Source of the DNA: Candidatus Woesearchaeota archaeon
Lineage (GTDB): Archaea > Nanobdellota > Nanobdellia > Woesearchaeales > JAFGUC01
Length of the DNA: 64,000 bases
Assembly: GCA_016938695.1 (NCBI GenBank)
Contig: JAFGUC010000024.1
Coordinates: 434,001 to 498,000, forward strand
Direction: 5' to 3'
The notes under the pieces are model-generated. The model ran no database searches and was not told the DNA's origin. It saw only the letters and a program-made list of their open reading frames with translations. Below, one piece after another: positions 1 through 64,000 of the stretch; the first letter of the stretch is position 1; the number at the start of each line of letters is the position of its first letter. The position numbers were made by a program, and so were the translations under genes.

Positions 1-544
1 TTTGAGTTTCTTTATCTCTTTCTTCTTTAGTTTCATAAACACAGTGTCCTTCTTGCCATAAAAATTCTCGGCTTCTCAAGAAAATCTTGCAATCTTGAGT
101 TTCCCAACGACAAATATTACACCACTGGTTTATTTTAAGTGGTAAATCTCTCCAAGATCTAATCCATCTTGAATAAGTATCATACATTATAGTTTCAGAT
201 GTAGGTCTGATTGCATATCTTTCCTTAGTGTCATCCTTTTGTTCAATCCATGCAACTTCTGGTTTAAATCCTTCAGCGTGTTCAGCTTCTTTATAGAAGA
301 AACTTTCAGGAATGAACATTGGAAAATATGCATTTTGGACACCATGTCCTTTGATAACAGAATTAAAATAATCCATTACACTTTGCCATACAGCATAGCC
401 TAAGGGCTTAATAATCATACAACCTTTTACAGGTGCATAATCTGCCATTCCAGATTTAGTCACAACCTGGCTATACCAATCTGCAGTGTCATCAAACTTC
501 TTTGTAGTAATTCCCAAAGTTTGCATTTTATCATTCTTTGCCAT
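1..544 (-). CDS. proS: Prolyl-tRNA synthetase, archaeal type (C-terminus beyond window edge)
   Basis: Reverse-strand translation MAKNDKMQTLGITTKKFDDTADWYSQVVTKSGMADYAPVKGCMIIKPLGYAVWQ...AIRPTSETIMYDTYSRWIRSWRDLPLKINQWCNICRWE...REFLWQEGH; class II ProRS motifs; not in ORF track because it is open at the edge. Confidence 0.93.
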   Translation of the reverse strand, partial: MAKNDKMQTLGITTKKFDDTADWYSQVVTKSGMADYAPVKGCMIIKPLGYAVWQSVMDYFNSVIKGHGVQNAYFPMFIPESFFYKEAEHAEGFKPEVAWIEQKDDTKERYAIRPTSETIMYDTYSRWIRSWRDLPLKINQWCNICRWETQDCKIFLRSREFLWQEGHCVYETKEERDKETQ

Positions 545-591
545 AATAACCACCTAATTTGTTGTTAATATATAAAACTTATCAAAGATTT

Positions 592-966
592 CTAAATGAA
601 ATCTTCTAATTTAATTCTACCAGAATTAGTTACAGGTGTCAGTGGCAATTCTAATGCTTTTTCAATTATATTGCGTAATCCATCGTATTTTAGCATCGCA
701 AGAGTATCATCAAAATTGGCATGTTCTTTTAATACCAAATAGTCGCCACCCTCTCTAGGAACTGCGCAAATGAATAAATCATTTCTACCTGTTTTAATTG
801 CACAAAATTTTTCATAATTTGGAAGATACTTATCAATAAAAGACAAGGGTAATGGAATCTTTGCATCTTGTTGCTTTGGGTTGTAACCAAAACCGTGCTT
901 AGGCAGAAAATAGTGCATCTGTCTTTTTGCCCTGAAAATTCCGTAATCTTTATTCAAGTATTTCAT
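592..966 (-). CDS. Hypothetical protein, 124 aa
   Basis: ORF track only. Confidence 0.55.
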   Translation of the reverse strand: MKYLNKDYGIFRAKRQMHYFLPKHGFGYNPKQQDAKIPLPLSFIDKYLPNYEKFCAIKTGRNDLFICAVPREGGDYLVLKEHANFDDTLAMLKYDGLRNIIEKALELPLTPVTNSGRIKLEDFI

Positions 967-999
967 ATAAAATAAGAAAAAAAGAATTAATTTAAAAAA

Positions 1000-2148
1000 T
1001 TAATGTAAATTTTTAATGATTTCTCTTGCTTTTTCTTTTCCGATGTCAACATCTGGGTTAGAGAATGGATCAACACCCTCTAGCAAACAAAAATAATATG
1101 CAACACCTTGTAATAGAACAAACAATCTAGAAATTGTTGAAACATTAACATCTGGAACATGAATCTGGACAAAACTTCGTCCCTTTTCATTAAGTCCTTC
1201 AATAGTTCCTTGAGCTTCACAATTAACAATTTCTCCAGGACTAATTCCTTGTAAATCCGAAACCAAGTCATTAATCTTTAATTCATCCGGAACAGAAATT
1301 AAATTTTCACAAGGATAGTCTCTTGTAAATAGAACAGAAACGATATCGTTTGCTCCACCCATAACTCTTTGGACAAGTTCGTGTTGGCCACGTGGTACAC
1401 TTCGTAAAAATGATATTGGACCTTTACCTTCTTTTCCAGCACCTTCATTAATTAGTTGGTTGAACAAAAAAGTAATGTTCTCAAGTTCAGGAGAATATGC
1501 GCCAAACCATATTTTATCTTTTCCTTCTTCATACTTTGAATACAAGAATTTTGCAATTTGTAATGCATCATTTTCAGTATCATCTGGTAAAATTCTTTCC
1601 TTTTGCTCAAGCGCAGCTTCCAAAACCTTTTGGAAATCAAGACCGCACAAATAGCATGGAATCCCAACAACATTTGTTGCAAGCATAAATCTTCCTGCAA
1701 CATCAGTTCTAATACCAATTACAGGAACACCTTTTTTCTCAGCTAATTCTTTTAACATTCCTTTAGATGCAAGAACTAAAGCAGGATATTCTTTAAACAG
1801 TAAAAATGAACTAATAACTTCTAATGTATCTCCACTTCTAGACATGTAAACAATCAATGTTTTAGCAGGATCAAGTGCCTTGACTTTAGAAACAATTTCT
1901 GGATGAGTTGCATCAAGAATAATTGTATTTTTCGTAAAAAATCTTTGTAAAGGTTCTAGGTAGATTGCATTTCCACCCGTTCCAACCAAAACAATATTTT
2001 CATATCCAACAAGATTTTCAACTTTCTTTATTTCTTCAGGATATCTTAACATATATTCTTCAATAGCAGTCATAAAATTTGGTATGTCTGAAGAGACACT
2101 GTAATTAACTTCTTTATTTTCAGAAAACAAAATCTTCAAAAAAATCAC
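1000..2148 (-). CDS. SIS-domain sugar isomerase (phosphoglucose/phosphomannose isomerase-like)
   Basis: VLVGTGGNAIYLEPL...MSRSGDTLEVISS...GKGPISFLRSVPRGQHELVQRV; SIS fold motifs. Confidence 0.7.
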   Translation of the reverse strand: MIFLKILFSENKEVNYSVSSDIPNFMTAIEEYMLRYPEEIKKVENLVGYENIVLVGTGGNAIYLEPLQRFFTKNTIILDATHPEIVSKVKALDPAKTLIVYMSRSGDTLEVISSFLLFKEYPALVLASKGMLKELAEKKGVPVIGIRTDVAGRFMLATNVVGIPCYLCGLDFQKVLEAALEQKERILPDDTENDALQIAKFLYSKYEEGKDKIWFGAYSPELENITFLFNQLINEGAGKEGKGPISFLRSVPRGQHELVQRVMGGANDIVSVLFTRDYPCENLISVPDELKINDLVSDLQGISPGEIVNCEAQGTIEGLNEKGRSFVQIHVPDVNVSTISRLFVLLQGVAYYFCLLEGVDPFSNPDVDIGKEKAREIIKNLH

Positions 2149-2225
2149 CTCGAAACAAATATAAATCCCTTAAAGTGGACAAATTTATAAAACTATCTTG
2201 GATTTATATTCAAATTAATACAAAA

Positions 2226-3482
2226 ATGGGAAAAAAAGTCTACATTAAAACATTTGGTTGTACAATAAACCGTGCAGATTCACTAACTATGGAGAATCTG
2301 TTAAAAAACAAAGGTTACAAAATAGTTGATGAACCAAAAGGTGCTGATTTTGCAATAATAAATTCATGCACAGTTAAGTATTCTGCAGAAGCAAAGATGT
2401 TTGTAGAGATTGAAAAAGTAAAGCCTTTAGTCAAGCACATAATTTTAGCAGGTTGTGTGCCTCAAGCAGAACATAGTAAAACTCGACTAAAAAATTACAA
2501 CATAATTGGTGTAGACAAAACAATAAATGTTGTAGATATAATTGAATCAGTATCAAAAGGATTAATCATTCAAAATTTAGAACATGATTTAGATGATACT
2601 TTAGAAATAGAAAAAAGTTACAACCAAACTATTGAAATTGTTCCAATCTCAAAAGGTTGTCTTGGTGACTGTAGTTATTGTAAAACTCGACAAGCAAGAG
2701 GAACATTGCATTCTTTTAGCAAGACGAGAATATTAAGTTCAATAAAAAGGGCATTAGATACTGGTAAGAAAGAAATTTGGTTATCGTCTCAAGATTGCGG
2801 AGCATATGGTTTAGACATTAAATCAAATTTGGCTGAGCTTTTACATTACATTCTAAAAAATACTCCAAAAAATTATAGAATCCGTCTTGGGATGTCAAAT
2901 CCTAACTTTATTTCAAAACTAACAACCGAACTCATTGAAATCTTTAAAGATGACAGGATGTTCAAATTTTTGCATATTCCAGTTCAATCTGGTTCAAATA
3001 GAATCCTTAAATTAATGCGAAGACAATACCAGATTTCTGAATTTACTAAAATAATAACTGAATTTAGACAAGTCTTTCCAGATATAACAATCGCAACAGA
3101 TATTATTGTCGGATTCCCAACCGAAACCGAAGAAGATTTCTTAAAAAGCTATAACTTAGTTAAAAGATATAAAATTCCTATTTTGAATTACTCAAGATTT
3201 TGGCCAAGGCCAAATACTGATGCTGCTAAATTAGAAGAACTATCTTTATCAATCATGAAAGAGCGAACTTCAAAACTAAAACAGTTACATGAAAAAACAA
3301 CAACAGCTATACTAAAAGAATTAGTCGGACATTCCTGTGACGTTTTAGTAGATGAATTAGACGATTCCAAGATTATTGGCCGAACTAATAATTATCTAAA
3401 AATTATTCTAAAAACAGGAAAACTTTCTACATTCAAGACAATAACAGTTGTCAAAAGTGGAAGGTGGGAACTATACGAATGA
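2226..3482 (+). CDS. Threonylcarbamoyladenosine tRNA methylthiotransferase (CDKAL1/MtaB-like radical SAM)
   Basis: KVYIKTFGCTINRADS (UPF0004), SKGCLGDCSYCKTRQARG (radical SAM CxxxCxxC), C-terminal TRAM-like segment; TATA-like element near 2183 favours start at 2226 over the ORF-track 2175. Confidence 0.88.
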   Translation: MGKKVYIKTFGCTINRADSLTMENLLKNKGYKIVDEPKGADFAIINSCTVKYSAEAKMFVEIEKVKPLVKHIILAGCVPQAEHSKTRLKNYNIIGVDKTINVVDIIESVSKGLIIQNLEHDLDDTLEIEKSYNQTIEIVPISKGCLGDCSYCKTRQARGTLHSFSKTRILSSIKRALDTGKKEIWLSSQDCGAYGLDIKSNLAELLHYILKNTPKNYRIRLGMSNPNFISKLTTELIEIFKDDRMFKFLHIPVQSGSNRILKLMRRQYQISEFTKIITEFRQVFPDITIATDIIVGFPTETEEDFLKSYNLVKRYKIPILNYSRFWPRPNTDAAKLEELSLSIMKERTSKLKQLHEKTTTAILKELVGHSCDVLVDELDDSKIIGRTNNYLKIILKTGKLSTFKTITVVKSGRWELYE

Positions 3483-3518
3483 ATAAATATTTTGTTGTTT
3501 AAAAACAAATATTTATCC
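3483..3518 (+). terminator. Long AT-rich hairpin after the methylthiotransferase gene
   Basis: ATAAATATTTTGTT / AACAAATATTTAT near-perfect inverted repeat immediately after the stop codon. Confidence 0.35.
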
Positions 3519-3652
3519 GTCGTCATTAAAGACACATATTAAAATTACACCATTTTTATTTTATTTTAATACAAAATTGCAAGTGTTTTTGTAGTTTTAT
3601 TAAAAATACGTTTCTTAGTTGTTTATATATCTGATTGTACATATAATAGAAT

Positions 3653-4363
3653 ATGCTAACAGATATTGTTGAATCATACAACGGGTTGCGAACCGAATTA
3701 CAATCAGACCTTTCTGGTTTTAATGGACAATTAGAATTAGCAATTTTTGATATGTTATACAATATTGAAATCGCTCACGAAACTAAAAAAGAAGGAGTAA
3801 AAGATATTCTAGATTCTTTAGGAATTCATACCAAAAATCCAGGACTTACTGTAATTATTGGTTATGACACAACTAAACACGATAACAGTTATCTATTCAA
3901 TGGAACAAGATTTGACAATCCAATTCCAGTTTTAGTTGAAAATAATGGTGCATATGAAGTAAACCCTGATGCTTACAACTTAATTGTCAAAGCAAGTAAG
4001 AAAGATTACGCAACAATAATTGATGTTAAAGGTAATATAATTGCAACAGGTGTTTTCATCAATAAAGTTTCACTAGATAATCTTGCAAAACAACTTGGTT
4101 ATCAAGATTCCAAAAATGGTAAGCTTATAGATAAGAACGGTGAAGAACTTTTTGCCTATGAGGCTTTTGGTTTTGGTGAACCAGTAGGTACAAGACAAAG
4201 CTCAGCAATATATGCAACTAATAGATTTGAAGGTTCAAAAGCATATACTCTTTCAGAAAATGAGTATGATTGTGACAAGATACCTCACCTTCGAAGAATG
4301 GAAAATAGTAGAGTTACACATTCAACAAATCAAGCAGAAGGTTACAAAGCAAAAAAATACTAA
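3653..4363 (+). CDS. Divergent diadenylate cyclase (DisA_N/DacZ)-like protein
   Basis: KKDYATIIDVKGNIIATGVFIN ... GEPVGTRQSSAIYATNRFEGSKAYTLSEN resembles the DGA...GTRHRTA...VSE layout of DAC domains, with degenerate motifs. Confidence 0.45.
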   Translation: MLTDIVESYNGLRTELQSDLSGFNGQLELAIFDMLYNIEIAHETKKEGVKDILDSLGIHTKNPGLTVIIGYDTTKHDNSYLFNGTRFDNPIPVLVENNGAYEVNPDAYNLIVKASKKDYATIIDVKGNIIATGVFINKVSLDNLAKQLGYQDSKNGKLIDKNGEELFAYEAFGFGEPVGTRQSSAIYATNRFEGSKAYTLSENEYDCDKIPHLRRMENSRVTHSTNQAEGYKAKKY

Positions 4364-5562
4364 ACATTTTCTTTTAAAAAATCAATTATTTTTTTGAAAT
4401 TAATGTCGTTCATTTCTTTAGAATATTCCCTAGCAAGACCAAATAATATTTCTTTATCAATTAATGGATATAAACTTCCAACAATGTAATTTGTGAATTG
4501 AGTTATGTTGTGCGCCTTAAAATCTCTTTTACATCTTTCAAAATCAATAAAATTAACATTAAGATTTGAATCAATTAAGATATGTTTGTAAGGATATTTC
4601 ATTTCATCCTTGTTATATCCATGAGAATCTAAAATTCTTAGCTTGTCTAGAATCTCAAAAAGGACTTTTTTTCTTTCAACAGCAGATAATTCAATCCATT
4701 TATCATCGATATTAATTCCATCGATAAAATGATATGCAAAAAAATTGTGTCCATTAAAAATAACTTTAGGTCCAATTCCTAATTTGTTTAGTTCTAATAA
4801 CATATCGTACTCAAAATTAATGGTATTTGCTTGAGATTTAGGATTATGAATTTTGATAGCAATTTTTTCATTGTTTAAATCTCCAACATAAATAACTCCT
4901 CGTCGACCTTTTGCAAGATATTTGATGTTTGTAAGGCCTTTTTCTTCTAATGTTTTCAAAACAAATGATTTTATTATTTTCAGAACGTAAAGTTTTTCCA
5001 TTAAGCCAACATTTCTTTCTTCAATCATTTCATAATCTAAACAGTTGTCAACAATGAATTCAATTATTTTCTCAAGTTTAGTTAAACTAGAAAAAATGAT
5101 AATTGCTTGACCATCAACAGTCAAATGAGGATTCAAGGAATCAATAAATTTTTTTGTAATCTCATATCCTTTTTTTCCGCCATCAACAGATTTTACGAAT
5201 GGATCATTTTGATCAAGCATACTTGCAGGAAGATATGGTGGATTAAAAATAATTGTGTCAAACTTTTCACAAGAAAGAGAACCAAACAAATCAGAATATT
5301 TAACAGGAATACTTACTTTATTCAAAGAAGAATTCTCTGAAATCAATTCAATGGCATTAGGGTTAATATCAACACAACTGATATCAAAACCCATTTTTGC
5401 AAGCATGATGCAAGTATAACCTGAACCAGCACCAACCTCAAGACATCTGCCTTTTGCTAAATTAAACACTTGTTTTGCAAGCATAAACGTATCTTCATCA
5501 GGTGCATAAACTAAAGGATGACTTTTTATTTCAATATCTCTAATAACGTCATTAAATTCCAT
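4360..5562 (-). CDS. Fusion: HemK/PrmC-type methyltransferase + archaeal Ser/Thr kinase-like domain (COG2112-like)
   Basis: LEVGAGSGYTCIMLAKMG...FDTIIFNPPYLP (NPPY) then AKGRRGVIYVGDLNNEKIAIKIHNPKS...HILIDSNLNVNFIDFERCK (kinase-like). Confidence 0.75.
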   Translation of the reverse strand: MEFNDVIRDIEIKSHPLVYAPDEDTFMLAKQVFNLAKGRCLEVGAGSGYTCIMLAKMGFDISCVDINPNAIELISENSSLNKVSIPVKYSDLFGSLSCEKFDTIIFNPPYLPASMLDQNDPFVKSVDGGKKGYEITKKFIDSLNPHLTVDGQAIIIFSSLTKLEKIIEFIVDNCLDYEMIEERNVGLMEKLYVLKIIKSFVLKTLEEKGLTNIKYLAKGRRGVIYVGDLNNEKIAIKIHNPKSQANTINFEYDMLLELNKLGIGPKVIFNGHNFFAYHFIDGINIDDKWIELSAVERKKVLFEILDKLRILDSHGYNKDEMKYPYKHILIDSNLNVNFIDFERCKRDFKAHNITQFTNYIVGSLYPLIDKEILFGLAREYSKEMNDINFKKIIDFLKENV

Positions 5563-5660
5563 TTTTGATATTAAATTGACTAGGATAATTATTTATAAAT
5601 ATTACTTTTATTTATTTCAATATTGAAAATAAAAAATAAAGTCACAAAATTTATAAATGT

Positions 5661-5680
5661 AATATACTAATTAGTATATT
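5661..5680. promoter_or_regulatory. 20-bp perfect palindrome downstream of a TATA-like box, pilin-like operon promoter
   Basis: AATATACTAATTAGTATATT is its own reverse complement; TTTATAAA at ~5650. Confidence 0.45.
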
Positions 5681-5711
5681 ATTATACTAAATTTTTAAAA
5701 GAGGTGTAACA

Positions 5712-6230
5712 ATGGCGTTTAACAAAAAAGCAAGTTTGAACATGTCCATTAACGCAATTGTCATGTTAGTTATGGCGATGGCCTTGCTTGGACTTGGTCT
5801 AACATTCATCAGAGGAATGATGGGTGGAGCTACAGGAAAACTTGGTGGAGCAATAGATGCAGCAGATTTAAGCGAGCCTCCAACAGCAGAAAAGCCTGTA
5901 ACAATGGATAGGACTATTAAGATTAAAAGAGGAAAAACTGTAAACACTAAAATCGGTTTCTATAACACTGGTGATGCAGTAACAGATGCCGTTCCTGAGT
6001 TTGATAGCACAGCTGGTGACGCATGTAAAGGTTCAGGCAGTGGTGGATCATTCACTCCTGGAATTGTAGCATTACCTCAAGATGTTGGCTCAGGTCAATC
6101 AGCAGCATACGAAGTTATTATCGATTTGTCACAAGCAAATCCACAACCAGGACCAGGAACGTATGCTTGTAAATTAGCAATCGCTAACACAGAAGAAGAA
6201 AAGCAATTCTTCCTTGAAGTAACATCATAA
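5712..6230 (+). CDS. Pilin/archaellin-like secreted protein
   Basis: Basic N-terminus then NMSINAIVMLVMAMALLGLGLTFIRGMM hydrophobic helix; beta-rich remainder. Confidence 0.55.
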   Translation: MAFNKKASLNMSINAIVMLVMAMALLGLGLTFIRGMMGGATGKLGGAIDAADLSEPPTAEKPVTMDRTIKIKRGKTVNTKIGFYNTGDAVTDAVPEFDSTAGDACKGSGSGGSFTPGIVALPQDVGSGQSAAYEVIIDLSQANPQPGPGTYACKLAIANTEEEKQFFLEVTS

Positions 6231-6265
6231 ATTGATGTTATTTTTTTAATTTTTTTAATAAAGAG

Positions 6266-6499
6266 GTGATTCTTATGAAAAAGCGTTTAACTCGTCAAGA
6301 GGAATTTGAAGTTCTAAAATTAGTTCTCGATAAATTCTTATGGTTAGGTTTTGGAGTTATGGCATTTGGTCTATACACTCTTCTAACTGGTGGAGCTAAC
6401 GAAGGTTTACTTAGAGGATTCGCATTTATGATTGGTGGAGTATTAATCCTTTTAGTCTTCATGGGCCTTTTGATAAAAGAATATGAAATTATGCCTTGA
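6266..6499 (+). CDS. Small two-TM membrane protein
   Basis: Two hydrophobic segments; RBS-like GAGGTGAT upstream; between two pilin-like genes. Confidence 0.6.
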   Translation: MILMKKRLTRQEEFEVLKLVLDKFLWLGFGVMAFGLYTLLTGGANEGLLRGFAFMIGGVLILLVFMGLLIKEYEIMP

Positions 6500-6527
6500 G
6501 GCTAATTTTTTTATTTAATTTTTATAG

Positions 6528-7142
6528 GTGGTATATATGGTAATGTCCAAAAAAGGTTTCGAGCTTTCAATTAATATGGTTGTAATTCTAATAATTACTA
6601 TTGCTGTTTTCGGTGGTGGACTTATGCTTTTAAGAAAGATGATGTCTGGTGCTGGAGATATTCAAGCAAGAGTTTCACAACAACAAAAAAGTCAGATAGA
6701 ATCCATGCTTCTAAACTCTGATGCACGTGTTGCAATTCCAATGAATAAGCAAACGCTCAAAAGGGGCGATCATTTAACAATCGGGGTTGGAATAAACAAC
6801 ATCTTTAGAGATTCTCAAGGTTCTGGTTTAGAAGAAGACCTTTTCGGACTCAATGTTAAATTTTCAACAGTTCAGTTGTTATCTGGTCAAAATTGTAACT
6901 CCGATGAATGGATGAATCCTGGTTGTGGAAATGGTGCTGCAAGTCCAGATAGTTTCATCATAATGTTAGCAACAGATTACTCAGTAAAAAAGAACAATTA
7001 TGAAATTGTTGAAGTACCTTTTGTAATTCCAAAAGATGCGAAACCGGGTAAATATGTTTTCAATGTAAACGTAACATATGATGAATCTGGAGAAACAAAA
7101 TCATACGATGTAATCAAAAAAATCTATTTAACAATAGAATAA
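6528..7142 (+). CDS. Pilin/archaellin-like secreted protein
   Basis: KKGFELSINMVVILIITIAVFGGGLMLLRKMM N-terminal helix. Confidence 0.6.
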   Translation: MVYMVMSKKGFELSINMVVILIITIAVFGGGLMLLRKMMSGAGDIQARVSQQQKSQIESMLLNSDARVAIPMNKQTLKRGDHLTIGVGINNIFRDSQGSGLEEDLFGLNVKFSTVQLLSGQNCNSDEWMNPGCGNGAASPDSFIIMLATDYSVKKNNYEIVEVPFVIPKDAKPGKYVFNVNVTYDESGETKSYDVIKKIYLTIE

Positions 7143-7190
7143 TTTTTTTTATTTTTTAAAAATTAGAAAAGAAAAATAATTAAAAAAAAT

Positions 7191-8654
7191 TTATTTTCTC
7201 AAAATCTTCAAGACTAAGAAAACACCAACAACAAGTAATACTACGTTAAGGCCTGCAAGACCAACAACAAGTAATACATCATTAGTAGCTTCTTTGTCAT
7301 CTGATTTAGTATCTACAACAACTGGTTCATAACCGTTTAAAATATCGTCTGAACTAGTATTGTCAACAACAATATCAGATGGTTCGTCTTCTGAATTATC
7401 AACTGGAACAGTTGTTGTTTCTTCAACGCATTTTCCAATTTGTAATTCAACATAGTATTTTGAGTCATCAACTGGTTTGCTTTCACTATTGTCAGTAAAA
7501 AATTCAATAGTAAACAAGTAAGTTCCTGCTTTTGCGTCAGAAGGAATATCAACAGTTAAACTTCGTGACTGACTTTCTGAAGTGTCTGCATCCATATCGA
7601 TGTTTTTTTCAACATATGCATAATCAAGATCTTCATTATAAACATACATCATAATTTCATCTTCATCAGATCTTCCTGCGTTCATGAATTCAAGTCTCAT
7701 TTGTGCGGAATCATCACATGAAATTTGTGGGTTTACAAAAGAACTTTTAGCTAAGTAAATTTTCTCTTTTTGTTTTGAAAAACCAAGTTCCAAGTTGAAG
7801 ATATCTTCGTACTCATTGTCATCAATATCTACTCCTAGTACATCAAATACAAACATAAATGAATCTGATGTGGAATCTGATAATGAATCAATTGGAGCAG
7901 TAAAAGTTACTTCAACAGATTTTGTTCTAACTGAACCAGTTGAACTAATTCCTTTGACATCGTCAAAATCATAAGTTTCTTCATCAAAAAAAGATGTTTC
8001 GTCAGGTTCAAAACTTAATTCAACACTTGATAATTCAGCATCGCTGTTTTCATCATAATCTTTTTCAAACAAAAGATTTGCTACACTAACTTCTACAGTA
8101 ACATCTTCTTCTAAAGCAATTCCTGCAAGAGAAAGATCTCCATTATATAAATCTGCCAAGTAAAATTTCTTATTCTTTGCAGATGTACTAGTTGAAGACT
8201 GTGCGTCATAATCAACATCAACTTCAGTGATAAGTAATTTTTGAGTTGTTACGTAATTAGTAACTGATGCACTAACAGTTTTGCTGTTTGCAGAACCAGT
8301 AGTTGAAACATTATCATAATTGTAAGTACATGATACTTCCCAGTTCAAAACTTTCTTTTCAAATGGTGTAATTGTAAACTGGATGTAGTTAGTTCCAATA
8401 ACTCCAGGAACTGATGTGCCTGAAAGGCCTGTTCCAACAACATTACATACTACATTTGTGACGTTATATTCGCCAACAACTGGACCAAGCGTAAAACTTG
8501 CATTGACATTAGGTTCAGACAACACATAGTAACTAGTACTTGATGCACCGTCAACCTTTACTCCTGGATTAGTTGGAGTAATAGTTAATGCACTAACGCT
8601 CATAACACTTACAAAAAGTGCAATTACGAGCATAAACATTATTCCTTTTTTCAT
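7191..8654 (-). CDS. Secreted, membrane-anchored surface protein (COG1361/S-layer-like)
   Basis: N-terminal signal peptide, Ser/Thr/Asp-rich body, C-terminal TM helix VLLVVGLAGLNVVLLVVGVFLVLKILRK. Confidence 0.6.
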   Translation of the reverse strand: MKKGIMFMLVIALFVSVMSVSALTITPTNPGVKVDGASSTSYYVLSEPNVNASFTLGPVVGEYNVTNVVCNVVGTGLSGTSVPGVIGTNYIQFTITPFEKKVLNWEVSCTYNYDNVSTTGSANSKTVSASVTNYVTTQKLLITEVDVDYDAQSSTSTSAKNKKFYLADLYNGDLSLAGIALEEDVTVEVSVANLLFEKDYDENSDAELSSVELSFEPDETSFFDEETYDFDDVKGISSTGSVRTKSVEVTFTAPIDSLSDSTSDSFMFVFDVLGVDIDDNEYEDIFNLELGFSKQKEKIYLAKSSFVNPQISCDDSAQMRLEFMNAGRSDEDEIMMYVYNEDLDYAYVEKNIDMDADTSESQSRSLTVDIPSDAKAGTYLFTIEFFTDNSESKPVDDSKYYVELQIGKCVEETTTVPVDNSEDEPSDIVVDNTSSDDILNGYEPVVVDTKSDDKEATNDVLLVVGLAGLNVVLLVVGVFLVLKILRK

Positions 8655-8789
8655 TTTCTAAAAACCCCCTCTTATATGGTTTAATATGATGTAACTATCT
8701 GAAAGTAGATAAAAACTTTATAAATGTTTTGATAATTTTCACTATTTTAGAAGCTAAAACCTTAAAAATAAGAAGAATTAGAGAAAATA

Positions 8790-8996
8790 TTAATCTGCAG
8801 GTCCTTTATAAACCAATTCTTCCTTGCCACACTTAGGGCAACGGAATACATCGTAATTGATGTTCATAGACATACGAACGCCAGTTTTCTTCATTTCAAG
8901 AGTGCATTTTTTACAAATTTTAACTGGACCTTTCATAATCTTGTTATGATTCTCAATTAATTCATCAACATCAATATCTGTCATGGTAGAAATCAT
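8790..8996 (-). CDS. Small zinc-ribbon protein
   Basis: CKKC...CPKCGKEE. Confidence 0.55.
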   Translation of the reverse strand: MISTMTDIDVDELIENHNKIMKGPVKICKKCTLEMKKTGVRMSMNINYDVFRCPKCGKEELVYKGPAD

Positions 8997-9034
8997 GGTG
9001 AATTGGATTTAAATAATTTTCTCTTGATGCAACA

Positions 9035-9106
9035 CCCTTGCCGGGATTCGAACCCGGGTCTTAGCCTCCGCAGGGCCACATTCTATCCAGACTATACTAC
9101 AAGGGT
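9035..9106 (-). tRNA. tRNA-Arg (anticodon GCG)
   Basis: ACCCTTG...CAAGGGT acceptor, anticodon stem TGGCC-CTGCGGA-GGCTA, T-arm CCGGG-TTCGAAT-CCCGG. Confidence 0.92.
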
Positions 9107-9152
9107 AAATGTCAACCTAGAAATAGAAATAATTTAAAAAATTTATTCAATT

Positions 9153-9497
9153 TTACAATATTGAACGAATCTTTTCTATGTTATCAGCAACTTCTTCACC
9201 TTTTTTTGTTAAGTGAAGTAATTTCAATCTGCCGTGTTTCTCAAAAATAACCAATTTCTTTTTTTCAATTTCATTTAGAATCTTTACAATATGAGAATAT
9301 GTGCAATCAATTGACTTAGCAAGCGCAGATGCATACATTGCGCCCTGATTCTCTCTTAGTGTAACAAGCATCATCGCCGGCTTAGGGCGAAAAAAAACAT
9401 TAAACATCTTATCGTCGACCATTTCTATTCCCTTTCCATAAACTATTTTTTTGTATATATATTTTGTGTTTGTTATTTTGAAGTGTATCACATTCAA
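9153..9497 (-). CDS. Winged-helix transcriptional regulator (MarR/PadR-like)
   Basis: ALAKSIDCTYSHIVKILNEIEKKKLVIFEKHGRLKLLHLTKKGEEVA. Confidence 0.7.
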   Translation of the reverse strand: MNVIHFKITNTKYIYKKIVYGKGIEMVDDKMFNVFFRPKPAMMLVTLRENQGAMYASALAKSIDCTYSHIVKILNEIEKKKLVIFEKHGRLKLLHLTKKGEEVADNIEKIRSIL

Positions 9498-9531
9498 AAA
9501 CTCAAAACGTATTTAAAATTTTTGTTTCTGT

Positions 9532-10203
9532 TTAAGTGGTAATTTCAAATGTTGTGGCAATTGTTGCAGGGCTTCTTCTCCCAACCTTTGGGCCATCATA
9601 TCTGTAAAATCCTGCCTCCTTAAGTGAGTCTTTAACAACTCTTGCACAGCTGTACGTTGTTAATACGCAGTATTCTTCACATAATTTTTTGATTAAGCGA
9701 AAAATTTCAGGTGTCCATAATTCTGGTTTTTTTGCAGGTGAAAAAGAATCATACATAACAATATCAAATCTTGAGTGAATTTTTTCCAATGCATCATATG
9801 CATCCGTAACAAAAAAGGTTACATTAAATTTATTCTGTTTAAGCTTATCATAATACTCATCTAATAAAGGATATTCTTTCACATCTAGTTTTATTCCTTT
9901 TGCCACTTCAATAATGTTTGGATCTTTTTCAATTGCAACAACTTTTATTTCTCCAGTATATTTTAGTGATTCTTTCAAATAATAAATTATTGCAAGAGTA
10001 TTATACCCCAAACCATAATACATGTCTAAAATCGAGATTGATTCCATTTTTAGAATAGATTTAACTTTATTTAAAGTGTCGCAAGCAGGAATTGCAAATT
10101 TTTTGAAAGATTCTTCAATTGCACCACTAGTTGAGTGATATGTTTCATCAACTTCTTCATTGTAAAAAGTTAATGAGTTGTCTTTTGTTTCAATTTGTTT
10201 CAT
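9532..10203 (-). CDS. MnmC-like SAM-dependent methyltransferase
   Basis: TYHSTSGAIEESFKKFAIPA...ILDMYYGLGYNTLA...FDIVMYDSFSPAKKPELWTPEIF...LTTYSCARVVKDSLKEAGF. Confidence 0.75.
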   Translation of the reverse strand: MKQIETKDNSLTFYNEEVDETYHSTSGAIEESFKKFAIPACDTLNKVKSILKMESISILDMYYGLGYNTLAIIYYLKESLKYTGEIKVVAIEKDPNIIEVAKGIKLDVKEYPLLDEYYDKLKQNKFNVTFFVTDAYDALEKIHSRFDIVMYDSFSPAKKPELWTPEIFRLIKKLCEEYCVLTTYSCARVVKDSLKEAGFYRYDGPKVGRRSPATIATTFEITT

Positions 10204-12374
10204 TTTAAAACCGTGGTGTCAAGGAATCTTCCCATAATGTAATACAACTCATTTTCATTTATTGCATTAAATAATATCTTGTCATTTTCAAATTTTATTT
10301 TCTTGTCCCAAAACAATTCATTTAATTCAAAATAAAAATCATCTAATATATTTCGTTTAAAATAGTTATTATATTTTGAAATGCTAATCTCAAATCTTGT
10401 TACAGCTTCATCGCAAATGAATTTTATCTTAGTATAATTTTTTTTGAATTTAAATAAAGTATATTCATAATCTTTAAAATATTTAGGAATATTTTTCTCA
10501 AACATCACATCGACGATGTCCTTAGGTTTAAACATGTATATTCCAACATTATTAATGTGTGATTGTGCAACAAACCCAAGTCCCAATATTGAATGTGGAA
10601 CACTCTTAAAATTAGCATAATAATGTGGTGATAAGATATTCCATTCAGGAGATCTAAAATGCATTGGTTGGATTTTACTTGTTTGATTACTATAATTAAT
10701 ATTTGGTGTATATCCTAATTCTTTTGATAGAACAATAATTTTAGATGAAAACTCTTCAAAGAATTTATTACAATCTTGAAGATAATTCTCAGGTAATTTT
10801 TCAACAAGAAATTTGTTGCTAATCTTCAAAGGATAAATAGTAATTAATGTTGGTTTAAGTTCAACTAACTTCTCAAATGATTTGCAGAGTTTATCTGGTG
10901 TGTCAAAAGGTAATCCCATTATTAAATCCGCATTGATATATTTTATTTTCGTCTGTCTAACATCACTAAAAAATCTTATTATGTGTTCTTCAGTTGTGTA
11001 ACGTAAATTTTTTTTAAGAACATCATTATCTAGAGATTGAACACCAATAGAAACTTTATTAAATCCATGTTTTTCAAATATTCGTAATTTTGAAAGTGTT
11101 GATGATTCAGCATTAAATTCAAATGATTTTACCGCATTGTCTACAAATGAAAAAGAATTATTAAGTTTAGTCAAAAGTTTTTCTAACAATTCTTCTTTAA
11201 GTATTGATGGTGTTCCGCCCCCAATTGCCAATGCGATAAATTTTGTATCCTTAAATTTCTTTGAGAAGATGTCAATTTCTTCACATAAATCTTCAATATA
11301 TTTGGCATGAATGTTATCATCAACACAGCACAAAGAAGGGTATATGCAGAATTTACAATTTGTTTTGCAGTATGGAATTTGCACATAAATAGATAAGTCT
11401 TTAGTATCGATTTCAACTTTTCTATTATCTACATATTCTTCCCAAAGTTCAAGTATTTCATCTCTTGTTTTAACGATTCCTTCCTTTTCAATCAAGAAAT
11501 CTGTAAAAATTGAATAAATACTCTCGATAGTCGAGGTTTGTTTTTTTTGTTTTGCAAATACTTTTTGATGTATTAGTTTTTGCAATTGAACAAATCTAAA
11601 ACTTGATGCAATAGTTCGTTTGATTTGTACAATATTTTTCAAGAAAATCGCAGAATCAATCTCGTAAGGTTTAACAATAATATTTTTATTCAAACTAGTA
11701 GTATCGCAAAATTTATTTAAAGAACATTTTGAACATTGTTCTGGAATATCAATTTCTGTAATATTTTGTGATATCACATCTAAAGTTTGTTGTTGTGCAT
11801 AAAAGTTATTGAATTCAAATCCCTTTAGGGCGCACAAAGGTATATTTTTTACAACGAATCTAATTTCTTTTTGCTGTAATTTATGTAATAATTTTTTGTA
11901 TGCATCAATGTCAGTTATTTTAGAAAATTCAATATTTTTAATAGTATTTTCAGATATTATTCGTTCAATTAAAGTAAGCGAAATTTTTTCAAAGCTAACA
12001 AAGAATTTTAAGTGATTGGTATTTAAAAATTTTAATATTTCAGTATCAAAAACAGGATTATCGATTAAGATTTTTACTCGTATAAATGGATAATTTGAAA
12101 ATAGTCCTAATGTTTTTAGGTCAGTTTTAGCAATATTAACAGAAATCAAGAAATCGTTTGTAAACTTTTCAATAAAGTCAAAGAAATTTTCAAGAATAGA
12201 ATAATCTATTAAATTCGAATCAAAATTAATTAATGAAAATTCATGTACATCTAAACCTTGGATATAATCTAAGAACTCATTAGATTCAAATTTTGTTTCA
12301 GAAGATTCAAAAAATTCAAACTCTGAAATTTTCTGCAAAATCCTAAATCCAAACCCCCCGAAGTGAAATTCCAT
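10200..12374 (-). CDS. HemN-like radical SAM protein with a long cysteine-bearing N-terminal domain
   Basis: YVQIPYCKTNCKFCIYPSLCC...ALAIGGGTPSIL...NADLIMGLPFDTP; N-terminal domain ends CSKCSLNKFCDTT. Confidence 0.72.
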   Translation of the reverse strand: MEFHFGGFGFRILQKISEFEFFESSETKFESNEFLDYIQGLDVHEFSLINFDSNLIDYSILENFFDFIEKFTNDFLISVNIAKTDLKTLGLFSNYPFIRVKILIDNPVFDTEILKFLNTNHLKFFVSFEKISLTLIERIISENTIKNIEFSKITDIDAYKKLLHKLQQKEIRFVVKNIPLCALKGFEFNNFYAQQQTLDVISQNITEIDIPEQCSKCSLNKFCDTTSLNKNIIVKPYEIDSAIFLKNIVQIKRTIASSFRFVQLQKLIHQKVFAKQKKQTSTIESIYSIFTDFLIEKEGIVKTRDEILELWEEYVDNRKVEIDTKDLSIYVQIPYCKTNCKFCIYPSLCCVDDNIHAKYIEDLCEEIDIFSKKFKDTKFIALAIGGGTPSILKEELLEKLLTKLNNSFSFVDNAVKSFEFNAESSTLSKLRIFEKHGFNKVSIGVQSLDNDVLKKNLRYTTEEHIIRFFSDVRQTKIKYINADLIMGLPFDTPDKLCKSFEKLVELKPTLITIYPLKISNKFLVEKLPENYLQDCNKFFEEFSSKIIVLSKELGYTPNINYSNQTSKIQPMHFRSPEWNILSPHYYANFKSVPHSILGLGFVAQSHINNVGIYMFKPKDIVDVMFEKNIPKYFKDYEYTLFKFKKNYTKIKFICDEAVTRFEISISKYNNYFKRNILDDFYFELNELFWDKKIKFENDKILFNAINENELYYIMGRFLDTTVLK

Positions 12375-12420
12375 TATGAATGCAAAGTTGACCTTTTTCT
12401 TAAATACTTTTTGAATTTAA

Positions 12421-13923
12421 TTAAGTATTAGCAAATCTAGAAACCTTTTCAAAATGCAAGCCATAAATTGCTAATTCAATAACCAAAGGTAAAGCTCGGT
12501 GTTTAGTGAACATTGTTTTTAGCATTAATTTCCAATAATATTTTCTTGCTTTAGAAACAATACCAATTCTCCAAAAGCTCCTAAATAATGGTTTTAAATC
12601 CATGAATTTGAACTTAGCTTTAAATTTTGGAACATAATCATCAATTAGAACTTGTATTCTTTCATAATATTCTTTAGGAGAATAAATAGTTGATAATATT
12701 TTTTTATAACCTTCAATTAATTTAGCAGGATCCATTTTAGGAATAAAATTAAGATATGCGGATGTATTTTCACCATGTGAATCTTTTAAAAGTCGTCCTT
12801 CTTCTTTTAATCTCTGCCACAATCTTGTTTTAGGGAGTGCCTGTAAAACACCAACCATTGCAGTAACAACGCCTGTTTTTTGGATAAATTCAATTTGCCT
12901 CTCAAAGATATTATCTTTGTCATTATCAAAACCAACAATGAAACCTGCCATTACTTGTAAACCATGGTTGTGAATTTTTTTAACAGCTAAATCTACACTT
13001 CTAGTTGCATTTTGAGTTTTGCTACATTCGTTAAGACTATCCGCATCAGGTGTTTCAATACCTAAAAAGACTTTACTAAAATTCGCTTCAGTCATAAGAT
13101 TCATTAATTCTTCATCGTCAGCTAAATTGACACTAGCTTCAGTTAACAATTGAAAAGGATATTTGTGTTTTTTTTGCCAATCAATTAGTTCAGTAAGCAT
13201 TTTTTTAACATTCAACTTATTTCCAATAAAATTATCATCGACAACAAAAATTCCTCCTCGCCATCCTGCATTATATAATGCTTGAAACTCAGCAACAAAT
13301 TGAGATGGTGTTTTTGTTCTTGGCGTCCTGCCATTCATAATTATTATATCACAAAATTCGCAATCAAAAGGACATCCACGTGAATATTGAACCGGCATTG
13401 TGGCATATTTTTTCATATTAATTAATTTCCAATCCGGAACAGGAACTTTAGTAATATCTGGTCTATCGTACGAAGAATATATTTTTTTGAGTTCACCTTT
13501 TTTCAAATCCTCTAAAAATAGTGGCAGAGTTATTTCTGCTTCATTAAGAATATAATGGTCAACTCCAGTAAATTTTTCATGTCCTGTTGTAAAAACAGGT
13601 CCCCCAGCAATAACTGTCTTGCCAAGTTTATTGCACAAATTAATAATTTCTTGAGCGCTATCTTTTTGAACAATCATTGCACTAATAAAAACAAAATCTG
13701 CCCAAAGAATGTCTTTTTCAGATAAGTTTTTGATATTCAAATCAATTAATCTTTTATTCCAATTTTTAGGTAACATTGATGAAACAGTCATTAGACCTAA
13801 TGGAGGAAATGCTGCTTTTTTAGAAATAAATTTTAGCACATGTTTAAAACTCCAAAATGTATCTGGATACTTTGGATAGACCATAAGAATATTTTTATCT
13901 TGAAACTCTTTTTTTGTATGCAT
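12421..13923 (-). CDS. B12-binding-domain radical SAM protein (DUF4070-like)
   Basis: PPLGLMTVSSMLP...YSRGCPFDCEFCDIIIMNGRTPRTKTP...LGIETPDADSLNEC...GFIVGFDND. Confidence 0.85.
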   Translation of the reverse strand: MHTKKEFQDKNILMVYPKYPDTFWSFKHVLKFISKKAAFPPLGLMTVSSMLPKNWNKRLIDLNIKNLSEKDILWADFVFISAMIVQKDSAQEIINLCNKLGKTVIAGGPVFTTGHEKFTGVDHYILNEAEITLPLFLEDLKKGELKKIYSSYDRPDITKVPVPDWKLINMKKYATMPVQYSRGCPFDCEFCDIIIMNGRTPRTKTPSQFVAEFQALYNAGWRGGIFVVDDNFIGNKLNVKKMLTELIDWQKKHKYPFQLLTEASVNLADDEELMNLMTEANFSKVFLGIETPDADSLNECSKTQNATRSVDLAVKKIHNHGLQVMAGFIVGFDNDKDNIFERQIEFIQKTGVVTAMVGVLQALPKTRLWQRLKEEGRLLKDSHGENTSAYLNFIPKMDPAKLIEGYKKILSTIYSPKEYYERIQVLIDDYVPKFKAKFKFMDLKPLFRSFWRIGIVSKARKYYWKLMLKTMFTKHRALPLVIELAIYGLHFEKVSRFANT

Positions 13924-14065
13924 ACCTTAAAATACCTAACAGCCTTTAAAAAAGCTCTGTTTAGACATATTATTTAGAAAAGGATAAGATTTATAAAGGG
14001 TTGTCATTTCCATGAACTAAAACGACTGAGGCACATAATAGTTATGCGACCTATGGGAGGAAAAA

Positions 14066-14467
14066 ATGGCAATGAAAATAGTTATTTCTGATCCTAAAAA
14101 CGGTAAAACTCTACAAAGAGAATTAACTGAAGAACAGGCAGAAAATATGTACAATTGTAAAATTGGCGAAAAAATTGACGGATCAAAAGTTGGTTTAGAA
14201 GGTTACGAACTCGAAATTACAGGTGGTTCTGATTTCTGTGGATTTCCAATGAGAAAAGACCTTGATGGTTCTTTAAGAAAGAAAATTCTAGCAGTATCTG
14301 GAATTGGTCTAAAAAAGAAAGACAGCGGAATTCGAATTAGAAAAACTATCGCAGGAAATACAATTTACGAAAAAACAGCACAAATCAACGTTAAAGTTCT
14401 AAAAACAGGTTCAGAAGTTCTTTTCGAAGAAAAGAAAGAAGAAGCTGCTGAAGAAAAAGCTGAATAA
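14066..14467 (+). CDS. rps6e: 30S ribosomal protein S6e
   Basis: MKIVISDPKNGKTLQREL...GYELEITGGSDFCGFPMRKDL...IRIRKTIAGNTI. Confidence 0.95.
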   Translation: MAMKIVISDPKNGKTLQRELTEEQAENMYNCKIGEKIDGSKVGLEGYELEITGGSDFCGFPMRKDLDGSLRKKILAVSGIGLKKKDSGIRIRKTIAGNTIYEKTAQINVKVLKTGSEVLFEEKKEEAAEEKAE

Positions 14468-14507
14468 ATTTTTTTTTAATAATTATTTTTACGAGATGTA
14501 GAAAAAA

Positions 14508-15791
14508 ATGGTCGAGAAAAAAACTCCAACACGAAAAAAAGCAACTAAAAAGGAAGAAGTAATTCAAAAAATTCAACCTGAAGTTAACATTGGTTTGGTT
14601 GGACACGTTGATCACGGAAAAACTACATTAACTGAAAAATTATCTGGAAAATGGACAGATACTCATTCTGAAGAATTAAAACGTGGTATCACAATCAGAT
14701 TAGGTTATGCTAACGCAACCTTTAGAAAATGTCCAAAATGTAATGAATACACAATTGGCAAAATTTGTCCAAATATCTCTTGTAAAGGAGAAAAAACTGT
14801 GGTAACACGAAGTGTGTCTTTAGTTGATGCTCCAGGTCACGAAAGTTTAATGGCAACAATGCTTAGTGGTGCAACATTAATGGATGGTGCACTGTTATTA
14901 GTTGCTGCTAATGAAGAATGTCCTCAACCACAAACACGAGAACATTTAATGGCTCTTGAAATAATGGGCATAAAAAATGTAATTGTAGTCCAGAACAAAA
15001 TTGACATCGTAAGTGAAGAAGGTGCAATCAGTAATTACAATCAAATTAAAGAATTCTTAAAAGGTTCATCTTATGAGAATGCTCCAATTGTGCCTTTGTC
15101 TGCACAATTCAACGTTAACATTGATTTACTTATTAAAACAATTGAAGAAACAATTAAAACTCCTCAACGTCATAATGAAGAAAAACCAATGATGTTCGTT
15201 GCACGAAGTTTCGATATTAATCGACCAGGAACAATGCCTAAAGATTTACAAGGCGGTATTCTTGGAGGTGCATTAGCACAAGGTGAATTAAAAGTAGGAG
15301 ATTCTATTGAAATTAGACCAGGATACAAAGTCGTTAAAGAAAATAAAGAAATTTATATTCCATTAAAGACAAAAATAGTATCATTAAATTCAGGTTCAGA
15401 CAAGATGGAAACTGCAACTCCAGGTGGTTCAATTGGTGTAATGACTCAACTTGATCCAAGTGTAGTAAAAAGTGATAAACTTGCAGGTTCAATTCTTGGT
15501 AAAGAAGGTGAACTTCCAAAAGTTCATTATAGAATAGCATTAAAAGTCAATCTTTTAGAACGAGTTGTTGGTTCTAAAGAAGATATAAAAGTTGATCCAA
15601 TAAAAATGAGAGAAGTATTAATGCTTAATGTTAACTCTGCAGCAACCGTAGGAATCGTAGACAAATTAAGTAAAGATATTTTTGAGTGTAATTTAAAGAT
15701 TCCAATATGTGCTGACGCTGGAAGTAGAATTACAATATCTCGAAGAGTTGGAACACGATACCGATTAATAGGTTACGGAATTCTACAATAA
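14508..15791 (+). CDS. eif2g: Translation initiation factor aIF2 subunit gamma
   Basis: VNIGLVGHVDHGKTTLTEKLSG...VSLVDAPGHESLMATMLSGA...QNKIDIV. Confidence 0.96.
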   Translation: MVEKKTPTRKKATKKEEVIQKIQPEVNIGLVGHVDHGKTTLTEKLSGKWTDTHSEELKRGITIRLGYANATFRKCPKCNEYTIGKICPNISCKGEKTVVTRSVSLVDAPGHESLMATMLSGATLMDGALLLVAANEECPQPQTREHLMALEIMGIKNVIVVQNKIDIVSEEGAISNYNQIKEFLKGSSYENAPIVPLSAQFNVNIDLLIKTIEETIKTPQRHNEEKPMMFVARSFDINRPGTMPKDLQGGILGGALAQGELKVGDSIEIRPGYKVVKENKEIYIPLKTKIVSLNSGSDKMETATPGGSIGVMTQLDPSVVKSDKLAGSILGKEGELPKVHYRIALKVNLLERVVGSKEDIKVDPIKMREVLMLNVNSAATVGIVDKLSKDIFECNLKIPICADAGSRITISRRVGTRYRLIGYGILQ

Positions 15792-15877
15792 ATTTAATCA
15801 ATTTTATTCTAATCATCTTATTTTGCAAAAGATATAAAAAGAAATGCAACATAATAAACCATACAGAGGTGTAAACC

Positions 15878-16945
15878 GTGTTTGAGATACAAATTTTTGA
15901 AATTTTAAATAGAACTTATTTAGGGAACACTGTTGAAAGTTATCTAAAATCATTATTAATATTATTAGGATTTTTCTTTCTAGGAATGATTGTAAAAAGA
16001 CTTCTTAAAGTTGAGTTACAAAAGTTTGCAAGTAAAACAAAATCAAAAGCGGACGATTACATTGTAGAACATTTACAAAAACCAGCAGGATTGTTTTTTC
16101 TAAACACAGGAATATTTTATGCTGTAAAATACTTGACATTTCCTACCAGTTTTGAGGATGTATTTACTAAAATTCTAAGAGGTATTTACGTTTTTTTAAT
16201 TGCGTGGTTCATACAAAAAGTAGCTGATTTCTTCCTAGAAGTTTATGTGCGACCAGCAACGGAAAAAACAAAAACAGACTTAGATGATCATTTGTTACCA
16301 ATACTAAAGAAATTAATTTATGTGGGAATTTACATCTTTGCAACAATCGTAATTCTAGACATGTTTAATTTTGATGTGACATCAATTCTAGCAGGACTTG
16401 GAATAGGTGGTTTGGCATTTGCATTAGCAGCAAAAGACTTATTATCAAATTTATTTGGTGGAATATCTATTTTACTAGATAAGCCATTCAAGATAGGTCA
16501 AAGAATTAAAGTTTCTGGTGTCGATGGAACTGTAAAAGAAATAGGATTACGAACTACAAGAATCCAGACATTAGACGGAACAGAAGTAATTATTCCAAAC
16601 GCTAAAATGACTGAAAATATAATTGAAAATGTAAGTCGTGAAGAAGCAAGAAAAATAGTAATGACGTTAGGTTTAACTTATGATACAACTAATGCTAAAA
16701 TGGAAAAAGCAATGGAAATTGTGAAAAAAATTGTAAATGCAAATGAAAACACTAAAAACGAGCCAATAATTGCTTTTAGCGAATTTGGAGCATCGTCATT
16801 AAATATCTTGGTTATTTACTATATTCAAAATAAAGACAAGATTTTATCAACAAAGAACACAGTAAATTTAGAAATTAAAAAACAATTTGAAAAAGCAAAA
16901 ATAGAATTTGCATTTTCAACACAAACAATTTACGTTAAAAAATAA
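15878..16945 (+). CDS. MscS-family mechanosensitive channel
   Basis: GLGIGGLAFALAAKDLLSNLFGGISILLDKPFKIGQRIKVSGVDGTVKEIGLRTTRIQTLDGTEVIIPNAKM. Confidence 0.93.
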   Translation: MFEIQIFEILNRTYLGNTVESYLKSLLILLGFFFLGMIVKRLLKVELQKFASKTKSKADDYIVEHLQKPAGLFFLNTGIFYAVKYLTFPTSFEDVFTKILRGIYVFLIAWFIQKVADFFLEVYVRPATEKTKTDLDDHLLPILKKLIYVGIYIFATIVILDMFNFDVTSILAGLGIGGLAFALAAKDLLSNLFGGISILLDKPFKIGQRIKVSGVDGTVKEIGLRTTRIQTLDGTEVIIPNAKMTENIIENVSREEARKIVMTLGLTYDTTNAKMEKAMEIVKKIVNANENTKNEPIIAFSEFGASSLNILVIYYIQNKDKILSTKNTVNLEIKKQFEKAKIEFAFSTQTIYVKK

Positions 16946-16958
16946 AAGGTGATTTTAA

Positions 16959-17582
16959 ATGGCTGAGAAGAAAAAAGATGAAAAACCAAAGGAGCCTTCC
17001 ATTTTTGATATTCTTGAAAAAGAACACAAGAAAGGAGACGAGTATATCAACACAGTTGATTTCATCTATGATGAAGCATCAGTAAATGCACGTCGTAAAT
17101 TTTTAGATAAATACAAAAGTTTTGACAAATTAAATGACGCTTTAGATAACGATCCAAGCGCAGCAGATGCTTTTGCAGATGAAATTGTAGGTCACTTTTT
17201 AAAATTTGGAAAAGAAAGATATGGCTGGAATTTAGATAATGCTTCTGGTGCAGAAAAGGATAGAATTGTTCATTTTTTAGCTGGAGTTTCTAAAAGCGAA
17301 TTAAAAAGTTATGTTAATCAGTATGGTTCAGGATATCATGAAATTCATGGAAGACTAAAAGGGCAACACATAAACACACTAAGAAAAAGTCATCATTCCG
17401 CATTATCTGAACACGTAAGTGGTGGAAATATCGAACAAATTGTAAATAAGTTAGGTATTGATATTGACGCAGATAAAATGAAATTGATGAAAGAGAATCC
17501 TGATCAGTATCGTGAAAGATTAATTGAAGGATACGTTGAAAATATCCAACACAAAAAAAGTCTGAAAAAGATGTATAAATAA
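16959..17582 (+). CDS. Hypothetical protein, 207 aa
   Basis: ORF in apparent operon with MscS and SPFH genes. Confidence 0.6.
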   Translation: MAEKKKDEKPKEPSIFDILEKEHKKGDEYINTVDFIYDEASVNARRKFLDKYKSFDKLNDALDNDPSAADAFADEIVGHFLKFGKERYGWNLDNASGAEKDRIVHFLAGVSKSELKSYVNQYGSGYHEIHGRLKGQHINTLRKSHHSALSEHVSGGNIEQIVNKLGIDIDADKMKLMKENPDQYRERLIEGYVENIQHKKSLKKMYK

Positions 17583-17585
17583 AAA

Positions 17586-18326
17586 ATGATACTTCCAATA
17601 GCAATAGGTGCGGGAATAATCCTGCTTTCAAGTTTGAGAGTAATTAACGAATACGAACGTGGAATAAAATTTACACTCGGAAAGTTTTCAACAATAATGA
17701 ATCCTGGATTGAATTTAGTTTTTCCAATAATTCAAACACATACAAAAGTTGATGTGAGGGTAAAAACAGTTGACGTTCCAGATCAAGAAGCAATAACAAA
17801 AGACAACGTTTCTGCAAGGATAAATGCAGTTATTTATTACAAAATAAGTGACGCAAAAAAAGCAGTTTTGGAAGTTGAAGACTTTATGTACGCAACTGGT
17901 CAATTAGCTCAAACAACAATGAGAAATATCGTTGGTGAAGTAACTTTAGATGAACTTCTTGGAAAAAGAGAAATGATTGCAAAAAGGATTCAGCAAATAA
18001 TCGATGAAGCAACAGATCCTTGGGGAATTAAAGTAATTAACTGTGATTTAAAAGATATTCAACTACCTCAAGAAATGAAAAGGGTAATCGCAAAAGAAGC
18101 AGAATCTGAACGAGAGAAAAGAGCAGTAATAATTAAAGCAAGTGGAGAAGTTGAAGCAGCAACAAATATGACTAAAGCCGCTAAGATGTTATCTGCTGCA
18201 CCAGGTGCGTTGCATTTAAGGACACTGCAGTCAATTAACGACATCTCTAGTGATCAGTCAAATACAGTTATTTTTGCAATACCTTTAGAAATTTTAGAAG
18301 CGTTTAAGGGTATGAGTAAAAAATAA
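17586..18326 (+). CDS. SPFH/band 7 (stomatin/slipin-like) protein
   Basis: VINEYERGIKFTLGKFSTIMNPGLNLVFPII...VPDQEAITKDNVSARINAVIYYKI. Confidence 0.93.
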   Translation: MILPIAIGAGIILLSSLRVINEYERGIKFTLGKFSTIMNPGLNLVFPIIQTHTKVDVRVKTVDVPDQEAITKDNVSARINAVIYYKISDAKKAVLEVEDFMYATGQLAQTTMRNIVGEVTLDELLGKREMIAKRIQQIIDEATDPWGIKVINCDLKDIQLPQEMKRVIAKEAESEREKRAVIIKASGEVEAATNMTKAAKMLSAAPGALHLRTLQSINDISSDQSNTVIFAIPLEILEAFKGMSKK

Positions 18327-18332
18327 TTTTTT

Positions 18333-19808
18333 TTATTTTCTATTTCTTTTATGATCTTCATACGAATTCATTAGCAGATTTACAATTGATTTAAAATTTG
18401 CATATGAATCAGTTGGTTTATATTTATAGTCAGAAATAAATCTCACTTCGTGTGTCTTATCAATTAAGTCACATAATCGTTTAGCTGTCAATAATGTTCC
18501 TTCATATAAACTAAACAGGGCGTCATTTTTATCTCCTTCAATAAAACTTCGTCCCATGATTTCTTGATATAATTTAACTTCCCAAGGATAATCAACAGAA
18601 ACATCTTTGAAAGTAAACTCTGCATCTTTTAATTCTTTTTTACGTTCAACAATTTTTTTTGCAGTTAGATATACGCCTTGTGCAAGGTTTTCTAATGATT
18701 CAAAATCAATCTTGACATAATGTTTACCTCTAGTTGGCAAAAATGTAGGGTGAATTAATTCATAAAATTTGAATGCTAATCTAGTATAATTATTTTTAAT
18801 TGTACTGTGCGTTGTTTTTTCTGGATAGTAATTATTCATTGCACCAGCAGGATTATCATGGTGAATGATTATTGAACCTAAGAATGCAGTTTGTTTTCTA
18901 ATGTCTCTAGGAACTTTTGATAATTCTTCAATTATTCTTTTAAGACTGTTTCGACTTTCAACAGATGTCAGAGAATTAATATAATGTTCAACATCTGAAG
19001 TTGTTTCAATTTCATTCTCAAAAATCCTTGCATTCATTATGTTATATCTGTGTGTCTCGGGAACACTTAGATTGAGAATGTGTTTCTTGATTGCAATATT
19101 ATCTCGTCTTCTTGAAATCTGGACTTTTTTACTTAAAATATCAAAATATTGTTTTAGAATTTCAATATTATTTTGAACAAATTGTTCCTCAAAATCCATA
19201 AATAATTGTAATTGTTCTTGTTTTGTTTTGGTTTCAAAATCAGAAACAGTCTGTTCAACATATTCTCTAAATTGTTTTGAACGTAATGGCACTAGAACTT
19301 TTTCAATCTCTTTATTTGCTTTGAATAAAGCCGTATTGTCCGCAAATGAAACTTCTTTCATTGCCAAAGCAATTTTTTCTAAACTGCCATCAATTTCAGA
19401 TTCTTTCATTAAGTATTCTTGTGTTGGTGACATTGGTAATGATGCATATGGAAGTGCTTCTAATTGGTTGCCGAAAATATCTTTAATATCTCTAACAGTA
19501 CTTATTGGGATACCAAATTCATTTCTATATGTGCTAAGATTTTGTCTTTTTTGCATCTTAGTAATGAATGTAACAAGAACTGGCTTTAAGCTTCTATACC
19601 AATCAATATAGTGATTAATTGTATTTTGGTTAATATCAATACTTGGTATATTTCTTAACGAATCAATAACTTCAGAATAATCTAGCGATTTAGCAATTTT
19701 TTCAATTCCATCAAGGTTCTCAACTAATCCAAGTCTTTTTTGTCTTAGTTCTTTTGCTTCTTCTTTAAATTGTGAGAACAGTTTATCAGCTAAATCAGGT
19801 AGTTTCAT
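18333..19808 (-). CDS. Hypothetical protein, 491 aa, mostly helical
   Basis: Long ORF; no family recognised. Confidence 0.65.
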   Translation of the reverse strand: MKLPDLADKLFSQFKEEAKELRQKRLGLVENLDGIEKIAKSLDYSEVIDSLRNIPSIDINQNTINHYIDWYRSLKPVLVTFITKMQKRQNLSTYRNEFGIPISTVRDIKDIFGNQLEALPYASLPMSPTQEYLMKESEIDGSLEKIALAMKEVSFADNTALFKANKEIEKVLVPLRSKQFREYVEQTVSDFETKTKQEQLQLFMDFEEQFVQNNIEILKQYFDILSKKVQISRRRDNIAIKKHILNLSVPETHRYNIMNARIFENEIETTSDVEHYINSLTSVESRNSLKRIIEELSKVPRDIRKQTAFLGSIIIHHDNPAGAMNNYYPEKTTHSTIKNNYTRLAFKFYELIHPTFLPTRGKHYVKIDFESLENLAQGVYLTAKKIVERKKELKDAEFTFKDVSVDYPWEVKLYQEIMGRSFIEGDKNDALFSLYEGTLLTAKRLCDLIDKTHEVRFISDYKYKPTDSYANFKSIVNLLMNSYEDHKRNRK

Positions 19809-19847
19809 AACTCGAAAGTAGTGATTTGTTTTATAAACTTTTCTTTT

Positions 19848-20654
19848 TTAACCTATATATGATATTTTTCCCGTTTCGTCGGATTTTCCAGAATTACTCA
19901 AGTTACTTGAAATAATCATGTTGGCTTCAAGCGTCTTGATTTCTTTATCCAGTTTTTTGATGTTAACTTTGAATGGGAATTTTTTAGAAAGTAATTTTAA
20001 AATCTCTCTTGCGCCTTTTATTCCTAGATACAAAGGATGATTAATAGTTTCAGCAAGAATGCATACAGCGTCCATTTTCTTGCTTTCTGCCAAACCAACA
20101 AGAAGTCCTGAAACGCCCATAATTGGTCCAACGACACCATATAATTTATCAGTTATATTCTTAACAATCTTATACTCTTTAATTATTTTAGTAGAATTGC
20201 CCGTACAATACATTTTAGGTGTTTTTTCAATTGATTCTAAGCCAAGACCGCCTAGTGTTATAACTTCAGTACACTTTAATTTTTTTGCTAAATCAAGGAT
20301 CAATTGGGAGAATTCATAGCAACTAACCTCATCTGGTGGTTGTATATCTCCTGATAAGAATAAATATGTAATACTTCCAATTTTTTTATAGAATAATTGG
20401 ACTTTTGGAAGTTCAACTAGATTATCTTCATTAACAAAGACTGAGTGGGGAAAAGAACTTGAAGTAATTTCTAAAATTTTTTTAGCTTCAATTTCATCAA
20501 TTAGAAAATCAACAGCAATCTTACCAACATTGCCAATGCCAGGAAGACCTTCAATCAGAATGCTTTTTTTAGGTTCAGCAATATTTGCAAAATATTTAAA
20601 ATACCATATATTGCTTCTCTCAATTTTACTAATTATTTGTTTAATACTAATCAT
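19848..20654 (-). CDS. PAC2-family (proteasome assembly chaperone-like) protein
   Basis: ILIEGLPGIGNVGKIAVDFLI...FLSGDIQPPDEVSCYEFSQLILDLAKKL...LGGLGLE. Confidence 0.88.
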   Translation of the reverse strand: MISIKQIISKIERSNIWYFKYFANIAEPKKSILIEGLPGIGNVGKIAVDFLIDEIEAKKILEITSSSFPHSVFVNEDNLVELPKVQLFYKKIGSITYLFLSGDIQPPDEVSCYEFSQLILDLAKKLKCTEVITLGGLGLESIEKTPKMYCTGNSTKIIKEYKIVKNITDKLYGVVGPIMGVSGLLVGLAESKKMDAVCILAETINHPLYLGIKGAREILKLLSKKFPFKVNIKKLDKEIKTLEANMIISSNLSNSGKSDETGKISYIG

Positions 20655-20817
20655 TTAAAATACCTTGTTCGATTTTAGCTTGAAGTCTATATTTTCCCGT
20701 TTTATCTTCTGGACTATATTTAGCTGGTTTAGGGATTATAGTTTTAGCTCCACAAACAGGACAATTTTCTTTCATAGTGTATTTTTGACACTTAGTACAT
20801 TTGTAAATATGTTTCAT
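20647..20817 (-). CDS. nop10: Ribosome biogenesis protein Nop10 (H/ACA RNP), 56 aa
   Basis: MKHIYKCTKCQKYTMKENCPVCGAKTIIPKPAKYSPEDKTGKYRLQAKIEQGILND; below the ORF-track cutoff; overlaps the start of the PAC2 gene. Confidence 0.93.
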   Translation of the reverse strand: MKHIYKCTKCQKYTMKENCPVCGAKTIIPKPAKYSPEDKTGKYRLQAKIEQGILND

Positions 20818-20840
20818 TTTAATCCTTCACGCTGTTTTAT

Positions 20841-21386
20841 TTATATTTTTTTGTGTATTGCTGGGTGAATTACAATAAAATAAATTAAAATTGCAAATAT
20901 TATGCTCCCAAGTCCGATAATTATGTAATCAGTTATAGTTGCTTTTTCAGGTTCATCAATTAATTCTGAATTTTGCATGATTCCCATGATTTCATCATTA
21001 CTTGTTTTATTTGGATAATTAAGATTTGTCAAATTAATTTTTTTGTAGCAAAACTCATTATTCTCATTAAATACTTTTAATTCTACAAAACCACTTCTAG
21101 CAAGGTAGCAATTTGCTTCAAGCATTATCTCTTGATTTGAAAATTGGTTTATTGGTATTTCAGGATAAGTATTAAAGAAAATACCAGAACTGCCATAAAA
21201 CCTTGCAACAGTAAAATCATTATTATAATTTAAACCCTTAAAATCAAGTTTAATAAAGAATGGTGAACCATCACAATAAATTTCTTTAGACATTTGAATT
21301 AAATTAAACCTATTACACTCTTTAGGTTCGGCAATGACAAAAGTACTAAACAATAGTATTGCAATAATTATTAATGAAAACTTCAT
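20841..21386 (-). CDS. Secreted/membrane hypothetical protein
   Basis: Signal peptide and C-terminal TM helix. Confidence 0.6.
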   Translation of the reverse strand: MKFSLIIIAILLFSTFVIAEPKECNRFNLIQMSKEIYCDGSPFFIKLDFKGLNYNNDFTVARFYGSSGIFFNTYPEIPINQFSNQEIMLEANCYLARSGFVELKVFNENNEFCYKKINLTNLNYPNKTSNDEIMGIMQNSELIDEPEKATITDYIIIGLGSIIFAILIYFIVIHPAIHKKI

Positions 21387-21459
21387 AATTTCTATTTTAC
21401 ATTAATTCCTTTTTAAACTTTGTGTAGAGAGTAAGTTTATATAGCAGTTTATCTAAAGA

Positions 21460-22092
21460 GTGGTCATGAATATCTTAAATATAATTTTTCACAGAGAATT
21501 GCTTGAAATCAGAAGACAATTCTTGCATTTGATTCTTGGTTTGATTTTTTCATTTCTAATTTTAATTGGAAAATTTGACGTAACATTATTTACTTTCATT
21601 TTAGTTTTTTCAATTGCATTTTCATTTATCTCCAAAAAAACATACATCCCTGTTGTAACTTTTTTCCTAGATTATTTTGATAGGCCTAGCGACATTAGGA
21701 TTTTTCCAGGAAAAGGTTTTATAACATTCCTAATTGGTTCTTTAGGTAGTGTAATTGTCTTCGAATTATTGTTAGGAAATAGACTTGCAGCATTTATTGC
21801 AGTTTTATCATTAACAATTGGAGATTCAATGTCTACAATATATGGTCATAGTTTTGGAAAAATTCAAAATCCATTTAATAAAAGAAAAACAGTAGAAGGT
21901 ATGATTTTTGCATTACTATTTTTATCATTTGCATTACTCTTAGTTTTACCTTGGTACATCGCAATTGTAATTGGAATAGTTGCTGCTTTTGTTGAAACAT
22001 TAGAAGTAAAGATTTTTGGTAAGGTAGTTGATGATAATATCTACTTACCATTAATTGTTGGTTCTATTATGATATTATTTGGTGTTCTTTAG
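21460..22092 (+). CDS. Diacylglycerol/polyprenol (dolichol) kinase-like membrane protein
   Basis: GDSMSTIYGHSFGKIQNPFNKRKTVEGMIFALLF motif; multiple TM segments. Confidence 0.75.
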   Translation: MVMNILNIIFHRELLEIRRQFLHLILGLIFSFLILIGKFDVTLFTFILVFSIAFSFISKKTYIPVVTFFLDYFDRPSDIRIFPGKGFITFLIGSLGSVIVFELLLGNRLAAFIAVLSLTIGDSMSTIYGHSFGKIQNPFNKRKTVEGMIFALLFLSFALLLVLPWYIAIVIGIVAAFVETLEVKIFGKVVDDNIYLPLIVGSIMILFGVL

Positions 22093-22937
22093 AAATGTTT
22101 TCTAAACGCAGCAATTGCAACTTCAACCTGCTTAATAGTTGGTTTTTTAGTTGTAATTTTCTGGAATAACAGACCAGGAGATATAAGAATTTTAATTAAA
22201 ATATTTTTTTCATGTTTTGCACTAAACTTCAATACCTCATAACTAATACCAGCAATCAAAGGTAGTAATAAAACTCTAGATAATACTTTAGCAATAAAAC
22301 CCTCTGTTTGGACAATTGAAAAAACAATTATACTAACAATCATTACCAAGAATAAAAAACTAGTTCCACAACGAGGATGAATTGTTGTATACTTAACAGC
22401 CTTTTTAGGAGTTACTAATTCCCAATCCTTTAAATCTTCATAACAATTAATTGTTGCATGCTCTGCACCATGATATTGGAATACTCGCCTAATGTCTGGC
22501 ATGAAATTAATTATCAATAAATATACAGTAAAAATTCCAATTCTAATTAACCCATCAATAAAATTAAACAATAATCCTTGACTTGTGATTAATTTTTTAG
22601 TCAAGAATAATGGAAGAACAACAAATAATCCAATTGTTACAAGAATTGCAAAAGCTGTTGTAAAAAAAGTTTCTTTTTTAGAAATTTCTCCTTCGTCACC
22701 AGCGACTTGCGCAGAATAGTTTAATGTTTTAAAACCAACTTGTAGCATTTCAACTAGATTGACAACACCACGAATCAAAGGTAATCCTAATATCTTGTAC
22801 TTCTCAGAAATTGACTTGAACCTTTCGGATACAACAATTATTTTTCCATTTGGGTCTCGTACAGCAGTACTTATTTTATGCTGTGATTTAAACATCACTC
22901 CTTCAATAACTGCTTGTCCGCCGATTGGAATTGTCAT
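22089..22937 (-). CDS. DUF1385 family membrane protein
   Basis: IPIGGQAVIEGVMFKS...YHGAEHATINCYE...HPRCGTSFLFLVMI. Confidence 0.88.
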   Translation of the reverse strand: MTIPIGGQAVIEGVMFKSQHKISTAVRDPNGKIIVVSERFKSISEKYKILGLPLIRGVVNLVEMLQVGFKTLNYSAQVAGDEGEISKKETFFTTAFAILVTIGLFVVLPLFLTKKLITSQGLLFNFIDGLIRIGIFTVYLLIINFMPDIRRVFQYHGAEHATINCYEDLKDWELVTPKKAVKYTTIHPRCGTSFLFLVMIVSIIVFSIVQTEGFIAKVLSRVLLLPLIAGISYEVLKFSAKHEKNILIKILISPGLLFQKITTKKPTIKQVEVAIAAFRKHF

Positions 22938-23029
22938 GTTAATAGAATTTCCAGAGTTTATTTATATATTTTATCTAATTTTTGCCTGAATCACAAAATA
23001 ATTAAATAATTAATTCTTTATTGAAAAGT

Positions 23030-23164
23030 ATGGATCTAAAAAATCTTCTAAAGAAATATCCAAATTTAATTACAAAATGTCGTGAATGGGATTGTTCATA
23101 TGACGAAGCAGTAAAAAAATTAGATTCGCAAAAAAAGAAAGGAACACTTCTCGAATACTTCTAA
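23030..23164 (+). CDS. Small hypothetical protein (44 aa)
   Basis: MDLKNLLKKYPNLITKCREWDCSYDEAVKKLDSQKKKGTLLEYF. Confidence 0.35.
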   Translation: MDLKNLLKKYPNLITKCREWDCSYDEAVKKLDSQKKKGTLLEYF

Positions 23165-23273
23165 TAATTTCTTTCAAAAATTTCTTCAGTTTTGTTAAGT
23201 CACAAATGACAAATCAATGGAAATCTTTATATACAAATTAATTTGATTAATTAGTATTGTACAAACTTAAATT

Positions 23274-26200
23274 GTGAGATTGTTTTTTTTGGTTTTAAAA
23301 AGGGGGAAGGTTAGCACAGTACTTGTGTTGTTGGGCTTAATAGTAGTACTTATGTCCTTTTTGCTTGGAAATAATTTTTCACAATTAAATTCTTATGAAA
23401 CTGAATTCGGTAAAATTGAATGGACGACAAGATTTCATTCGGTAAAGTCAATTTCAGGGGTTCAAATTGAAAAGAACCTAATTTCGATAGACTCAAAGAA
23501 TTTTCCTGAACTAAATAGCCCAGCATATATAATATTTTACAATGTTTCAAATGGTTTAAAATTATTTAGAGACGGTAAAATATGCACAGATTGTGAATTT
23601 ATTTCAAATGAAGATGGAAACTTAATTTTTTACGTGACTCATTTTAGCAGTTACACGTTAAATGATACTTATCGTTTGGATATTTGGGATTCCCAAGAGA
23701 ATAAATCAATTGCAATTTCAAGAGATGCTGTATTTTATGCTAATTATACTAATAATTCCGTTTTTTTAAGTAATGCTACATGTACTATACATTTCTCAGA
23801 TGGTTCTTTTGCCATGAATGTTGATTCAACAAAAAAGAATTACAATTATACCAGAAGTTTTTCATCATCTGGAACAAAGAATTGGAATGTAACTTGTGCC
23901 TTATCAGGATATCCAACGCTTACTATCCAAGACAATATAATTGTTAAAGAACTAGTAATTATTAATCATAATTCTGTGAGTTTATATGATGACATACCTG
24001 CATATTACTTAGATGAAATAAAAAAAATGTGGTTTAATATTGCAGGTGAATCTCATTCTCGTGGTTACAGATACGGTTTAAACTTATTAGAGCAATTTAA
24101 TTCAAATTATTCAGTTGATATTAGTCAATATAGTCCCTTAACATATGCTACTGATGAATTAAGAGTAAGTAATGTTGTTTGGAATGGTGGTTCTTGGGAA
24201 GAGTTTACAGGTGAAAGTCGATGGTACACTTGGAACGCATATGACACGATATCATCTGCAAGTGAAAATTATATTCCTAGTCATATAAATTATAGCAACT
24301 CAAACGGATATGTCTTATCTGCAATTGGTTTTGGTTGGTGTTGGGATATGACTTGGATGAATGATGTCGGTGGAACAACTGATTCAGAATATGGCACAAG
24401 ATGGGCAGGAGCTTCAGACGGAGGTCCTGATGGAGATTTGAGATGGGGTTTAGACGATGATGATTACTCATTAACAGGAAACCGTGTGAATATGGATGAT
24501 TATTTACAAGCAACTCAAAAATACATAAATTATGTTGAAAATTATTTCACAAATACAACTGTCTTTTTTACAACAGGTCCAGTAGATAGCGATTATAATG
24601 ATAATTCAGACACTGAGTTAGGATATCAAAGAGAATTAAAACATAATTATATACGAAATTATGTCAATGAAACAGGAGGATTCTTGTTTGATTATGCAGA
24701 TATTCTTGTGTATAACGACTCTGATGTTTTAACGACATGTTCTTGGAATGGTCACACATATCCTGATTACAGTCCAACAAATAATTATGATTATGATGAA
24801 AGTTGGAATTATGAAGCATACAGTGCTGAAGGAGAAACTGATCATATAGGAGAAGTAGGTGCCCTAAGAATTGGAAAAGCAATTTGGGTATTACTTGCAA
24901 GAATTGCAGGATGGGATGGAACTGTTAATGAAAGTTCAATAAATACAACTCCGGTGTTTGATAATTTTGATGGTTCTACAACCGATTTCTCTTTATACAA
25001 TTCAACAGAATTAGAAAATATAACTAATGCAACAATAGAATCAGTTAATTTTGGAAAGATAAAATTTATTGTACCAATAAACTTTTCAAATCTTAATTTA
25101 AATTCTTTAATTCAAATTTCAAATAAATCTATTTATGTCAACACAACTGCAAGTAGCAAATTAAATGTTCAAGCTGAGTTGACATTTTATGAAGTCAATT
25201 ATCTAAACCCCTTAATTTTAGTAGATGGAGATGTTTGTACCGAATGTCAAATCTTGTTGTATTCAGATGGAAACTTAACATTTAATGTGACACATTTTTC
25301 CAATTATACAATTCAAGATGCAACTGAATTAAGTATCTTTGATTCAAAAGAAAGTAGTTATGCAAATATAGATGAATCTGTTAATTTTTATGCAAATTAT
25401 ACAAATAACTCCGTATTTATTTCCGGTGCAACATGTAACATTTCATTTGAAGATGGTAGCTATCTTATGACTGAGGGAGTTGATTTATATAACTACACAA
25501 GAAATTTTTCTACGTCTGGAACAAAAGAATGGAATGTAAGTTGTAACTCAACAGGATTTGCTTGGCTTAATTTAACCGATAATGTTGAGATTGCAAGTGT
25601 AATTGAAATCTCAGGTTGCGCAAATATTAGTTCACCAGGAACTTATATACTCACAGCAAATATACTAAACTCTGCAAAGAGTTATTGTATAAACATCTCT
25701 ACAAGTAATGTAACACTTAATTGTCAAGGGAATACAATTGATGGAAATGATATAGCAGATAATGGAATATATGTACGAAACATACTGGGAGGTACAACCA
25801 CATTAGAAAATATTTCAATTGTGAATTGTGTCGTATCTGATTGGGATACTGATGGTATAGTGTTTAACAGAATTACTTCAGGAGAAATAATTAATACTAA
25901 CATCTCATCAAGTATTGAAGGAATACACTTCATAAGTTCTGGAAACATAAATTTAGAAGAAATAAACATTGACGGTGTATCTTTGGGAATACTAACCGAA
26001 TCAAGTAGTAACTTAAATTTTACAAATATGTCTATTCACAATTCAAATTCATCAATGAGTCTTGAGTATACAGGAAACACAATTTCAACTAATCTAAATC
26101 TAACAAATACCAATAGAAGTATATTTATTTGGGTAACTTGTGGTCACACATTTAATAATGTTACAGTCGGTCAAGGTTTGCCTTTAAAATATTATGAAAA

Positions 26201-29200
26201 TAGCAATGGAATCATAATTGAAAATAACAATTCAATAGGTGCACTACAATTATGTAATGTTGATAATTCCATTATAAGAAATATAAGTATAATAAACAAT
26301 GAAGGAATTTATTCAACATCAAGTGAACATAACAATTTCTCAGATTTATTTATTAGCAATTCTACAGATAGCGGATTAGAATTTGATAGAGATTCAGATT
26401 ATAATCTTGTTGAAGATTCAGAAATTTATTATGCAGCTAATTCAGGAGTAACAATATATTATGGAGATTATAACACAATTGACAATGTTGATTTTACAGG
26501 AAACAGTTATGGTGTAGATATTTTACGAAATTCATATCATAACACCATAAAAAATTCTAATTTTTTTGATAATTTTCTTTCAGTACTAATCGAACAAACT
26601 TCTAGTAACAATACATTTCATGATAACGTCATTAGTTCTACTATGGCAGGAGTATATATTTACGATACTTCATCGACGTATCCAAATTCAATATATAACA
26701 ATTTCATAAATGCAACATATAACGTATATTTTGATGGTGGAACAAACACTCAGTTTTTTAACACAACTAATCAAACAGGAACAAGAATTTATTCATCAGG
26801 TACAAATATTGGTGGAAACTATTGGTCTAATCCAACTAACACTGGATTTTCTGATTTATGTACTGATTCAGATACAGATGGATTTTGTGATTTAGCATAT
26901 GATGTTATCGCTGAAAGTAGTTGTGTTGTTGGTTCAAATTGTTCATCAAACACAGATTATTTGCCATTAAGTGATGAATTTATTGGAACAGTAATTCAAA
27001 TTACGAATTGTACAAATATTACTTCTGAAGGCGAATATGTTTTAGCTAATGATATTTTAAACTCTACACAATACATATGCATAAATGTTAGTGAAGATAA
27101 TGTAAGTATTGACTGTCAAGGCCATGTAATTGATGGTATAAAAACTCAATTTAGTTCAGGAATTTATACGGACCAAAATGATGCAATTGGATTTAGAAAT
27201 ATTTCATTAAAAAATTGTATATTAACTGATTGGCATTATGGAGTTTATTTTGCAGATTCGGTTTTAATAAGAATAGAGAACTCAACATTTACATCTAATT
27301 ATGATGGGTTAGCAATATATGATTCAGGAAATGTAACAATTATAGACATTTTATCAGAGAACAATACTGGAGATGGTTTTTCTATTGTGGGAGTTTCTAA
27401 TGTTACTATGATTAATGATACTATAAGAAATAATTATGGTGGTGACATTGAAGTTCGAGGTTTATACGATTCTAACGTATTCACAAATGTGACAGGTACT
27501 GGGGATTTACCAATAGTATATTACACTGGTGAGATCCATTTACAAAATTGGAATAATAACTTTTCACAAATGATTTTAACATACATAGGGGATTCAACTT
27601 TAGAGAACATAACTTTGAACAGAACAAACTATCTTGGTTCTTCTATGTATATTCAAGTTTCAGAAAATGTTTCATTACGAAATGTGACAATTCAAAAAGT
27701 AGGTTCTGGAGTTTCATGTTATGGTTGTCAATACCTAAATGTAACTAACTCCTTTTTTTCAGTTCGAAATGATGCTTTGCGAGGAGGATCAAATGTATAC
27801 TTAGATAACTCCACAATAAAAGATTCTGAAACAGGATTAATTATTGAGATTTCAAATTCATCGATTAAAAATTGTATTTTTGAAAATAATACTAATGGTA
27901 TAAATATTTGGGGATACAATCCTGGTGAGAATAATTCAATATATAACAATTTATTCAATAATACAAATAACATAATTTTTAGTGGAAACATCTATGATAA
28001 TTTTTGGAACATAACAAATCAAACAGGAGAGAAAATATTCTCTACAGGAACAAATATTGGAGGAAACTTTTGGGCTGAACAAACCGGATTAGGATATTCG
28101 CAATTATGTTTTGATTTAGATAAGGATGGCTTTTGTGATTTAGCATATGATGTGATAAATGATGTTGGATGTACAAAAGGAATTGATTGTAGTAATAATA
28201 CAGACTATCTTCCATATAGTAATTATGATTTGATTAACCCAACAATAATATCACTTATTAATAAATCTTATATTCATTCAGTAATATTCGAGATTGAAAC
28301 TGATGAGTTCACAAATGTTACAATTAACTATGGACCATCTAGTTCATTAGGAATTTTTGAATATGATGCAAATCATTCAAGACAACACAGTATATATGTT
28401 GGGGGACTGTCTGAAAATGTCACATACTATTATAATTTAACACTTTGCGATTTATACTTGAACTGTTATACATATAGTACATATAATTTTACAACTGATA
28501 ATTCTTCTGTACTTAGAGATGGTTTAATAGGATATTGGTCTTTTGATGACGGAAATGGAACATTAAGTGCAACAATTGAAGATTTAAGTGAAAATGGAAA
28601 TAATGGTACAATTACAGATGATGGTGTTGAAGTAACAAATGGTTTAGTTGGGCCTTATGCTTTATCATTTAATGCCACATCAGGTTACATAAATATTCCT
28701 TACGATGCATCAATGGACTCACTTAATATGACTATTTCAACATGGATTACAAATGATGATGCAACATACTCAACATATGCGTATATAAGAAAAGAAGGAG
28801 AATGGCACATTAGAAAAGGTTCAGGAAATTGGGAATTCACAGGCGAAGGTGGATTAGATGGATTTAGTTCAGATTGGGATTTTGTAAATAATCAAAATGA
28901 ATGGCATTTACATACTGTTACAATAGATAGCACAAATCGAGAATTAAAATTCTATGTTGACGGAATTCAATATGGTGTAACACAAACAATATCTACAGAT
29001 AAACCAATAAGTGGAAATGGAATATTTATTGGCCGTTACAATCAAGATTATCGATGGCAAGGCGATTTAGATGATGTACGAATATACAATCGTGTTTTAG
29101 ATGAAATACAAGTTTACGAGTTATATGATGAAGCATATCAAATTTATCCTATTGTAAATAATACTCAAGTAATCACAACAAATGAAAGTGCTAACATAAT

Positions 29201-32200
29201 TTTTGATGTTAATCAAAATTCAAATGCAACAATAAACTATGGATTAACAACAAACTTGGGGAATTACGAATATGATACAACATATTCAACGTATCATAAT
29301 ATTCCAATAATTAGTTTAACAAATAATACTTTGTATTATTATAACATAACTGTTTGTAGATTGAATGGATATTGCAATACAACAGGTCCATACAATTTTA
29401 CAACAGATGCAACAAATACACATTATATTTCTGGATGTACAAATATAACTTCATCAGGAATATATATCCTGACTGCAAATATAATTAATTCTGCAACAAA
29501 CTATTGTATAAATATTTCTGCAAATAATGTTACTTTTGATGGTCAAGGTTACACACTAGATGGAAATAATGCTGCAGATTATGGAATTTATGTTGGACGT
29601 AGTTCACTCATGAATACCAATGTAACAGTTAAAAATATTACTTTGACTAATTGGGATACTGCAGCAATAAACTATTACCAGGCAATGCGAAATTCCATTG
29701 AGCACATAAACATTACAAGTAACCCTGACATCGGAATTAATTTAGATTATTCAGATTACAATAATGTTTCGTATGTTGTTGGGTCAGAAAATATGGGTTC
29801 AGCAATTACTATAAATTCCTATTCCGATTATAATATTATTGATCATATCGACATTAAAAATAATCCTACTGGAGTTTTTATTGCTTATTCAGGTGCAATT
29901 CAGAACCTACTAAAAAATTCAAGAATACTTAACAGCAGTAATTATGATATACGTTTTGTTTCAGGCAGTACTTCAGAATGTAACAATAATATTTCAAACG
30001 TTACTGGAACAGGAAATAAACCAATATTTCACTCAAACGGACCAGTAAATATAGATGGATGGAATAATAACGTTTCCATGATTAGTTTATGTAATTCTGA
30101 TTACTCAAATATATCAAATGTAGTTTTAGATTATGAATATCATGGAGGAAATAAAATAATCTTATATCAAACTGATTATTCAAACTTTTCTAATATAACT
30201 ATAAGAAATGCAGAAAGAGGAATATATGCATCGAGTTGTGCAAATAATTATTTTAGCAACTTAAATTTATCCGATTCAACATTTGGTTTTTACTTATTTT
30301 GGACAAATTCAATTAATAATTTATTTAACAATTCATATTTTTTCAATAACACATATGGATTATATATGGATAATGATATCAACAATATAACGATAATTAA
30401 TAGTCAAATCATAAATAATACAAATGGAATTGTGTTCGGTGGATTACTAGGGCCAAATACTCTTTACAATAATTATTTTGGTAATACTAATAATGTTATT
30501 TTAGGTGGTTCTGCATATACACATTCCTTTAATACCACTAGTCAAGTTGGAGCAAGAATTTATTCTTCAGGTACAAATATTGGAGGAAACTATTGGTCAA
30601 ACCCAACGAGAACAGGTTATTCAGATACATGCACTGATTCAGATACTAATGGATTTTGTGATTCCGCGTATAACATTTCAACTGGAACTTCATGTATTGT
30701 AGGATTAGATTGCGGAAATAACACTGATTATCTTCCATTAAGTAACTTATATTCTGTAGATATTTTAGCTCCAGTAATATCTTCTTTAGTAAATACAACA
30801 ACAAATGAATCTGTTACAATTACTTTCACAACCAACGAAGCAGCAAACTTAACAATAAACTATGGAACAATGTTAGAAAGTTCATTAAGTAATACCTCAT
30901 TTTCAATTTTACACAATGAGTCAATAACAGGGCTTACAAATAATACTATGTACTATTATAACATAACGGTCTGCGATTCATTAGGTAATTGTAATACAAC
31001 TAATACATATAATTTTACAACGAAACAAAATACTGGGTCGCTAATATACAATCTATCTGCATTTTATACAGGCTCAACAATTGTAAATTCATCAATAAAT
31101 TTCTTCGCAAATTATTCAAATAATTCTGTTCTAATTTCTGGAGCAACGTGTAATATAAGTTTTTACGATGGAACAATTTCAATGACTGAAGGAATTAATT
31201 TGTACAACTACACAAGAAATTTTTCAAGTGAAGGAACATATGATTGGAATATAAGTTGTTACAAAACAGGATATTTAACATTACAAGAAAATAATTCAAT
31301 AACAATAAACAATGCAAGTGTACGCTCAGTAATTGAAGTATTCCGTGATACTGGAATGGTTCCATATACTGTTTTATTTAATGCAAAAAATTCAAGTTCA
31401 GATTTTGGAGAAATAATTCGTTACGATTGGAACTTTAATGAATCAAATAATAAATATTCTCAAACAGATAATGGAAGATTAGTAGGTCACATGTTTAATA
31501 GTTCTGGAATATTTAATGTAAGTTTAACAGTAACTGATGAACAAGGAAATAATGATACTTCATATATAACAATCACAGTTGTTCCAGTTCCAGTAACTGC
31601 AGAAACATATTATATTGCATCAGATGGTAATGATAGTAATAATGGTACTTCACCACTTTTTCCTTGGAAAACAACTGCAAAGATAAATGCAATGGCATCA
31701 TCAATGCCTAATGGAAGTCAAATTTTATTTAGGCGAAATGATACTTTCGATTTAGAAAATAATACTTGGTTTTTGGATGAAAATTTAATTAGAGCAGGTC
31801 CAGAGTATATTAAATTAGGTGCCTATGGAACAGGAAATAAACCTTACATTTATTGTGAGAACTGTTCAAGTGATGGAACAATAAATACTAATCAAAGAAC
31901 TGAAGGAAATGGAATTATTATTGAAGATATACATTTCTCAGGATTTTTGTGGTTAATGCCAACGTATTACAGTATGACACAACCAACCGGATTTAGAGAA
32001 CCAGGACTTCAAATAATTGTGCGTAATCTTGATCTTTATCCAGATGGAAATTTAGGAGTCTGGTCCAGTAGTGGAGTTACTATGGAAGACTGTTACGTGG
32101 ATAATACTCAAAGTGGTGTTGGATTTGGTTCATCGAATTGGCCAGGTATTAACTATTTTTATGCAAATCATATTGAAGTTGAAAATGCATATAGTCATTG

Positions 32201-35021
32201 TGTATATTTTGCAGATGCTGGAAAAAATATTCTCTTTGAAAATGGTGATTTACATGATTGTGGAATATATGGAACTTTAAGAGATGGTTTTACAGTTCAC
32301 GGTGTTTTTGATAATGTTATTGTCAGAAATAATACAATCCATAACAACGGCTATGCAATGGGAATTATTGATGGATATATGTCAGATGTACCATCTGAAG
32401 TAATGAGCAATGTTATTGTAGAAGAAAACAAAATATACAATCAAGTATCTTTTGGAATTCAACTATCTTCAATAGTAAATTTTACATTTAGAAATAATTT
32501 AATGTATAACAATCTACAAGGAACAGCAATTAATTCAAATATACTATTATTGACTCCAAGCAATATGGAAGGTTTAATTGATAATGATTCAGTTAATGTT
32601 AACTTCTATAATAACGTATTTTATGGAAATGAATATACTATATTTTATATTGAGGATGACCAAGTTAGTGATGTTAAAATAAAAAATAATATTTTTATGA
32701 ACAACAATCCAAACGGCGAATTTTTCATTAATCTTGAAAATAGTTCTGATATAAATCTTTCAAATAATTTATATTACAATAACACAAATCCTGCTTTTAG
32801 AGTAAGTGGTTCAACATACAATCTTGTAGATTGGTTATCTTCTGGACTTGATTCAAATAGTATTAATGCAGATCCTTTATTTTATAATTTACCAAGTGCG
32901 GATTTCAGAATTTTAAATAGTTCTCCAGCAATTGACAATGGAACACAAGTAGATGCACATTATGATTTTGTAGAAAATTTAAGACCCGTTGGTGCAAATT
33001 TTGATATTGGTGCTTATGAATACGCATTAGATGGGATTGCACCAAGTATCAGTAATTTACTAAATATTTCAACAAATGAATCCGTTACAATTACTTTCAC
33101 AACAAACGAAGCCGCAAATGTAAGTATCAATTCTGGAACAACAATAATATTAGGAACAAAGAATTCCAATTCATCGTTTGCAACAACAATCAATCTTACA
33201 ATTAACGGATTAACAAATAATACATCATATTATTATAATATTACAGTTTGTGATGTAGTCAATAATTGTAATACGATAGGACCATATAGTTTTACAACAC
33301 TCCAAACTCCTGATACTATTAATCCTGTATGGTCTGGAAATACTACTTATTTAGTATCGCCAACATACCAGCAAAGTCAAAACCATCAGTTTAATATAAC
33401 ATGGTCAGATAATCATTTAGATTCAGTTATTTTTGAAACTAATTTTTCAGGAATTCCACAAAATGTTTCTTCAAGTGGAAATTTAGGAAATGAGTATTAT
33501 TATAATATTGCAAATCTTGCTGCAGGAACATATTATTGGAAATCTTACGCAAACGATACTTCGAGTAACGAAAATGAGACAAGTCTTTTTATGTATACAG
33601 TCTCAAAAGCATCAACGGCAATTAATTTATTATTAAACAGTACAGATGGTAATATTGCAATTGAGCAAAACTCTTTACTAAATATGACTGTTAATTCCGC
33701 TATTGCTGGTACATTAAGGTTATATCAAAATGGTACATTACTTAACACTTCAACAAGCAACTTTACAAGAATAATTAATGAAACTGAATTAGGTTATTTT
33801 AATATAACTGCAATGTATGTTGAAAATACAAATTATACAAGTTCAATAGAAACACATTTCTTAACGGTGCATAATCAGTATATTCTTGAATTATCAGATT
33901 CATTAAATAAATCTTATGCAGATATAAACGAGAGTATAACATTCTTTGCGAATTATAGTAATTTTAGTGTTCATATTTCTGCATCAACATGTAACATCAC
34001 ATTTAGTGACGGTAATTGGTCGTTAATGACTGAGAATACAAGTAATTATAATTTCACAAGAAATTTCTCAAACAACGGAACTTATCTATACAATGTAACT
34101 TGTAACAAAACAGGATATCCAACTCTAACTAAAAATAGTTCAGTTCAAATTGGTTGTATAGAATCTTGGTCCTGTGGTTCTTGGTCAACTTGTACTGGAA
34201 CACAGTCTAGAACTTGTACTGATGCAAATAGCTGTGGAACAACATTAAATCAACCAGTTTTAATTCAGAGTTGTACAGTAACAACTTCAAGTAGTGGAGG
34301 GGGAGGAGGAAGTTCAGGTGGTGGATCAGCAGGAGGAGGTTCATCAATACCTGAAAGTGCAAACAGTATTTCAAAAACATGGAGCATGGTTTCACAAGGT
34401 GATGTTCTTGACTGGAATATAACAGGTCATGAGATAGCTAGAGTAGTATCAACACCACTCACAACAGGATTTTTATCTAAGATTGTAATAACTTTAGATA
34501 ATGAATCTGAATTACCTGCGTTTAATTTGTCAGGAATTAATGCCGACTTTGAGCATTCAACAGCTATAGTTAAAGTTCCAAAAGATAGTTATGACTATTT
34601 TGAAATGCAATATGAAGCAGAACCAACAGAAAATATTACCAAAGTATATTCTGATGAATTATATGATTATTATGAAACTGAATTAAGTGGTGAAGGTTTC
34701 TATAAAGTATATGGTAAAAATAATATAATCTACAATAAGGTTGAAGAACAAAATATTACTGGAGAAGTAATTAATGAGTCTATGGTAAATGAAACAATTG
34801 ATGAGATAATAACAGAACCTACTTCAAAGTCAAATCCATTATTTTTAGTAACTGTATTAGTAACATTACTATTCGGCGGAATTGCATCAGTCTTAAAATT
34901 AAATCCCCAAATCTTGAGCAAATTACACAAAATTCCAAAGAAAAATATTGTTCAAAGTGAATACAAATCAGAAAAAATAACAAAGAATAAATCTAAAGTT
35001 AGAAGAACAACCAAAAAATAA
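23274..35021 (+). CDS. Giant modular surface protein/adhesin (NosD-like beta-helices, LamG-like, PKD-like, Fn3-like repeats, TSP1-like motif, C-terminal TM anchor)
   Basis: 3915-aa ORF, N-terminal TM/signal; repeated CxNITSxGxYxL...CQGxxIDG; LIGYWSFDDGNGT...; FNAKNSSSDFGEIIRYDWNFNESN; ESWSCGSWSTCTGTQSRTCTDANSC; Gly/Ser linker; C-terminal TM and basic tail. Confidence 0.85.
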   Translation: MRLFFLVLKRGKVSTVLVLLGLIVVLMSFLLGNNFSQLNSYETEFGKIEWTTRFHSVKSISGVQIEKNLISIDSKNFPELNSPAYIIFYNVSNGLKLFRDGKICTDCEFISNEDGNLIFYVTHFSSYTLNDTYRLDIWDSQENKSIAISRDAVFYANYTNNSVFLSNATCTIHFSDGSFAMNVDSTKKNYNYTRSFSSSGTKNWNVTCALSGYPTLTIQDNIIVKELVIINHNSVSLYDDIPAYYLDEIKKMWFNIAGESHSRGYRYGLNLLEQFNSNYSVDISQYSPLTYATDELRVSNVVWNGGSWEEFTGESRWYTWNAYDTISSASENYIPSHINYSNSNGYVLSAIGFGWCWDMTWMNDVGGTTDSEYGTRWAGASDGGPDGDLRWGLDDDDYSLTGNRVNMDDYLQATQKYINYVENYFTNTTVFFTTGPVDSDYNDNSDTELGYQRELKHNYIRNYVNETGGFLFDYADILVYNDSDVLTTCSWNGHTYPDYSPTNNYDYDESWNYEAYSAEGETDHIGEVGALRIGKAIWVLLARIAGWDGTVNESSINTTPVFDNFDGSTTDFSLYNSTELENITNATIESVNFGKIKFIVPINFSNLNLNSLIQISNKSIYVNTTASSKLNVQAELTFYEVNYLNPLILVDGDVCTECQILLYSDGNLTFNVTHFSNYTIQDATELSIFDSKESSYANIDESVNFYANYTNNSVFISGATCNISFEDGSYLMTEGVDLYNYTRNFSTSGTKEWNVSCNSTGFAWLNLTDNVEIASVIEISGCANISSPGTYILTANILNSAKSYCINISTSNVTLNCQGNTIDGNDIADNGIYVRNILGGTTTLENISIVNCVVSDWDTDGIVFNRITSGEIINTNISSSIEGIHFISSGNINLEEINIDGVSLGILTESSSNLNFTNMSIHNSNSSMSLEYTGNTISTNLNLTNTNRSIFIWVTCGHTFNNVTVGQGLPLKYYENSNGIIIENNNSIGALQLCNVDNSIIRNISIINNEGIYSTSSEHNNFSDLFISNSTDSGLEFDRDSDYNLVEDSEIYYAANSGVTIYYGDYNTIDNVDFTGNSYGVDILRNSYHNTIKNSNFFDNFLSVLIEQTSSNNTFHDNVISSTMAGVYIYDTSSTYPNSIYNNFINATYNVYFDGGTNTQFFNTTNQTGTRIYSSGTNIGGNYWSNPTNTGFSDLCTDSDTDGFCDLAYDVIAESSCVVGSNCSSNTDYLPLSDEFIGTVIQITNCTNITSEGEYVLANDILNSTQYICINVSEDNVSIDCQGHVIDGIKTQFSSGIYTDQNDAIGFRNISLKNCILTDWHYGVYFADSVLIRIENSTFTSNYDGLAIYDSGNVTIIDILSENNTGDGFSIVGVSNVTMINDTIRNNYGGDIEVRGLYDSNVFTNVTGTGDLPIVYYTGEIHLQNWNNNFSQMILTYIGDSTLENITLNRTNYLGSSMYIQVSENVSLRNVTIQKVGSGVSCYGCQYLNVTNSFFSVRNDALRGGSNVYLDNSTIKDSETGLIIEISNSSIKNCIFENNTNGINIWGYNPGENNSIYNNLFNNTNNIIFSGNIYDNFWNITNQTGEKIFSTGTNIGGNFWAEQTGLGYSQLCFDLDKDGFCDLAYDVINDVGCTKGIDCSNNTDYLPYSNYDLINPTIISLINKSYIHSVIFEIETDEFTNVTINYGPSSSLGIFEYDANHSRQHSIYVGGLSENVTYYYNLTLCDLYLNCYTYSTYNFTTDNSSVLRDGLIGYWSFDDGNGTLSATIEDLSENGNNGTITDDGVEVTNGLVGPYALSFNATSGYINIPYDASMDSLNMTISTWITNDDATYSTYAYIRKEGEWHIRKGSGNWEFTGEGGLDGFSSDWDFVNNQNEWHLHTVTIDSTNRELKFYVDGIQYGVTQTISTDKPISGNGIFIGRYNQDYRWQGDLDDVRIYNRVLDEIQVYELYDEAYQIYPIVNNTQVITTNESANIIFDVNQNSNATINYGLTTNLGNYEYDTTYSTYHNIPIISLTNNTLYYYNITVCRLNGYCNTTGPYNFTTDATNTHYISGCTNITSSGIYILTANIINSATNYCINISANNVTFDGQGYTLDGNNAADYGIYVGRSSLMNTNVTVKNITLTNWDTAAINYYQAMRNSIEHINITSNPDIGINLDYSDYNNVSYVVGSENMGSAITINSYSDYNIIDHIDIKNNPTGVFIAYSGAIQNLLKNSRILNSSNYDIRFVSGSTSECNNNISNVTGTGNKPIFHSNGPVNIDGWNNNVSMISLCNSDYSNISNVVLDYEYHGGNKIILYQTDYSNFSNITIRNAERGIYASSCANNYFSNLNLSDSTFGFYLFWTNSINNLFNNSYFFNNTYGLYMDNDINNITIINSQIINNTNGIVFGGLLGPNTLYNNYFGNTNNVILGGSAYTHSFNTTSQVGARIYSSGTNIGGNYWSNPTRTGYSDTCTDSDTNGFCDSAYNISTGTSCIVGLDCGNNTDYLPLSNLYSVDILAPVISSLVNTTTNESVTITFTTNEAANLTINYGTMLESSLSNTSFSILHNESITGLTNNTMYYYNITVCDSLGNCNTTNTYNFTTKQNTGSLIYNLSAFYTGSTIVNSSINFFANYSNNSVLISGATCNISFYDGTISMTEGINLYNYTRNFSSEGTYDWNISCYKTGYLTLQENNSITINNASVRSVIEVFRDTGMVPYTVLFNAKNSSSDFGEIIRYDWNFNESNNKYSQTDNGRLVGHMFNSSGIFNVSLTVTDEQGNNDTSYITITVVPVPVTAETYYIASDGNDSNNGTSPLFPWKTTAKINAMASSMPNGSQILFRRNDTFDLENNTWFLDENLIRAGPEYIKLGAYGTGNKPYIYCENCSSDGTINTNQRTEGNGIIIEDIHFSGFLWLMPTYYSMTQPTGFREPGLQIIVRNLDLYPDGNLGVWSSSGVTMEDCYVDNTQSGVGFGSSNWPGINYFYANHIEVENAYSHCVYFADAGKNILFENGDLHDCGIYGTLRDGFTVHGVFDNVIVRNNTIHNNGYAMGIIDGYMSDVPSEVMSNVIVEENKIYNQVSFGIQLSSIVNFTFRNNLMYNNLQGTAINSNILLLTPSNMEGLIDNDSVNVNFYNNVFYGNEYTIFYIEDDQVSDVKIKNNIFMNNNPNGEFFINLENSSDINLSNNLYYNNTNPAFRVSGSTYNLVDWLSSGLDSNSINADPLFYNLPSADFRILNSSPAIDNGTQVDAHYDFVENLRPVGANFDIGAYEYALDGIAPSISNLLNISTNESVTITFTTNEAANVSINSGTTIILGTKNSNSSFATTINLTINGLTNNTSYYYNITVCDVVNNCNTIGPYSFTTLQTPDTINPVWSGNTTYLVSPTYQQSQNHQFNITWSDNHLDSVIFETNFSGIPQNVSSSGNLGNEYYYNIANLAAGTYYWKSYANDTSSNENETSLFMYTVSKASTAINLLLNSTDGNIAIEQNSLLNMTVNSAIAGTLRLYQNGTLLNTSTSNFTRIINETELGYFNITAMYVENTNYTSSIETHFLTVHNQYILELSDSLNKSYADINESITFFANYSNFSVHISASTCNITFSDGNWSLMTENTSNYNFTRNFSNNGTYLYNVTCNKTGYPTLTKNSSVQIGCIESWSCGSWSTCTGTQSRTCTDANSCGTTLNQPVLIQSCTVTTSSSGGGGGSSGGGSAGGGSSIPESANSISKTWSMVSQGDVLDWNITGHEIARVVSTPLTTGFLSKIVITLDNESELPAFNLSGINADFEHSTAIVKVPKDSYDYFEMQYEAEPTENITKVYSDELYDYYETELSGEGFYKVYGKNNIIYNKVEEQNITGEVINESMVNETIDEIITEPTSKSNPLFLVTVLVTLLFGGIASVLKLNPQILSKLHKIPKKNIVQSEYKSEKITKNKSKVRRTTKK
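26761..30690 (+). repeat. Three copies of a TNQTGxRIYSSGTNIGGNYWSNPTxTGxSDxCTDSDTDGFCDxAYDV-type unit in the giant protein
   Basis: Copies near 26761-26905, 28003-28150 and 30532-30680, each closing a beta-helix block. Confidence 0.8.
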
Positions 35022-35023
35022 TT

Positions 35024-35260
35024 CTATTTATTATACTTTAATCCAGTACTTTTAACAACCAGATAATCTCGTCCATTAACCGTATCTTTATCAGTTCGAG
35101 ATATCTTTACAAAACCAAAAAATTCTAGCTCTTCACAATTATTGATAATCGATTGATAATTAGTATTAACTTTGCGTTGAAGTTTGTTAATACTAATTTC
35201 ATTTTCTTGTTTTAACAAAGTTAGAATCTCTTTTTTTATCTCTAAAGGCTTACGCTTCAT
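35024..35260 (-). CDS. Small winged-helix DNA-binding protein
   Basis: EIKKEILTLLKQENEISINKLQRKVNTNYQSIINNCEELEFFGFVKIS. Confidence 0.6.
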   Translation of the reverse strand: MKRKPLEIKKEILTLLKQENEISINKLQRKVNTNYQSIINNCEELEFFGFVKISRTDKDTVNGRDYLVVKSTGLKYNK

Positions 35261-35378
35261 ATACTACTGTAAGCGTAAAATTTAAATATAATCTGAACTC
35301 ACAATATTGTATTGTCTTTTGGTGACTTAGAGATGCTTGATTGGTTCTCATGTGAATTTAAGTCATCAAGAAGACATT

Positions 35379-35564
35379 CTATTTTTCAAATGCACCATAA
35401 GGACAATTATTAACACAAATCATACATTCTACGCATTTTGAAGAATCAATAATTGGTGCTAAGTAGCCTTCTTGTGCAATTGCTCCCTTAGGACAAGCTC
35501 TAACCATAGGACATCTGTGATTTTCAGGACATAATTTATTTATTACATTAATTGCCATATACAA
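35379..35564 (-). CDS. 4Fe-4S ferredoxin-like protein
   Basis: CPMVRACPKGAI...SSKCVECMICVNNCPYGAF. Confidence 0.8.
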   Translation of the reverse strand: MYMAINVINKLCPENHRCPMVRACPKGAIAQEGYLAPIIDSSKCVECMICVNNCPYGAFEK

Positions 35565-35628
35565 AAATCAAAAATATCTATTTATATTTATTTTCTTTAG
35601 AACAATAATTTTTATAAATAACTTAGTT

Positions 35629-35730
35629 ACCAATTAAATGTTACTCAAGGAAAGCAAGGTGAAAATCCTTCACTGTCCCGCAACCGTAAAGTCGGAATGC
35701 TTGAATAATTAAATTGGTCGAGGTATGCCG
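35629..35730 (+). ncRNA. Cobalamin riboswitch-like leader (compact)
   Basis: AAGGAAAGCAAGGTGAAAATCCTTCACTGTCCCGCAACCGTAAAGTCGGAATGC matches the conserved core; ACCAATT/AATTGGT closing helix; directly upstream of a corrinoid adenosyltransferase. Confidence 0.82.
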
Positions 35731-35760
35731 CATTATTTCTAAAATAGCGACAAAATAAAA

Positions 35761-36276
35761 ATGTATGGACTTACACATGTATACTATGGGTTTGGTAAAG
35801 GAAAAACTACAACAGCATTAGGTGTAGCAATTAGGGCAGCAGGAGCAGGATTAAACGTTGAATTTGTTCAATTTCTAAAAGATGGAACAAGTAGTGAATT
35901 TAAGTCATTAACTCATGTTCCGAATATAAAATATTATAATCCTAGTTTTATAGGTTTTGTAAACCCTGAATATATAACGCCCAATCAATTGGAACAATCT
36001 TTTTTAGCATTTGATTATGCATCAGAAAAATCAAAGGACCCTTCTGTAGATATATTAATTTGCGACGAAATTTTGTGGGCTTTCGAATTAAACTTATTAA
36101 CTCACTCTAGTATTTTAAATATGATTAAAAGTAAACACAAAAACCTTGAATTGATTTTAACAGGTGCAATGTGTCACATAGATATTATGGAACTAGTAGA
36201 TTATGCTACAGAATTCAAGTGCAATAAACATCCTTATTACAGTAATATACCTGCAAGATTAGGTATAGAATACTAA
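35761..36276 (+). CDS. Cob(I)alamin/corrinoid adenosyltransferase (CobA/CobO/BtuR-like)
   Basis: THVYYGFGKGKTTTALGVAIRAAGAGLNVEFVQFLKDG...SVDILICDEILWAFELNLL...LILTGA. Confidence 0.88.
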   Translation: MYGLTHVYYGFGKGKTTTALGVAIRAAGAGLNVEFVQFLKDGTSSEFKSLTHVPNIKYYNPSFIGFVNPEYITPNQLEQSFLAFDYASEKSKDPSVDILICDEILWAFELNLLTHSSILNMIKSKHKNLELILTGAMCHIDIMELVDYATEFKCNKHPYYSNIPARLGIEY

Positions 36277-36309
36277 CAATTTATTAATTAAAGGTAATTT
36301 CAACAAAAG

Positions 36310-37152
36310 ATGAACTTTGGAGATTTTGCAAATTCAATAAGAGAACCAGACCAGTATTACGTAGATACAAGTAGATTTATTGAATTTAAAGCATTTTTAT
36401 CAAAAAAAGAATTAGCTTTTATTGATTCAGGATTCCAAGAGATTTCAGAACAAGTTTTCTTTGTTAAAGTTCACGCAGGAGTTTGGAAAGAAAATGAGAA
36501 AACTAAAGACTACCATGCAGAATTTTTAATAAGTTTCAAGAAAGAAAAACAAATTTTTAATTTACAAAAAAACATATTCTCTGATTTTATTTTAGAGTCC
36601 ATAACAGAAAACATTGTTGAAAGCTCTGAAAAGTCGGCAATGATTTTTTTGCTTAAAGAATTAGAATCAGGTAGTCTTATAATAAGAGATGGATCATTTG
36701 ATAATCCTATTTTTAATGATGTAATTAGTATTTCAAAGCAAAAAGGTATTCTTATTTTGGCTCTATCAAAATCAACAACAATTCAAGATAATAACTCAAA
36801 TATTACTAAGGTGTTGTATAATAGTGGTTCAGATACAACTTGGTTTTACAATTATGAAAAAAGAGAAACTTACTCTATATTTTTTGTAAGATTGCACAGA
36901 TTGTCAAAATTTTCGTTCAGATTGGACATCCCAAATTTTGAAGGTTTAGATGTAAGACATCCTATAGAAATTTTAGCATCAAATTGTGTTGATCCTGTTT
37001 TTCTAGGTTACCCTTATGGCTTAATTGATGCTGATTCATTTGCACGTGTTTCAAATGAAGATGCAAATTTTTACAAAGTTATTTTAGAAACACAATACAA
37101 TCTGGATACAAATTATAGTGCTCATTCAATTCTTGATAAAATTAGATTTTAA
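36310..37152 (+). CDS. NurA-domain nuclease-like protein
   Basis: AFIDSGFQEI...SLIIRDGSFDNPIF...KGILILALSKST...LGYPYGLIDADSFARVSNED. Confidence 0.5.
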   Translation: MNFGDFANSIREPDQYYVDTSRFIEFKAFLSKKELAFIDSGFQEISEQVFFVKVHAGVWKENEKTKDYHAEFLISFKKEKQIFNLQKNIFSDFILESITENIVESSEKSAMIFLLKELESGSLIIRDGSFDNPIFNDVISISKQKGILILALSKSTTIQDNNSNITKVLYNSGSDTTWFYNYEKRETYSIFFVRLHRLSKFSFRLDIPNFEGLDVRHPIEILASNCVDPVFLGYPYGLIDADSFARVSNEDANFYKVILETQYNLDTNYSAHSILDKIRF

Positions 37153-37839
37153 TTTAAAATTCCATTCTCTTGTTGAATATTTTTCTAATGCTAAATCTTG
37201 TGCTTCTCTCATTTCTTCTTTAGTTAATTCACCAAAAACCAAATCAAATTTAAGACTGAATTGCTTAATTAAATTTTCTTTTAATTCTTCATAATCAAGA
37301 TTGGTATTAGTAACTCTTTTCTTGACGCCTGCACCCAATAATTCTGCCATTTTGTCAATGTCTGTTTTCAATAGAATTGTTCCATGTTGTAATAATACTC
37401 CATCACGGCGTATTTGTGCATTACCAGATATTTTTTTGTCTTCTGAAATGATATCATTAACAGGAGAATGCTTACAAGAAATACCTAAATCATTTATTGC
37501 ATCAATTATTGGTTGTAAGATTTCTTCATATGTTTTTAATGGTTCATCGTTGTCTAAATTATCTAATTTAATCACAATTGAATATGTTAGTTCGTGGTCA
37601 TGATAAACACATCCGCCACCAGTAATTCTTCTAACAAAATTAATTCCATTTTTTTTAAGTATGTTGATGTCAGTTATATCATGAATATTCTGGAAATATC
37701 CTAAGGATATTGCAGATGGTTTCCACGTATAAAATCTTAATGTATCATCAACATCTCCTCGGATTCTTGCATTTAGTATTGCTTCATCAATTGCCATTTG
37801 CATATAGCAATTATCTTTGATTGTGTCAATTAATCTCAT
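37126..37839 (-). CDS. lplA: Lipoate-protein ligase A family (catalytic domain)
   Basis: LRFYTWKPSAISLGYFQN...NFVRRITGGGCVYHDHELTYSIVI...KISGNAQIRRDGVLLQHGTILL. Confidence 0.88.
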   Translation of the reverse strand: MRLIDTIKDNCYMQMAIDEAILNARIRGDVDDTLRFYTWKPSAISLGYFQNIHDITDINILKKNGINFVRRITGGGCVYHDHELTYSIVIKLDNLDNDEPLKTYEEILQPIIDAINDLGISCKHSPVNDIISEDKKISGNAQIRRDGVLLQHGTILLKTDIDKMAELLGAGVKKRVTNTNLDYEELKENLIKQFSLKFDLVFGELTKEEMREAQDLALEKYSTREWNFKLKSNFIKN

Positions 37840-38674
37840 TTTCTAAATACCTCGATGCATTATATGAACTTCTAACAAGTGGACCAGATTCAACATGTGT
37901 AAATCCAAGTGAATGTGAAAACTTTCGTAATTCTTCAAATTCATCAAGTGAATAATATTTTTGAACAGGATAATGGTTTTCACTTGGTGATAAATATTGA
38001 CCAATTGATAAAAAGTCACAATTTACGTTTTTTAGATCAGTAATTGTTTTTTTGATTTCAGTAATTGTCTCTCCAAGTCCAACAATTATTCCTGACTTAG
38101 TTAACATTTGTGGATTGATTTTTTTAATTTCTTTTAAAATATTAAGTGATTGTAAATAGTTAGCTTTTGGTCGTAACTCGCCAAATAATCGTTCAACAGT
38201 TTCAATATTATGTCCGATAATTGCTGGTTTTGAATCAATTATTTTTTTGAGGGCATTAAAATTTCCATTTAAATCTGAAATTAAAACTTCAGTTTTAATG
38301 TTTTCTTTATTTAATTCATTAACACATTTAACGAATTGACTTGCACCACAATCGTCTAGGTCGTCTCGAGTAACACAAGTAATAACTGCATATTTTATTC
38401 CTAAATTCTTAGCAAATTCTTTTATTTTATTGGGTTCATTTATATCAACATCATCAGGAATACCACTGTTGACATTACAATACTTACAATTTCTTGTACA
38501 CGTATTTCCCAAGATGATGAATGTTGCAGTGTTTTTTGAAAAACACTCGTATCTATTAGGACAATTAGCATCAAAGCAAACGGTATTTATTTTTTGTTTT
38601 AATATTTTCTCACGAGTATTAAGAAAATCTCTTCGATTATATTTTTGTATTTGTATGTAATCGGGAATATTCAT
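37826..38674 (-). CDS. lipA: Lipoyl synthase
   Basis: TVCFDANCPNRYECFSKNTATFIILGNTCTRNCKYCNV...HNIETVERLFGELRP...GLGET. Confidence 0.93.
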   Translation of the reverse strand: MNIPDYIQIQKYNRRDFLNTREKILKQKINTVCFDANCPNRYECFSKNTATFIILGNTCTRNCKYCNVNSGIPDDVDINEPNKIKEFAKNLGIKYAVITCVTRDDLDDCGASQFVKCVNELNKENIKTEVLISDLNGNFNALKKIIDSKPAIIGHNIETVERLFGELRPKANYLQSLNILKEIKKINPQMLTKSGIIVGLGETITEIKKTITDLKNVNCDFLSIGQYLSPSENHYPVQKYYSLDEFEELRKFSHSLGFTHVESGPLVRSSYNASRYLENEIN

Positions 38675-39969
38675 TTTTTTCGTTGTAATTTTCGTAAAAT
38701 AATTTCGCAAGTAATTTTTACAGGGTCATATAATTGTGAGACTGCAGGATTATATGCCGTTTCAATATCCATGAACTCATCAATTGTGATTCCTTTTTTG
38801 ATTGCAAGAGTAATCCAGTTAATTCTTCCAACAACATTAGAATTTCCAATGATTTGTGCTCCAAGAATTTTTAGATTTTTATCAGATAATACTTTTACAC
38901 TAATATCTTCTTCAGAATTCATGCAACTAGAACAAAGTTTTCCAGTATATTTTCCTTCAATAACATCAATTTTATTTTCTACTAATTGTTTTTTAGTTAA
39001 GCCACAAGATGCTATATGTAATCCTCCTATTTTCGTACAAGTAGTATTAACACTTTCATCAATTTTCTTCGTGTTACCTAGAATATTTAACGCAACAATC
39101 TTTCCTTGTTTAATAGCATTTGTTGCGAGAAGTGCGTGGTTCTTAATTTGTGCACAATCGCCACACGCAAAAATATATTTATCGTTTGTTCGTAATTCAT
39201 CATCAACAGTTATTCCATTTTCATATTGAATGTTTGCAATCTCAGCAATTTGCTTGTTTTTTATAGAACCGCACGAAACAATTAGTGAATCGTATGGTAT
39301 TTTTGAGTTTTGCAAAATAATTTCTTTTTTATTAACAGATTCAATTTTTGCATCAGTTATTATCTTCAAACCATTATTTGTTAAAGATTCTTCTACTTTT
39401 TTACTAAAATCATCATCTAAAATAGAACTTAAAATTGTTTTATATCCTTCAACAATCGTAACATCTTTTTTTAGTTTTAATAATGATGTTCCTAATTCAA
39501 TTCCAATTAACCCACCACCAATAATTACAAATTGTTTAGCTTTTTTTGTTTCGTTAATTATTTGTGATGCATCAGTTTTAGTGTAGAACTTGTTAAATTT
39601 TATTTCGTTAAGTCCTTTTATATTTGGAACATACGAATTTGAACCCGAAGCAATAACTAAGAAATCATATTTTAATCTATGACCTTTATTTTCCGACATA
39701 AAATAAACTTCTTTTTTATCTCGGTTAATGCTTTCGACGTCAGAATTTAATAATAATTTTATTTTATTATTCTCAAAAAAAGATAGGTCAAAAGTTGTAA
39801 TCTTTTCAAAAGTAGTCTCTTTAGAAACAACATATGGTAACGAGCATGGTGAATACGGTAGTTCACTATTTTTAGACAAAATCGTTATGTCTATCTTTTT
39901 ATCATTTTTTCTTAATTCACTTGCACAGGTTAAACCTGATGCGCCCGAACCAATTATTATTACCTTCAT
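38671..39969 (-). CDS. FAD-dependent pyridine nucleotide-disulfide oxidoreductase (CoA-disulfide reductase/NADH oxidase-like)
   Basis: KVIIIGSGASGLTCASELRK...YSPCSLPYVV...FVIIGGGLIGIELGTSL...YIFACGDCAQ. Confidence 0.85.
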   Translation of the reverse strand: MKVIIIGSGASGLTCASELRKNDKKIDITILSKNSELPYSPCSLPYVVSKETTFEKITTFDLSFFENNKIKLLLNSDVESINRDKKEVYFMSENKGHRLKYDFLVIASGSNSYVPNIKGLNEIKFNKFYTKTDASQIINETKKAKQFVIIGGGLIGIELGTSLLKLKKDVTIVEGYKTILSSILDDDFSKKVEESLTNNGLKIITDAKIESVNKKEIILQNSKIPYDSLIVSCGSIKNKQIAEIANIQYENGITVDDELRTNDKYIFACGDCAQIKNHALLATNAIKQGKIVALNILGNTKKIDESVNTTCTKIGGLHIASCGLTKKQLVENKIDVIEGKYTGKLCSSCMNSEEDISVKVLSDKNLKILGAQIIGNSNVVGRINWITLAIKKGITIDEFMDIETAYNPAVSQLYDPVKITCEIILRKLQRKK

Positions 39970-40268
39970 TTTAGTCGTACTAACCACATTGTTGGATTTG
40001 TTTTTAATATCTCAGGATCATCTTCAATAGATTTGTTTACTTCAGTTACAATTCCAGAAACCTTTGATTTTAATTCAAGTGTGCCTTTCATTGCTTCCAT
40101 TGTTAGTATTATTTGTCCACTAGAAATTTTATCTCCGACACCAACATTAAACTCAACAAAAATCACATTTTTCAATGTGTTCTTTGATTTTTCGTCATCA
40201 TTAAAAGAAATTTCGATAGATTCTTCATTTCTAATAATCTGACAATCTTCATATTTTTCAATTTTCAT
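39966..40268 (-). CDS. Lipoyl/biotinyl-domain carrier protein, H-protein-like
   Basis: VEFNVGVGDKISSGQIILTMEAMKGTLELKSKVSGIVTEVNKSIEDDPEILKTNPTMWLVRLK. Confidence 0.8.
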   Translation of the reverse strand: MKIEKYEDCQIIRNEESIEISFNDDEKSKNTLKNVIFVEFNVGVGDKISSGQIILTMEAMKGTLELKSKVSGIVTEVNKSIEDDPEILKTNPTMWLVRLK

Positions 40269-40295
40269 CTTTTATCTTACACCTCAAAAGATTTC

Positions 40296-41846
40296 CTAAC
40301 CAAACATCAATAATGTTGGTTTAATAATCATAAGTAATCCACAAATAACCATGAATGCACCAGCAACTAATTTTAAAATTCTGCCTTGGTTTTCATTGAT
40401 TCTTTCAGATTTAAATGTAAAAATGAAATTAAATAAGATAGCAAACAGTGGTAAAATATAGATTAATGCATATAAACCAGTCCAGATAAAGTGCCATATG
40501 CTAATGCTTGACCCATATGTGTTAATTAACGATGACATGTATACTGTTGGTAAAATTGCAGTACAACCAAGTTCAACAATATTGACACCAACTGCCAAAA
40601 TTATAGTTCCACCAAATGCAAGAAACATAGACTTCTTTGTATTTTGTTTAAGATATTGAACAATTTTTCTAGCCTTGCTAGTTATTTTGTTTTTTTCATC
40701 ATCAGATATTGTTAGTGATACTCCTTTTTTGAAAAACAAAAAATCCTTTAAATTAATAACTCCAGCAACAGTAATTACAACTCCAAGTATTTTTAAAATA
40801 ATACTTCCATATTTTTCAATAAATATTGAACCAACAAAAATCATTAACATAATGAAAATAAAATACATAATCGCTGAAGTTATAATAAAAACTCCTCCAA
40901 TTCCTGCCATTTCTTTCTTGCTTTTTGTATAAGTTAACAATGACAATAAAATGAAAAGGACAGTAAATGCGCAAGGATTAAATCCATCTGCTAAAGCGAT
41001 TATTCCAGTAAATAAAGGAAATGGTAATTTTTGTGCAAATCCTGCGATTATAGTTTCTGGTGTTGTAAGAATTATTGTAAACAAACTAATAATTATTGTC
41101 GCAACAAGGCCAGAAATCCAATATCTTTTTAGTTGTTCATTTTTATTAAGCTGTTTTTTAAATATTAGAAAACTAAGTAAATATGCAGGTATTGCAAAAA
41201 TAATAATCCATATATTATTTTTTTCAGTAGGTGTTTGTTCTAATGTGCAACTGTCAGTTATTTCATTAATAGCACGTAATATCTGATTACTGTAACCTAT
41301 GTTTGCTTTGTAAACATCGTGGTACGTTAAAGGTCCTTCTCCAAAATCAAATCCAATAAAAACTTCATTGCCAATAAAAGTTCTAGGAACGCCATTAGTA
41401 CTGGTATTATACATTTTAGCAAATTTTTCAAGAAGAGTTCTATTTCCTTCGTGACTTACTTCATAATAATTAATAACAATATTAGGATTATTTTTAATAG
41501 TTTCATCAAAAAATTTCATCTCATCATGACAATGGGGACACGTATCACTATAAAAGAAATTAATATACGTTATAAGAGAATTATTTTTCACATCAACTTC
41601 TTCACATTTATCAGCGAACGAATCTGTTGTACAATTACCAAACAAATCACAATTCTGCATCTCGCTTTCGGTTGTGCATATTGATAATGCTTCAGAATAA
41701 TCCGAACACTGAAGTTTAGCTCCGTAAGTTGTTCCTATTGCAATCAGGAAAACAAACAAAAAAATAATCTTTCTAATATCCATATAAACCATCTTTTTAA
41801 TCATATTGTTACTAAATGTGAAACAACCTATTAATATTTGTTTCAC
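40296..41846 (-). CDS. Thioredoxin/glutaredoxin-like domain fused to a CcdA/DsbD-like membrane domain
   Basis: FFYSDTCPHCHDEMKFFDETI...ALADGFNPCAFTVLFILLSLL...NIVELGCTAILPTVYMSSL; in-frame start at 41783 also plausible. Confidence 0.82.
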   Translation of the reverse strand: MKQILIGCFTFSNNMIKKMVYMDIRKIIFLFVFLIAIGTTYGAKLQCSDYSEALSICTTESEMQNCDLFGNCTTDSFADKCEEVDVKNNSLITYINFFYSDTCPHCHDEMKFFDETIKNNPNIVINYYEVSHEGNRTLLEKFAKMYNTSTNGVPRTFIGNEVFIGFDFGEGPLTYHDVYKANIGYSNQILRAINEITDSCTLEQTPTEKNNIWIIIFAIPAYLLSFLIFKKQLNKNEQLKRYWISGLVATIIISLFTIILTTPETIIAGFAQKLPFPLFTGIIALADGFNPCAFTVLFILLSLLTYTKSKKEMAGIGGVFIITSAIMYFIFIMLMIFVGSIFIEKYGSIILKILGVVITVAGVINLKDFLFFKKGVSLTISDDEKNKITSKARKIVQYLKQNTKKSMFLAFGGTIILAVGVNIVELGCTAILPTVYMSSLINTYGSSISIWHFIWTGLYALIYILPLFAILFNFIFTFKSERINENQGRILKLVAGAFMVICGLLMIIKPTLLMFG

Positions 41847-41855
41847 TTTTTGAAA

Positions 41856-42338
41856 TCACTTTAAAAAAAGGTCAAATAAATCCTTTGATAGAGATATTTT
41901 GTTAGTCATGCCTTTTTTTGATTTTTTAATAATTCCCTTTAATTCTAATTGCTTAATCTCTCTAGAAATCTTAACCCGAGACAGTTTTGTTTTATTTACT
42001 ATCTCTGCTTGAGTCGCCTCACCTTTCAAAGAGATGATTGATTCAATTATTTTACGTGAATCAGAATCTAAGAATTTGTATGTTGCACTAAGATCCTTGT
42101 GCATTTTGCCAAGTCTGAATTCATATTTTTCAGAAAGAAAGTAATAAGTCAAACTACCTGCAAAAATGCCAATTAACGCAGCTAAAACAACTGCGGCGGT
42201 AACTTCATTTTTTACTCCGCAATCCACATCGCACAATATCTCGTCATGTACATAGTTTGTAATAAAAAATACGATAGCACAAAATCCTGCAATAACTCCA
42301 AAAATTAACCAAAATTGAATTAACTTTTTTTCAGCCAT
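41856..42338 (-). CDS. Membrane-anchored winged-helix regulator
   Basis: Two TM segments then ESIISLKGEATQAEIVNKTKLSRVKISREIKQLELKGIIKK. Confidence 0.72.
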   Translation of the reverse strand: MAEKKLIQFWLIFGVIAGFCAIVFFITNYVHDEILCDVDCGVKNEVTAAVVLAALIGIFAGSLTYYFLSEKYEFRLGKMHKDLSATYKFLDSDSRKIIESIISLKGEATQAEIVNKTKLSRVKISREIKQLELKGIIKKSKKGMTNKISLSKDLFDLFLK

Positions 42339-42375
42339 ACATTGTAAAGTAAATTATTTCTTTAAAAACTTTATC

Positions 42376-42615
42376 TTATTCAGTAAAAGAACTGTCAATT
42401 TCCAATTCACGAAGTTCTTCTTCTATTTGGAATTTTTCTTCCTTTAAAATTTTGATTCTGTTCTTTTTATTGCAAAAAGGGTATTTTGCTTTTCTTTCAA
42501 CCTTATATTCAGGTTCAATATCGCTCTTAGAACAAATTCCTAATCCAATTAGGTTCAACAGTTTATTCATTTTAATCACCCCGATTTTGATAAATTGTAT
42601 AAGTAAAAGAAGCAT
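42376..42615 (-). CDS. Small hypothetical protein
   Basis: ORF track; GGGGTGA-type RBS in the internal MNKLLNLIGLG start context. Confidence 0.4.
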   Translation of the reverse strand: MLLLLIQFIKIGVIKMNKLLNLIGLGICSKSDIEPEYKVERKAKYPFCNKKNRIKILKEEKFQIEEELRELEIDSSFTE

Positions 42616-42721
42616 TTAAGTGTTCCGAAAGACTTTTTAATGAACCTTTTTGAGTCTACCTTCAAGTCACAAATTTTTTAAACAAAAGAACTATCCTAAT
42701 ATACATAAGAGGTGTTTAGTT

Positions 42722-43717
42722 TTGTTTGATGTTATAACTTTAGGTTCCGCAACAATAGATGCATTTTGTAGGACAGACGCAGAATTAGTATCAATTTCTA
42801 GTTCTCGAGGCGTGTCTGAACTAATAGCATATCCAGTTGGTTCTAAAATATTAATTAAAGATTTGCAATTTTTAGTAGGAGGTGGCGGAACTAATACTGC
42901 TGTTGCCTTCTCAAGACTTGGTTTAAAAACAGGTTATTTAGGTCATCTTGGAAAAGATGAAAATTCAAAACGAATACTCAACCTTTTACAATCCGAAAAC
43001 ATAGAATATCTGGGTAAATATGATAAAATAAATCAAACAGGATATTCTGTTATACTAGATAGTATAGAAGAAGATCGGACAATTCTAACTTTTAAAGGTT
43101 CGAATGATTTTTTTTCATTAGATAATATTTCTAAAAAGAATTTGAATGCAAAGTTCTTTTACATGTGTGCAATGACTGGTTCAGCCTTTTATGAACTAGA
43201 AAAAGTTGCAAAATATGCAAAGTCCATTGGTGCAACAGTTTGTTTCAATCCTTCAAATTACATTGCGGTAAAAGGAATGACAAAATTAAAGATGATTAAA
43301 TTTGTCGATATCCTTATTCTAAATAGAGAAGAGTTGAATTTAATCGCAAATGTTCCAGTAGAAACACCAATAAAGATAGAGAACATTTTAAAACTGAGTT
43401 ATTTTGGTCCTAAGACTGTTGTAGTAACAGATGGAATAAATGATATTCATGCATATTCAAATGGAATAGAATACACATTAAAACCAAAAAAAGTAAAGGT
43501 TTTAGAAACAACAGGTGCCGGTGATGCATTTGGTGCAACTTTTGTTGCGTCAATTGCAAGAAATAAAAGCATTGAAGATTCATTAATATATGCAATAATA
43601 AATTCTCAATCAGTTATAACAAATTACGGTGCAAAGAATATACTATTATCTAGAACAAAAATTGATCAGCTTTTTAAAACAACTTCATACACAGTAAAAA
43701 AGAAAAAGGTAGAGTAG
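42722..43717 (+). CDS. PfkB-family carbohydrate/nucleoside kinase
   Basis: DVITLGSATIDAFC...VGGGGTNTAVAFSRLGLKTGYLGHLGKD...VLETTGAGDAFGATF; TTG start after GAGGTG proposed. Confidence 0.88.
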   Translation: MFDVITLGSATIDAFCRTDAELVSISSSRGVSELIAYPVGSKILIKDLQFLVGGGGTNTAVAFSRLGLKTGYLGHLGKDENSKRILNLLQSENIEYLGKYDKINQTGYSVILDSIEEDRTILTFKGSNDFFSLDNISKKNLNAKFFYMCAMTGSAFYELEKVAKYAKSIGATVCFNPSNYIAVKGMTKLKMIKFVDILILNREELNLIANVPVETPIKIENILKLSYFGPKTVVVTDGINDIHAYSNGIEYTLKPKKVKVLETTGAGDAFGATFVASIARNKSIEDSLIYAIINSQSVITNYGAKNILLSRTKIDQLFKTTSYTVKKKKVE

Positions 43718-43720
43718 AAA

Positions 43721-44998
43721 ATGTTGCTTGAAACAGTAGAAAATGCAAAAACAACTAAAGTACGGAATCTAAATAAATTAAGTAGAAGTTTTTCTGTTCC
43801 AAATTGGTTTTATGTTGGCGAAAAACTATACGACGGGTTTATAGAAAAAACAGGTCTAAAAAATAAAATAGCACAAAAATTGAATTATTTAAATCGTGCA
43901 AATTATGAAGAAATGTCTGCAGACATTCAAAAAATGATAGCGTTTCAAGAAATGCCCCATGAAATTGAAGAAGAAATATTATCACGATATACTGGAAATC
44001 TAATCTCTGTTAGAGCAGCATTTACAGTCAACAGACCAGAACTTCCAGAAATTGCATTTTTGAATATATCCTCAAAATCAAAATTGATTAATGCAATTAA
44101 AGTTATTTTCTCAATGAAATATATGACGTCAGCAATGAAATTTAAATTAGAAGAAAATTTAGATTTTGATGTTGAAGTAATTGTTCAAGACATGATTCAA
44201 TCAAATATATCATGTATATCATATTCAAAAGATATCTTCTCAAATACAGATAATGTTCTAATAAAATCTTGTTTGGGTTTAGGTTTACCTTTGTCAAACA
44301 ATGAAATAACAGGAGAAGTAACAATTGTTAATGAATCTGGTGTGATTTCAAAAGTGCCATTTATACAAGAATATGCATATGTATTAAATCGACCAAAAAC
44401 GCAAACCGAGAAAATAAACATAAGTCCAAATGGGAGATACGATAAATTATCTTCTGATAAAGCAAAAGAAATTTATGATTTATCAAAATATATAGAAGGA
44501 ATGTTTGGTACGCCACAAAAAATATCATTTGCGTTTGCATCAGATAAACTATTTGTGCTATCAACATCTTCATTAGGATTTGAAACAGAAGTTTCTGAAG
44601 AACTTTCTAATGAAGAACCGGAGCAAAATATCGTTTCTGAACCTGTTTCAGAATTACCCGAAGATGATTTTATTCCTCTTGGCGAAATTCCTCAACAACC
44701 AGAAGAAGAATACATAAAAGCACAAGAATTCATAATACCTATACAAAAAGATTTAGAACCATTAAAAAATATTCTACGGGAATTAGCGGCGAGTGTTGAA
44801 GAGTTTATACTTTCAGAAGGAAAAGAAATATTGGGTGAAACGCCTAGTGATGTTGATGAAGCATTGGTTGCTTTAAGTTCAAAATATGATACTTTTGCAG
44901 TAAAGCGTCTCGTAACATCATTATCAAAAGAAACAGAAGAGCAAGAGTTAAAAGAATTAATCCAATTTGCATCTGAGTTTATAATTCAGTATTTTTAA
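43721..44998 (+). CDS. Truncated PEP synthase/PPDK N-terminal-like domain protein
   Basis: LISVRAAFTVNRPELPEIAFLNI...VEVIVQDMIQSNISCISYSKDIFS...SCLGLGLPLSNNEITGEV. Confidence 0.5.
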   Translation: MLLETVENAKTTKVRNLNKLSRSFSVPNWFYVGEKLYDGFIEKTGLKNKIAQKLNYLNRANYEEMSADIQKMIAFQEMPHEIEEEILSRYTGNLISVRAAFTVNRPELPEIAFLNISSKSKLINAIKVIFSMKYMTSAMKFKLEENLDFDVEVIVQDMIQSNISCISYSKDIFSNTDNVLIKSCLGLGLPLSNNEITGEVTIVNESGVISKVPFIQEYAYVLNRPKTQTEKINISPNGRYDKLSSDKAKEIYDLSKYIEGMFGTPQKISFAFASDKLFVLSTSSLGFETEVSEELSNEEPEQNIVSEPVSELPEDDFIPLGEIPQQPEEEYIKAQEFIIPIQKDLEPLKNILRELAASVEEFILSEGKEILGETPSDVDEALVALSSKYDTFAVKRLVTSLSKETEEQELKELIQFASEFIIQYF

Positions 44999-45000
44999 AA

Positions 45001-45561
45001 ATGATAACTTATGAACAAGGTATAAGGCTGTTAAAAAAATATAATCTCAATGATAATGTAACAAATCATTCAATTGCTGTAGGAAATACTTGTTTTTTAA
45101 TAGCGACAAATATTATCAAAAATAACAAAGGTCCAACTGTAACTATTGATGGGATTTCTTATGATATTTCTAAATTAGATCCTGAATATGTAAAAGTAGC
45201 AGGTCTATTGCACGACATTGGTCGTTGCAGAACAAACTCTTGGGAACATGCAAGAGAAAGTGAAAAAATTTTAGTAGAAGAAGGAGACCCTGAATTAGGA
45301 AGAATTGTTGGTGCTCACGGAGATTTTATTCTACCTGAAAAACATGTAAATGATTTTGATTTATATCAAAAAATCGTTATATATGCAGACAGCATAACCT
45401 TATACTCTATACTTAGTTTAGATGAAAGATTCGAAGGTGTTCTTGAACGACGACGAAGTGCAGGACTATTAAAAGAAGAAGGAATGATTAAAGATAGTAT
45501 AAAAAAACATCAAATTCTAGAAACACAAATGAGACAATTAATGGGTAATCCAATTAATTGA
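45001..45561 (+). CDS. HD-domain phosphohydrolase
   Basis: NHSIAVGNTCFLIA...VKVAGLLHDIGRCRTNSWEHARES. Confidence 0.85.
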   Translation: MITYEQGIRLLKKYNLNDNVTNHSIAVGNTCFLIATNIIKNNKGPTVTIDGISYDISKLDPEYVKVAGLLHDIGRCRTNSWEHARESEKILVEEGDPELGRIVGAHGDFILPEKHVNDFDLYQKIVIYADSITLYSILSLDERFEGVLERRRSAGLLKEEGMIKDSIKKHQILETQMRQLMGNPIN

Positions 45562-46302
45562 TCTTAAGTTTTTGATTTCTTCAGAAGTTAATTTAAAATT
45601 CAGTTTAGCATTTTCTAAGATATGTTTTTTATTTTGTGATCCAAAAATAGGAATCGCTCCATTTTGAACAACCCATTTCAGCGCAATATTACTTTCTGTA
45701 GTATTATACTTTCTTGCATAAGGTGTTAAGTGCGATATATTCTCTTTGCTAACTAAATCTCCATTTGATAAAGGCATATATGCAAAATACAAAATATTAT
45801 GTTCCTTGCAAAATTTTAACTGCTCTTCATTATATGGATATGCCATACTAAATTCTTCCTGAACCGCAGAAATTCCATACTTATATGATTCTTTTAATAA
45901 TTCAATAGAAAAATTACTAACACCAAAAAATCGTATGATTTTTTTTTCTTGCAAAACTCTCATAGCTTTAAAAGTTTCATTCAAAGAAACATTTGGATTA
46001 GGCACATGTATCAAATAATAATCAATATATGTTCCAAGTCTTTTAACGGATTCAACTGCAGATTTAATTACATTTTTGAAGTCAAGATGATTTGGCGAAA
46101 CCTTTGAAATTATAATAAGTTCTTTTCGATCAAAAACTTTTATTGCTTTACCAATTAGTCGTTCAGAATATCCATTAAGATAACTTTCCGCAGTGTCAAT
46201 AATTTTATATCCTGAGTCAATTGCAAATCTAATAAGTTCAACATTCTCAGAATCACTTCTAACAAGCTTTTCACCTAATCTATACGTTCCATAGCCAATC
46301 AT
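45538..46302 (-). CDS. Aldo/keto reductase
   Basis: GYGTYRLGEKL...FAIDSGYKIIDTAESYLNGYSERLIGKAI...YYLIHVPNP. Confidence 0.9.
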   Translation of the reverse strand: MIGYGTYRLGEKLVRSDSENVELIRFAIDSGYKIIDTAESYLNGYSERLIGKAIKVFDRKELIIISKVSPNHLDFKNVIKSAVESVKRLGTYIDYYLIHVPNPNVSLNETFKAMRVLQEKKIIRFFGVSNFSIELLKESYKYGISAVQEEFSMAYPYNEEQLKFCKEHNILYFAYMPLSNGDLVSKENISHLTPYARKYNTTESNIALKWVVQNGAIPIFGSQNKKHILENAKLNFKLTSEEIKNLRSINWITH

Positions 46303-46399
46303 ATAAATTCACTAAAATTTCATATATTATATGTCTTTTGTTATAGAAACATTTTTAAATGGTTGTCTTTTAGGCTAATTAAAGTAAAACAAGCATTTT

Positions 46400-46490
46400 G
46401 CCGTGATGGGGCAATCTGGTAATCAACGCCAAGAATCTTGTCTCTTGAGACCGCAAAGTGTTCCGTATAAAGCTGAAGCACAATTTTTTT
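46400..46490 (+). pseudogene. tRNA-Ser 5'-half-like sequence ending in hairpin + T7
   Basis: GCCGTGATGGGGCAATCTGGTA matches the intact tRNA-Ser 5' end; no T-arm or 3' acceptor; ends GTGTT...AAGCAC-AATTTTTTT. Confidence 0.55.
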
Positions 46491-46498
46491 ACAAATAT

Positions 46499-46582
46499 GC
46501 CGTGATGGGACAATCTGGTACTCCGCAAGACTGGAAATCTTGTTTCCGCAAGGATTTCCCGGTTCAAATCCGGGTCACGGCG
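46499..46582 (+). tRNA. tRNA-Ser (anticodon GGA)
   Basis: GCCGTGA/TCACGGC acceptor, CAAGA-CTGGAAA-TCTTG anticodon arm, long variable arm, CCCGG-TTCAAAT-CCGGG T-arm. Confidence 0.93.
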
Positions 46583-46635
46583 TTTTCTTAATTTATACTA
46601 ACCTAATAAACTTAAGACCCAAAAATTTAAATACT

Positions 46636-46657
46636 ATAGTGTTCTATAGAACACTAT
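46636..46657. promoter_or_regulatory. 22-bp perfect palindrome overlapping the antitoxin start codon
   Basis: ATAGTGTTCTATAGAACACTAT; last bases are the AT of the ATG at 46656. Confidence 0.7.
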
Positions 46658-46877
46658 GGAGACAACAACAATACAAATCAGTAAAACTTTACTCGAAGAT
46701 TTAAAATCTAGAAAGATGTATGAAAAAGAAAGTTACGAAGATATAATTCGAGATTTATTAGAAGACACTTTAGAATTATCTGATCAAACATTAAGATACA
46801 TAAAAGAATCCGAAGAAGACATAAAAGCAGGAAGAATAAAAACTCTTGCACAAGTTGAAGCAAGGCTAAAACAATGA
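46656..46877 (+). CDS. Antitoxin (VapB/RelB-like)
   Basis: METTTIQISKTLLEDLKSRKMYEKESYEDIIRDLLED; upstream of and overlapping a RelE-like gene. Confidence 0.78.
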   Translation: METTTIQISKTLLEDLKSRKMYEKESYEDIIRDLLEDTLELSDQTLRYIKESEEDIKAGRIKTLAQVEARLKQ

Positions 46878-47140
46878 GTTATGAAATAATTTTCTCAAAT
46901 TTAGCTGACAAACAATTAAGTAAATTTTCTATAGACATTCAAATAAGAATAGTGTCGACCATAAAACGATGCCAGATAAGACCTTATGAGCATATCAAAA
47001 AATTAGTAGGTTGCAAATACTTTAGATTAAGAGTAGGAGATTATCGAGTTATTATGGATGTAATTGAGAATAAATTAATAATTCATGTAATTGAAATTGG
47101 TAATAGAAAAAATATTTACAAAAATAACAAACACTTTTAA
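46874..47140 (+). CDS. RelE/ParE-family toxin
   Basis: YEIIFSNLADKQLSKF...KLVGCKYFRLRVGDYRVIMDVIENKLIIHVIEIGNRKNIYK. Confidence 0.88.
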   Translation: MSYEIIFSNLADKQLSKFSIDIQIRIVSTIKRCQIRPYEHIKKLVGCKYFRLRVGDYRVIMDVIENKLIIHVIEIGNRKNIYKNNKHF

Positions 47141-47165
47141 ACACTAACCAATAGTCTCACCCAAA

Positions 47166-48065
47166 ATGAAAGAACTCACTTTGGAAATAACAAATAATTG
47201 TTCTCTAAATTGCATACACTGTTCTACTCAAGCAAACAGTAGAAATAATGAATACTTCTCAATGGATGAGATAAAACATTATTTAGATATGTTTCCTGAT
47301 TTTAATGTAGTAAGACTTTCAGGTGGTGAGCCGTTTAATCATCCTAATTTAGTAGAAATTTGTGAATTGATTAAAGCAAATAATCGTAATATAGTAATTC
47401 TTTCTTCAGGTGTTCAACATAACAAGCCATTAGATGAATCAAAATTAATACAACTAAAAGGAACAATTGATGAAATTGTTTTTTCTATGCATGGATATTT
47501 CAATATTCATGACAAAATTATGGGTGGTAATCCACGTTATGAGTCAGAATGGGACACATTGTTAGATTCTCTAGATAATGTTAGTTACAATAAAATTCCT
47601 TTTTCATTTCAAACAGTTTTAATGAGACATAATTTTTTTCCACAAGAAAACAATATTCCACAACCTTTAATTGAAACTGCAAAGAGCCTCTATTTGATTG
47701 CAAAATTAAATGACAAAGATATTAATTGGCATATGTTAAGATATGTCAAACAAGGTAGAGGAAAAATAAACGAAGACCAAGCATTAACAGAGATTGAATT
47801 AAATAATCTTCAAGAAATAATACAATTTTTACAAAATAATGATAATTTCATACAACCAGAAGGAATATTGTCAATGCGACGATTGATATATTCAACAAGG
47901 CATAAATTAAATATTACTTACACAAACTCTTTTAAAAAATCTGGGTGTGATTGTGGTTATGCAAAAGCAGTAGTCACGGCAAACCGAGAAATAATTCCTT
48001 GCAGTTCATTAAAAAACTCAACAGTTGAAGAACAAATTAAATACGGTTGCAAATATAGATTATGA
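47166..48065 (+). CDS. Radical SAM protein
   Basis: LTLEITNNCSLNCIHCSTQ...VVRLSGGEPFNHPNL; C-terminal Cys residues. Confidence 0.85.
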   Translation: MKELTLEITNNCSLNCIHCSTQANSRNNEYFSMDEIKHYLDMFPDFNVVRLSGGEPFNHPNLVEICELIKANNRNIVILSSGVQHNKPLDESKLIQLKGTIDEIVFSMHGYFNIHDKIMGGNPRYESEWDTLLDSLDNVSYNKIPFSFQTVLMRHNFFPQENNIPQPLIETAKSLYLIAKLNDKDINWHMLRYVKQGRGKINEDQALTEIELNNLQEIIQFLQNNDNFIQPEGILSMRRLIYSTRHKLNITYTNSFKKSGCDCGYAKAVVTANREIIPCSSLKNSTVEEQIKYGCKYRL

Positions 48066-48119
48066 TTTTAAAGTTATAAAAAGATTAGTTTTATATTTAC
48101 AAATACTCTAATTATAATT

Positions 48120-48437
48120 ATGGAACCAGTAATAAAACAATACAACGGAAGAATTCCTGCTTGTGGATGTTTTTGTGGTGGTTGTCCGTCATATAAAAAT
48201 TCTTGTCCTGGTGCAGAAATTAATTCTAAACGTTGTGAAAAATGTACTAAATTTCATATATGTTGTAAAGATAAGAATATAACTCATTGTTATGAATGTC
48301 AAGAATTTCCATGTAAAAAATTAAAAGTTTTCTCTAAAAGTTGGTTAAAATATGGGCAAGATTTTATTGAAAATCAAAATCTAATTAAAAAAATTGGCGA
48401 GAAGAAGTTTAAAGAATATTGGAATAATAAAAAATAA
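48120..48437 (+). CDS. DUF3795-like cysteine-rich protein
   Basis: ACGCFCGGCPSYKNSCPGA...CEKCTKFHICCKDKNITHCYECQEFPCKKL. Confidence 0.75.
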   Translation: MEPVIKQYNGRIPACGCFCGGCPSYKNSCPGAEINSKRCEKCTKFHICCKDKNITHCYECQEFPCKKLKVFSKSWLKYGQDFIENQNLIKKIGEKKFKEYWNNKK

Positions 48438-48444
48438 AATCGAA

Positions 48445-49050
48445 CTATTTTCTTTTTCCAAATATTTTCGTTCCAAGTCTAACCATGTTAGACCCACAAG
48501 AAATAGCATCCAAGTAATCAGCACTCATTCCCATGCTCAAAACAGATAAATGATATTTATCTTTAAATTTCAAAAAAAGAGAATGCATTTGTTTAAATTC
48601 TAGATTATTATTGTTTTCAGAAGGAATACACATAAATCCCAAAACATCAAGCTTCTTACACGAAGAACAAAACTCTAAAAGGTGTTCAAGTTCATTAATT
48701 GGACATCCACTTTTTTTGTCAATATCAGTTCTCACTTGAATTAATATTTTCTTTACAGTTGTAGAATATTTATTAATTAATGAAGCGATTTTTATAGAAT
48801 CAACTGTTTGAATGACATCAAAATATTCAACAGCTAACTTAACTTTATTAGATTGCAAATGTCCAATAAAATGCCAAGTAATGTCATACGAAGATAATTC
48901 TTTAATTTTAGAGATTCCTTCTTGGATATAATTTTCACCAAAGTTTCTAACACCTTTTTCATACACAGAAATAATTTCAGAAACAGTTCTTGTTTTTGAA
49001 ACAGCAACAAGTGTTACAGTATTAGGAATATCAAACATTTTGTTAATCAT
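48445..49050 (-). CDS. YggS/PLPBP-family pyridoxal phosphate protein
   Basis: VTLVAVSKTRTVSEI...VRNFGENYIQE...WHFIGHLQSNKVK...LSMGMSADYLDAISCGSNMVRLGTKIFG. Confidence 0.92.
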   Translation of the reverse strand: MINKMFDIPNTVTLVAVSKTRTVSEIISVYEKGVRNFGENYIQEGISKIKELSSYDITWHFIGHLQSNKVKLAVEYFDVIQTVDSIKIASLINKYSTTVKKILIQVRTDIDKKSGCPINELEHLLEFCSSCKKLDVLGFMCIPSENNNNLEFKQMHSLFLKFKDKYHLSVLSMGMSADYLDAISCGSNMVRLGTKIFGKRK

Positions 49051-49322
49051 TGTTTTAACGGCATATAAATCTTATCATAAAACTGTTGCAAATATGTAAC
49101 ACCATTGATTCTGATATCTGGATTAACTTCAACCATCTTAAGAACCGCCGGGTATTTATCACGAGCCAAATCGTACTGTCCAAATTGAACTAGTTTTTGA
49201 AGTTCAAGCATACTTTCTGCAGTTACTAAATCATCTACTGAAAATCTAGAAACATTAAGACTAATTAGTAATTCCAATGGGCCAGACTTTTTTTCTAAGA
49301 CTTTCAATGTTTTTTCATCCAT
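49047..49322 (-). CDS. Hypothetical protein, 91 aa
   Basis: ORF overlapping the YggS gene start. Confidence 0.55.
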   Translation of the reverse strand: MDEKTLKVLEKKSGPLELLISLNVSRFSVDDLVTAESMLELQKLVQFGQYDLARDKYPAVLKMVEVNPDIRINGVTYLQQFYDKIYMPLKQ

Positions 49323-49541
49323 TTTAACCTCACAAAATCTGGTCAGATTAATTGCAACAGAAAGTGATGAATTTCTCCGACCAGATTTGATTTTTTATCT
49401 AGTCGAAAAAGTATCCAAAAAAGTAGCTAAAAAAACTCCAACTATTTTCCAAGATACTAAAATTCATAAAAATCGTAAAGCAAAGCAATTATTTAAACTT
49501 TTTTAAAAAGAAATTTAAACAAACAATGTTAAAAAATTATA

Positions 49542-50219
49542 ATGAACATAAAAATCCTTAATCTTATTGAAGGTTCAAAACAAGCAACAGGTTTAACTGT
49601 TATAATTGATGTATTTAGAGCATTTTCTGTTGCGTGTTATTGTTTTGGAAATGGCGCAAATAAAATAATTCCTTTAGGCGATATTAATGAAGCTTACAAG
49701 ATAAAAGAAGAACATGAAGATTACATTTTAATTGGGGAGCGTAATGGAAAAAAGCCCGAAGGTTTTGATTATGGAAATTCTCCAACACAATTAGAAAATA
49801 TTAATCTAAAAGATAAAACAATAATTCAGACAACATCAGCAGGAACACAAGGAATAGTAAACGTAAAAAATGCAACAGAAATTATCACAGGAAGTTTTGT
49901 AAATATTGATGCTATAATAAATTACATTAAAAAGGTAAACCCTGAAGAAGTATCTTTAGTGGCGATGGGTGCAAAAGGAGTATTAGAGTCTGACGAAGAT
50001 AAGTTATGTGCACAATACATAAAAAATGCACTAGAAAATAAACCAAATGATTTCAATAAAATAAAAGAGCATTTGAGAACTTACATCAGTGCACAAAAAT
50101 TCTTTGATGAAACAAAAGCTTGGGCACCAAGAAGAGATTTTGATTTATGTTTGAATCTAAACAGATTTAATTTTGTAATAAAATATGAAAACAAAGAATT
50201 TATTTTGATAAATATTTAG
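49542..50219 (+). CDS. 2-phosphosulfolactate phosphatase (ComB)-family protein
   Basis: VIIDVFRAFSVACYCFGNGA...LIGERNGKKPEGFDYGNSPTQ...IIQTTSAGTQGI. Confidence 0.85.
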   Translation: MNIKILNLIEGSKQATGLTVIIDVFRAFSVACYCFGNGANKIIPLGDINEAYKIKEEHEDYILIGERNGKKPEGFDYGNSPTQLENINLKDKTIIQTTSAGTQGIVNVKNATEIITGSFVNIDAIINYIKKVNPEEVSLVAMGAKGVLESDEDKLCAQYIKNALENKPNDFNKIKEHLRTYISAQKFFDETKAWAPRRDFDLCLNLNRFNFVIKYENKEFILINI

Positions 50220-51330
50220 CGACGTCAACAGCGCCTTCAAGTGTTTTTGTTTTAAGCATAAATCTATTCATATGACAAAATTGTGCATCATTAAATCCGC
50301 TAACTTCTTGTAATTCTGAACCTTCTTTTCCTGCCCAATCCGCAGGGAAAGGTTTTTTCAAAACTTCAGGTGAAATTTTCTTAGGAGCAGAAATTACTCT
50401 GTATGAATCTTTACTGGGATATATGACAAAAAGTGCATTTGATTTCACTGCATAACTTCGCCATTCATTGTATTCTTTATCCAGTACAACATATTTTTCT
50501 TTTCCAGAAAATAGTTTTTGTAATGTATCTCTTTCTTCAAATACTTCTGTAACCTTAGAAATTTCCATATCTAAACTTACTTTTGCAAGTTCAATTGCTT
50601 TAGAATAATTGTTAACAGCAACAGAGTTAACAGCACGAATCATTGGATAGTCTTGCTGTATTATACCCATTTCTTTATTAAAATCAAGTACATCTTTCAT
50701 AATACCTTTTTGTAATTCGCGTTTAACTTTACTATCCAGTTCTCCTCGTTTCCAAATTTCTCTAATAGTTTCAAATTTTTCATTAGTATCAAAAATTTCT
50801 TTTAATGCTGCACCATATGCATATTGTCCTTTAATTTCTACGTCAAAAGGAGAATGTCCAATTTCTGCTTGTAATATTAAAGTTGCATAGTTAACTGCAG
50901 AATCAAAATTTCCAAATCGGTTAAACAGTGAAATAAATTGTGTAACACTATACCTTTTTCTTTTAACATCTAAATCAATATTGTTGTCATGTGCATCAAT
51001 AATTTGCACAAGGTTAGAATCTATACTGTTTAATTTATAAGTGTGATCAATAACTTCTTGTCCAAATTTATTCCATAATAATCCAAACGAAGAATATGAA
51101 ATTTCATTAGGTCGAGTCAATTGTTTTTTAGTGAATTGATGATGGTCAAATCTCAAGTTTCGAGTGTCATAAACTCCTCCAACATCAATTACGATATCTG
51201 CTAGTGAAATTATAGATTCATCACGAGTTCTAATTATTTCAGAATTTGGAAAAACGAGTTTTGCTAAAGCTACTGCAAATACATCATCACTATGAAAAGT
51301 TCCGTCATGTGTTACAATTGTCTTTTTCAT
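50200..51330 (-). CDS. MYG1-family (UPF0160) protein
   Basis: TIVTHDGTFHSDDVFAVALAKLVFP...LRFDHHQ...SSFGLLWNKFG. Confidence 0.9.
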   Translation of the reverse strand: MKKTIVTHDGTFHSDDVFAVALAKLVFPNSEIIRTRDESIISLADIVIDVGGVYDTRNLRFDHHQFTKKQLTRPNEISYSSFGLLWNKFGQEVIDHTYKLNSIDSNLVQIIDAHDNNIDLDVKRKRYSVTQFISLFNRFGNFDSAVNYATLILQAEIGHSPFDVEIKGQYAYGAALKEIFDTNEKFETIREIWKRGELDSKVKRELQKGIMKDVLDFNKEMGIIQQDYPMIRAVNSVAVNNYSKAIELAKVSLDMEISKVTEVFEERDTLQKLFSGKEKYVVLDKEYNEWRSYAVKSNALFVIYPSKDSYRVISAPKKISPEVLKKPFPADWAGKEGSELQEVSGFNDAQFCHMNRFMLKTKTLEGAVDVAKYLSK

Positions 51331-52487
51331 TCTTTACAAATCCTCAGATAATCGTGAAAATTTTCAGCTTCTTTTGCTTTATTAAATAAATATGGTTTAT
51401 TTTGATAAACATTTCCAAATACATCTGCACAAAGTCTTGCATTAATGCTCAACTGTTGTTTAAGTTTTGGCAAGGTATCATATAATATTTCGTTAATAAT
51501 TTTATATTGTAAATTTTTAGGCTCAAATTTATAATATTCTTTTGTGATGTCATCTTCCTCAATACCTGCAAGTTGCATAAGGTAATTTGCAGTATCGTCA
51601 TTTATTTTGTCATCTTCATAGTATATGTCAGTAATTATATCCATAAAATCTTCAATAAAAGTTCCTTCGATATAGTTTCTATGAAAGTCCATATATACTT
51701 GAGATTTTATTGCATCATAGTTAATTAATTTCCAATCTCTTAGTTGAACATAATCAAAAAATAATCCTCTTATTTCAACCATTGCAGAAAATTCATAGAA
51801 TCTATCTAGATATTGAAGACAAAGTGATGCATAATCAGTACTAGATGGATTCTTATATGCTGCTTCTTTTTGTTTCATCAGTTCAGCAATATTTCGTGAA
51901 AACGCAGTATTATTTAATGCTAAATGATCAAGTTCGTGTCGTAAAACATAAAGCTCTTTTCTATTAATTATTTCTTGAGTCATGAACGGGATTATTGTTT
52001 CTAATTTTCCACTGACTCTTGTGTGTTCATTTTTGAATAATTCTACATATTTCTCATATGTAATTCCAGTATCATAAAATAATTGTTTTTTAAACTTTTT
52101 TACACCGTTTCTTCCAAATGTTTCTTCAAATTTTTTTATTGTTTCATTTGGTTTAGTAAGTAAATGAATTACTAAGTTTTCATCGCCTGCAAAAAATAAG
52201 TTTCCGTAATTAAAAAACTTAAAAATTCCATCAATATTTTCCTCAGTTTCAAAAGAATCAAATATTTCTAAGGTGTTAATTCCTATTTTTGGAGTTGAAT
52301 CATCTAATGATAATTTAGTTGCCGCAGCAATGTAACCCGGTTCTTTACAAAAAGTAACATCAACTAAGAATCCATCCGGAACCTCTATTTTCATCTCTAC
52401 ACGTTCTTCTAGAGACTCTATTAAAACTTCTTTTGTGTGTGGAATTAGACCTTTTAAAGGCTCTGTGCTACTTATTGTAAAATTCAT
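51327..52487 (-). CDS. Hypothetical protein with HExxH motif
   Basis: LYVLRHELDHLALNN; in-frame ATG at 52487 preferred over the longer ORF that overlaps the CBS gene. Confidence 0.6.
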   Translation of the reverse strand: MNFTISSTEPLKGLIPHTKEVLIESLEERVEMKIEVPDGFLVDVTFCKEPGYIAAATKLSLDDSTPKIGINTLEIFDSFETEENIDGIFKFFNYGNLFFAGDENLVIHLLTKPNETIKKFEETFGRNGVKKFKKQLFYDTGITYEKYVELFKNEHTRVSGKLETIIPFMTQEIINRKELYVLRHELDHLALNNTAFSRNIAELMKQKEAAYKNPSSTDYASLCLQYLDRFYEFSAMVEIRGLFFDYVQLRDWKLINYDAIKSQVYMDFHRNYIEGTFIEDFMDIITDIYYEDDKINDDTANYLMQLAGIEEDDITKEYYKFEPKNLQYKIINEILYDTLPKLKQQLSINARLCADVFGNVYQNKPYLFNKAKEAENFHDYLRICKE

Positions 52488-52575
52488 ACACAAATAGATG
52501 TAGTTTATATTTATATATGTTACTATTACATAATAACAACTCAATTTTATATACTTACTCCGTATAAAATAAGGT

Positions 52576-52971
52576 ATGGTTGACAAAATCAAAATCTCTA
52601 AATTCATGACAAAAGATGTAATTACTGCATCTCCTGAAATCACGGTCCAAAAAGCTGCTAAGATAATGGCTGACAACGGTATTGGAGTCATTGTAATAAC
52701 AAAGAACAACAAGATTGCTGGAATTATTACAGAACGTGATATCGTTTCCAAGGTTGTAGCAAAGGGCGTAGACCTAAAAAAAGCATTAGTAAAAGATTAC
52801 ATGATTACAAGAGTTGTTACAGGGACACCAGATATGACTGATGTCGATGTTGCGCTAACATTTTCTAAAAAAAATATAAAAAAACTTCCAATAGTCGATA
52901 ATGGTAAAGTTGTTGGAATTATAACACAAACCGACATGTTAAAAGAATTATCCTTTAAATGGGCTATCTAA
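52576..52971 (+). CDS. CBS-domain protein
   Basis: MTKDVITASPEITVQKAAKIMADNGIGVIVIT...GIITERDIV; second CBS repeat. Confidence 0.93.
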   Translation: MVDKIKISKFMTKDVITASPEITVQKAAKIMADNGIGVIVITKNNKIAGIITERDIVSKVVAKGVDLKKALVKDYMITRVVTGTPDMTDVDVALTFSKKNIKKLPIVDNGKVVGIITQTDMLKELSFKWAI

Positions 52972-52974
52972 ACA

Positions 52975-53256
52975 ATGGATCAAGCAGCATACTACGTAAT
53001 TAGAGTGTTAAAAGATGAGCTTGGTTCAATGGGGCCAGTTCTTCTAAAGCGTTTATTAGATAGATTAGGGTATAACAGTATCAACACATTGTCAGAAACA
53101 CAAAAAGAAAATTTAATTAGAAATATCTTAGATTACATCTGTGGCGATTATTCTAACAGTAAAAAAGGTGTTCTAGAATCAAAATTAAGGACAAAAATAA
53201 ATTACTATGATCCTGATTTTGATGAAAATAAAGCAATCGCAGAACTTATGGCATAA
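52975..53256 (+). CDS. Hypothetical protein, 93 aa
   Basis: ORF 3 nt after the CBS gene. Confidence 0.55.
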   Translation: MDQAAYYVIRVLKDELGSMGPVLLKRLLDRLGYNSINTLSETQKENLIRNILDYICGDYSNSKKGVLESKLRTKINYYDPDFDENKAIAELMA

Positions 53257-53306
53257 TAATAGATAGATTTATAATTAAAAAACTTTTTTTAAAAAATAAA
53301 TAATAG

Positions 53307-53489
53307 GTGATTTTACAAATGGTAGTAGAATTTGGCGAATTTAAAGGAAACAAGGTAATGTCCTTGAAAAGATCAGAAGAAGACAGATACGGAATTAGTT
53401 TTGGTATAGCAAAAGCAAAATTAATTATTGAAAATATTGATGCTATTAAGCAGTTTATTGCTGAAAACGATAAACCTTCTGAAGAATAA
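53307..53489 (+). CDS. Small conserved-looking hypothetical protein, 60 aa
   Basis: AGGTGATTT RBS; MVVEFGEFKGNKVMSLKRSEEDRYGISFGIAKAKLIIENID. Confidence 0.5.
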   Translation: MILQMVVEFGEFKGNKVMSLKRSEEDRYGISFGIAKAKLIIENIDAIKQFIAENDKPSEE

Positions 53490-53499
53490 ATATTTTTTT

Positions 53500-53970
53500 T
53501 TAAAATTTCATTATTTCTTTTTTATTATTAAATGTAGAATACAATTTATGCAAATTTTCCTTACTAAACTCTAAGCTCATTGAATTGTCGTTCGGGTGAA
53601 AAGTCGTTATTTCCGCATTCCAAACATCAGAATCAATAAACACTTCAACGTCCCCAGAATTAAACATCAATCCAACAGGTGAAACTGAACCAGCAGTTAC
53701 ATTAAGTTTTTCTAAAAGTTCAGCGTCATTTCCAAACCTCATTTTTTTTCCATTGACAAGTTTGCAAAATTCTTTAACATCAAGTCGTTTATACTCTGGT
53801 ATTGTTACTAAGTAAAACTTATCATGTTTGTCTTTTAAAAATAAATTTTTACACATAAGCCCAGGGACATCAATTTCTAGAGCTTCTTCACAAGTAAATA
53901 CTGGTTTATGCTTATGAAGTTTAAACTTGATTTCATGCGAATCTAGATAATCTTTGATTTTATTATTCAT
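53500..53970 (-). CDS. YbaK/ProX-family aminoacyl-tRNA deacylase
   Basis: FKLHKHKPVFTCEEALEIDVPGLMCKNLFLKDKHDKFYLVTIPEYKRLDVKEF...AGSVSPVGLMFN. Confidence 0.88.
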   Translation of the reverse strand: MNNKIKDYLDSHEIKFKLHKHKPVFTCEEALEIDVPGLMCKNLFLKDKHDKFYLVTIPEYKRLDVKEFCKLVNGKKMRFGNDAELLEKLNVTAGSVSPVGLMFNSGDVEVFIDSDVWNAEITTFHPNDNSMSLEFSKENLHKLYSTFNNKKEIMKF

Positions 53971-54061
53971 ACACTTTGTAATTAAAAGAACTTTAAAAAT
54001 ATTAGTGATACTCTTAGAAAGTAGAAACCCTTTTAAATTTTAAACAATTACCCTTTTTACA

Positions 54062-54790
54062 ATGGATGTTTCAGATAAACTTGACAAAGAAACAGAACAA
54101 AAAAGCACGTCTGAGGTTTCAGACCTGCCTAGTGAAGGAATGTTAGAACAAATAACTAGAGATGAAGTAAATTCAAAGAAATTCAGACAAATTTCTAAGG
54201 CAGAATTTAAGCACAACATAAATGATTACAGGTTTCAACAAGAATCAATGAGAGGTTCAGTTCAGCAAGCATACATTGCGAAAATGAATGAATTAACCTC
54301 CCAAATTAAAAAATATGAACGAATGATGCGTGACGTTCAAGTTCTAGGTCAATATGAAAAAATTGTTTATTGGGAAAAACCACGAACAAAGCAATTTGGA
54401 TATATTGTCGACCAAGATTCTCAAATTGGTTTTGGTGTAGAAGATGCAAAGGTTGGATTAAAGCGTGGAATGAAAAAGATTGAAGAAGTTGATTTTGTAA
54501 TGAACTGCATAAGACAAAGAGATATGTATTATGACTTAATAGAAAGATTAAATCACAGCTTTTCTTCACAGATGCAACAAAGTTATGGAATGGACGAACA
54601 ATTTAATCATCTTGAAAGACAAATAGAATTAGACTTTTCACAATCTAAATTAAAAATTGAATGTTATCAAACAGAAGACGGTTACATTTCCTACGCGTTG
54701 CAACATAAAAATCCGCTAAAAAGATTGATTTTAAGTTTAGCAGATAGGATAAGAAAAGAAAAACCTAACTCTACTTCCAATACTGTTTAG
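54062..54790 (+). CDS. Hypothetical coiled-coil protein
   Basis: ORF track; helical Q/E/K-rich. Confidence 0.55.
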   Translation: MDVSDKLDKETEQKSTSEVSDLPSEGMLEQITRDEVNSKKFRQISKAEFKHNINDYRFQQESMRGSVQQAYIAKMNELTSQIKKYERMMRDVQVLGQYEKIVYWEKPRTKQFGYIVDQDSQIGFGVEDAKVGLKRGMKKIEEVDFVMNCIRQRDMYYDLIERLNHSFSSQMQQSYGMDEQFNHLERQIELDFSQSKLKIECYQTEDGYISYALQHKNPLKRLILSLADRIRKEKPNSTSNTV

Positions 54791-55520
54791 GAACGTCTTC
54801 TTTTGCTCTAATGGCAATACGCCGTAGAGCATCTAAATCATTTCCATTTTTTATTAATTGTTTTCTATAAAATGATGCTTTATCATGAAGTCCAATTTCT
54901 TCTAAAGTGTGCACACTTTGAAAAATCTGTTCAATAATTCTTGATGCTACAGTTCCAATCTTGATTTCCTTTCTTATATTATTCATCTTGAAATCTAGTG
55001 TTTGTGCTGTTTTAGAAATCTTCAATAATTCAGAAGCAAGTTTTTTAGGAATCTCTCCACCGTATTTATACTTAAGCATATGTTCATTAGTCGCCCAAAA
55101 ATCCATAGCCATTGTTCTAAGTTGAATTTCAAAAATAACATTATTTTTAGAACAAACAATGTGATACGACCTATATCCACTAGGTTTTGGTTCATCAATG
55201 AAATTTTTTTCTTTTATTACCTTAACATCTTGCCAGCTTGCAATCAATTGTAATATTTCAGGGATGTCATCAACAAACTTACAAATAATTCGTACACCCG
55301 CAATATCACTAATTTTATCAAGATTTTTTTCATTAAACTCTAAATTCTTTTTAAGAAGTTTCTTTTGAGCACTGCTTTCCGTTTTAATTCTAGAAGATAT
55401 TTTTTCAATGGGTGAATATCCAAATTGATTATACAAATTTTCTTGAATTTTTGTTATTTTAGAAACTACTTCATTCAATGTTGTCTGATACTTTGAAATA
55501 TATTTATTCCAGATTATCAT
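54771..55520 (-). CDS. RelA/SpoT-domain (p)ppGpp synthetase-like protein (small alarmone synthetase)
   Basis: SRIKTESSAQKKLLKK...LDKISDIAGVRIICKFVDDI...PSGYRSYHIVCSKNNVIFEIQLRTMAMDFWATNEHMLKYK. Confidence 0.88.
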   Translation of the reverse strand: MIIWNKYISKYQTTLNEVVSKITKIQENLYNQFGYSPIEKISSRIKTESSAQKKLLKKNLEFNEKNLDKISDIAGVRIICKFVDDIPEILQLIASWQDVKVIKEKNFIDEPKPSGYRSYHIVCSKNNVIFEIQLRTMAMDFWATNEHMLKYKYGGEIPKKLASELLKISKTAQTLDFKMNNIRKEIKIGTVASRIIEQIFQSVHTLEEIGLHDKASFYRKQLIKNGNDLDALRRIAIRAKEDVPKQYWK

Positions 55521-55996
55521 TTTCTTTTTTTGTTTCCAAAAATAACTTTAAGTAATAACAAAAGAATGATTACTGCAAAAAGAAGTTCAAACACAAAAAC
55601 AAAGATTTCAGTTTCAGTTTTGTCTTCAGTAATTATATATTGGTTTTTTATCTCTTGCTTAGAAGAATGACGATTAATACTTTCAATTATATCTTGAGAT
55701 ATTCTATCACTAAAACCAACAATCAACTCATCATTACCAATAACAATTGTGGGCACACCATATTTTTGAGAATTAAATTTTTGTAATGTTTCTTCAAAAG
55801 CAATTCTATTAGAACTACTGCTTGAGATTTCATACTCATTAACTGTTAAATTATAATCCTCAGAAATATTATGTAAAAAGTTTAGCGCACTTTTACAAGC
55901 ACCACATTTTTCATCATGATAAATTGTTACATCTAAAGAATAAACTGTATTTACAAAAAATAATACAATTAAAAACAAAATAAATAATTTCTTCAT
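55517..55996 (-). CDS. Secreted thioredoxin/glutaredoxin-like protein with C-terminal TM anchor
   Basis: DVTIYHDEKCGACKSALNFLHNI...YGVPTIVIGNDELIVGFSD. Confidence 0.78.
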   Translation of the reverse strand: MKKLFILFLIVLFFVNTVYSLDVTIYHDEKCGACKSALNFLHNISEDYNLTVNEYEISSSSSNRIAFEETLQKFNSQKYGVPTIVIGNDELIVGFSDRISQDIIESINRHSSKQEIKNQYIITEDKTETEIFVFVFELLFAVIILLLLLKVIFGNKKRK

Positions 55997-56011
55997 TTTC
56001 TTAAATATCCT

Positions 56012-57901
56012 TTAGTTGTTTAAATTCTTTTCTTCTATATAAGTTCCGTTATTTTTAACAAACTCCAAGAATCGTTTGTATGTAGGATTAGTACTTATTG
56101 TATCAGGATTACCAATAACGACCAATTCCGTAATGGCTCTAGTTAGAGCCACATTCAATCTTCTTAAATCTTTAAGAAATCCTAATTCACTTTTGCTTCT
56201 AACTAATGAGATGATTATTATATTCTTCTCACGGCCTTGGAATCCATCAATAGTGTTTACTTCAACAAAAGGCATTCTATCTTTAATTTTCTTTACTTGT
56301 CCATTGTAAGGACTAATAACACCAATATCTTCACCTTTGTATTTTTTAGAAGCATACTTTTCAATTAATTTAACAACAACCTCAACCTCTTCTAAATTAA
56401 AAAAACTCTTTGTGTGAGTTTTTTCAATTCCAAAACATTCAATAAAAACAACATTTTTGTCAAAAACTTTAGATCCTGTATGCATCTTAGTTGAATCAGC
56501 AGATTTCAATAAGCCATTATAAAATTCACCAGATGGAAATTCATTAATTAACGGATGCATTCTATATTGCGTATCAAGTAAAGAATATCTACAGTTATTC
56601 ATCATTCGTTCAAACATAGAAATAGATAATTCTTTAGCGTCTTGAGATAAAATCGTAGGTGGTAATTGTTTATGGTCTCCAACTAAAATTACCTTTTTAG
56701 CTTTAGAAATCGGAATTAAACAACTAGGTTCAGTACTTTGTCCTGCTTCATCAATTAACACTAAATCAAACGTTAAATTCTCTAAATACTGCGAATTAGA
56801 ATTTGTGTTAGTTGTACAAATAACTGAAGCACTTGCAATACAACTTTTAATTAATTCTCTCTTAGTTTTATCAACCCTTGCGATAATTTCTTTTATTTGA
56901 TTTTGAGCAGAAATCCACTTAGACATAGATTGAATTTTTTCTGCTGATAATCCAAAGTCTTTCTGTCGTCTTTCCGCCATCTTTTGAATTTGAAAATACG
57001 ATAATCCTTTACAATTCTCTTTATTAGGAATAGTTTCATTTCTTTGAATAGCTCTTAACGATTTTATTTTTTCTAATCCTCTGTCTACAATCATGTAGTT
57101 TGGATTAGACTTGATTAAATTATTTAGGGTATGCTCTTGAATTTCGGGCATGATTTTAGGTGACTCACCAATTCTAATTACATTAACATACTTTAGTAAT
57201 CCCATCATGATATTGTCAACTGCTGTGTTAGAATCAGCTGTTACTAATACTGTTTTATTTTGTTTTAAGTGTTGTCTAATAATTTCAATACTACTTTTTG
57301 TTTTACCTGTTCCTGGTGGACCTTGAATCAAATAAAATTCTTTTTCCCTTAATGAATTTCTGACTGCAAGTTTTTGAGATTCGTTAAGATCATAATTATA
57401 AAATTCAACATCATGTAAATTATCCAATTGTGGTTTTTGATTGAAGAGAAGAATTTCTTTAATGTTTCTTTTTTCAAAAGTCCAGTCTTTCATATGATTA
57501 AGAACTTCTTTTTGGACATCAAAAGTCATATCATTAACATACAAATCAATTCTAAGATTATCTTTGTAGAGTAAATTCGACTGTTTAGTAACTTGAATAT
57601 CTATATATTTTGTACTTCTGCTTGTAACAACCCCTTCTAACGAATTATTCAACGGGTCATTTAAGCTAATTAACACATTTGATCCAATGTTAAACTCATT
57701 TTGCCCTAAATCCTGTTCTCTTGTAAACCTAAAAATAGATTCGGACTCTGACTGTCTTTTCATTCCTGTTAAAGTTCTTCCTCGTTTTTCTCTTTGTGAT
57801 GCTGAAAGATTCTTGATTTCATCTGTAAATAGATCTTTTTCAGATCTTCTTTCTCTTTCAATTAGTGTTTTAAACTTAGAAGTGTATTCATTGATATTCA
57901 T
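56012..57901 (-). CDS. SF1 helicase (Upf1/IGHMBP2-like)
   Basis: LIQGPPGTGKTKSSIEII...LVLIDEAGQSTEPSCLIPI...LVGDHKQLPPT...DTQYRMHPLINEFPS...VNTIDGFQGREKNIIIISLVRS...RRLNVALTRA. Confidence 0.94.
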   Translation of the reverse strand: MNINEYTSKFKTLIERERRSEKDLFTDEIKNLSASQREKRGRTLTGMKRQSESESIFRFTREQDLGQNEFNIGSNVLISLNDPLNNSLEGVVTSRSTKYIDIQVTKQSNLLYKDNLRIDLYVNDMTFDVQKEVLNHMKDWTFEKRNIKEILLFNQKPQLDNLHDVEFYNYDLNESQKLAVRNSLREKEFYLIQGPPGTGKTKSSIEIIRQHLKQNKTVLVTADSNTAVDNIMMGLLKYVNVIRIGESPKIMPEIQEHTLNNLIKSNPNYMIVDRGLEKIKSLRAIQRNETIPNKENCKGLSYFQIQKMAERRQKDFGLSAEKIQSMSKWISAQNQIKEIIARVDKTKRELIKSCIASASVICTTNTNSNSQYLENLTFDLVLIDEAGQSTEPSCLIPISKAKKVILVGDHKQLPPTILSQDAKELSISMFERMMNNCRYSLLDTQYRMHPLINEFPSGEFYNGLLKSADSTKMHTGSKVFDKNVVFIECFGIEKTHTKSFFNLEEVEVVVKLIEKYASKKYKGEDIGVISPYNGQVKKIKDRMPFVEVNTIDGFQGREKNIIIISLVRSKSELGFLKDLRRLNVALTRAITELVVIGNPDTISTNPTYKRFLEFVKNNGTYIEEKNLNN

Positions 57902-57972
57902 AGTTTTAGAATCGAAATTGGAAGTTTATAAAAGAAACGTTTTTAAAGAATTACTTAAATCTTGCTTATTAT

Positions 57973-58056
57973 GCTGTGGTGGCGCAACCCGGTACCGCGT
58001 CGGTCTCGAAAACCGATTTCCTTACGGATTTCCCGGTTCAAATCCGGGCCACAGCG
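57973..58056 (+). tRNA. tRNA-Ser (anticodon CGA)
   Basis: GCTGTGG/CCACAGC acceptor, TCGGT-CTCGAAA-ACCGA anticodon arm, long variable arm, CCCGG-TTCAAAT-CCGGG. Confidence 0.94.
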
Positions 58057-58082
58057 TTAGTTTATCATTCCATTAACCATTT

Positions 58083-58585
58083 TCAAACAGGTTTCAATAT
58101 TATTTTTTTATTTTCAATTATAAACTTGTCTTCTTGATTATATGTCAATATCAATCCAGATTTCAGGTTAAATCGGTTCATCGCTCCAATTAATCCATTA
58201 ATCTCACTTTCTTTATTATTTGAGTTAAAATCATAGCATACTTGTATGGCTTCTTTTATTTTATTATCTTTTCGGGTTATAAAATCACATTCATTTTTGT
58301 CTTTATAATAAAATATTTCAAACGACCTACGTTTCAACTCAATGAATACTAGATTTTCAAGTAGGCGATCAAGATTAGATGATGTTGAGAAAGAATTAAA
58401 CAATATTAGTGCGGTATCAATACAATATATTTTTTTTGGACTTACTAATTGTTTTGACAAAAAATCATCATATTTTTTTAAAGTAAAAAAAGATATGCAG
58501 ATTCAAATGCATCTATAAATTGTATAATTGTATTCGTTGAACCAACATTTATTAGTGTTTTAAGTTTATTAAAAGAGATTTCTTA
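58083..58585 (-). pseudogene. Remnant of AAA ATPase/DUF4143 protein (C-terminal part, frameshifted)
   Basis: NKLKTLINVGSTNTIIQFIDAFESAYLF (one frame) then KKYDDFLSKQLVSPKKIYCIDTALI...NECDFITRK in another frame; no N-terminal ATPase. Confidence 0.65.
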
Positions 58586-58747
58586 GAATATCTTTATCTT
58601 TATATTTCAATATTATTGTAGTTATTTCTTCTTTTGTTAACATGATTAATAGTGTGCATTACTAATATATACTTGCTTTCATTAGTAATGAATAGTTTAT
58701 TCTTGTGGTTTGCTTTCAGAATATATATCCTGTTTACTTTGCAAAAA

Positions 58748-59506
58748 TTAATCAAACGGACTTTTTATTTTTTTAATAGAATTATTTGCAACATTCGTAT
58801 ATATTTGCGTTGTTCTAACTGAAGAATGTCCTAATAATACCTGAATATATCTTATATCAGTTCCATTTTCTAATAGGTGAGTTGCAAAACTATGTCTTAA
58901 TAGATGCGGATAAACATTTTTTTTAATATTTGCTTTTCTTCCTGCATTTTTTATTATTTCTAGTATTGATTTTTCAGAGTATTTTTTTTTATTATGTTCA
59001 AATACATAAACTGAATTTAGATTATATTTTTTCAATTCAATTTTTGCTTTTTTAGAAAGAATTGTTATTCTATCCTTTCCGCCTTTACCGTTAATTATTC
59101 TTATAGTATTGTCGATGAGATTTATATTTTTCACTTTAAGATTAATAAGTTCCGAAACTCTTAGACCTGCAGAATAAAGCAGAATAATTACTAATCTATG
59201 TTTAAGATTTGTCAATGTATTAATCATTTTATTTATTTCTTCTTTAGATAAAATTTCCGGCAGTTGCTTTTTCTTTTTTGGAACTAATACATTATTTCCT
59301 CCAATAAAATATTTAATTGCTGCAGATGCAAGCCTAATTGAATTTTCAGAATAATTTTTATTAATCATGTTAATAATAAATTCATCTCTAGTCAAATTTG
59401 ATTGTTTATATTTTTCGAAATAGAATATGTACGTTTTAATTGTTTTTTTTGAAAAACCTTTCAGTTTCATTTCATTGACTTTTTTATTATACTCAGAATC
59501 TAGCAT
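58748..59506 (-). CDS. Tyrosine recombinase/integrase (XerA-like)
   Basis: LLYSAGLRVSELINLKVKNIN...GKGGKDRITIL...PHLLRHSFATHLLENGTDIRYIQVLLGHSSVRTTQIYTNVANNSIKKIKSPFD; R...HxxR...Y catalytic motifs. Confidence 0.94.
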   Translation of the reverse strand: MLDSEYNKKVNEMKLKGFSKKTIKTYIFYFEKYKQSNLTRDEFIINMINKNYSENSIRLASAAIKYFIGGNNVLVPKKKKQLPEILSKEEINKMINTLTNLKHRLVIILLYSAGLRVSELINLKVKNINLIDNTIRIINGKGGKDRITILSKKAKIELKKYNLNSVYVFEHNKKKYSEKSILEIIKNAGRKANIKKNVYPHLLRHSFATHLLENGTDIRYIQVLLGHSSVRTTQIYTNVANNSIKKIKSPFD

Positions 59507-59567
59507 TACAAGATAAATAAATTAAAAATTATATAGAATTAATGTTCTTTTTAGGTCAACTTTTGTT

Positions 59568-59598
59568 CTATTAAACGAAATTTGTGTTCGTTTAATAG
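59568..59598. promoter_or_regulatory. 12-bp perfect inverted repeat with 7-nt spacer upstream of the integrase (candidate recombinase binding or operator site)
   Basis: CTATTAAACGAA-atttgtg-TTCGTTTAATAG. Confidence 0.5.
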
Positions 59599-59773
59599 GT
59601 GTTATACGCAATTAAATTTTCACTAGTCTAAATCTCATTCTTCTTTTAGAAAAAGAAGCAAAAGAGGGGGAGTCCAGGTGCTTCGCACATATACACTCAC
59701 AACTTTGTTGTTCGAAATTTATTAAGAGGGGGCTTTTAGTCCTTCGGACATATAGCCTTTTTCTGCGAAAAAG

Positions 59774-59816
59774 ATATGCTATTTTTAAAACAAAAGGTTT
59801 ATAAATATTAGCATAT
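59774..59816. promoter_or_regulatory. Inverted repeat flanking the ArsR-gene TATA box (candidate ArsR operator)
   Basis: ATATGCTA ... TTTATAAATA ... TAGCATAT. Confidence 0.4.
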
Positions 59817-59830
59817 TATCATCTTCTAAC

Positions 59831-60127
59831 ATGAACCAATTATCAAATAAACAATGTGAAATTTGTAAGATATTTTCAAATGCAAATAGAATCGATATAC
59901 TTGTTGCACTGAGAGATAACCCTAAGACTGTCTCTGAAATAGTGAAACAGACAAATATGCCTCAATCAGTTGTTTCACAACATCTTGCAATTTTAAGAAA
60001 TAAAAATATAGTAGAATCAGAAAAGAAAGGTGCTTGGATTATCTATAAACTAAGTTATCCAGAAATAATGGACGCTTTTGATATTATGAGCGGAGTAACT
60101 AAAAAGATAACGGGGAGTAGAAAATGA
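59831..60127 (+). CDS. ArsR-family transcriptional regulator
   Basis: CEICKIFSNANRIDILVALRDNPKTVSEIVKQTNMPQSVVSQHLAILRNKNIVESEKKGAWIIYKL. Confidence 0.9.
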   Translation: MNQLSNKQCEICKIFSNANRIDILVALRDNPKTVSEIVKQTNMPQSVVSQHLAILRNKNIVESEKKGAWIIYKLSYPEIMDAFDIMSGVTKKITGSRK

Positions 60128-61272
60128 AAACTAAAGATTGGTCGCCATTAGTATTTCTAGCATCTCTTGGAGCTGGCGGTATAGCAGTAATGCCTTTTGT
60201 TTTGATGCAATACACAATAGAGCATGGTAAAGGATTAATTAATAGATCTCAATTATGGTCAAATAAATTTACTGGATTAACAGCAGGATATTATTATTCA
60301 TTAGAAACTATAATGATAATATTTACTTTGTTACATTTTGTTTTAACAATTTGGTTTGGAATTCAATTTTTTAAATGGATTAAAACAAACGAATTTAAAG
60401 AAGTCATAAATAATCCATTGAAAAATACAGCAATTTTAGCCCCTCTGATTTCGATATTAATGACAATGAATTTGTTTATAGGACCTATAAGATATTTTAT
60501 TCCAATGTTATCGAATAATTTTCAAAGCCTATTTTTGCCTGCAATGATATTTTGGTCTATATTATTTATTTTTGTCATGTGGCTTGAAATAAAACTTTTA
60601 GGAATATCCTTTAAAAAAGGATTTGATATTAATAAAATTAATTTCGGATGGTTGTTACATCCTTTTTTACTTGGTATGCTTACTGTTATTGGAACAGGTC
60701 TTGCAGCTATGAGTGAAAATGTGACTATTGCAAACTCAGCAGCATTTATGTCTTTAATATCTGGCTCTATGGGAACCTTTTTGTTATTAGTTAAACTTAT
60801 TGTTGTTTTCAAAAGTCACTTTGCAGCTAACGGATTACCTGAAAAACAGTTTTTGCCAAGTTTCTTAATTGTAATTCCAAATATTACTTTATTTGCGATT
60901 AGTGCTTTTAGGTTTGGACATTTTTTAGAACATCATCATGGGTTTGAACTTGGAGCGTATTTTTACTTAGTGATGGGCATTTCTTTCGCATTTGAAATAT
61001 GGTATATGTTATTCGGACTTTCATTACTAAAAGATTATTTTAAACAACATCATTTCAAAGAGTTTTATGTAACTCAATGGGGCTTTATCTGTCCATTAGT
61101 TGCTTTTGTAGTTTTAGGTTCATTTGCATACAACGTTGTATTACAAAGCCCTATACTCTATGGAGTATTTATAATAACAATGATTATAACAATTGCATTA
61201 TATCTTGAGCTTTTAATTAAACATATTCAATGTTCAAGAAATAAAAATATTGGATTGAGTTGTGAGGTTTAA
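60124..61272 (+). CDS. TDT/SLAC1-like (TehA-related) transporter
   Basis: About 10 TM segments, SLGAGGIAVMPFVLMQYTIEHG... layout; overlaps arsR by 4 nt. Confidence 0.55.
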   Translation: MKTKDWSPLVFLASLGAGGIAVMPFVLMQYTIEHGKGLINRSQLWSNKFTGLTAGYYYSLETIMIIFTLLHFVLTIWFGIQFFKWIKTNEFKEVINNPLKNTAILAPLISILMTMNLFIGPIRYFIPMLSNNFQSLFLPAMIFWSILFIFVMWLEIKLLGISFKKGFDINKINFGWLLHPFLLGMLTVIGTGLAAMSENVTIANSAAFMSLISGSMGTFLLLVKLIVVFKSHFAANGLPEKQFLPSFLIVIPNITLFAISAFRFGHFLEHHHGFELGAYFYLVMGISFAFEIWYMLFGLSLLKDYFKQHHFKEFYVTQWGFICPLVAFVVLGSFAYNVVLQSPILYGVFIITMIITIALYLELLIKHIQCSRNKNIGLSCEV

Positions 61273-61274
61273 AA

Positions 61275-62621
61275 ATGTGGAAGAGATTATCATTTTTACA
61301 AAAGAATTTAATTTATAGTATTCCCACATTTATGGCCTTAGGCATTTTATTTGGATATTTTTATGATTCTTCGTTTTTAAAAATCTTAATTTTGCCGTTG
61401 ACTTTTTTGATGGTTTATCCAATGATGGTAAATCTCCAAATTAAAAAAGTATTTTCCAAAGGTGACTTAAAACTTCAGATAGTAACCCAGCTAATTAATT
61501 TTGCTATTATTCCATTTTTAGCATTTGGTCTTGGAAAAGTCTTCTTTCAAGATAAACCATTAATCGCATTAGGATTATTACTTGCGGCTTTATTACCTAC
61601 AAGTGGGATGACTATTTCATGGACTGGTTTTGCGAAAGGAAACTTAAATTCTGCTATCAAAATGACAGTTATAGGTCTTGTAGCAGGTTCTCTTGCAACT
61701 CCTTTTTATGCCAAATGGCTTATGGGGACAGTAATAGAAATTCCTTTATTTGATGTTTTTAAGCAAATAGCTTTAATTGTATTTTTACCAATGGTTGCAG
61801 GTTATGTAACTCAAAAAGTTATTATTTGGAAATATGGTGAAGCAAAATACCATAAAGATATTAAAAATAAATTTCCTCTTCTTTCAACAATAGGGGTTTT
61901 AGGAATCGTATTTGTTGCAATGGCTTTAAAATCAAATACAATAATATCTCAACCTTCAATGTTATTAAGTTTGTTTATACCTTTATTAATAATTTATGGA
62001 GTAAATTTCCTATTAAGCACAATTGTTGCTAAATATTTATTCTCAAGAGAAGATGGAATTGCCCTTGTTTATGGAACAGTTATGAGGAATTTATCAATTG
62101 CTCTTGCAATAGCAATGACTGTATTTGGGAAACAGGGTTCAGATATCGCTCTGATAATTGCATTAGCTTATATAATACAGGTTCAATCAGCAGCATGGTA
62201 TGTTAAATTTACAGATAGGATATTCGGAGTTGCACCCGAAGATACTGCTAAAGACATTATAGAACTAGGAGTATTTGCACTTCCTATAGATTCAACACTT
62301 CAAGATGCTATTAAAATGCTTGATGAAGAACACATACATTCCATTGCAGTTCTTGATAAAAAAGAAAATGCAGTTGGAATGCTAACCGCAAAGATGATAA
62401 TCAATTTACTAGCAGATGGAAAGTCAAGACATTCTAAACTGAATAATATTAAATTACTTCCTGCTTTAAAAATTGAAGAACAAACTCCAATTAGAAAAAT
62501 AATTAAAACTATGAAAAGAAAACACGAATATAAAGTTCTTGTTTTAGATAAAGATAGAAAAATTACAGGAGTTTTAACTGAATCGGATATTATAGATAGA
62601 TACGCGAGGAATAAAGAATGA
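61275..62621 (+). CDS. ACR3/bile acid:sodium symporter-like permease with C-terminal tandem CBS domains
   Basis: LLPTSGMTISWTGFAKGNLNSAIKMTVIGLVAGSLATPFYAKWL...VMRNLSIALAIAM then FALPIDSTLQDAIKMLDEEHIHSIAVLD...GVLTESDIIDRYA. Confidence 0.8.
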   Translation: MWKRLSFLQKNLIYSIPTFMALGILFGYFYDSSFLKILILPLTFLMVYPMMVNLQIKKVFSKGDLKLQIVTQLINFAIIPFLAFGLGKVFFQDKPLIALGLLLAALLPTSGMTISWTGFAKGNLNSAIKMTVIGLVAGSLATPFYAKWLMGTVIEIPLFDVFKQIALIVFLPMVAGYVTQKVIIWKYGEAKYHKDIKNKFPLLSTIGVLGIVFVAMALKSNTIISQPSMLLSLFIPLLIIYGVNFLLSTIVAKYLFSREDGIALVYGTVMRNLSIALAIAMTVFGKQGSDIALIIALAYIIQVQSAAWYVKFTDRIFGVAPEDTAKDIIELGVFALPIDSTLQDAIKMLDEEHIHSIAVLDKKENAVGMLTAKMIINLLADGKSRHSKLNNIKLLPALKIEEQTPIRKIIKTMKRKHEYKVLVLDKDRKITGVLTESDIIDRYARNKE

Positions 62622-63031
62622 AAGAAAGTAAAATATTTTCAAAAGAAACAGAAAAAAGCGTGAAAGAAGTTGCTCAGATAATCAGAAATAAAGCAAAAGA
62701 ATTTGGATTTATTGTAAGATATGATACAGATATGACTAAAGAATTCAAGGATTATGGTGTTGTTGTTGAAACAGATTTTAAATACCACACAATAATGCTT
62801 TGTATTCCCCAGAAAGCTTATAATAGTGTCAAAATGAATCCTGATAGGGCTCCTGTGATTATGCCTAAACAAATAAGCATATTTAGAGATAATGATAAGA
62901 ATAAAACAATAATTTCTCATCTAATTATTGGAGAAAATTTTTTAAAACAGATTCTTCCAAATGATGAAAAGATAAGAGAAACGCTTCCTGCTTCGTGCAT
63001 GGATGTTGTTAAGCTTATTAAAGAAATTTGA
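62618..63031 (+). CDS. DUF302-like protein
   Basis: VKEVAQIIRNKAKEFGFIVRYDTDMTKEFKDYGVVVETDFKYHTIMLCIPQKAYNSVKMNPDRAPVIMPKQISIF. Confidence 0.7.
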   Translation: MKESKIFSKETEKSVKEVAQIIRNKAKEFGFIVRYDTDMTKEFKDYGVVVETDFKYHTIMLCIPQKAYNSVKMNPDRAPVIMPKQISIFRDNDKNKTIISHLIIGENFLKQILPNDEKIRETLPASCMDVVKLIKEI

Positions 63032-63259
63032 ATTATAAAATAAAAACAAATATTCTTTTAAAAAAAGAAACAAAAGTAAAAGCACCCTCTATTTTCTTTT
63101 TTTAGAAAAAAGAAACAAAAAATCTGGACTCCCCCTCAGTCCTAACGGACATATAGTCTCCTACGGAGAAATTTATTATCGTGAAAATTTAACTCTGCGG
63201 TTTTCCTTCGCTTCGCTACGGAACGTTGCACTAAACCTTGGTCTTCCCTTTGGTCAGAC

Positions 63260-63356
63260 GCGTATAACAGGGCTTAAAGGGTTCACTCACCTTGCAGGTT
63301 CGTTCTCCCAAATTTTTTCCTTCGGAAAAAACTTCCCTTAAGCCCGATGTTATGTC
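63260..63356 (+). repeat. attC-like folded recombination site
   Basis: GCGTATAACA-GGGCTTAA-a-GGG ... CCC-TTAAGCCC-ga-TGTTATGTC imperfect hairpin with extrahelical bases; internal stem TTTTTTCC-ttc-GGAAAAAA. Confidence 0.6.
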
Positions 63357-63429
63357 TAATTTTTATATTTGAGAAAAACAAAACGCCCCCTTAAAAAGAT
63401 TTATATATAATCTAATACTCTTTATATAT

Positions 63430-64000
63430 ATGGTAGAAGAAATTGAAAAATTTGATGATGATTCAGACTCTGAAACAATAGAACAAGAAGAAATACAGTT
63501 CACAAGTATCACTTCTTATACTGTAGGAAATTCAATTAGAACCATTATTGACATGATTGAACAAGAATTAATATTCTTAAAACCCGATTTTCAAAGAGAA
63601 TTTATTTGGGATATTCGTAGATCAAGTAAATTAATAGATTCAATTTTAGAAGGTTTACCTATTCCAAATATACTTCTAGTAAAATATAAAAAAGATGAAA
63701 AATTCATTGTTGTTGATGGTCAACAAAGATTAAAAACCATATTTTTCTATGTTAAAAATGAATTTAATGATAATGGTACTATTAAACCATTCTTATTAAA
63801 AGGATTAGATGGAAAAAAATGGAACAATCAACCTTTCAATGAATTAGATGAAATATTACAAAGAAAAATATATAATACTGTAATTAATGCAACAATACTA
63901 GATAATGTTGAAAATTCCCCTGGAATTATTTTTGAAATATTTAATAGATTGAATACAGGTGGAGTCCCATTACAGGCTCAAGAAGTTAGAAATTGCATTT
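63430..64000 (+). CDS. DUF262-family (GmrSD-like N-terminal) protein, truncated by window end
   Basis: ITSYTVGNSIRTIIDMIEQELIFLKPDFQREFIWDIRRSSKLIDSILEGLPIPNILL...KFIVVDGQQRLKTIFFY...FEIFNRLNTGGVPLQAQEVRNCI. Confidence 0.88.
   Translation, partial: MVEEIEKFDDDSDSETIEQEEIQFTSITSYTVGNSIRTIIDMIEQELIFLKPDFQREFIWDIRRSSKLIDSILEGLPIPNILLVKYKKDEKFIVVDGQQRLKTIFFYVKNEFNDNGTIKPFLLKGLDGKKWNNQPFNELDEILQRKIYNTVINATILDNVENSPGIIFEIFNRLNTGGVPLQAQEVRNCI

Follow-up and report, generated by a model that had tools for sequence, protein, structure and literature searches.

The 64,000-nt stretch analyzed here (the window) belongs to a 513-kb contig of a 1.5-Mb Candidatus Woesearchaeota genome (estimated completeness 99%, contamination 5.4%) and, as read from its translations, encodes aIF2-gamma, S6e, and further archaeal genes. 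Positions 35761..36276 (+) encode a 171-aa protein that the initial annotation had called CobA/CobO-like and that is indeed a corrinoid adenosyltransferase of the CobA/BtuR type (CobA_CobO_BtuR, Pfam E 1.2e-43); it has solved relatives (4hut and 1g5r) and is a divergent member, since it scores under the NCBIfam equivalog cut-off. A gene for a 280-aa protein (36310..37152, +; weak NurA match, PF09376, E 0.0012, below the cut-off) may be the second gene of the transcript. Upstream of the adenosyltransferase gene, the putative target of regulation, a compact cobalamin riboswitch-like leader had been proposed, with a comparison against the Rfam cobalamin models as a check. Carried out in Infernal, this comparison gave a significant covariance-model score: positions 35632..35710 (+) match AdoCbl-II (RF01689) over its full length (model 1-81/81, E 9.9e-12) at 57 bits, as against a gathering score of 36.5 bits. 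It is the sole riboswitch match within the 25 kb scanned and begins 129 nt 5' of the CobA/BtuR gene, with the start codon 51 nt past the match end.

The element contains the conserved cobalamin core that had been noted earlier (GGAAAGCAAGGTGAAAATCCTTCACTGTCCCGCAACCGTAAAGTCGGAATGC, located at 35649-35700), with a P3-P6 four-way junction and its conserved core residues. The 5' strand of P3 (UCAAG, 35645..35649, +) pairs with CUUGA at 35700-35704, and is followed by the P4 hairpin (AAGG...CCUU, 35656..35670, +), by P5 with L5 (UGUCCCGCA, 35674..35682, +), all within the RF01689 match, and by P6 (CCG...CGG, 35684..35695, +). The L5 sequence, UCCCG, is the known L5 consensus (PMC10653944). As judged from the core sequence and the RF01689 match, P6 is minimal, with a loop of 6 nt, and there is no peripheral P7-P11 domain, in line with the initial annotation. 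The archaeal elements share the core consensus and L5 UCCCG with class-I cobalamin riboswitches (RF00174) but differ in lacking P7-P11 and in scoring under the RF00174 cut-off of 31.5 bits (the window copy is not reported by that model, and other archaeal scores are 22-27 bits). Because the folding energy of the whole leader is ordinary (z 0.07), the argument is drawn from homology and covariation rather than from stability, and the former two support assignment of the element as a compact (class-II) cobalamin-type riboswitch aptamer preceding an archaeal corrinoid adenosyltransferase. The predicted feature reaches past the aptamer, taking in a P13 kissing-loop hairpin (GGU-CGAGGUAU-GCC, 35716..35729, +), the L13 GG of which would kiss the CC of L5, and a conserved AUUUCU (35735-35740).

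Covariation was assessed in an alignment of 21 matches and 18 pairs, in which 96% of the cells in paired positions are standard; the alignment was fitted to the model and is therefore biased toward it. Double changes number 58, compared with 17 in shuffles; P3 (4/5 pairs), P4 (4/4 pairs), and P13 all covary, and the ligand-core residues are invariant across the same two DPANN phyla in which the helices covary. Between L5 and L13, pair 42-162 is CG in 15 sequences and GC in 4 (i.e., a compensatory swap), pair 43-161 is CG in 20/20, and a third possible pair is formed in 4 and mismatched in 16 of 20. The alignment thus supports a kissing loop of two pairs, one of them by the CG/GC swap. A mismatch and a bulge are likewise present in env8HyCbl; L5 UCCCG and L13 drive corrinoid riboswitches, and control through the kissing loop and P13 is established for the bacterial ones (PMC10653944).

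The best TATA-like octamers of 17 archaeal leaders cluster 25-34 nt before P3, a concentration reached in 0/2000 shuffles. The one in the window (TTTATAAA, 35611..35618, +) has its center 30 nt before P3, and a second TATA-like site near 35582 is a possible alternative. From the usual archaeal TATA spacing, we infer a transcription start at ∼35638-35644, just 5' of P3, which would have the transcript open with the aptamer and makes P1 an unlikely component of the switch. This bears on the 7-bp ACCAATT/AATTGGT helix that the initial annotation had drawn as closing the structure. The inverted repeat exists (35629..35635 and 35712-35718, +) and is present in the predicted fold; however, its 5' arm lies mostly outside the Rfam match and would stay untranscribed given the predicted start, its 3' arm overlaps P13, and the leaders of relatives have no obvious counterpart, so that the helix is probably non-functional and no part of the RNA element.

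Two kinds of expression platform are found among the archaeal leaders. In genomes G078 and G360, a GGUGA-type Shine-Dalgarno sequence just 5' of the AUG is partly embedded in the 3' strand of P13, an arrangement that amounts to a simple off switch acting on translation. Eleven archaeal leaders, that of the window among them, have a variable linker after P13 and then UUUCU, which is common to 8/8 lineages when related leaders are counted once (AUUUCU to 7/8; 0/5000 shuffles reach either). In the minimum-energy folds of most leaders, L13 pairs with AUUUCU to the exclusion of P13; in the window, L13 GAGGUA (35720-35725) pairs with UAUUUC (35734-35739) within the conserved element (35734..35740, +) in the predicted ligand-free fold. 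Leader by leader, this anti-L13 pairing is of weak significance (p 0.01-0.44), and G228 and G026 have different hairpins that overlap P13. We read AUUUCU as a competitor that would free or trap L13 according to the ligand state, in what looks, in this small sample, like an archaeal-specific expression platform; pairing of AUUUCU with the conserved GGAAA as an anti-aptamer comes to only 5 bp and is the weaker proposal. Three other candidates were discarded: an upstream ORF right after L13 (AUG/UUG), which is found only in some leaders, unconserved and without spacing to GGAG; a Shine-Dalgarno sequence in L13 serving the CobA start of the window copy, which is ∼36 nt away; and an intrinsic terminator, as no U-run follows, for which reason translational control is likelier than termination. 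There is no Shine-Dalgarno sequence near the window CobA start, and only about 12/40 window genes have one.

The initial annotation had called such riboswitches rare in archaea, and both our genome searches and the literature (PMC8281238, PMC2258182) bear this out. RF01689 is present in 9/380 genomes of the phylum, all within the order of the window; R1, a model built from 13 leaders, finds matches in 11/359 genomes of this DPANN order, and the element occurs in 4/34 genomes of a second DPANN phylum. Among all the DPANN carriers, G078 is a one-contig genome of 1.2 Mb. When 85,462 GTDB species were scanned for the pattern of a compact aptamer with a UCGWGG L13, 13 loci were returned: 7 in DPANN archaea (Nanohalarchaeota, Aenigmatarchaeota, Woesearchaeota, Nanoarchaeota, and Nanoarchaeia), 4 in Margulisbacteria, and 2 in Actinomycetota. 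Among 14 control genomes, RF01689 and RF00174 matched in bacteria only, and the archaeal controls had none. Two matches were set aside, a strong RF00174 match in G525 (L068), an apparent contaminant on a Bacteroidota-like contig binned as archaeal, with TonB-receptor-like neighbors, and a 26.5-bit match on G211:C68, which has no core. Archaeal copies L023 and L024 (G360) have a peripheral stem inserted between CCGUUA and the AGYCGG strand, nearer the class-I layout.

Six archaeal loci have a CobA-like gene behind the element (the window, G228, L026, L027, L028, and L036). In the Nanohalarchaeota loci, L028 and L036, the CobA homolog is a tandem fusion of two CobA-like domains, the first of which seems degenerate at its P-loop. 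Other genes behind the element encode an ECF-type S-component-like protein (G026; a similar protein lies slightly further downstream in G332), a ribonucleotide reductase small chain (NrdB) with an ATP cone (G221), a PterinBD-DUF4346 protein (G078; closely similar in G360), and, directly behind it in G211 and G286, large proteins without a Pfam match but with similar N termini (L022:6635-10477 and L019:5766-8066). In bacteria, riboswitches are known to control cobalamin-independent isozymes (PMC10653944). The window's own genome holds a second copy (G000:C7:214637-214716, −; 38.4 bits with RF01689), with archaeal genes for replication (MCM and Hef) and for ribosomal proteins (the L3-L4-L23-L2 cluster) nearby. 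It sits 54 nt 5' of a gene for a 93-aa membrane protein (L014:9305-9583, −, on G000:C7) that has no Pfam or NCBIfam match and has relatives in 98/360 genomes of the phylum, making it a candidate B12-linked membrane protein.

Few riboswitches are as widespread in bacteria as those for cobalamin, and the papers surveyed treat the class as bacterial. Barrick and Breaker found only TPP riboswitches outside bacteria (PMC2258182), and as of 2021 fluoride was the sole experimentally determined archaeal riboswitch (PMC8241225). Archaeal fluoride (crcB) and TPP riboswitches likewise sense an ion or metabolite in archaeal 5' UTRs but with other aptamers and ligands. In the literature surveyed, from which one relevant review is missing, no archaeal cobalamin riboswitch is described, and no paper was found that combines riboswitches with Woesearchaeota or B12 riboswitches with DPANN. 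The aptamer hence belongs to a known family, here in a domain from which that family seems not to have been described. It shares with the AdoCbl-II/AdoCbl-variant class (RF01689, env8HyCbl type) the aptamer core, a compact P6, the L5-L13 kissing loop, and a place before B12-related genes. It differs in being archaeal, AdoCbl-variant RNAs having been reported by Weinberg et al. from marine metagenomes, with crcB as a class shared with archaea (PMC2864571), and in its position, first on the transcript and preceded by a TATA box, together with an AUUUCU competitor and usually no Shine-Dalgarno sequence beside the start codon.

Taken as a whole, the sequence evidence makes it probable that a class-II cobalamin riboswitch at the 5' end of the corrinoid adenosyltransferase mRNA exchanges, according to ligand, L5-L13/P13 for the AUUUCU hairpin and thereby lowers CobA translation. 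Corrinoid binding would stabilize the L5-L13 kissing loop and hence P13; without ligand, L13 or P13 would pair with the downstream AUUUCU segment to form the alternative hairpin; this exchange would alter ribosome access to the start region; and CobA translation would fall when cobalamin is plentiful, the repressing sign being the least certain step. Counting against this reading are the third kissing pair, mismatched in most sequences, the weakness of the anti-L13 pairing, the two leaders with other hairpins, the missing Shine-Dalgarno sequence near the CobA start, and the negative search of this genome for an AdoCbl-dependent ribonucleotide reductase. The same aptamer could act in the opposite sense, with cobalamin forming P13 and releasing the sequence ahead of the AUG from the AUUUCU hairpin, such that unadenosylated cobalamin leads to production of the adenosyltransferase. 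The ligand-free hairpin (35720-35739) is nearer the AUG than P13 is, and, L13 being occupied with or without ligand, a Shine-Dalgarno sequence hidden there cannot explain repression; we also count for activation the junction GAAUGC, which we take to resemble that of env8-type aptamers preferring MeCbl/HyCbl. Activation is nevertheless the unlikely sign: one activating corrinoid riboswitch is known, but nearly all known ones repress (PMC10653944), repression is the norm for ECF-like uptake, which the same platform controls in G026, and the P13/Shine-Dalgarno overlap in G078 and G360 implies repression there.

Less credible still is a leader transferred from bacteria that no longer regulates in the archaeon. 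Four Margulisbacteria/Termititenax leaders (L030, L031, L032, and L035) have nearly the same aptamer and P13, with the same L5 and L13 sequences, and in three of them (L031, L032, and L035) the Shine-Dalgarno sequence falls within L13, at a distance of 6-9 nt from the start codon. In L030, an AGGAGG apart from L13 immediately precedes the start. However, no AUUUCU element is seen in the four, whereas the archaeal copies share it, and the narrow TATA distances and the invariant ligand core among covarying helices in two DPANN phyla also speak against a relic, which we regard as improbable. An assembly or binning artefact that placed bacterial sequence in an archaeal bin, as the estimated contamination and the G525 contig might suggest, is largely refuted by the archaeal gene neighborhoods of both copies and by the single-contig genome of G078.

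Beyond the probable repressing switch of the window, it is possible, and we propose it tentatively, that DPANN archaea have a cobalamin riboswitch lineage of their own, in which L5 and AUUUCU compete for L13 with no hiding of a Shine-Dalgarno sequence, and which perhaps turns the adenosyltransferase on with unadenosylated cobalamin. That several DPANN lineages have the class, together with archaeal promoters and a common downstream element, would extend it to another domain, suggests that reduced DPANN archaea monitor corrinoids, and opens a way to study how riboswitches regulate genes in organisms that make limited use of Shine-Dalgarno sequences. As to genes elsewhere, NrdJ, the AdoCbl-dependent ribonucleotide reductase that would consume AdoCbl, was not found in the window's genome, and a scan of viral-contig proteins for CobA found nothing. 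The window encodes a B12-binding-domain radical SAM protein with DUF4070 (12424-13923, −), a possible cobalamin user; a 3915-aa ORF for a giant repetitive surface-type protein (23274-35021, +); and, adjoining cobA, a cluster of lipoate ligase, lipoyl synthase, dihydrolipoyl-dehydrogenase-like, and GcvH-like genes (37126-40268, −).
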